Below, in pieces: positions 1-24,562 of a stretch of DNA of 24,562 nt. Each line of letters opens with the position of its first letter. Position 1 is the first letter of the stretch. The DNA is taken from IMG/VR virus record IMGVR_UViG_3300033551_000041, positions 1 to 24,562 of that record; one strand, written 5' to 3'. Below the pieces are notes generated by a model. It had not been told where the DNA came from. It worked only from the letters and a program-made list of their open reading frames with translations, and did not search any database. The DNA comes from a virus. A program made the position numbers and the translations under genes.

Positions 1-36
1 GATCAGGACAAGGAACATGGATTTTATGAAGATCAT
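1..36 (-). CDS. Partial: N-terminus of membrane or secreted protein
   Basis: An ATG at 36 is preceded by a good SD (AAGG, six bases before the start) and reads MIFIKSMFLVLI before leaving the window. The visible twelve residues are one lysine followed by hydrophobic residues, as at the start of a signal peptide or membrane anchor. It lies 85 bases downstream of the last complete replication-side gene, on the same strand, with a hairpin between them. Only the start is visible, so no function can be given and the gene itself is an inference from SD plus open frame. Confidence 0.4.
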   Translation of the reverse strand, partial: MIFIKSMFLVLI

Positions 37-70
37 GATAGGCCTTAAAAGATTTTACTAAATTTTTAAA

Positions 71-102
71 CGTCCGGAAATCTCGCCAAAGATTTTCGGA
101 TG
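71..102 (-). terminator. Stem-loop, possible weak terminator
   Basis: A 12-bp stem (71-82 with 91-102, two G:T wobbles) encloses an 8-base loop. It sits just past the stop of the gene at 122-322. On the minus strand it is followed by TTTAAAAATTT, a short and interrupted T tract, so termination may be partial. It could also protect or process the mRNA before the next start at 36. Confidence 0.4.
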
Positions 103-121
103 TTGCATTTTAGGCCAAGGT

Positions 122-322
122 CTAATCTTGGCTTATTTCCTTTATTCCATCCATAATCGTACAAACAAGGTCCTGAAGGCCGTCAATGCTGGCCGACAAA
201 TGGGATATACGGTCTTTAATGCAGGGACTGTTAAACACCACAGACTCCTTACAGTCGTCAATCACGTCTATTAAGTCCCTAGCTACGGCCAAATAAGCCA
301 TGAGTTTTCCGTCAATATGCAT
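122..322 (-). CDS. Small hypothetical protein (66 aa)
   Basis: I do not recognise a family. The protein is acidic and predicted largely helical, with three cysteines (in DDCKES, SPCIKD and LVCTIM) and no signal peptide or membrane segment. The ATG at 322 has an SD-like AAGG about six bases upstream, and the preceding gene ends at 324, so the two are almost contiguous and probably co-transcribed. It is the last complete gene of the minus-strand replication block, before the hairpin at 71-102. Small accessory proteins of unknown role are usual in this position in phage early operons. Confidence 0.6.
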   Translation of the reverse strand: MHIDGKLMAYLAVARDLIDVIDDCKESVVFNSPCIKDRISHLSASIDGLQDLVCTIMDGIKEISQD

Positions 323-323
323 G

Positions 324-566
324 CTAAACCTTGTAGAATATTTTAAATTTATCGACTAATTCCTTTTCAGTCTTACAAAAGGTCTTATCGCAAGTCTTGT
401 CTTGGCACGAAATGGTTATGTCAAATCCCGAATCTTCTTTGAACGTTATTATAGGCTCTTTTTGAATCCAGCAAGGACAAGATTCTTTATTCTCCTCCGC
501 TATCTCCTTCATCTTCCAACGCCAATACATAGAAACGCCATAACCAGATCCATCAAATGGCTGCAT
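324..566 (-). CDS. Small cysteine-rich hypothetical protein (80 aa)
   Basis: The start is set at ATG 566 because AGGAGG lies seven bases upstream; a TTG one codon earlier is a poorer choice. The protein has five cysteines, CPC near residue 31 and a cluster of three near residues 54-65 (SCQDKTCDKTFC), which could bind a metal, perhaps zinc. The aromatic N-terminus (SMYWRWKMKEIAEENKES) looks helical. The start overlaps the end of the RusA gene by 14 bases, so translation is probably coupled to the resolvase. I recognise no family; a DNA- or protein-binding accessory role is a guess from the cysteine pattern only. Confidence 0.6.
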   Translation of the reverse strand: MQPFDGSGYGVSMYWRWKMKEIAEENKESCPCWIQKEPIITFKEDSGFDITISCQDKTCDKTFCKTEKELVDKFKIFYKV

Positions 567-1047
567 CAATATCCTCCTTAATAAAGTCTATTTGTTCTTG
601 TAAGGTCTCAAGGATTTCTTTAAAGTTCGGTTGGCCTAAAGGGAGCTCCTTAACGTACAGTAAAGTCCTTCCTTCCTTGTCGGCCGTGTAATGTTTACTC
701 CGGAGCATCCACACTATTCTCCTGTCGTCGTCCCAAATAAGACCTGTTAATGCATCGTTAAGGAATTTCTCAAGATTATCGGCATCTGGAAGTTCGGCAT
801 GCGGTAAAAAGTTTCTAAGTTCCCTTTTTGGCCTAGAAAGTGTCTTAGGAGCTGGTAATAGATGATGCGCGACTACCAGTAAAGGGCCTGTAAGCAAAGG
901 GACTGGAGCGTCTCCTAGGCCTTTCTTGACCCATTCACGAACTTCCTTCATTCCTTTTGCGGATGGGTTGTAAAAACTCGACCTTCCCATCCGTACTGAC
1001 CCTTTCGGCCTCGGAGTGAACGGGATTGTTACTTTGTAGCTTGACAT
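553..1047 (-). CDS. rusA: RusA-family Holliday junction resolvase
   Basis: RusA enzymes are small dimeric endonucleases that cut Holliday junctions and resolve branched phage DNA before packaging. The family core is visible: an N-terminal strand with PRPKGSVR at residues 12-19, then PDADNLEKFLNDALTGL from residue 87 carrying acidic D88 and D90 and lysine K94, then WDDDRRI at 105-111 supplying further acidic residues. These match the metal-binding and catalytic positions of the family. Length (164 aa) is somewhat above the usual 120-140 because of a C-terminal helix that is probably not catalytic. ATG 1047 has an SD (GGGAAG) and begins inside the preceding RusA-like gene, overlapping it by 113 bases. 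All key residues are present, so it should be active. Confidence 0.9.
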   Translation of the reverse strand: MSSYKVTIPFTPRPKGSVRMGRSSFYNPSAKGMKEVREWVKKGLGDAPVPLLTGPLLVVAHHLLPAPKTLSRPKRELRNFLPHAELPDADNLEKFLNDALTGLIWDDDRRIVWMLRSKHYTADKEGRTLLYVKELPLGQPNFKEILETLQEQIDFIKEDIDAAI

Positions 1048-1492
1048 ATTCTTCCCATCGCATGAATTTAAATACTGTTCTTGGATTGTCGCTATAGAAC
1101 TTTACAGCGTCTATTTTGACCACCTGACGATAGGAATTAATAAGGACGTGATGGAGCATTTCTAAAAAAGACAAAAGGTAGTCGCAAAGCTCATATGACT
1201 TAGTCGCCGGAGTCTTTCCCTTAAGAGCGTTAGCAGACGACACCGAAGATTCCGGAGGACTTACATAGAACTTTACGACCACAACAACAGGTGTATTAGT
1301 ATTGTAGAAAGACCTGAAATGGCACTTTAACAACGACTTCCACTTTGCGTTTCGGTAGAACTGGACTGACCTTGTGTTGGAGGCTATTGAGTACTTTATT
1401 GAGTAGATCATAGGCTCACCAGGAAGGACCATTTCACCGTTAACGATGGTCTTAAGGAGTTTGCTTTGGTTTATTATCCTTTTAAGACTCAC
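935..1492 (-). CDS. Degenerate RusA-like protein, catalytic residues lost
   Basis: A GTG start at 1492 has GAGG four bases upstream. No family is obvious at first sight, but residues 28-143 follow the RusA layout: a basic N-terminal part, a run of hydrophobic strands (VVVVVKFYVSPP at 69-80), then a helix and closing strands. Aligned by hand with the neighbouring intact RusA, PDADN becomes YELCD (100-104), the lysine becomes leucine (107), and the acidic DDD becomes NSY (119-121), while RQVV and KFY still correspond to RRIV and KHY. That suggests a RusA fold without nuclease residues. The last 37 residues are read in another frame over the start of rusA. It may bind junctions or pair with RusA, but this is inference from a single hand alignment. 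Confidence 0.6.
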   Translation of the reverse strand: MSLKRIINQSKLLKTIVNGEMVLPGEPMIYSIKYSIASNTRSVQFYRNAKWKSLLKCHFRSFYNTNTPVVVVVKFYVSPPESSVSSANALKGKTPATKSYELCDYLLSFLEMLHHVLINSYRQVVKIDAVKFYSDNPRTVFKFMRWEEYVKLQSNNPVHSEAERVSTDGKVEFLQPIRKRNEGSS

Positions 1493-1514
1493 GAAACCTC
1501 ACAAACTTCATAAG

Positions 1515-1546
1515 AAAAAAGACGGATAAAATATTAAAGATTATCC
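1515..1546 (-). terminator. AT-rich hairpin with T tract, possible terminator
   Basis: On the minus strand GGATAA pairs with TTATCC (1541-1546 with 1524-1529) around an 11-base loop, followed by GTC and six T. It lies between the stop of the 75-aa gene at 1565 and the GTG start at 1492. The stem has only six pairs and is AT-rich, so partial termination or a chance match are both possible. Confidence 0.35.
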
Positions 1547-1564
1547 ATGTACTAACTAGGGACT

Positions 1565-1792
1565 TCATTTAATCTCCACGGCACAGGTAATGATCTCATC
1601 GGCTATTAAGGTTATTTCTTCAGAATAGGTGTCCTTGAACTTCTTATAGACCTCATCCGCAGCAACGTCAAAGGCCAGTTCGCATACGGTCATCCAGGAA
1701 TCAATAACCTTATCACCAACCAAAGGGTGCTTCAGCCTGTACTTGATTTTGGGCTGTGTTAAATGGACTGCTGAAATTGTTTGGCTGCTCAT
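1565..1792 (-). CDS. Small hypothetical protein (75 aa)
   Basis: I recognise no family. The protein is acidic with alternating helix and strand propensity and ends in a hydrophobic helix-like stretch (LIADEIITCAVEIK). ATG 1792 has AGGGA five bases upstream. The first 80 bases overlap the 3' end of the preceding SpoVG/SSB-like gene in a different frame, an unusually long overlap that ties the expression of the two together. Its place between the DNA-binding protein and the RusA pair suggests an accessory DNA-metabolism role, but nothing in the sequence shows a function. Confidence 0.6.
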   Translation of the reverse strand: MSSQTISAVHLTQPKIKYRLKHPLVGDKVIDSWMTVCELAFDVAADEVYKKFKDTYSEEITLIADEIITCAVEIK

Positions 1793-2081
1793 TGGATTCC
1801 CTGGATTTGTTTTGTAAAGCTTGTAAGACTGTTATTTGAAGGTTATCGGCATAGGCTCTATTCATATATTTCGTGTAGGCAAAGTACTTGGGCTTAACTC
1901 CTTCGCCTTGTGGGACCATTTTCTGTGCAAAAGTCCACCACTGACGATCTCCAGAGACAAAATACTGACAATCTGTGTACTGGCGGTCAGCTCCTTCTTT
2001 GTCGTAAATACATAGGGTAAAAAAGGCCTTTAGAGGACCAGGTTTTTTCATTTCTCGATATTGTCCAATTTCTATTTTCAT
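1713..2081 (-). CDS. SpoVG/SSB-like nucleic-acid-binding protein (putative)
   Basis: Residues 1-90 resemble a small beta-rich family often found in phage replication regions: MKIEIGQYREMKKPGPLKAF, then a TDCQYFVSGDRQWWTFAQK block (36-54) and a helix rich in YADNLQITVLQAL. The pattern 'PGxLKAF ... DCxxF..G...W.x..K' is like the SpoVG-type fold and the short phage proteins related to it, which bind nucleic acid. The tail (98-122) is Asn/Gln-rich and ends in EAPFGW, reminiscent of the aromatic tip with which SSB proteins recruit partners, though it lacks the strongly acidic stretch. ATG 2081 has AAGGA upstream. An ssDNA-binding role beside the helicase fits, but the family assignment is tentative. 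Confidence 0.55.
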   Translation of the reverse strand: MKIEIGQYREMKKPGPLKAFFTLCIYDKEGADRQYTDCQYFVSGDRQWWTFAQKMVPQGEGVKPKYFAYTKYMNRAYADNLQITVLQALQNKSRESNEQPNNFSSPFNTAQNQVQAEAPFGW

Positions 2082-2093
2082 ATATTCCTTTAG

Positions 2094-2357
2094 TTATCGG
2101 GTTGATCCTTTTATTCTTACTACGATTTCACGGTCACTCATTATCCTGCGTATGATTTTGATTTTTTCCCAAGGCTTTAACCTGATCATAATCTTTGTTA
2201 TTTCAGGCCTTATAAACTCATTAATTTCCTCGGTAGTCAGACATTCCTTACAGACCATTGGAAGTTCGCTATCAACAAGAAATTCAATTCGTTCTTTCTC
2301 AGCCTCACAACGCTCACAGGTCAAAATCTCCGGATATATATGTTTCCTAAATACCAT
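2094..2357 (-). CDS. Small zinc-ribbon protein
   Basis: The start at ATG 2357 is preferred over an in-frame ATG at 2378 because TTTGGAG lies seven bases before it. The 87-residue protein has CERC near residue 14 and CKEC near residue 36, a four-cysteine treble-clef or zinc-ribbon arrangement. After it comes a basic, isoleucine-rich C-terminal half (LKPWEKIKIIRRIMSDREI). Such small ribbon proteins usually bind nucleic acid or bridge proteins. Its start overlaps the end of the helicase gene by 11 bases, so it is co-translated with the helicase. Its exact role is unknown. Confidence 0.65.
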   Translation of the reverse strand: MVFRKHIYPEILTCERCEAEKERIEFLVDSELPMVCKECLTTEEINEFIRPEITKIMIRLKPWEKIKIIRRIMSDREIVVRIKGSTR

Positions 2358-3240
2358 TATTAAACTCCAAATATCCATCCCAGCCAGGTTGATAAAATAA
2401 ATAGGTCGTTCCTTCTATCCCGAACATCCTGTTTTTGGCCACACGGATCTTAACCTTGTTTGGGTCTGCTTGTGGATCTGTTCGGGCACAGCGATGCAGG
2501 ACTATAACGTTGTCGGCATATTGTTTAATGGACGATGAGCCTTTTAAGGAGTGAATTCCGACCTCTTCGTTCGAGGTTCCGGATTGTCTTGGATGGCAAA
2601 TCAATAGGAAATGCATAGACAAGGAGAAAGCTAATTCATGCAGACGTTTTACGGTCTCATCAATAGCCTCATGTAGTTTTTCTTTCTTGGAATTAACCAG
2701 GTAATCAAGATGGTCAAGCATCACAACTTCAATACCAAGTTCCTTAGCCTTAACAAGTTGTTTGCCTAGGGTCTCGATGTCAGTACCGATCGTGTTTGGG
2801 TTTATAAAGACCTTATAACGCGATCCCCACTCGTCGAACTGTTCGTTTTCATGGTCCGAGAAGTTTTGCATCTTCATAGGCCGACGAAGGACAATTGAGG
2901 CCAGTTTCCTCATGGTCGTTTCAGGCCGCATTTCCCAGGAGTTAACCCACACCGGAACACCTTGCATGGCGCAGTTGACCATTAGTTGGGTGCAGAAGGT
3001 CGTTTTTCCAGCTCCAGTATCGGCCGTGATGACCGTAACTTCACCAGGTCTTAAGCCTTGTAGGTACTTATCTAGGCATTTCCATCCGGTTGAATAGCCT
3101 TTTGCAATTTCATCCCGAAAATGTCTTGGAAGATCTGCAATAGGCGTTAAACAATCCGGGCCTGGTCCAAAATGAATCCATGGCATGAAGTCATTTAAGG
3201 CATCCGATTTAGTGCCAGAAGGTGTTCGTTGTTCTTCCAC
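2347..3240 (-). CDS. DnaB/Twinkle-type replicative helicase
   Basis: This is a RecA-fold hexameric helicase that would unwind phage DNA at the fork using ATP. Visible motifs: Walker A ADTGAGKTT (73-81), the EMRPE segment with the likely catalytic glutamate E103, Walker B VVMLDHLDYL (162-171, D166), ICHPR (214-218) and the LKGSSSIKQYADN motif (232-244) followed by LHR, which holds arginine-finger-type residues. At 297 aa it has only the C-terminal ATPase domain of DnaB; there is no N-terminal collar and no primase. The GTG at 3240 is chosen because GAGG lies four to five bases upstream; an ATG at 3186 lacks an SD. The first 46 bases overlap the upstream organiser-like gene. Confidence 0.88.
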   Translation of the reverse strand: MEEQRTPSGTKSDALNDFMPWIHFGPGPDCLTPIADLPRHFRDEIAKGYSTGWKCLDKYLQGLRPGEVTVITADTGAGKTTFCTQLMVNCAMQGVPVWVNSWEMRPETTMRKLASIVLRRPMKMQNFSDHENEQFDEWGSRYKVFINPNTIGTDIETLGKQLVKAKELGIEVVMLDHLDYLVNSKKEKLHEAIDETVKRLHELAFSLSMHFLLICHPRQSGTSNEEVGIHSLKGSSSIKQYADNVIVLHRCARTDPQADPNKVKIRVAKNRMFGIEGTTYLFYQPGWDGYLEFNNGI

Positions 3241-3560
3241 AGTTCCTCAAGATAATCAAGGAAGACTGGATTGAGAAAAGTTTCATTCTGAGCTGGAGTA
3301 AAATCATCTGGCATGTTAGAATGGGACAGTTGATTAACAGACGGTTTCGCATTATCAAGCCAATGGAGAATAAAAGCTATGTTGCCTACACGTTTTTTTC
3401 CCTTGGGCGATGAAAGCCAGAAGACCATCTTGTTAAGTTCTTTGTCCACATCTACACCTTTGTATGTTTCCTTAAGTCGTTTAATATCAACGTCTTTAAG
3501 GTTGCAAAAGGTGTTGTCCTCATGATTGAAATAGACAGATGTGCGCTTATCCTTAGCCAA
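3195..3560 (-). CDS. Replisome organiser / helicase-loader-like protein
   Basis: Residues 37-71 contain a pattern common at the C-terminus of phage replication initiators: DVDKELNKMVFWLSS, then GKKR and NIAFILHWLDNA. In those proteins this helical segment follows a DNA-binding domain and helps bring in the helicase. Here the protein is only 121 aa with no obvious winged-helix domain before the segment, so it may be a reduced form. The start is a TTG at 3560 with AAGG seven bases upstream; the frame is open upstream to a stop at 3620 but offers no ATG. Direct overlap with the helicase gene supports a partnership with it. An origin-binding role is plausible but unproven. Confidence 0.6.
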   Translation of the reverse strand: MAKDKRTSVYFNHEDNTFCNLKDVDIKRLKETYKGVDVDKELNKMVFWLSSPKGKKRVGNIAFILHWLDNAKPSVNQLSHSNMPDDFTPAQNETFLNPVFLDYLEELWKNNEHLLALNRMP

Positions 3561-3581
3561 GTCATAACCTTTTTTGTTGCT

Positions 3582-3697
3582 TGGGATAATACACTTCTGG
3601 TAGTGTGATATTGTAAGTTACCAACTAGGGATTGCAGTCCCGACCATTGCGTAGTATCCAGGGAAGGCTTTTAGCGGAGCTTTCCCTTTTTCTTTTT
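3582..3697 (+). ncRNA. Possible structured plus-strand RNA
   Basis: No gene occupies 3561-3721, yet a strong plus-strand terminator ends at 3697. Upstream of it on the same strand are hairpins TGGTA/TACCA (about 3598-3624), GGGAT/GTCCC with a four-base loop (about 3628-3641), and a possible long closing stem between 3582-3592 and 3652-3661 with one bulge and one mismatch. An element at 3583-3590 (TGG then GATAAT) looks like an extended -10 promoter, in which case the RNA would begin near 3597 and be about 100 nt. It is antisense to the leader of the replication genes. Its existence is inferred from the terminator; its function is unknown. Confidence 0.35.
3660..3697 (+). terminator. Strong intrinsic terminator, plus strand
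   Basis: AGGGAAGGCT (3660-3669) pairs with AGCTTTCCCT (3678-3687), ten pairs with one G:U, around an 8-base loop, followed by TTTTTCTTTTT. The T tract lies on the plus strand only; the minus strand has no T tract after the hairpin, so it does not end the regulator gene at 3722-3964. No plus-strand gene lies upstream of it. Confidence 0.75.
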
Positions 3698-3721
3698 GCT
3701 AACGTAGCGTAATTTTACTTA

Positions 3722-3964
3722 TCATTCAAGTCTTTTGTTTAATCGGGCATTGATGTGTGCTCTGCTCCTACGAAAACTCTCTCTCATCCGTTCATTATCA
3801 TTATAAACAAAGTCGCAAGCTCCACGAACTAAATCTAACATATGAACTTGCGTGCCCGTAGTAAATGTTTCTAACGCAGCAATTTCCCGCATTTTATTGT
3901 ACATGTCGTCTTCGAAACGTACAGAGACCACATGACTATTCTCAAATTTCTTTTTTCTAGACAT
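3722..3964 (-). CDS. Ribbon-helix-helix (Arc/CopG-like) regulator
   Basis: The 80-residue protein has a basic N-terminus (MSRKKKFENS) followed by VVSVRFEDDMYNKMREIAAL, the strand-plus-first-helix pattern of ribbon-helix-helix repressors, in which the strand inserts into the DNA major groove. A second helix (TQVHMLDLVRGACDFVYND) and a basic tail (RRSRAHINARLNKRLE) follow. ATG 3964 has GAGG six bases upstream. It sits alone beside the divergent control region 3965-4102 and probably controls its own promoter and that of the plus-strand recombination operon. Small phage RHH proteins are normally dimeric DNA-binding repressors. The operator has not been identified with confidence. Confidence 0.7.
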   Translation of the reverse strand: MSRKKKFENSHVVSVRFEDDMYNKMREIAALETFTTGTQVHMLDLVRGACDFVYNDNERMRESFRRSRAHINARLNKRLE

Positions 3965-4102
3965 ATTACACCTCAGGATTATTACGATAAATTTTTGGAC
4001 TTATAGAATCAAGAAGGATATTGCTTATGTACACGGAATCTGTTAAGTTAAAAATTTAATTACATTGTTTTTTTGACACATATTAACAACAACGGAGTTA
4101 TA
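3965..4102. promoter_or_regulatory. Divergent control region
   Basis: This AT-rich gap separates the minus-strand regulator from the plus-strand exonuclease. A plausible plus-strand promoter is TTGGAC (3995-4000), 16 bases, GATATT (4017-4022). TTAAA-AA-TTTAA at 4048-4059 is a short inverted repeat that could be an operator. A TTGACA at 4073-4078 has no good -10 at the right distance. No clear minus-strand promoter was found. Confidence 0.4.
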
Positions 4103-4666
4103 TTGACAACACCGAGAGTAACAGAAATTCTTAAATACTTCACTAGTTATGACCAAGTACCAAAAGATATTCTCGAAAAAGCCGCATCCAGAGGCACAAC
4201 AGTCCATTCAATATGCGCTGGAATAGCCAAAGGAGCCTGGATTCCTGAAGGCATGATACAAGAGGACTTACAAGGATATATCAAGTCCTTTAATTTATGG
4301 GCCAAGGCTCAGGTCAGGGAGTTTGTTATAATTGAGGAGCGTTATAGCCATACAGACCTTAACTACAACGGCCAACTGGACTTTGTTGTGACTGGAACTG
4401 ATGGAGAAACCTATCTAGTGGACTTAAAGACATCAGCAAAACCTCAAAAGACTTATTCCCTTCAAATGGCAGCCTACAACGAACTCCTTTTAAACCATGG
4501 CGTCAAGGTTAAAGGTGCTATGCTGGTCTACCTAAACAAAACCGGAGAATTCCCGAACATCGACTATATTGAGGACTTTGAAGATCATTTTGTGACCTTT
4601 AAATGCGCCTTGGTTTGCTGGAAATACTTTAACAAAGGAAAAAAGAATGGCCGAAAAGCAGCTTAA
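4103..4666 (+). CDS. PD-(D/E)XK (RecB/Cas4-like) exonuclease
   Basis: This is a PD-(D/E)XK nuclease of the RecB/Cas4 type. Motifs, numbered from the chosen start: RGTTVH (30-35), an acidic segment IIEER (76-80), NGQLD with D93, DLKTS with D107 and K109 (the D-x-K catalytic pair), and QMAAY (121-125), the Q-x-x-x-Y motif of this branch. It would degrade one strand of a DNA end to feed the annealing protein next to it. The TTG at 4103 is chosen because GGAG lies five bases upstream; another in-frame TTG at 4073 lacks an SD. The gene overlaps the ERF gene by 20 bases, which supports a paired exonuclease/annealase system. All catalytic residues are present. Confidence 0.85.
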   Translation: MTTPRVTEILKYFTSYDQVPKDILEKAASRGTTVHSICAGIAKGAWIPEGMIQEDLQGYIKSFNLWAKAQVREFVIIEERYSHTDLNYNGQLDFVVTGTDGETYLVDLKTSAKPQKTYSLQMAAYNELLLNHGVKVKGAMLVYLNKTGEFPNIDYIEDFEDHFVTFKCALVCWKYFNKGKKNGRKAA

Positions 4667-5258
4667 CATACACCAGAGACTACTAGGAATTATGGCAGAC
4701 ATTGACTACATCCAGAAAGGACCAAAGACCGTAAATGGCCAATACAGATACGCAAGCCACGATCAGGTCACAGCGGCCTTACACCCCTTATTCGTCAAAC
4801 ACGGAGTCTTACCAATCCCTACAACAGAAGACATGAAACAGGAAGGAAATAGGACTTCAATACTCCTTGGTGTGGCTTTTACGAACGTCGACCAACCTCA
4901 AGATCATGTTTATGTACGATTTCCAGGATTCGGCGTAGATCCGGGCGATAAAGGCCCAGGAAAGGCTATCTCCTACGCCTTCAAAATGGCCTGCCTGAAG
5001 ACCTTTTGCCTTGAGACAGGGGAAGACCCAGATCAGGACGCAAAAGCCGTTTATAAGGCCTCAAAATGCCCTGAATTTGATTTGGCTTTACCAGACCATA
5101 TTTCCTGTAATGATCCCAAGTTAAAGGCGTTCTTAAAGTCCAGTGCGGAGATTATGGGGAAAGATATCGAAGACGTGAAAAGGGAGGCTTTAGGGAAAAT
5201 GCCGAAGTTTCTTGAGGCCTTACAGAACTGGAAACCTAAAAAAGGAGAGAAGGAATGA
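4647..5258 (+). CDS. erf: ERF-family single-strand annealing protein
   Basis: ERF proteins form rings on single-stranded DNA and anneal complementary strands, allowing phage DNA to recombine or circularise without host RecA. Conserved features: NGQYRYASHDQV (30-41), LHPLFVKHGV (45-54), GFGVDPGDKGPGKAISYAFK (94-113) and TFCLETGEDPD (119-129). The rest of the C-terminus (residues 140-203) is variable and charged, as expected. Length (203 aa) is typical. ATG 4647 has AAGGA upstream and starts inside the exonuclease gene. The stop shares ATGA with the start of the lipoprotein gene, so all three are probably one transcript. Confidence 0.9.
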   Translation: MAEKQLNIHQRLLGIMADIDYIQKGPKTVNGQYRYASHDQVTAALHPLFVKHGVLPIPTTEDMKQEGNRTSILLGVAFTNVDQPQDHVYVRFPGFGVDPGDKGPGKAISYAFKMACLKTFCLETGEDPDQDAKAVYKASKCPEFDLALPDHISCNDPKLKAFLKSSAEIMGKDIEDVKREALGKMPKFLEALQNWKPKKGEKE

Positions 5259-5458
5259 GACTTGTTAAATTTATAGAGGCAACAGTTGCTTTAGTTCTTT
5301 TATTCTCAACATTATCATTATTGTTTTTTTTAGCCGGATGCACTATATCTTTTCAGAATATATCGACTCATGGAACTGCAACCGACCTAGTAGATGAAAC
5401 CCAAACAGCAAGCCCGAACGTAAGTCCTTCAATGCCAGGAATGATCCCGGTGTTCTAG
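5255..5458 (+). CDS. Small lipoprotein
   Basis: The 67-residue precursor has a positively charged start, a long hydrophobic core (residues 10-25) and a textbook lipobox LAGC (26-29), so signal peptidase II should cut before Cys29 and leave a 38-39-residue lipid-anchored peptide. The mature part (TISFQNISTHGTATDLVDET then a Pro/Ser stretch ending in PGMIPVF) is polar and proline-containing. That is the general shape of small outer-membrane spanin subunits, but also of host-type lipoproteins; the THGTATD...DE...SP pattern reminds me of small lipoproteins of intracellular Gram-negatives, without certainty. It is joined to erf by an ATGA overlap. Confidence 0.75.
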   Translation: MRLVKFIEATVALVLLFSTLSLLFFLAGCTISFQNISTHGTATDLVDETQTASPNVSPSMPGMIPVF

Positions 5459-5471
5459 ATAAGGCTTTACA

Positions 5472-5503
5472 AAAACCTTGAGAGTATGCTAAGGTAAGGT
5501 TTT
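5472..5503. other. Hairpin in the 5459-5516 gap
   Basis: AAAACCTT (5472-5479) pairs with AAGGTTTT (5496-5503) around a 16-base loop. The loop ends in a second AAGGT, so CCTT can pair with either of two AAGG copies. No T tract follows; GGGG of the next SD is seven bases away. A regulatory or processing hairpin upstream of the micro-ORF is more likely than a terminator. Confidence 0.35.
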
Positions 5504-5516
5504 AAAGGGGTTTTAT

Positions 5517-5576
5517 ATGGCGCTTAAAGTTATTTGTATTATTTTATTAGCATTTTTCTGTTACCAGCCGGAGTAA
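5517..5576 (+). CDS. Hydrophobic micro-ORF (19 aa)
   Basis: ATG 5517 has GGGG six bases upstream and reads MALKVICIILLAFFCYQPE before TAA. The peptide is one positive residue followed by a hydrophobic stretch with two cysteines, long enough to lie in a membrane. Its last codons (CCGGAG) carry the SD of the next gene, which starts one base after this stop, so translation is coupled. It may be a real small membrane peptide or a leader that controls the next gene. Such short ORFs arise by chance, but the SD, spacing and coupling argue for translation. Confidence 0.45.
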   Translation: MALKVICIILLAFFCYQPE

Positions 5577-5577
5577 A

Positions 5578-5859
5578 ATGGATTTATCATTGTTTTTTAC
5601 GATTATTGGAACTGGATTAACTGTAGCAGCCTTAGTTATAGGAGCTTTTCTAACCATAAGTTCTTTGTTTTTTGCCAATATGAAGACTTTTGAAGAAAAT
5701 ATAAGATCTGATATGAAATCGTTCGAAGCTCAATCCAAGTCTGATTTAAAGTCTTTTGAAATAGAAATTCGTGGTTGGAAGGAAGAAATCTATAAGGAAA
5801 TGAAGGACTTTCATGGTAGACTTTGCTCTATAGAAGGTCGTGGAAAGGAGGATCGATGA
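5578..5859 (+). CDS. Membrane-anchored coiled-coil protein (93 aa)
   Basis: Residues 4-33 form one strongly hydrophobic membrane segment (MDLSLFFTIIGTGLTVAALV onward). Residues 35-67 are three 11-residue repeats of the form (M/L)K(S/T)FE, two variable positions, then (I/S)(R/K)SD or GW, followed by KEEIYKEMKDF and a short charged end HGRLCSIEGRGKEDR. Together this is a single-pass anchor with a coiled coil, as in inner-membrane spanins or small membrane-tether proteins. The segment 'DFHGRLCSIEGR' looks like an end motif I associate with similar small bacterial membrane proteins. ATG 5578 has GGAG four bases upstream. Its function is unknown. Confidence 0.7.
   Translation: MDLSLFFTIIGTGLTVAALVIGAFLTISSLFFANMKTFEENIRSDMKSFEAQSKSDLKSFEIEIRGWKEEIYKEMKDFHGRLCSIEGRGKEDR
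5680..5778 (+). repeat. Three tandem 33-base units
   Basis: Codons 35-45, 46-56 and 57-67 of the membrane coiled-coil gene encode three related 11-residue units: MKTFEENIRSD, MKSFEAQSKSD and LKSFEIEIRGW. They are diverged at DNA level. The period of 11 is typical of hendecad coiled coils. Confidence 0.7.
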
Positions 5860-6020
5860 TAGAGGTAATTTTAGGAATAGCTTATATATGGCTTTTCAGT
5901 TTAACTCTTGTTCATACTATTATTATCCACTGGCTTCATTCTGACGTATTATCCTTAAAAAGTGAGATACGGAAATTAGAAGATAAGTTTGAAAAAGAAA
6001 CGAAAGTACTTAAGGAATAA
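5856..6020 (+). CDS. Small membrane protein with coiled-coil tail (54 aa)
   Basis: ATG 5856 is chosen because a near-perfect SD (AAAGGAGG) lies five bases upstream and the start shares ATGA with the previous stop; an ATG 33 bases earlier has no such signal. Residues 3-28 (MIEVILGIAYIWLFSLTLVH then TIIIHWL) form a membrane segment, and residues 32-54 are a charged helix (SLKSEIRKLEDKFEKETKVL) able to form a coiled coil. It has the same plan as the 93-aa neighbour in smaller form, so the two may interact. Its function is not known; a spanin- or holin-accessory role is possible. Confidence 0.65.
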   Translation: MIEVILGIAYIWLFSLTLVHTIIIHWLHSDVLSLKSEIRKLEDKFEKETKVLKE

Positions 6021-6021
6021 G

Positions 6022-6084
6022 ATGTTACATTTATTTGTTGGCCTATTAGGTCTGTTAGCTTTCTGGTATTTTCAAGATAATTAA
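6022..6084 (+). CDS. Hydrophobic micro-ORF (20 aa)
   Basis: ATG 6022 follows the previous stop by one base and has AAGGA five bases upstream. It reads MLHLFVGLLGLLAFWYFQDN and then TAA. The Gly/Leu-rich core (residues 3-17) would span a membrane. The next gene starts nine bases after the stop, with its SD (AAGGAG) just beyond this TAA. This is the second hydrophobic micro-ORF in the cassette; both have proper SDs and sit in otherwise unexplained gaps, which makes translation more credible than for either alone. Confidence 0.5.
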   Translation: MLHLFVGLLGLLAFWYFQDN

Positions 6085-6092
6085 GGAGAAGA

Positions 6093-6323
6093 ATGCGTAA
6101 GATATTTGTTTTATTAGGTCTTTTGGCCTCTTCAACGTGTTTTTCGGACTATGATGACATAAAAAAAGAACTTGTAGAAAAGCTCCAGATGTACGAAAAC
6201 CTCCGGGACAATGAACGGTCTCTCTACGGGCAATGGTACTTAGGCGGAGTAATTACTGGCCTGGAAAATGCCTTGTTCATTATTCATACTGATCAAGATG
6301 CAATGGACTACGTAAAAGACTAG
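6093..6323 (+). CDS. Small secreted protein with signal peptide (76 aa)
   Basis: ATG 6093 has AAGGAG upstream. Residues 1-18 (MRKIFVLLGLLASSTCFS) form a signal peptide: basic start, hydrophobic core and small residues. There is no lipobox, so signal peptidase I cleavage before DYDD is likely. The mature part is an acidic helical domain with Y-D-D-x-K-x-E-L near its start and a segment GQWYLGGVITGLENALFII (46-64). The same pattern returns in the protein at 6408-6815, so the two seem related. I know no family. It should act in the periplasm or outside the cell, in host interaction or lysis. Confidence 0.65.
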   Translation: MRKIFVLLGLLASSTCFSDYDDIKKELVEKLQMYENLRDNERSLYGQWYLGGVITGLENALFIIHTDQDAMDYVKD

Positions 6324-6352
6324 TCATGCCTTAAATAAGGTCTCTTTTGGGG

Positions 6353-6381
6353 TTGTTGCTGAAAGGAATATCTCTTATAAC
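6353..6381 (+). promoter_or_regulatory. Sigma70-type promoter
   Basis: TTGTTG (6353-6358), a 17-base spacer and TATAAC (6376-6381; five of six match the -10 consensus). It lies 27 bases before the start of the 135-aa secreted protein, in an 84-base gap, so this gene can be expressed apart from the rest of the operon. Confidence 0.45.
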
Positions 6382-6407
6382 TCAGTAAACACCCTAATGG
6401 AGGTCTT

Positions 6408-6815
6408 ATGAAACTATATCAACTTGCTTTATCCTGTTGTTTGTTTCTTTCTGCACCTATTTTAGGTTACTACGAAGAGGCTAAACAGGAGATTAGAGAC
6501 CTTAAAACGGAAGCAACCTGGAGGTCTATGCTAATTGGTTACGATGCCTATTACTGCACCGGACAAGTAGAGGCTTACAGAAAGGCCTTATTAGTGATAA
6601 ACATCTGGGAACGCCGATATAAGCCTAAAAAACCACCAAAATCAGCAATGAAAGAATACCTCCTGGTGTTGATGTCTATTTCAAACCAAGAGGCGGATGA
6701 GGGATTTACAGCGGTAGAGGAATCTTGGACCAGTCAAGGCTTTAGATCTGCCCTACAACACTCGATTTCGATCATAGATGGCAAGCCTTTTGTCCAAGAC
6801 GGCCTTTTTCATTAG
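6408..6815 (+). CDS. Secreted protein with two related halves (135 aa)
   Basis: ATG 6408 has GGAGG five bases upstream. Residues 1-20 (MKLYQLALSCCLFLSAPILG) are a signal peptide. The mature N-terminal half has Y-E-E-x-K-x-E-I, then YYCTGQVEAYRKALLVI, matching the pattern of the 76-aa secreted neighbour. The C-terminal half repeats it more loosely: EADEGFTAVEESWTSQGFRS then ALQHSISII. The protein may therefore be a duplicated form of its neighbour's domain. No enzyme motif is seen. Its TAG overlaps the stop of the minus-strand DUF6496-like gene by four bases. A role in the periplasm or host surface is inferred only from secretion. Confidence 0.65.
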   Translation: MKLYQLALSCCLFLSAPILGYYEEAKQEIRDLKTEATWRSMLIGYDAYYCTGQVEAYRKALLVINIWERRYKPKKPPKSAMKEYLLVLMSISNQEADEGFTAVEESWTSQGFRSALQHSISIIDGKPFVQDGLFH

Positions 6816-6964
6816 GCCTTCTTAGCCTTTTTGGCCTCACTATACCCTATTGCTACTGCCTGTTTAGGGTTCGTAACGATAGGGCCTTTTTTTGACCCTG
6901 AATGGAGTTCGCCTTTACTAAATTCCTTCATTACTTTCGATATCTTTTTCTCTTTTCCTTTCAT
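6812..6964 (-). CDS. DUF6496-like small basic protein (50 aa)
   Basis: ATG 6964 has AGGG six bases upstream. The 50 residues contain VMKEFSKGELHSGSKKGPIV (11-30) and TNPKQAVAIGYSEAKKAKKA (31-50). The order 'MKEF..G.LHSGSKKGP.VTNPKQA.AI..SEA.KA' is that of a short conserved family found in phages and bacteria (DUF6496 by my recollection), of unknown function, probably DNA- or RNA-binding given its many lysines. It lies 13 bases downstream of the C1q-like fibre gene and is the last gene of the late operon. It meets the plus-strand secreted gene tail to tail, with both stop codons inside TTAG. Confidence 0.75.
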   Translation of the reverse strand: MKGKEKKISKVMKEFSKGELHSGSKKGPIVTNPKQAVAIGYSEAKKAKKA

Positions 6965-6977
6965 TGAATCCCTTATT

Positions 6978-7472
6978 TTAGTTACACATCTTCATTATTT
7001 CTATATATCCAAACAATCCGAAAAATTCACCGCTCAATCCGACTGTCTTAGCTCCGTTTCCTACAGCTCCAGATACATATATTGTCAATCCAGCAGTTGC
7101 GTCAATGATAGTAAAGTCATTAACATGGTAATGGTTATCTGAAGTTCTCGCAACACCAGGATTAAAAAGCTGTTTTGTGGCCGCTCCTGCACTTGTTTCT
7201 ATGTTGAACTGTGCAAATGTATGAGCTGCTGAAAGACCGTCAAATGTTAAGGCATATGCGACGAGATATTTTCCGTCTGAAGGAACTGTAAAAATCCCCG
7301 TAGAGTTATCCATGTTGTTTCCGCCGACCTGCCATGTGGTATTATCCCAAACCACAGTAAATGCAGTACCATCTCCAGTTAGATTAGGTTGGTTGGCTGC
7401 AATGAAACTTTGTACTCCGATTGATCCGGTTGTAGCTCCAGCCGGCATTCCAGCTATTCCTGCTTGACTCAT
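6978..7472 (-). CDS. C1q-like tail tip / receptor-binding protein
   Basis: The start is set at ATG 7472 because AGGAG lies five bases upstream and the previous gene ends at 7481; a longer frame back to 7502 has no such signal. After a Gly/Ala-rich N-terminus, residues 28-160 look like a C1q/TNF-type jelly roll: FTVVWDNTTWQ, NSTGIFTVPSDGKYLVAYAL, AQFNIETSAGA, DFTIIDATAGLTIYVSG and FFGLFGYIEI. Trimeric domains of this fold occur at the distal ends of phage fibres and bind receptors. It closes the fibre gene block, which fits a host-recognition tip. Assignment is from the strand pattern and the FTVPxDGxY signature. Confidence 0.7.
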   Translation of the reverse strand: MSQAGIAGMPAGATTGSIGVQSFIAANQPNLTGDGTAFTVVWDNTTWQVGGNNMDNSTGIFTVPSDGKYLVAYALTFDGLSAAHTFAQFNIETSAGAATKQLFNPGVARTSDNHYHVNDFTIIDATAGLTIYVSGAVGNGAKTVGLSGEFFGLFGYIEIMKMCN

Positions 7473-7480
7473 GATTGCTC

Positions 7481-7816
7481 CTATGTTGCTGACGATATAC
7501 ATTCGAGATAAATTGCTCCGGAAGTAGGAGCTGTTGATTGTTTGACTGAGAATTGAGTCCCTATAGCCAACACCAAATTATCCGTCACTGCAATGGGTGG
7601 GGAGTTGGTCGAAAGGTCATATAAAGTAAACGATCCAGCAGGAAGAAAAATGTGGTCGTTGGTTCCATCTAAGCTTGCGATAAGGTCGCCATCTGTGTTG
7701 TTAGTGAGCTTAAATATTCTGGTGTTTGTGGTTAAGGCCGAACCAAGGGGTGCATAAGACCCTGAAATCCCCCCGAATGCTAGAGACCTTAATGTGTCGA
7801 AATGTGCTACTGCCAT
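7481..7816 (-). CDS. Small virion protein, fibre-region (111 aa)
   Basis: The protein is beta-rich with no charged linker. It begins MAVAHFDTLRSLAFGGISGS and continues with alternating strands, including NNTDGDLIASLDGTNDHIFL, AGSFTLYDLSTN and LAIGTQFSVKQSTAPTSGAIY. This resembles a small protein seen near the tail-fibre genes of other podoviruses, whose role is not established; an adaptor or fibre-capping protein is likely. ATG 7816 has AGGA five bases upstream, within the end of the previous fibre gene. It lies between the fibre proteins and the C1q-like tip protein. Confidence 0.6.
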   Translation of the reverse strand: MAVAHFDTLRSLAFGGISGSYAPLGSALTTNTRIFKLTNNTDGDLIASLDGTNDHIFLPAGSFTLYDLSTNSPPIAVTDNLVLAIGTQFSVKQSTAPTSGAIYLECISSAT

Positions 7817-7823
7817 GTTAATC

Positions 7824-8675
7824 CTATTGTAAAAGTCCGTAATTTCTTAAGGCTGCTATAGTCCCTTGTAAGGCTAAAGCAAGTTGATAAATGTCGTTTC
7901 TAATGGTTGCTGCGTCTGCGACATATGAGGCTCCAGCGAAGTCCGCAATAACACCAGCAGACCCCCCGGAAGTTACGTTGTTGGTTAGCGCCCCTTGTGA
8001 TTGAACGCTTGCAGGAGTCGTGTTAAAAAATCCTATTTGAGCGGACTGTCCTCCAATACGTAGTTGATGCGCAGCCCCTGCTCCAGTCCCTAAACGGATT
8101 GTTCCTGGATTAGTTGACCCGGAGTTTGAGAAGACATGAAAATTTTGTGTTCCACCTGATATATTCCCGAAAGAGAAAAAATTTACAGTCTGAGTTCCAC
8201 CCACAATAGACCCAGGAAAGTAGTTATGGGTATGTGTGCCTGAAACAATATCCCCACCATTAACAACAAAGGCTGTATCATTGGTCGGAGCAGTCCCTGT
8301 TAAAACCCCGACTGAAGTTAAAGCTCCAAGATGATTTCCTCTTGCGATATTTATATTTCTAGTGATATTCGACGCAGAAGCCCCTATGTTAATAGTAGTA
8401 ACATCTACGCCAGAACCAATATCGACGTTCCCTGTTGAGTTTAAAGTAGTTGCATTAACCTCATTAGGTGCGACATCCCCTATAGGAGGAGGTGAAGATA
8501 GGTTAGTTACAAAGGAATTACTAAAAGTTTGAGGAGAGACATAACAAAAGTCCTTAGAGCCTTCATCCACCTCCTCTTCAGTTGCAGCCCTTACGGTATT
8601 GTTGGTCGTGAAAGGCTTACCTGTTACTTGAGGCTGATAACCTGTATAAGCTAAAGGATTAGAATAAAGGCCCAT
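7824..8675 (-). CDS. Tail fibre with shared N-terminal anchor
   Basis: Residues 1-50 (MGLYSNPLAYTGYQPQVTGK, then TTNNTVRAATEEE and YVSPQ) match the N-terminus of the next upstream fibre gene, so this is probably the part that docks on the virion. Next come fibre-like repeats with TTINIGASASNITRNINIA, three tandem 14-15-residue units (143-186, IVSGTHTHNYFPGS and relatives), then glycine/serine-rich strands. The last 30 residues (DAATIRNDIYQLALALQGTI onward) form a heptad helix, likely a trimerisation end. ATG 8675 has GGGGG upstream. No enzymatic motif is seen. Its length (283 aa) suits a short fibre. Confidence 0.75.
   Translation of the reverse strand: MGLYSNPLAYTGYQPQVTGKPFTTNNTVRAATEEEVDEGSKDFCYVSPQTFSNSFVTNLSSPPPIGDVAPNEVNATTLNSTGNVDIGSGVDVTTINIGASASNITRNINIARGNHLGALTSVGVLTGTAPTNDTAFVVNGGDIVSGTHTHNYFPGSIVGGTQTVNFFSFGNISGGTQNFHVFSNSGSTNPGTIRLGTGAGAAHQLRIGGQSAQIGFFNTTPASVQSQGALTNNVTSGGSAGVIADFAGASYVADAATIRNDIYQLALALQGTIAALRNYGLLQ
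8118..8249 (-). repeat. Three 14-15-residue fibre repeats
   Basis: Codons 143-156, 157-171 and 172-186 of the fibre gene encode IVSGTHTHNYFPGS, IVGGTQTVNFFSFGN and ISGGTQNFHVFSNSG. Each unit has I-x-G-G-T-(H/Q) followed by an aromatic strand, as in triple-stranded beta fibres. Confidence 0.6.
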
Positions 8676-8682
8676 ATTCCCC

Positions 8683-9132
8683 CTAGTTATAGATCTCGTA
8701 GTTAATGATCACGTTGGCTGCTGTATTGGCCGATCCTGCGTTGTAGAGCCTAAAAGTAACTGTTCCTGATCCTGGAGTAATAGCTGAAACGACCAGGGCT
8801 GTGTTGGTAGTAGCACAGGAAGCAACGGCCTGGATAACCGAACTAGATGTGATAAGGCTATTGGTCATAACGTAGTTCCCGTAAGCAGTTGTATTAACTA
8901 CGTTCGTGAAACTTACCTGACCTCTACGGCTGTTGTTGACCAAAGGAGTCGCTCCGGCAACAGATGGTGCTAAGGACGCTCCGGCTGCTTCTGCTGGCGT
9001 GATATAAACGTTGGTCTTTACTCCAGCTAAGGCTTCGGCTGCTGTTGCTGCTCTTACTGTTGAGTTGGTGTTGTTTGCCTTGCCGTTTGCTCCTGGTGGA
9101 TATCCGGCGTAGCTAATTGGGTTATTGAACAT
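8683..9132 (-). CDS. Paralogous short fibre/virion protein (149 aa)
   Basis: The first 50 residues (MFNNPISYAGYPPGANGKAN then NTNSTVRAATAAE and VYITPAEA) correspond to those of the 283-aa fibre next to it, while the rest differ: a linker ending in PLVNNSRRGQVSFTNVV, then a beta sandwich-like part (VVSAITPGSGTVTFRLYN and ANVIINYEIYN). It therefore looks like a second protein using the same virion anchor with another outer domain. ATG 9132 has AAGGAG six bases upstream. It could be a second receptor-binding or decoration fibre. The fold of the C-terminal domain is not identified. Confidence 0.7.
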   Translation of the reverse strand: MFNNPISYAGYPPGANGKANNTNSTVRAATAAEALAGVKTNVYITPAEAAGASLAPSVAGATPLVNNSRRGQVSFTNVVNTTAYGNYVMTNSLITSSSVIQAVASCATTNTALVVSAITPGSGTVTFRLYNAGSANTAANVIINYEIYN

Positions 9133-9150
9133 GTCTTTCTCCTTGTTGGG

Positions 9151-11751
9151 TTATTCGTCTATTGATTGGCCAAATTGTGAAAGTAAAATAGCAAAGGAAA
9201 CCGGATCGTGACCTTTACTGGCTGCTTTAATGAATTTTCTTCGAACGTTAGGACTGGTTAAAAGTTTTGTCATGATCTTATATCCGACCATTGCCGATAT
9301 AGTTGTAGGAAGTCCGACTGTAAATGCTCCAACAACGGGAGAAGATAACTTGGCTATTCCAAAAACGTTCATTGCAGCTTGAGCGTTAAGACCCATGCTT
9401 TCCTTTAACCATGAAGTGAAGTCATTAATTTTGTTTTGTATCGGATAATCCTTACGACTCATCCTTTCTAAGATTTTTCTACCACGAATTGTTTTTCCCT
9501 CCTGCGACTCTTTAAAATCATTCCACGCCTTAGAGTTCTTAGTAGGAGGAAACTTCTCAAGTAATTTGGCGTTTTCTTGAAATTGTTTGACTCTTCCGTC
9601 CATCTTCTCAAGGAAATTAACAGCCTCCTCACCGCCTATATTCAGGATGTTCTCTCTCATCGCAGGATCTTTAACAAACCTCTCTACCGCCTTAAAATCA
9701 ATAACTCCGTCCTTCATCACAGACTGAACCATGTCGTTAAAGGACTGGTTTTCAAGGTACTTAATAACGTCAGGCCCATTAGGGCTGTTTTTAAAGGCCT
9801 CTCTTACTATTTTTTGGCCTTTCCTTGTCTTCCATAGGCTTAAGGTTTTTTGAGGCCTAGAGCCATCTGTTAAAGCGTTGCTAACGTCGTTGAATATAGC
9901 TTCTTTTACAGCCTTCTTTCTAGCCATAGGATTATTCGGGTTTTTAGCCTCAACAATTTCCTTAGCTAGCTTTTGGTTTTCCTTAGATAAATACTTATTA
10001 ACCTCTCGAAGTTGTTTCCCGGCGCTTAAATAGTCCTTTTCTTGTAGACCTTCTAAGACCTCTCTTTCGACTTGTGCATAGCCTTTTGGACTCATAGTTT
10101 GTTGGAGGTTCTCAAGGACAGTAGGATCGTTAATGGTCTTCGCTATAGACTCCCCTGCTTCAGTCTTCCTGATTTTCTGTATGGTCTTTGTTCCATACTT
10201 ATTCGCAACACGGGCATGCTCTGATTCGGCTGTGTTATAAGCCTTTAATAGGTCTTCATTACCAGCTAAGCCTTCTCGGACATCCCTTTTTGAGGCTGCA
10301 ACCACATCTCTTAACTTGTCTTGAACTTGATACTCTAACTCGTCGTACTTAATAACCTTATGAATCCTTTTAGCTAGTTCCATTGTGTGTTTTACGGATA
10401 CAGGTTGTTTCGACTTAGTAAGTATTTGTTGACCTTTGGAAGTCCTTTTAATCTCATATCCTGCGTCCTTAATAATTCCTTTTAAGGTCTTAATAACCTT
10501 AGAATAACCTTCAGGATTAGTCGTATGTGTTTCTAGGTTTTGTAAGGTCTTAAAGGCAGTAGAAGCGGTCGAATCAGCGTGATGTGTGATATATTGAGCA
10601 CCTTCTTCGGCCTCTTTATATAAAGGACTATAAGCTTCTTTTTCGGTCTTTCTTCTTGCGTTAATATCTTCTCTTATGGACGTTCCAAGCTCTTCCTTAG
10701 TTGCTGCCCTAGTTGATTGTGCGTCTAGCTGAGCCTGAACCCCTTCCTTCTCAAGGGCTGACATTTCCTTTCTAAGATCGACTTGCCCGGGTTCGAACTT
10801 CTCAGCTAACAAGTCTGCGGTTTGGTCAAGCCTTTGTAAGGATTTATTAGTAATTTTTCTTTCGCTAAGGTCTTTAGGCGTCACAACAGTTTCTTTCTTT
10901 ATGGCCTCATTCGCTGCTTTTTGGGCTATAGTAAGTTCTTTTTTAGCTCCTTGTAACCTTTGCGCAGCAAGTTCGGCGTTATCTGGAGTCTGTGATAGGA
11001 TTTCAAAGGCTTTTTCGGATATTTCTTGAGGAGATCCTTTGAAATCCACGGACTCTATAACCTTATTCATTAGTTCTGTTTTAGGGACTCCGGATTTTTC
11101 AGCTTTAGTTAAGAAAGACTTAGCAAATTTCCCTAGAACTCCGGCTGCTGATAAGACCACATCAAGAATAGCCCAATCCTTACCATGCTCCCAAACTTGA
11201 TCAATAGAAGGAAGGTCCCCTTTAACTAAAGTTTTTGTGGCCCCATCAAGGGATCCAACTCCGAACATAGTCAACAAGGAACCTATTTGTTTTTGTAGGA
11301 CAGGACTTTTTCCGGCTAATTTAGCAACTGGTTTAGATACGATGTTTGTCATGCCTGATAAAGGGATTGTTGAACCTACTAACTCACCAAAGGCTGCTGC
11401 TGGATTACTTTCCGTCTCATATTGAGCTGTTTTCAAGGCATCGAAGTTCTCTGTAAAACCAAAAGTAGCCCCAGACAAGACCCCTTTAGCCATTTCATTA
11501 GAGTTTACATAGTCAATATTCCTGTTAAGCTCATCTCTATAAGAAACTAGTTCATCCAAGCTAAGGTTGTTTAACTCCTCTCTAGACAACTCCCTAGCTA
11601 GATAAGGTCCAGAAATATTCCTGAACTTTTCCATGTCCCTTTCTTGCGGAGTGCTTTCATCGACCTTCCAACCAGGAGGAAGGCTATTACTTGGTTTTTC
11701 CTTATGAGCTTCTTCGGAGTCCTCTATGCTCCAACCTTCCGGTAACGTCAT
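9151..11751 (-). CDS. Large internal virion / DNA-ejection protein (866 aa)
   Basis: The start at ATG 11751 is preferred because it shares ATGA with the previous stop and follows GGTGAG; an ATG at 11763 adds four residues. The N-terminus has two short motifs, LPEGWSIED and LPPGWKVDE. A hydrophobic Gly/Ala-rich region at about 90-210 (GVLSGATFGF, GELVGSTIPLSGM, WAILDVVLSAAGVLGKF) and another at about 795-840 (NVFGIAKLSSPVVGAFTVGL onward) could insert into the host membrane. Between lies a long, charged, helical stretch. This is the profile of large ejection proteins of podoviruses, which leave the capsid first and form a channel for DNA. No lytic transglycosylase motif was seen. Confidence 0.65.
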   Translation of the reverse strand: MTLPEGWSIEDSEEAHKEKPSNSLPPGWKVDESTPQERDMEKFRNISGPYLARELSREELNNLSLDELVSYRDELNRNIDYVNSNEMAKGVLSGATFGFTENFDALKTAQYETESNPAAAFGELVGSTIPLSGMTNIVSKPVAKLAGKSPVLQKQIGSLLTMFGVGSLDGATKTLVKGDLPSIDQVWEHGKDWAILDVVLSAAGVLGKFAKSFLTKAEKSGVPKTELMNKVIESVDFKGSPQEISEKAFEILSQTPDNAELAAQRLQGAKKELTIAQKAANEAIKKETVVTPKDLSERKITNKSLQRLDQTADLLAEKFEPGQVDLRKEMSALEKEGVQAQLDAQSTRAATKEELGTSIREDINARRKTEKEAYSPLYKEAEEGAQYITHHADSTASTAFKTLQNLETHTTNPEGYSKVIKTLKGIIKDAGYEIKRTSKGQQILTKSKQPVSVKHTMELAKRIHKVIKYDELEYQVQDKLRDVVAASKRDVREGLAGNEDLLKAYNTAESEHARVANKYGTKTIQKIRKTEAGESIAKTINDPTVLENLQQTMSPKGYAQVEREVLEGLQEKDYLSAGKQLREVNKYLSKENQKLAKEIVEAKNPNNPMARKKAVKEAIFNDVSNALTDGSRPQKTLSLWKTRKGQKIVREAFKNSPNGPDVIKYLENQSFNDMVQSVMKDGVIDFKAVERFVKDPAMRENILNIGGEEAVNFLEKMDGRVKQFQENAKLLEKFPPTKNSKAWNDFKESQEGKTIRGRKILERMSRKDYPIQNKINDFTSWLKESMGLNAQAAMNVFGIAKLSSPVVGAFTVGLPTTISAMVGYKIMTKLLTSPNVRRKFIKAASKGHDPVSFAILLSQFGQSIDE

Positions 11752-12878
11752 TTTCTCACCCATGTTGATCCATCACTGTAGTAACGACCTCCCGGTCCTG
11801 TAATGGTTTTTCCTTTGTATTCTGAAGGATCGATTCCAATATCTACAGGTTCGGAGGTTAGGTCATAGTCAAGCGCAGCGTCTCCTAAAGTATCTGTTTC
11901 CTTATTGAACTTTTCCATAACGTCAGGGGGTGGTTTACCCTTATATTTCTTAATAAGTTCTAACTGGTCTTTAGACCTTTCTAGGCCTTGTTCGGCAAAT
12001 CTTTTCAAGGCTGTTACTTTAGCCTTTTTAAGCCAAGGGGAATCCGAAGCCTTAACAGCGAACTTATTTTGAGCCTCTTTAACCTTATAAGCAGCCAATA
12101 TTCCACCACCGGGGTTCAAAAGCTTAAATATAGGCTCAATAGTCGTAAAACCAACACTCTCGGCCTCTGCTGCATCCTTAGAAAGTCCTAATGAACCTGA
12201 AATCCATCCGGAAACGCCCAGGCTGTCGATCTTTTTGTCCAGCCAATCTAAAGCTTCTATCGTTGATTCGGACTTTTTAACGTCTGCTGTAAGATCTAGA
12301 TATTTCTGTGCGTTTAACTTAGCTACATCCTTATCAAACTGACCTTCTCCTTCGAACTTCTTAGCTAGCAGTTTAATTGCGTCAGATTTACTTATATCTT
12401 GTAAGGCATTTTGTTCTTCTTCTGATAGACCTAACTGTCCAACAATATCCTTTACCGCTGCCTTATCTGCTTCTTTCTCGATCTTTTTATCCTTAATAGC
12501 TTCTTCTTTTAATTCGAGCTCCCTAGCTGCTCGGTTCTCTCTAGCCTGAACGATCTTAGTTTGAGCATCCTGAACCCTTTCCTGACGTTCCATCCGCTTT
12601 TCTTCATTAGCAGCCTTCTTCTGAGCTAAATTAAAATTCTCAACGCCTACATAGTTCTTAATCGCTGAGTCCTTAGCTTCCCTTCCATACGTATTAGTCC
12701 CCATTATAGCCTTTAATACATCCCTAGGGTCAGCGTCATTTCCAAGGCTTTCTATCGACCTTTTTAAGGCCATTTCATCCGATCGTTCCGTGTAGCCCTT
12801 AATCAGGTTGTCTACTCCTTTCTCGGCTATAGAGGCCCATGGGTTTTGTTGGTCTCTTTCTTGTATGACTGTTACCAT
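11748..12878 (-). CDS. Coiled-coil internal virion / ejection protein (376 aa)
   Basis: A long charged coiled coil runs from about residue 80 to 210 (EEKRMERQERVQDAQTKIVQ, and EEAIKDKKIEKEADKAAVKD), followed by a Gly-rich, hydrophobic part (SGWISGSLGLSKDA, FKLLNPGGGILAAYK) and a short C-terminal module ending GKTITGPGGRYYSDGSTWVR. It stands between a smaller ejection-like protein and the 866-aa protein, with ATGA coupling to the latter. In P22-type phages three ejection proteins lie next to each other in this order of transcription, so this is probably the middle one. I base this on context and composition, not on a specific motif. Confidence 0.6.
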   Translation of the reverse strand: MVTVIQERDQQNPWASIAEKGVDNLIKGYTERSDEMALKRSIESLGNDADPRDVLKAIMGTNTYGREAKDSAIKNYVGVENFNLAQKKAANEEKRMERQERVQDAQTKIVQARENRAARELELKEEAIKDKKIEKEADKAAVKDIVGQLGLSEEEQNALQDISKSDAIKLLAKKFEGEGQFDKDVAKLNAQKYLDLTADVKKSESTIEALDWLDKKIDSLGVSGWISGSLGLSKDAAEAESVGFTTIEPIFKLLNPGGGILAAYKVKEAQNKFAVKASDSPWLKKAKVTALKRFAEQGLERSKDQLELIKKYKGKPPPDVMEKFNKETDTLGDAALDYDLTSEPVDIGIDPSEYKGKTITGPGGRYYSDGSTWVRK

Positions 12879-12880
12879 AT

Positions 12881-13558
12881 TTATCCTATTGCTACTTGTG
12901 ATGCGCCGTTAACTGGTTCTGTGTAAGGGCTATATCCTGGAGTTCCTGGATTAATCATTTGGGGACTTGTGTTGTAGTTGCTATAGGCATCCATTCCGGC
13001 TTTAACAAATTTATCGGAGTTATTAGCTATTCCCGACCAAATCCCTGCTGCCGTACTAGGCGCTTTTTGTCCTGGTTGAGTATAAAGGTTCTCTGTCGCA
13101 CCTTTACCTTGATGGATCCCTAACATTTGTAGGACTGCGTTTGCCCGGTCCCTGTCAGCCTGGTTCTTAGCGTTATACATAAGTTCATCAAGCTTGGATT
13201 GAAGGTCTGTCTGGCCTCTTATCTCGGCTCTAAGTTGTCCGGAGCCTAAAGCCTGGTTGCCTGCGTTGTACTTTTCCAGTATCTGCGGTAGGATGTCTTC
13301 CGAGTATTTCCTTAATGCCGGATTAGCTACGCCTTGCTGGAATTCGTCCTTATTGAACTTTGGAAAATAGTCCTTTAATGGTCCTTCTCCGGTCTTAATG
13401 TAGTCCCTGATAAGGCTGTCTATCTCCTTTTGCTCCGGAGTTTGCGTAGCCAGTTGTTGATTCTTTCCTAATTTTGGTTTGTTACTTTTGTTTATTAAGG
13501 AGCTAAGAACTGATCCAGCTGCTGCGATTCCTGCTCCTATGATTACTGGTGCGACCAT
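12881..13558 (-). CDS. Small ejection-type virion protein (225 aa)
   Basis: The N-terminus is a Gly/Ala-rich hydrophobic helix (VIIGAGIAAAGSVLSSLINK, residues 5-24) followed by a basic Lys/Asn stretch, a signature often seen in the smallest ejection protein of podoviruses, which may need removal or membrane insertion. The middle is helical (QKEIDSLIRDYIKTGEGPLK, LRKYSEDILPQILEKYNAGN) and the C-terminus is Asn/Pro/Gly-rich and likely disordered. ATG 13558 has AAGGGG five bases upstream; its stop lies in the SD of the next gene. Probable role: DNA transfer into the host. No catalytic motif. Confidence 0.6.
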   Translation of the reverse strand: MVAPVIIGAGIAAAGSVLSSLINKSNKPKLGKNQQLATQTPEQKEIDSLIRDYIKTGEGPLKDYFPKFNKDEFQQGVANPALRKYSEDILPQILEKYNAGNQALGSGQLRAEIRGQTDLQSKLDELMYNAKNQADRDRANAVLQMLGIHQGKGATENLYTQPGQKAPSTAAGIWSGIANNSDKFVKAGMDAYSNYNTSPQMINPGTPGYSPYTEPVNGASQVAIG

Positions 13559-13560
13559 GT

Positions 13561-14031
13561 TTACCCCTTAACGTAATTGAGTGTTATATATCCGCTATAG
13601 GCCGAGTAGTCCGTGCCTCCAGTGGTTATGACTATGTCTGTACCATTCCTAACTATCCCGATATTGTTCGCTGCTACGGTCACATCCAAGTAAGGCAAAG
13701 GTAAGGTGTTGCTAGCCGCTAAAGCTCCATCACTAACACAGGACTCAATAGAAATGACCGTGAAGGCCCCAGAAATGCCCGTAGCGACCGTAATAGACCC
13801 TACTGCTGGTAATGATCCAGTAGCAATGGAAATGGTGTAGATAGGCCTTAAATCGATCCAGGTAAAGCCTGTCTGCCGTTCTCTAGTCCAGTAGCTAAGG
13901 TCGTCTATGGTCGTGTTTATCGCGTTAGAGACCAAAGTATGCTGGCGTTGGAGCTGGAACTGAAATTGGTTCTTCTGGTTCTGATCCTCGCCTTCGTAGT
14001 TCTGCCAAGAGAAGTTAGGTTGGAGCTTCAT
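13561..14031 (-). CDS. Tail structural protein (156 aa)
   Basis: ATG 14031 is chosen because it shares ATGA with the previous stop and has GGGAGGG about seven bases upstream. The N-terminal part is helical and Gln/Asn-rich (EGEDQNQKNQFQFQLQRQHT). It is followed by TGFTWIDLRPIYTISIATGS, a segment like one seen in several phage tail and fibre proteins, and then a beta-rich C-terminal domain ending in SGYITLNYVKG. This fits a small tail or needle-like attachment protein next to the tail hub. I do not recognise an exact family, and its placement between hub and ejection genes is the main evidence. Confidence 0.6.
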   Translation of the reverse strand: MKLQPNFSWQNYEGEDQNQKNQFQFQLQRQHTLVSNAINTTIDDLSYWTRERQTGFTWIDLRPIYTISIATGSLPAVGSITVATGISGAFTVISIESCVSDGALAASNTLPLPYLDVTVAANNIGIVRNGTDIVITTGGTDYSAYSGYITLNYVKG

Positions 14032-16367
14032 GTAAAGACCCTCCCTGCTGGTTTGAAGTAAGGACACATAGCATGGATACGTACTGGCTGGTTAGAAATG
14101 TCATCAACAAAGTCCTCTGCGTTCTGGTAAATCCTTATCGTGTGGACCTTACCGATTGAGCCTACATAAATCCTTTTCCAAACCTTCGAGTCGGCTATTC
14201 CTATTAACTGAATCTTTGTTTCCTGGTAGTAGGTGTCGTAGTCAGGGTCTATCTGGTTGTTAACGTAAAACTGTATCCGGACTGCTGTGTCGTTGTTGGA
14301 GCTCATTAAAAGGTCTATATACCCGAACCTGGCCTGTTCCCCCTGTTCTAAGTAAGGATTAAAGTCCTTTGTTACGACGTTCATAAGACAAGGAATCTCA
14401 GACCCATCTACTGGACTTGTGATGGAATTTCCTTCCCCAATCTCGTAGACCTTACCAAACTGATCCCCGCCAAGTTCTGCTAAGGAGTTCTTTGTTTGGT
14501 TGTAGGAAGACCAGGTAAAGTTCGCGTTATTCCACTTAGTAAAGGTATTTTCCCAGACGTTGTTATTGACCGATTTTCCAGTCCCTAGAACGCTAAAAGG
14601 AAACTCATAAACCGCATAAGTACTGTCTAAATAGTTGAATGCTAGGACTGTATCGCTAGCCTTAACCCCGTCTATGCCGTCTTCTGTTGAGTACTGTTTG
14701 TAGCAAAGCCAACCTTCTTTGTAGCTATCAAACCTTTCTCCATAGCACTGACCTACAGAAGCCTGGTCTATCGCTGGAAAAGGCTGTTGTTCGTCTATCC
14801 TGGCGTTGTTCGTTATATCCGGAATGATTTCATCGACCCGAGTTACGTTAACGCCGTCTGACCCAACAATGGCCGCTAGACCTACAGAAGACCCCCACTT
14901 GTCGTAGTTAATTGCTCCGTAGTTAGAGTCGCAGCGCCACATCAAGTTAGTAGGGTCCCATCTGAAAGGACTGAAGGCGTCTGCGGTGTAAGTAAGGTTT
15001 CGTTCGGAGGCTGAAAAGCGGACTACTAGATTGGTCGAAATAAGGAAAAAGGTGCAGATCGGATCGGAGGTTGGAGCAGATAAGAACTCCGCTTCGGTCC
15101 AGTTGAGAGGTTCGAATATCTTGGACCAACGAGCCATTGATAACTGAGGGATATTATCTACGTACATTGAGAGCATTATTAATCGGTTATTATAGACTAC
15201 AAAATGAAGGACCTTACTTAAATAAAACGGAGCAACTTGTGTAGTACTAATATCAACCCTTGTATCTAGGTATTTAATAGAACTTCCATCATAGTATCTA
15301 GGATCATCTAAGGCGTTGGTCATAAAGGCGTAAGACTGGTAATTTGCTACACTAAAGAAGTTTGATTTATCTCCAGTCCAATAATTCCCGTATACAGCTC
15401 CATAGAAGTTCATGGTATAAATAGCAGGAACGACAGCTAGAAAGGTCATTCTCCATGCACCAGTATAGTAGTTTATGTAGTTTGTAGAGGCTGTGTTAAG
15501 TTGTAAAATGTCTGACGGAGATTGGTTAACAAGGACTCCAGCTCCGTTATCGATTATTGTAGCTTGAAGGACTCCTAGGTTATCAAAGATCTTAAACATA
15601 ACCAAATTGCGTTCGTAAGGAGCTCCAGGTAGTGTTTTAATAAAAGGCCCCATAGTTCCGTCGAATCCGGTCTGAGCCACGTCAAGGTTAAGCTGGACTT
15701 CGTGAGGGATTTCTTGTATGCCGTAGTTCATTTCTTGGAGTGTAGAAATAGCCGAACCAAGGTCAACGATCTTTCCAGTCCTTCTTGTGTCGAAGATAAG
15801 GATTTCCTGGGTGTTGTTGGCCCCTTGATAAGGCTTTATTCCCATTATAGGCTGAACTGACCCTACAAAGGAGTCGTATTCCAGGATCACAGCGTTGTAT
15901 TGGATCGCTGCTGGAGTCATGTTTACTGGAGGAAGGCTGAATGTGACCGTGATATAGCCTGCTGGTTGGCCGAGTACAGGAACATCCGCTTCGTAGTTAA
16001 TGGTTCCTACTACTAGACCTGATATGCTGCTTACGTACTCCCCATTTCCGTTATTAGTAAGCGTCTCGACCTGACCTGTTACGGCGTTGACTGTGGCTTT
16101 GATGGTCTCTGTGTCTGTTGAAGGAATTGTGCCTAGTGTAGTCGTAAAGACCTGGTTTGCACCGTCCACTACTCCGGTCATTTGTACTACAGACCTATAG
16201 CTCATCCTGGAATAAAGGGAATAACCTCCGATCTTTTCAACAACTCCCCGGTAAAGGTGTGCGTTGTTTAAGACCTGAAAGGCGTCCCTAGGGATTAACC
16301 AAGGCTCTACGGCCTCGTTAAATCCAGTGCGGAAGTTAGCGATGAGATATGGTTTGTAATCATTCAT
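14028..16367 (-). CDS. Large tail hub / DNA-stabilisation-type protein (779 aa)
   Basis: The start at ATG 16367 shares ATGA with the preceding stop; a longer frame to 16391 is not supported, and the SD is weak in either case. The protein begins with FNEAVEPWLIPRDAFQVLNN and LYRGVVEKIGGYSLYSR (residues 15-55), a pattern like the start of podoviral tail-hub or head-stabilisation proteins, then continues as a very beta-rich protein with many Trp, Tyr and Asn, as in propeller-like tail proteins. Its length is close to the tail tubular B type of T7 and larger than P22 gp10. It should form the tail nozzle or close the portal. Exact family uncertain. Confidence 0.6.
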   Translation of the reverse strand: MNDYKPYLIANFRTGFNEAVEPWLIPRDAFQVLNNAHLYRGVVEKIGGYSLYSRMSYRSVVQMTGVVDGANQVFTTTLGTIPSTDTETIKATVNAVTGQVETLTNNGNGEYVSSISGLVVGTINYEADVPVLGQPAGYITVTFSLPPVNMTPAAIQYNAVILEYDSFVGSVQPIMGIKPYQGANNTQEILIFDTRRTGKIVDLGSAISTLQEMNYGIQEIPHEVQLNLDVAQTGFDGTMGPFIKTLPGAPYERNLVMFKIFDNLGVLQATIIDNGAGVLVNQSPSDILQLNTASTNYINYYTGAWRMTFLAVVPAIYTMNFYGAVYGNYWTGDKSNFFSVANYQSYAFMTNALDDPRYYDGSSIKYLDTRVDISTTQVAPFYLSKVLHFVVYNNRLIMLSMYVDNIPQLSMARWSKIFEPLNWTEAEFLSAPTSDPICTFFLISTNLVVRFSASERNLTYTADAFSPFRWDPTNLMWRCDSNYGAINYDKWGSSVGLAAIVGSDGVNVTRVDEIIPDITNNARIDEQQPFPAIDQASVGQCYGERFDSYKEGWLCYKQYSTEDGIDGVKASDTVLAFNYLDSTYAVYEFPFSVLGTGKSVNNNVWENTFTKWNNANFTWSSYNQTKNSLAELGGDQFGKVYEIGEGNSITSPVDGSEIPCLMNVVTKDFNPYLEQGEQARFGYIDLLMSSNNDTAVRIQFYVNNQIDPDYDTYYQETKIQLIGIADSKVWKRIYVGSIGKVHTIRIYQNAEDFVDDISNQPVRIHAMCPYFKPAGRVFT

Positions 16368-16966
16368 ATAGCAGTACCAATTGCAGTCCAATAGAAGCCT
16401 TGATAATTTGCCCCAGAATTCACATAGGAAAATACAAACCCGGAAGAAGTAATATTTGTAACGGCAAAACTAAAGGCTGCTGTTACGAAGTTTCCATCGG
16501 CTTTTCTTGGCGTAACATTGACTGTCCTGCAATCTGTAGGAAACGGAGTAGAAAAAGTAACCGTGACCGTGTTTGTTCCTGAAAGGTTGTTCGTTGCTAA
16601 TCCTGTTTTCAAAAGAACCTTACCTGGTAAGCAAGTTTCGATCTCTCCCGGGGCTGCTGGGACTGAAGGATTACGTCCAGTTATGTCGAATGATCCAGAA
16701 GCGTTTTGAAGGGCTATTCCTGCCGTTCCAGTGCCGTTGCTTGGGTATAGTACAGACACAGCCGTTCCTATCCCTGGAGCAGCTATATTAGCCGGAAAAG
16801 TAATCTTGTTGTGAGCTCCGGTTAAGACGTCCGTAGTTGAGGCCGAGAAACGATGGTCGAACAATCCCCAAGTGCTTATGTAGTTAAAGTTGTTCTTAAT
16901 GATCGGCTGGGTCTTTGCAACCGTGTCATTGGCATTAGGTGTATTCTGAGTGTAAGTATAAGTCAT
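16364..16966 (-). CDS. Fibre-like virion protein with gp53-like C-terminal domain
   Basis: The N-terminus (TPNANDTVAKTQPIIKNNFN then YISTWGLFDHRF, residues 9-40) is a docking segment shared by many podoviral tail proteins. The C-terminal half (residues 125-200) has TVTFSTPFPTDCRTVNVTPR, SGFVFSYVN and GFYWTAIGTAI, the arrangement of the gp53-like C-terminal fibre domain, which ends in a 'W-x-A-I-G' strand. ATG 16966 has GAGG four bases upstream. It lies between the neck protein and the tail hub, so it could be a short fibre or a tail appendage fixed near the hub. The C-terminal domain is the part most likely to face the host. Confidence 0.65.
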   Translation of the reverse strand: MTYTYTQNTPNANDTVAKTQPIIKNNFNYISTWGLFDHRFSASTTDVLTGAHNKITFPANIAAPGIGTAVSVLYPSNGTGTAGIALQNASGSFDITGRNPSVPAAPGEIETCLPGKVLLKTGLATNNLSGTNTVTVTFSTPFPTDCRTVNVTPRKADGNFVTAAFSFAVTNITSSGFVFSYVNSGANYQGFYWTAIGTAI

Positions 16967-16972
16967 TAAACC

Positions 16973-17938
16973 TCAAAAGGTTGGAATTGATCTTTGGTAT
17001 AAATAAAGCTCTTCTGTGTCCGAAATAGCTACGTGCTTATATCGTTCGTATTCCGGTAAAGTCTGGTTATATTGGTCTGTTTGGTTGGCGTTCCTAAAAA
17101 TTGTTAAGGAAGTCGCTAAGGCTATTAAAGGACCTAAGTCGACCCTAAAAGGAACATCGGTGTATACAATGGAGTTTCCGCCTGAAGACCAACCAAGAGC
17201 TGCTGGAACCTGGAGAGCCTGGACCTTGATCATGTAGACCTGGTCAGGAACTGGTCGGACTATAAAGAAGTTCGTAGCATCAATAGCTGGTTGTGTCGCA
17301 GTCCTTTGTCTTGATGTAGGATAAAAAAGGATTGCTTGAGGTCTATTGGCCTGATAGTTCTGGTAAGTCGCTACAATGGACATGTTAGCAGCAGGCGGTG
17401 TAAGGAACTGGAGATTTGTGACCGTTGCAGTTGTGAAATCGACCGTTCCGACCAACAAAGTCCCTGTTACGGAATCAAAGAACCTTCCGCCTGGTGTAGA
17501 CCTTGCGACCTGAGTTCCATCTGTTACGTATAAACTAGCTTGGGTTATCGGAAAATCACCGCAGCTAAAGGAGAAGGAATTAATCACGCCATCCCCAGAA
17601 GCTACAGCAGCCTTAGTAGTTTCTTGGTTAGGGAAGTCTTGATAGAACGTATCTGGATCAATGTACCAGTCAATAGGCCAACCGTCAGCCGTAATAGTAG
17701 GATTAACAGTAGCATAGTTGTTGTCGGCCTTATAATGGTCTATTCCGGCTTGGGTATAGAAAGTATCATACGTGTATCCCCAGAAGATTTTAAGCTCCTT
17801 AGGCAACACATATTGGTAGTACTGGTTGATTGTGTTGACTATGGACTCATCCGAAAGCATGTTAGTGTCAGGCCTTCCCGTGATCATCCTAATTTCATCG
17901 ATTATCTGTCTTAAATTCCAACCAGTAGTTAAAGCCAT
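16973..17938 (-). CDS. Head-tail adaptor / neck protein (321 aa)
   Basis: ATG 17938 is chosen because it overlaps the previous stop (TAATG) and has GAGGG about seven bases upstream. The N-terminal helices (TTGWNLRQIIDEIRMITGRP, DESIVNTINQYYQYVLPKEL) resemble the helical bundle of portal-binding adaptors. The middle (about 90-220) holds a beta-rich insertion with GDGVINSFSFSCGDFP and a region TVDFTTATVTNLQFLTPPA. The C-terminal part returns to helix (FRVDLGPLIALATSLTIFRN, PEYERYKHVAISDTEELYL). The alpha bundle plus beta insertion and its place after the capsid genes suggest a neck protein joining portal and tail. Exact family unknown. Confidence 0.6.
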   Translation of the reverse strand: MALTTGWNLRQIIDEIRMITGRPDTNMLSDESIVNTINQYYQYVLPKELKIFWGYTYDTFYTQAGIDHYKADNNYATVNPTITADGWPIDWYIDPDTFYQDFPNQETTKAAVASGDGVINSFSFSCGDFPITQASLYVTDGTQVARSTPGGRFFDSVTGTLLVGTVDFTTATVTNLQFLTPPAANMSIVATYQNYQANRPQAILFYPTSRQRTATQPAIDATNFFIVRPVPDQVYMIKVQALQVPAALGWSSGGNSIVYTDVPFRVDLGPLIALATSLTIFRNANQTDQYNQTLPEYERYKHVAISDTEELYLYQRSIPTF

Positions 17939-18333
17939 TAAGCAGCCCTCTCGCAAACAAAGTGAGTTTTATAACCTGCAACGTAAGCCTCTGGAAGACC
18001 ACTAGCACCTTTACGGTATTTTTCGATGTTCTCTCGGCATCCCTCAAGGTTTCGTATGACCTCAATAGGCAACATATATTCCTGTCCGTCTATGAGCTTG
18101 TAAGACTTAAATGGATGTGTTTTGCTTGCATAGTGGAACTCTAGAGGATGTCCTGGATCACGTTGATTCCGGAAGATGACCTTTTCAAGTCTTGGAGTTT
18201 CTTTGGCGATGACGATCTGGTCTTCTTTAAGTTCTTTAGCGATTTCTTGTATGGACTCATTTGCTGGTCCTGTAAGATGATTCTCTTGTAAGGTCCCTAC
18301 ATCGATTTTTTTAGGTTTTTTAGTAAAAGCCAT
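17938..18333 (-). CDS. Small virion or assembly protein (131 aa)
   Basis: ATG 18333 has AAGGA five bases upstream and begins just after the terminator at 18346-18377. The N-terminal third is charged and helical; the rest (VIFRNQRDPGHPLEFHYASK, then FKSYKLIDGQEYMLPIEVIR and YKTHFVCERA) is a compact mixed fold. I recall similar proteins beside the capsid genes of other phages, but no function is established. It is coupled to the neck-protein gene by a TAATG overlap. A head-completion role is plausible from place alone. Confidence 0.6.
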   Translation of the reverse strand: MAFTKKPKKIDVGTLQENHLTGPANESIQEIAKELKEDQIVIAKETPRLEKVIFRNQRDPGHPLEFHYASKTHPFKSYKLIDGQEYMLPIEVIRNLEGCRENIEKYRKGASGLPEAYVAGYKTHFVCERAA

Positions 18334-18345
18334 TTTTATCCTTTG

Positions 18346-18377
18346 TTAGAAAAAGGGAAGAGTCAGACCCTTCCCTT
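18346..18377 (-). terminator. Intrinsic terminator after capsid genes
   Basis: On the minus strand AAGGGAAG (18377-18370) pairs with CTTCCCTT (18360-18353), eight pairs, around a 9-base loop, and the transcript continues TTTCTAAC. It follows the stop of the capsid-adjacent gene at 18386. It could set higher expression for scaffold, capsid and decoration genes than for those downstream. Confidence 0.7.
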
Positions 18378-18385
18378 AATTAGGT

Positions 18386-19036
18386 TTAGTATCCTGTTGG
18401 AGTTTCTAAGAACGCTTCCCAGTACCAGACTTCAGCAGCAGCATTAAACAACGCGCTACCAAGTGTAATTCCAGCAACGCCTTCGTCATCAACTAATCCA
18501 GGAGGAGTCTCTGTATTGGAGATAACGTTGATTTGACCACCTGATGTGTAAGTACCAAAGTTAGTCGTATCAACCGCATTCCCGAACGTGTCATAAAGTT
18601 GAAACGTAATAGGACCAGTAGTAACTAAGTTCGTAACAATATAACGGTTAGTGTTCAGTTGAGTCATTCCACCAACATTAGAGATCGTTACAGTTGCGCC
18701 TTCCACTAGACTATTAACCGCCGAAACAGTTACAACTCCTGGGAGAGCCTTTGTAATAGCCGTAATTGTTGAAGTAGTTGTATCGTAAAGAGCCCCAGTA
18801 CTGTAAGGAGTGAACCCGTCAGCAGTAATGATTGAAGGAATCGCCCCAGTAGCTGCACGCGTTTGAATTAGAGCACTAGCATCAGCCATCCCAACAAAGT
18901 ACTTAGCCTCCATTTTGGCGTTAGTTCCGTATCCAGTGTAGTTTGTTAACTGGAACTTGCTAGGCTTAAAACCTAAGTTAATATTCCTTGCTGTTGCAGT
19001 TGAAGTAGTGGTAAATGTACCTTTTCTATATTGCAT
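18386..19036 (-). CDS. Capsid-adjacent virion protein with FCCH-like domain
   Basis: ATG 19036 is chosen because AGGAG lies six bases upstream and the capsid gene ends at 19038; a longer frame to 19081 lacks an SD. The N-terminus (MQYRKGTFTTTSTATARNIN) is beta-rich. Residues about 101-170 contain VNSLVEGATVTISNVGGMTQ, LNTNRYIVTN and TFQLYDTFGNAVDTTNFGTY, the pattern of the FCCH-like beta-barrel (named from ubiquitin-activating enzyme E1) that appears as an add-on in phage structural proteins. The C-terminus (SALFNAAAEVWYWEAFLETP) is helical. Directly after the major capsid, it is likely a decoration or capsid-stabilising protein. A terminator follows. Confidence 0.65.
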   Translation of the reverse strand: MQYRKGTFTTTSTATARNINLGFKPSKFQLTNYTGYGTNAKMEAKYFVGMADASALIQTRAATGAIPSIITADGFTPYSTGALYDTTTSTITAITKALPGVVTVSAVNSLVEGATVTISNVGGMTQLNTNRYIVTNLVTTGPITFQLYDTFGNAVDTTNFGTYTSGGQINVISNTETPPGLVDDEGVAGITLGSALFNAAAEVWYWEAFLETPTGY

Positions 19037-19037
19037 G

Positions 19038-19982
19038 TTACGCTCCTTGTGTTGATAGAAGTCTAGTGATCCAGTTGTCATTCAACAGACGTGTAGCGAA
19101 CGGATACTTGTAACCGACCGAACCGCGTTGATTCAATGGATCGCTTGTTCCTGAACTTCCCAAAGGCTTAACAATGAACTCAGCCTCTTTCGAACCAAGC
19201 TTAACCACACCGTAGGCCTCTTGACCAAGGATGATACTGTTCCATACTGGAGTTGCTGCACTTGTTGAATATCCGTTAGTTGACAAAAGCCATCTTACGT
19301 TGTTCGTTGAACCCCATTCAGCTTCTAAGGCATCCATAGGATTAGGATAGTTGGCCACTGAAAGAAAGTCCGCACAGGCCTCAAGGTCTGTTTGGAGTTC
19401 AACAGCCATAAAGCCCCAGTAAGAACTACGTACAGGACTAGTTGCGAAGCGGTTTTCTCCTGGAATTGGCTTAGTCATCAAGCGTGCATTGCCAAGACGA
19501 AGAGCTCTAACCGCAGTCTTAATGTCCGCTGTAGTTACCTCTGTAGGGGTTCCGCCATTGTCACCGTGGCTGCAGGATATGCTAGAGGCCGTTGCGACCA
19601 TCATATTACGGATTAGTGTGTCAATAGTCAATCCTAGCTGCAATGAGAGCACTCTTGTTGACTCATTAAGTACTCTATCCTGTACTGTGAACTGAACTTG
19701 GTCTGTAAGAACGACAAAGTTACCGTACCATTTGATCTGGGTAGAGAAGTCAGTAACGCTCAAAGCATCTCCTGGGGGAGTCGTACCATCTTGAATAGGC
19801 ACAGTAGCAGCCGAAAGCGTTGAGTAGCGACGAAAGATCATCTGGTCACCCGAGTTCAAAGGAATAGTCCTCTTCTGGGCGAACATGTCATAGATGTAGT
19901 AAGGACGCGCTAAAGTAAGTAGAAGTCTGTCAAAGTAAGTCCGTACTTCTGGAGGGACTTGTGCTGTAGTTGTTAAAGCCAT
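19038..19982 (-). CDS. Major capsid protein, N4-gp56 family
   Basis: The N-terminal half has the features of N4-gp56-type capsid proteins: ALTTTAQVPPEVRTYFDRLL (2-21), ARPYYIYDMFAQKRTIPLNS (26-45), GDQMIFRRYSTLS, then VPIQDGTTPPGDALSVTDFS (62-81), IKWYGNFVVLTDQVQFTVQD (84-103). These shells use the HK97 fold. The C-terminal half has VYG-like strands (ILGQEAYGVVKLGSKEAEFI) and ends in KYPFATRLLNDNWITRL. Length (314 aa) is slightly under the usual 330-400. ATG 19982 has AAAAGG upstream. It follows the scaffold gene, the standard order. Many copies would form the head. Confidence 0.88.
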   Translation of the reverse strand: MALTTTAQVPPEVRTYFDRLLLTLARPYYIYDMFAQKRTIPLNSGDQMIFRRYSTLSAATVPIQDGTTPPGDALSVTDFSTQIKWYGNFVVLTDQVQFTVQDRVLNESTRVLSLQLGLTIDTLIRNMMVATASSISCSHGDNGGTPTEVTTADIKTAVRALRLGNARLMTKPIPGENRFATSPVRSSYWGFMAVELQTDLEACADFLSVANYPNPMDALEAEWGSTNNVRWLLSTNGYSTSAATPVWNSIILGQEAYGVVKLGSKEAEFIVKPLGSSGTSDPLNQRGSVGYKYPFATRLLNDNWITRLLSTQGA

Positions 19983-19996
19983 GTAAACCTTTTAGG

Positions 19997-20749
19997 TTAG
20001 ACATTGGCCAAATTTCTCCCGGCTAGTTTCATAAAGTCTTCATCAGACATAGACGCGTAGTAATCGGATTGGCTCAATTGGCCTTTTCCTCCGACCGACG
20101 CTAGGGATTGCGGTTTGCTTGCGTTTTGGAGTACTCTCTGTGCGTTCCCGTTGTTGTATGCTGGGGGAGGTTGTTGCGCGACAGATTGACTTGCCCGTGC
20201 GTTTAATTCCGCTAAAAGGTATGCTGCTTCGTATGGATTAGAAACATTCTGGATCATTTCGGCAAATATCGGGTTTTGATTAGTAAGAGTCGGTACGTGT
20301 TGAGTAACCATTTGATTCCAATCCTGACGGTTAGCCTTTGTCTGGACGGCAGCGAGGGCGTCTTTGAACTCTTCCCGGAGCTTGACGTTTTCCTGCCGAA
20401 CCGTTTCAAAAGCCTTTCGGACATCGTTGGAATCGTCCCAATCTAAGGCTGAGTAAGCATCTTGTTTAGACTCTTGAGGAGCTGCTGGAGCTTTGGAATA
20501 GGCTTCTGCTTGGCCTTTCCAATATTCCCTTTCCTCTTTCATCTTACTGACCTCATCACGTAAGGCCTTGAAATTGAGTTCTTTGTCTGAAATTTTTCCT
20601 AGATCGGCTTCATCTGGAGTAGGTTTAAAGCCCGTATTTAGTGGATCTTCGACGACTTGATCCTGCATTACGTCTAAGTATGAGTTATATTGTGCATTGC
20701 TAGTCTCAGGGAATAACTCACCCCCTGGTCTCATGTCATAATCTTCCAT
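19997..20749 (-). CDS. Scaffolding protein
   Basis: The protein is acidic at the N-terminus (MEDYDMRPGGELFPE), then has a charged coiled coil (LNFKALRDEVSKMKEEREYW and VRQENVKLREEFKDALAAVQ), a helical middle and a Pro/Gln-rich linker, ending with SDYYASMSDEDFMKLAGRNL. That C-terminal motif, a helix preceded by a phage 'SDEDFM' signal, is where scaffolds contact the coat. It lies directly upstream of the major capsid gene, in the usual position. Start ATG 20749 has AAGGA six bases upstream. It should form the core on which the procapsid assembles, then leave. No protease is visible. Confidence 0.82.
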   Translation of the reverse strand: MEDYDMRPGGELFPETSNAQYNSYLDVMQDQVVEDPLNTGFKPTPDEADLGKISDKELNFKALRDEVSKMKEEREYWKGQAEAYSKAPAAPQESKQDAYSALDWDDSNDVRKAFETVRQENVKLREEFKDALAAVQTKANRQDWNQMVTQHVPTLTNQNPIFAEMIQNVSNPYEAAYLLAELNARASQSVAQQPPPAYNNGNAQRVLQNASKPQSLASVGGKGQLSQSDYYASMSDEDFMKLAGRNLANV

Positions 20750-20792
20750 TCAATTCCTTTTGGTCCCGGCGATAGACCTTTTACGCCCTTTT

Positions 20793-21203
20793 TTAAGCCA
20801 GTATGATCGACTTGGATCTCTTGGCCGCATCAGCTAAACTCGGTGTGAAATCAACAACCTTCTTCGATAACTCCGCTTCGCTCAATGGAACGTCAGGAGG
20901 TAAAGAAAGCTCTGTATCAACCGTTAATTGTTTGTTCTCGTGACTCCAGTGAAAGACCAATATCCCAACCATCGCAGTTGGAGGCTTCTGGGTAATAACG
21001 TTCCAACCTGCAACAATCGCATGCTTATGGACTACATGAGGCTTAGCTGCATACAAAATCCAAAAGTCCCTCTTCAGTTCTTTAGAATATTTGTTAGCCA
21101 AGTCATTAGCGGCAGTCCAGCAATCCAACGCCATAGGTTCCCTTGTCTCTCCCATCTCCTGCATTCCGGAGTGCCTTTTTTGGCCTACTAAAGTCGTTTC
21201 CAT
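20793..21203 (-). CDS. Hypothetical protein (136 aa)
   Basis: I recognise no family. Residues 24-136 look like one compact alpha/beta domain (LDCWTAANDLANKYSKELKR, DFWILYAAKPHVVHKHAIVA, AMVGILVFHWSHENKQL). The residues before M24 are polar and may not be translated: ATG 21134 (MALDCW) has AGGGA four bases upstream, while ATG 21203 has no good SD. The downstream scaffold gene is 43 bases away, so this is the last of the small-protein cluster between portal and scaffold. It may have a role in procapsid assembly or host takeover, which the sequence does not show. Confidence 0.6.
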   Translation of the reverse strand: METTLVGQKRHSGMQEMGETREPMALDCWTAANDLANKYSKELKRDFWILYAAKPHVVHKHAIVAGWNVITQKPPTAMVGILVFHWSHENKQLTVDTELSLPPDVPLSEAELSKKVVDFTPSLADAAKRSKSIILA

Positions 21204-21205
21204 AC

Positions 21206-21433
21206 TTAAGCCCAGTTGTAGTTTCTGAACTGAGAATGAGCCTTAGTTGAGTCACCAGAGACCCCGTTCTTGCTGGCCATTCCATACGCCTCATCCATAG
21301 CGTCAGACTTCATTTCGAAGACTCCGTTCCATGTGTCGGCTACAGTCTTTGGTGTCATTTCTGATTGATGACTAACCATCGGCTGACGTTCATTGTCCTG
21401 TTCTAAGGACTCGAATCCACCCATTTTGTTCAT
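21206..21433 (-). CDS. Small acidic hypothetical protein (75 aa)
   Basis: ATG 21433 has AAGGGG about eight bases upstream. The 75 residues are polar, with many Glu/Asp/Ser/Asn and five methionines (MNKMGGFESLEQDNERQPMV, AWGMASKNG-like turns, SQFRNYNWA at the end). It has no membrane segment and looks partly disordered. It follows the 38-aa basic gene with one base between. No family is recognised; small proteins of this sort between portal and scaffold are often minor virion or assembly proteins. Confidence 0.55.
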   Translation of the reverse strand: MNKMGGFESLEQDNERQPMVSHQSEMTPKTVADTWNGVFEMKSDAMDEAYGMASKNGVSGDSTKAHSQFRNYNWA

Positions 21434-21434
21434 G

Positions 21435-21551
21435 CTATTTCCCCTTTGGTTTTAGCTTTTGTTTAATACTTGCTGGCGTTTGTGCTCCGTCGGCCTTTTT
21501 AAGAGCACTCCGGGCTTTCTCCAATGCTGAGGTCTTTTTCTTTTTATCCAT
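21435..21551 (-). CDS. Very small basic protein (38 aa)
   Basis: ATG 21551 is chosen because it overlaps the end of the previous gene by eight bases and has AGGA upstream; a longer frame to 21620 would lie wholly inside that gene. The protein (MDKKKKTSALEKARSALKKA then DGAQTPASIKQKLKPKGK) is about one-third lysine, helical and then flexible. It might bind DNA or an acidic partner such as the scaffold, but that is a guess from charge. No family is recognised. Confidence 0.55.
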   Translation of the reverse strand: MDKKKKTSALEKARSALKKADGAQTPASIKQKLKPKGK

Positions 21552-21870
21552 AACCAGGTCCTTCTGTTCCGTATTTAGCTCTAGGTTGCATAGTTTCGTT
21601 AAATGCCCTAGGATTCTCATAAACAGGCTTTCCTGGCGTTACACCCTGCCACTGCTCCCAGTACTCATGTTGTGACCTTTCCGCAGCCAAGACCCTCTGC
21701 AATTCGTTCTTTGGCCTTTCTTCGCCATTCGTTGTATAGGAGCGCTGTTTGTAGTCCCCATTCAGTTGTTCTTTGGCCCATTGTCCCGGCAAAGGATGAA
21801 AGGTTTGGTTGTAAGGATTCGTCTGACCCGGTTGGTCTTTCAAGGTGCTCATCGGTGCATTCTTGGTCAT
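21544..21870 (-). CDS. Small hypothetical virion-region protein (108 aa)
   Basis: ATG 21870 shares ATGA with the previous stop and has GGGA eight bases upstream. The protein is polar, rich in Gln/Pro/Gly/Tyr. Residues around 55-66 (NELQRVLAAERSQHEY) resemble a segment of the upstream 59-aa protein (DLQFALANERKQHQ), suggesting the two share a binding motif or arose by duplication. The C-terminus (QPRAKYGTEGPGYG) is probably disordered. No family is recognised. A partner on the portal or scaffold is possible. Confidence 0.6.
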   Translation of the reverse strand: MTKNAPMSTLKDQPGQTNPYNQTFHPLPGQWAKEQLNGDYKQRSYTTNGEERPKNELQRVLAAERSQHEYWEQWQGVTPGKPVYENPRAFNETMQPRAKYGTEGPGYG

Positions 21871-22046
21871 TGTTCGTTCCCATGTTGATACCCATAAGCC
21901 TCCTGGTGTTGCTTTCGCTCATTGGCCAACGCAAATTGTAAATCGCTCAATACCGGACCAACCGACCCTTGTTTTAAGGAGTGAACAGGACCACCGATTA
22001 TCTTCTGGTGCTGACCGCTTAAGCCTTGAAATAGATCTGTATCCAT
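21867..22046 (-). CDS. Small hypothetical protein (59 aa)
   Basis: ATG 22046 is chosen because AAGGA lies about six bases upstream; a frame extending to 22076 lacks this signal. The 59 residues (MDTDLFQGLSGQHQKIIGGP, then LKQGSVGPVLSDLQFALANE) end in RKQHQEAYGYQHGNEQ. The helix DLQFALANERKQHQ matches ELQRVLAAERSQHE in the next gene. It is coupled to that gene by ATGA. The family is unknown; with its neighbours it makes a series of small proteins just downstream of the portal gene. Confidence 0.55.
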   Translation of the reverse strand: MDTDLFQGLSGQHQKIIGGPVHSLKQGSVGPVLSDLQFALANERKQHQEAYGYQHGNEQ

Positions 22047-22054
22047 TTTAATCC

Positions 22055-22330
22055 TTAGTAATAATTGTCCGACCAAGCTTTATCCCCTAGTCGGTCTCGA
22101 TCCACGTTTAAGGCTTCACTAAACTTGTTCAAAACTCTTTCTTTCTGCCATTTCAACCAAGCATTTTCGACCTGTTCTAAGGCTGATCGGAGGTTATTCA
22201 ACTGGTTAGGAAGGTTGTTTTGGGCAAAGGCACTAAGTTGAGAGATTTTTTCCTCTACAACCGCCCTCATTTCTATAGCCACTTGTCTGTCTTTAAGGTC
22301 TGCCTCTAAAAGGTCTATTTCAATCTTCAT
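22055..22330 (-). CDS. Small coiled-coil protein (91 aa)
   Basis: ATG 22330 overlaps the previous stop (TAATG) and has GGGAG about seven bases upstream. The whole protein is helical with heptad-like spacing (MKIEIDLLEADLKDRQVAIE, then VVEEKISQLSAFAQNNLPNQ and LRSALEQVENAWLKWQKERV), ending in DKAWSDNYY. It probably forms a coiled-coil oligomer. A small assembly factor or a partner of the portal or scaffold is plausible from its position between those genes, but no family is recognised. Confidence 0.6.
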   Translation of the reverse strand: MKIEIDLLEADLKDRQVAIEMRAVVEEKISQLSAFAQNNLPNQLNNLRSALEQVENAWLKWQKERVLNKFSEALNVDRDRLGDKAWSDNYY

Positions 22331-22533
22331 TAAGGTCTCCCTGAAAATTGGATTCCTCTTGTATAGTCGATCATCTGCCCTGCAATCATCTCGAACTTTC
22401 TTTCAGACCGCATGCAATTGACCTCGTATTCTAAGTATTCCCGTGAGTGAGGCTGCATTCCTACCACGTCCAATTGCTGGCACATACTAGGCTGTAATTC
22501 GTCCATTTCGTATTGGTTAAGTCCGTACATAGT
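22330..22533 (-). CDS. Small hypothetical protein (67 aa)
   Basis: The start is set at ATG 22533 because AAGGA lies six to eight bases upstream; a longer frame to 22611 would overlap the portal gene. The protein (MYGLNQYEMDELQPSMCQQL, then DVVGMQPHSREYLEYEVNCM) is acidic, methionine- and tyrosine-rich, with two cysteines and a C-terminal MIAGQMIDYTRGIQFSGRP. It directly follows the portal gene and is coupled to the coiled-coil gene by TAATG. No family is recognised. Confidence 0.55.
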   Translation of the reverse strand, partial: TMYGLNQYEMDELQPSMCQQLDVVGMQPHSREYLEYEVNCMRSERKFEMIAGQMIDYTRGIQFSGRP

Positions 22534-22543
22534 TAATCCTTTT

Positions 22544-24523
22544 TTATTCCTTAACTGCTGGCTGTGGCACGACCGTATCAGCCGTTTTAAGCCTTTGTTC
22601 CTCTTCAACACCTCGAATGATGTCTAAGATCTTCTGGCCATGATCGATATCCATTCCCCGTTGTTTAAGCTCCATCTCCTGGAATTCCTTGCCTGCTCGG
22701 ACAATATCCAGTACACTTCTAGCCCTTTCTTCTTGCGCTGCGGCCAACCTTTCTTCGGACAACGCGGCATCATACTTAATCCTGCTAAGCCGCTCCTGAC
22801 CAAGAGCAATATCCCCAAAGGCCTTCGCTTCCAGTAGTTCGTTGACCTGCTTCTTGTCCTCCATCTCCTGGCGTTTCTCCTCCATGGCCTGCTTCTGTTG
22901 CTGCTCCATGCGTTCCAGGAATTTCTTGTCGATCGGGTAAGGACTTAAAGACCAGAGCATGTCGTCCGGAACTGCGACCCCTCCGGCCTTCATACTCCAG
23001 GCCTGCATAAAGGCTTGTTGTTTCTGATTGTCGGTCATTACGGCTTCAATAATGTCAATATCGTACTCCAGGAAAGTCCCGTTATAGAACTCCGGCGTAG
23101 GGCGTTGTTTGATCAGTCTTTCGACCTTCTCTGGAGTGAATTTCTGGATCATTTTAAGGACTTTCTTACTTAGTAGGTACTGGGCCTCTCTAAAGTTATC
23201 CATGATCGGACCAAGCTGCATCACGGCCATGCTCTGCTTCATCTTAAACAACATAGCGGACATTCTATCGGTCTGATCGGAACCTAAGGAGCCTAGGTCT
23301 ACAAAGTCCTTAATATCGGCATCGAAGGATTCCTGGAGTGCAAACAAGCTCTCCGGAATATTTGGTGGGTTGATCTTTTCTATGTCCCCCATGTCGGCAT
23401 TCGGGTTAAGGAAAATTACCTTACCTTGGCCTGTCTGGAATAAGGACTTAGGATTTGAGACTGCGCCTGACTTGGCCTTCCATCCTGTTGAAAGCTGGGA
23501 GTCCATTATATCTAGGAGCTTGGATTTACGTTGGTTATATTCTTCTTGGCTTGAGTTTAGAAGTCTTTGAAGACCTTGCCACTTCCATTGAGCTAAGTCG
23601 TATGAAGGATCGTAAACGGAAAAGAAAGGAACCATTGGATATTCCCCGATTCCCCAAGGATCTTCACCGGAATAAAGCAACTGATTTTCGACAATCACAT
23701 TAAAGTCCACGATCTTGTTGTAGCCTTCAATCACAGCCAAGTTCGGGAACATTCTCTGGAGTAATGACAATCTTCGGGCATCTCCCTTCCAAGGCCTTTG
23801 TTCTCCTGTGACCTTGTCAACAAGTACTTGGCCTTTCTTATATCGCTGTTTCCAGTACTCGTTATAGGCTAACAGCTCTTGTAGACCCCATTGGCGTGCA
23901 TAAGGCTCGTAACTGAATTTTTCGTCTCTGTTTCCGTATCCCATAGCGTCGATTTGTCTTTCGCATCCAGGAACCATGGACTTAATTGCGTCCTTGCTCA
24001 TGTACTTTCGTCTGGCCATAAAGGTGCAGTCTTCCATGTCTAAACGCGTTGCAAATGGATCCCAGATTACGTCATTCCAGTTGTCAAGGTGAAATTCTAT
24101 TCGGCCATTAACGTAATCCTGGCGATAGTCAATCCAAGGAGATACCCAAGAGACTCCCGATACCAGGCTGTTGTGCCGAGCTTTTTGCATGACACGGTAC
24201 CCTTTTGGGGCCATTTGTGTCCGGAGTAGCTCTGTGAGTTGTTCGGCGGTCTGAGGATTGGAATTTTCTCTTGGTATCACGACGCTTTGCATCTCGTTAG
24301 CACTCATGTACCCCGAGACCATGTTGATCGTTTTTCTGGACTTGTTGAATGTTAAGGCGTTTCTTCGTTCATCATTAAGGAATTTCAGCTGTTCCGGACT
24401 CCATTGATTGCCAAGATAGTAACTGACATCCGTGTATTGTTGAGCAAAAAGAGGGTTAAGGATCATCCATGCGCGGTTGTAGTCCTGAGTAAAGTCTGAA
24501 ACAATGTCGTAGTCTGTAGCCAT
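22544..24523 (-). CDS. Portal protein (P22-type)
   Basis: Portals are twelve-subunit rings at one head vertex through which DNA is packed and released. This 659-aa protein has the P22-type layout: DFTQDYNRAWMILNPLFAQQ then YYLGNQWSPEQLKFLNDERR (residues 10-52), NKSRKTINMVSGYMSANEMQ, the LDNWNDVIWDPFATRLDMED segment in the wing, and a core helix region (ESFDADIKDFVDLGSLGSDQ, MSAMLFKMKQSMAVMQLGPI). The C-terminal 110 residues are Gln/Glu/Lys-rich helix (ERMEQQQKQAMEEKRQEMED), like the P22 portal barrel but shorter (659 versus 725 aa). ATG 24523 has GGGGG three bases upstream. The terminase is expected upstream of this gene, outside the window. Confidence 0.87.
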   Translation of the reverse strand: MATDYDIVSDFTQDYNRAWMILNPLFAQQYTDVSYYLGNQWSPEQLKFLNDERRNALTFNKSRKTINMVSGYMSANEMQSVVIPRENSNPQTAEQLTELLRTQMAPKGYRVMQKARHNSLVSGVSWVSPWIDYRQDYVNGRIEFHLDNWNDVIWDPFATRLDMEDCTFMARRKYMSKDAIKSMVPGCERQIDAMGYGNRDEKFSYEPYARQWGLQELLAYNEYWKQRYKKGQVLVDKVTGEQRPWKGDARRLSLLQRMFPNLAVIEGYNKIVDFNVIVENQLLYSGEDPWGIGEYPMVPFFSVYDPSYDLAQWKWQGLQRLLNSSQEEYNQRKSKLLDIMDSQLSTGWKAKSGAVSNPKSLFQTGQGKVIFLNPNADMGDIEKINPPNIPESLFALQESFDADIKDFVDLGSLGSDQTDRMSAMLFKMKQSMAVMQLGPIMDNFREAQYLLSKKVLKMIQKFTPEKVERLIKQRPTPEFYNGTFLEYDIDIIEAVMTDNQKQQAFMQAWSMKAGGVAVPDDMLWSLSPYPIDKKFLERMEQQQKQAMEEKRQEMEDKKQVNELLEAKAFGDIALGQERLSRIKYDAALSEERLAAAQEERARSVLDIVRAGKEFQEMELKQRGMDIDHGQKILDIIRGVEEEQRLKTADTVVPQPAVKE

Positions 24524-24562
24524 TTACCCCCAAAAAACGTCTTTAAATCTATACCTAGAAGT

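Follow-up and report, generated by a model that had tools for sequence, protein, structure and literature searches.

A string of small membrane and exported proteins encoded between recombination and tail-fibre genes in an uncultured phage, probably of Chlamydia-like bacteria

The locus and its source

What is the role of a string of seven very small genes, encoding membrane or exported products, that follows the recombination genes of an uncultured tailed phage? An earlier note on this DNA weighed two answers, a lysis cassette and an alteration of the host envelope by superinfection exclusion or lysogenic conversion. The window (the whole 24.6-kb stretch that was analysed) represents part of a 39,759-b contig, the two ends of which share an 88-b overlap containing one mismatch. 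It was ruled out as a complete genome, the closed copy of the same virus measuring 39,759 b. The closed phage genome carries integrase, ParA and ParB genes, by virtue of which the phage may persist, and the PADLOC defence-system library gave no match.

The source is probably a phage of Chlamydia-like bacteria. The marker is present in 7 of 234 Chlamydiota genomes compared with 1 of 1,041 controls, and lone members of the FHGRL protein family described below are found on the chlamydial contigs L164 and G129:C5. A coat scan of named genomes confirmed none; coats were found in Chlamydiota by a later profile search. Phages known from Chlamydiota are single-stranded DNA microviruses, and no description of a tailed phage of these bacteria was found in the open-access literature.

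The gene string

The genes that the earlier note had listed are all present, in the same direction, at 5255-6815 after the exonuclease and ERF genes (Table 1). Six of the seven had been called membrane or exported; all seven ORFs read as such. A Shine-Dalgarno-like sequence precedes each of the seven starts, weakly at 6022; the one at 5517 was judged by eye. Beyond a DUF6496 gene, the string converges on a tail-fibre block with matches to phrog_4978 (tail protein, E=0.0016) and phrog_25122, and PF21882/phrog_1396 (tail fibre) was matched among the genes of this block and the virion genes.

Table 1. Features in and around the gene string
Feature	Position	Strand	Evidence and remarks
PD-(D/E)XK exonuclease	4073..4666	+	PF12705 E=3.4e-7; phrog_298 exonuclease E=2.4e-22
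ERF-family single-strand annealing protein	4647..5258	+	PF04404 E=1.6e-16; phrog_155 E=3.2e-25
Small lipoprotein LIPO-A	5255..5458	+	Lipobox LAGC; core CTISFQNISTHGTATDLVD; ATGA overlap with ERF stop
Micro-ORF MALKVICIILLAFFCYQPE, 19 aa, hydrophobic	5517..5576	+	Stop 1 nt before 5578 start
Membrane-anchored coiled coil, family FHGRL, C-terminus KDFHGRLCSIEGR	5578..5859	+	Family alignment and occurrence; N-out/C-in predicted by charge
Second, smaller membrane-anchored coiled coil, 54 aa from ATG 5856	5856..6020	+	ATGA overlap; N-out/C-in predicted
Micro-ORF MLHLFVGLLGLLAFWYFQDN, 20 aa, hydrophobic	6022..6084	+	Start 1 nt after 6020 stop
Secreted protein, 76 aa	6093..6323	+	Signal peptide + about 58 aa
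Secreted protein, 135 aa, possibly all-helical	6408..6815	+	Signal peptide
DUF6496 protein, convergent	6812..6964	-	PF20106 E=6.8e-10; 4-nt overlap with cassette end
Tail-fibre block facing cassette: C1q-like, 111-, 283- and 149-aa proteins	6978..9132	-	phrog_4978, phrog_25122, gene maps

Judged from sequence, the cassette is two recurrent modules joined together, an ERF-linked lipoprotein slot and the FHGRL family of small membrane proteins. The description of the whole cassette as attached to a recombination operon holds for the lipoprotein slot and fails for the coiled-coil unit, which lies elsewhere in most relatives.

The first module is defined by its position. Of the 25 ERF loci of relatives, 13 have a lipoprotein ORF that begins where ERF stops, compared with 1 of 673 control positions (p=5e-20), and the string is therefore more than a product of chance. 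A script scored the slot as empty in 12 of the 25 loci; in G004 and G015 a lipoprotein is present slightly further on than the ERF stop. The occupants belong to several lipoprotein families without detected similarity to one another. LIPO-A has 16 members among the fetched phage loci, and a LIPO-A homologue query against cultured phages found none.

The second module centres on a large, previously undescribed family of membrane proteins, recognised by sequence in at least 119 viral stretches. FHGRL proteins are short, with an N-terminal membrane segment, a coiled coil and the C-terminal pattern E-x-K-D-F-H-G-R-L-C-x-I/L-E-E/G-R, typically ending KDFHGRLC-x-IEER. The 5578-5859 product has all of these features and aligns with its homologues; K-D-F-H-G-R-L-C does not vary across alignment A7, for which sequences were mostly selected by that motif. 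Searches by tblastn with the FHGRL consensus and a cluster-62 protein gave no match in 50,697 phage records, the consensus had no match in plasmids, and no cultured relatives of the cassette were found. Pattern matches in Accumulibacter and Desulfobulbaceae contigs proved to be chance frames of unrelated ORFs. One of the nearest described groups is phrog_1009, of unknown function, which is likewise short. It aligns over the full length of the FHGRL consensus (E=3.5e-4) and also matches a related TM-coiled-coil family, number 62 (E=1.2e-3); the similarity is weak.

In 62 of 129 cases a homologue of the 5578 gene has a coupled hydrophobic ORF after it, compared with 29 of 660 controls; for ORFs of 35 aa or less the counts are 18 of 129 and 10 of 660. 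Because such coupled ORFs recur beside FHGRL homologues, the micro-ORFs are credible as putative genes on comparative grounds. In both coiled coils of the window, no K/R residue precedes the membrane segment and three and two, respectively, follow it. The N-tail is also free of K/R in 91% of 120 homologues. Both anchored proteins are accordingly predicted by this charge rule to lie N-out/C-in.

The coiled-coil genes run antisense to the virion genes, their commonest site being between the genes for tail fibre and pilot proteins, with 0-8 copies detected per genome. Their position, copy number and neighbours vary among relatives. Coiled-coil genes are missing altogether in the closed relatives G004 and G012, and also in G017, whose closure is not established.

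The two secreted proteins at the end of the string are more isolated. The 6093-6323 product has no family match in Pfam or PHROG, and the 6408-6815 product has no relatives outside the same virus; an AlphaFold2 model of the latter was poor (mean pLDDT 45) and unusable. Paralogy of the two, and homology with the small secreted proteins of relatives, are plausible by eye, and neither similarity is significant; for this set, the E-values of a seeded profile are circular.

Lysis

No endolysin, holin or spanin family was recognised anywhere in the closed genome by Pfam and PHROG profile searches, which extends the observation of the earlier note that neither an endolysin nor a clear holin was present. 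Nor was a full lysis module with its own spanins, whose discovery the note had envisaged, found elsewhere in the closed genome. Twenty relatives supplied 128 further family representatives, and no peptidoglycan hydrolase was found among the matches listed for these.

The suggested pairing of o-spanin and i-spanin is not supported. As in lambda Rz/Rz1, a small lipoprotein and small membrane-anchored coiled coils are encoded near each other. An o-spanin is a small lipoprotein with a lipobox whose gene is embedded in, overlaps or lies close to that of the i-spanin; the lipoprotein of the window has the lipobox LAGC, and its gene lies upstream of the 5578 gene with 119 nt and a micro-ORF between. 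The Rz i-spanin places its coiled coil in the periplasm in an N-in/C-out arrangement (PMC6139136), the reverse of the topology predicted here. The genes of the window are neither embedded nor overlapping in the manner of Rz/Rz1 and have no recognised endolysin near them or elsewhere in the genome, and the second coiled coil matches phrog_739 (Rz-like spanin) only at E=0.1. The predicted reversal of the coiled coils relative to an i-spanin and their dispensability in closed relatives leave the lysis reading unsupported; together with the low scores, these points led to the rejection of a spanin cassette. A holin fares no better: there is no Pfam holin match, phrog_1296 is reached only by cluster 62 (E=0.14), and the coiled-coil genes are not present in every member of the group, being absent from closed G004 and G012. 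Lipoproteins with coupled start codons would also be in keeping with an o-spanin or with a housekeeping function.

A less conventional form of lysis is conceivable, in which a host with little or no murein would require no endolysin and its envelope would be disrupted by strings of small, holin-like membrane proteins acting with a lipoprotein of the outer membrane. The empty lysis inventory described above is consistent with this proposal, as are the combination of a lipoprotein with membrane coiled coils, faint spanin and holin PHROG matches (E=0.03-0.14) and coupled pairs of small membrane proteins that recall holin/antiholin pairs. We nevertheless regard it as unlikely, given the absence of the coiled-coil genes from three relatives, their varying position, number and company, the predicted reversed topology and the coupling here to an early-type gene.

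Envelope modification

We tentatively read the cassette, from its sequence and setting, as envelope-modifying phage cargo, a moron-like island acting most likely in superinfection exclusion. Of the alternatives raised earlier, envelope alteration fits better than lysis, the slot being variable and lying beside tail-fibre genes. Relatives carry differing lipoproteins and, at the same junction, an SGNH hydrolase (G005), an exported DXD glycosyltransferase (G018), a 494-aa exported protein (G004) or two exported collagen-like or repeat proteins (G047); outer-membrane beta-barrels also occur among their surface-type cargo. The lone FHGRL copies on L164 and G129:C5 are consistent with cargo.

In temperate P22-like phages, moron and conversion genes adjoin the tail-fibre genes. 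Variable, envelope-directed cargo lies by tail-fibre genes here too, but the phages are linked to Chlamydiota and most of the cargo proteins are very small, membrane-bound and from families not described before. A precedent is the T5 lipoprotein Llp, a small superinfection-exclusion protein whose gene lies next to pb5, the gene of the receptor-binding protein, on its downstream side (PMC9586334). Like Llp and Cor, the 5255-5458 product has a signal peptide and a lipobox, and is a small lipoprotein of outer-membrane type. Its cassette converges on the tail-fibre block, which may include the gene of a receptor-binding protein. In contrast to them, it is coupled to ERF, and its mature part holds no second cysteine, whereas Llp and Cor have an intramolecular disulphide. 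No sequence match to a known exclusion protein was found, the similarity of a LIPO-A homologue to Cor (phrog_1119, E=0.083) covering the signal peptide alone, and exclusion by LIPO-A is putative.

The island lies where the recombination operon, of early type, runs up against the convergent tail-fibre block; the timing, localisation, topology and function that we infer for the cassette are as follows. Made early, together with ERF, the lipoprotein, on the periplasmic side of the outer membrane, and the secreted proteins may alter or block the surface structure recognised by the adjacent tail fibres, while the inner-membrane coiled coils, with their KDFHGRLC tail in the cytoplasm, could guard a later step of entry. 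Superinfecting phages would be excluded, or the host surface converted.

It is also possible, if doubtful, that envelope conversion, through a changed surface, adhesion or interaction with the eukaryotic host, benefits the bacterium carrying the phage or its life inside a cell rather than serving phage exclusion. Possible persistence of the phage, the glycosyltransferase, SGNH hydrolase and beta-barrels of relatives and the lone chromosomal FHGRL copies in Chlamydiota favour this proposal; yet no effector-like or adhesin domain was found in the five larger products of the window, the ERF coupling suggests expression during lytic growth, and a link to the receptor better explains the position against the tail fibres. 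Quite improbable, in our view, is a role in host takeover or in support of replication, in which the proteins would tether replication, recombination or packaging complexes of the phage to the membrane and so account for the ERF link: translational coupling with ERF and a conserved, predicted cytoplasmic tail that could dock a protein agree with it, but the coiled-coil unit mostly does not adjoin ERF, and it is hard to see what the lipoproteins and secreted proteins would contribute. That the string is a set of spurious or decaying ORFs between convergent operons, as the two micro-ORFs and the secreted proteins without significant relatives might suggest, is very improbable in view of the Shine-Dalgarno-like sequences, the ATGA couplings and the strong LIPO-A and FHGRL families.

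Implications

A bolder proposal, offered as speculation that is unlikely to hold, is that there is a widespread family of uncultured podovirus-like phages of about 40 kb, infecting Chlamydiota and perhaps other intracellular bacteria, without a recognisable endolysin, and that their KDFHGRLC strings and micro-peptides constitute a new membrane-based exclusion device or an endolysin-free lysis device. An envelope lipoprotein slot tied to ERF and an abundant, hitherto unnamed FHGRL family beside the tail fibres provide handles on phages that face an unusual envelope, and how a phage that has no recognisable endolysin leaves a host whose murein is reduced can now be addressed by experiment.

Cassette Architecture and the Lipoprotein Slot

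The string of genes described in the earlier note after the exonuclease and ERF (single-strand annealing protein) genes is present, as judged from ORF coordinates (see table), Shine-Dalgarno-like sequences at every cassette start (weak at 6022), and ATGA overlaps at the ERF/lipoprotein and coiled-coil/coiled-coil junctions. Each micro-ORF lies 1 base from an adjoining start or stop, and the cassette converges head-on with a DUF6496 gene, followed by the leftward tail-fibre block. Signal peptides and topology were called with our own simple hydropathy and charge rules, not a dedicated predictor.

Features of the cassette, other cargo at the ERF/tail-fibre junction, and lone FHGRL genes
Feature	Coordinates	Source	Context
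Exonuclease	4073-4666	window	upstream of ERF
ERF	4647-5258	window	directly before cassette
Lipoprotein	5255-5458	window	first cassette ORF
Micro-ORF	5517-5576	window	second
Anchored coiled coil	5578-5859	window	third
Second anchored coiled coil	5856-6020	window	fourth
Micro-ORF	6022-6084	window	fifth
Secreted protein	6093-6323	window	sixth
Secreted protein	6408-6815	window	seventh
Exported SGNH-type hydrolase (by sequence)		G005	junction
Exported DXD glycosyltransferase and membrane protein of Band-7-like sequence (by sequence)		G018	junction
494-aa exported protein		G004	junction
Two exported collagen-like or repeat proteins (by sequence)		G047	junction
Lone FHGRL gene	1607-1951	L164	chlamydial chromosomal contig
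Lone FHGRL gene	10017-10328	L328 (G129:C5)	chlamydial chromosomal contig

A coat protein search recovered at least 80 contigs, and most of those that are complete have about 40 kb; cultured relatives share less than 60% identity. Twenty relatives, each covered over all or nearly all of its length and with genes called by greedy ORF picks, share one plan: the exonuclease-ERF operon runs rightward and meets head-on a virion cluster that runs leftward. In 13 of 25 ERF loci the ERF stop is where a lipoprotein ORF begins, mostly by ATGA overlap; among control positions behind other conserved genes this holds for 1 of 673 (Fisher p=5e-20). G047, counted among the 13, is doubtful, its real LIPO-A lying two genes further along. 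LIPO-A, the window's type, has 16 members across all fetched loci. Other occupants include LIPO-B and, in G017/L100, G012, and L091, additional short lipoproteins that the LIPO-A profile does not match. Given this enrichment and the several lipoprotein types, the slot is conserved while its occupant is exchanged. In other phages (L244:5072-5432 and L178:2502-2881), LIPO-A adjoins a small membrane protein whose C-terminus reads DNPIEE...TG-(I/V)-K-(I/V)-D-(I/L)-TP, and the two may be a recurrent pair.

Pfam families at the junction were reported for the whole set and assigned to individual proteins from their sequence. Of the exported non-structural proteins (110-520 aa) that a script flagged, most of the convincing ones lie at this junction, close to the tail fibres, although the cases are few. 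A 185-aa exported protein in the closed phage G012 (L128:5116-5670) looks like an outer-membrane beta-barrel; Surface_Ag_2/OMP_b-brl was matched in the scanned set.

The Coiled-Coil Unit

The family of the 5578 product (FHGRL) is large; its members have an N-terminal membrane segment and a C-terminal KDFHGRLC-x-IEER pattern, found in at least 119 viral stretches, nearly all of which translate to this architecture. K/R is missing from the N-tail of 91% of 120 members, and 2.7 K/R occur in the 15 residues past the membrane segment; an N-out/C-in topology is therefore predicted. A coupled hydrophobic ORF follows 62 of 129 FHGRL genes versus 29 of 660 control genes (at most 35 aa in 18 and 10, respectively), a pattern to which the window's second coiled coil and second micro-ORF conform. 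Elsewhere the usual place of the unit is antisense between the tail fibre and pilot genes or behind integrase, with 0 to 8 copies detected per genome. None was found in the closed genomes G004 and G012, and the coiled-coil genes are dispensable. In G005 (L018, 35856-37600), an antisense insertion beside tail-fibre genes consists of seven small membrane coiled-coil genes in tandem: four FHGRL, two cluster 62, and one cluster 51.

Genome Content and Lysis Genes

The window is a 24,562-base IMG/VR fragment of the virus represented by the 39,759-base contig IMGVR_UViG_3300038441_001120. The match to this contig is 100% both for the 135-aa product and over the window's initial 4,000 bases (window position p = contig position p+14952). 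The two ends of the contig share an 88-base overlap with a single mismatch, which makes it closed or almost closed, and a lysis module outside the window, raised in the earlier note, could therefore be looked for. No peptidoglycan hydrolase, holin, or spanin family passed in Pfam or among the best 25 PHROG families; for the leftward 15 kb the Pfam list is complete, and a weak lysis match is possible beyond those PHROG families. Nor did a muralytic Pfam family turn up in 20 relatives, sampled through another 128 cluster representatives and singletons (in one list, 25 of 34 families displayed). Endolysin-free lysis by the cassette is the main rival to a role at the host surface, and the more interesting, if true.

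The virus encodes P22-type portal, coat, and tail proteins, terminase, DnaB, RusA, ERF, RNA ligase, a GroES-like protein, and a metallophosphoesterase. Closed, with integrase, ParA, and ParB-like genes and no recognisable endolysin, G001 (L004:1-15500 plus window; 39.76 kb) is possibly a phage-plasmid. A 58-aa fragment (L004:3848-4021) matches the C-terminus of RtcB, a tRNA-splicing ligase (phrog_1075, E=1.1e-8) and is a gene remnant, since copies in relatives are about 390 aa.

Host and Proposed Function

The FHGRL profile matched 7 of 234 Chlamydiota genomes. Among the controls it had a single match in 385 Alphaproteobacteria, namely the seed, and none in the 321 genomes of Accumulibacter's class or in the 335 of the phylum to which a Bacteroidales genome belongs (Chlamydiota against controls, p=4e-5; the contrast is somewhat inflated, as some Chlamydiota seeds came from the same motif). 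Matches to the coat profile occur in 9 of 234 Chlamydiota, in several of them on stand-alone 35-41 kb contigs, and in 3 of 385 Alphaproteobacteria, one on a 35.9-kb contig. The host is thus probably a member of the Chlamydiota, binning errors being possible. The phage-sized 35.9-kb contig (L334, G299:C6), from an alphaproteobacterial genome of 1.9 Mb, carries a related coat protein (E=1e-56); these phages may not be confined to Chlamydiota. Two lone FHGRL genes lie on chlamydial chromosomal contigs with phage genes absent nearby, one adjoining rpe, efp, accB, and accC. On another Chlamydiota MAG contig (L329:2242-3478, G129:C97), tandem small membrane coiled-coil genes adjoin the gene for a 1343-aa protein.

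The nearest working analogy is the exclusion lipoprotein Llp of T5, whose gene adjoins that of the receptor-binding protein (PMC9586334); the likeness is one of analogy only, because the sequences do not place the cassette in that group. Under the exclusion or surface-alteration reading, the cassette would be expressed early together with ERF, its products would take up the predicted localisation and topology at the host envelope, and they may serve to shut out superinfecting phages or to alter the cell surface.
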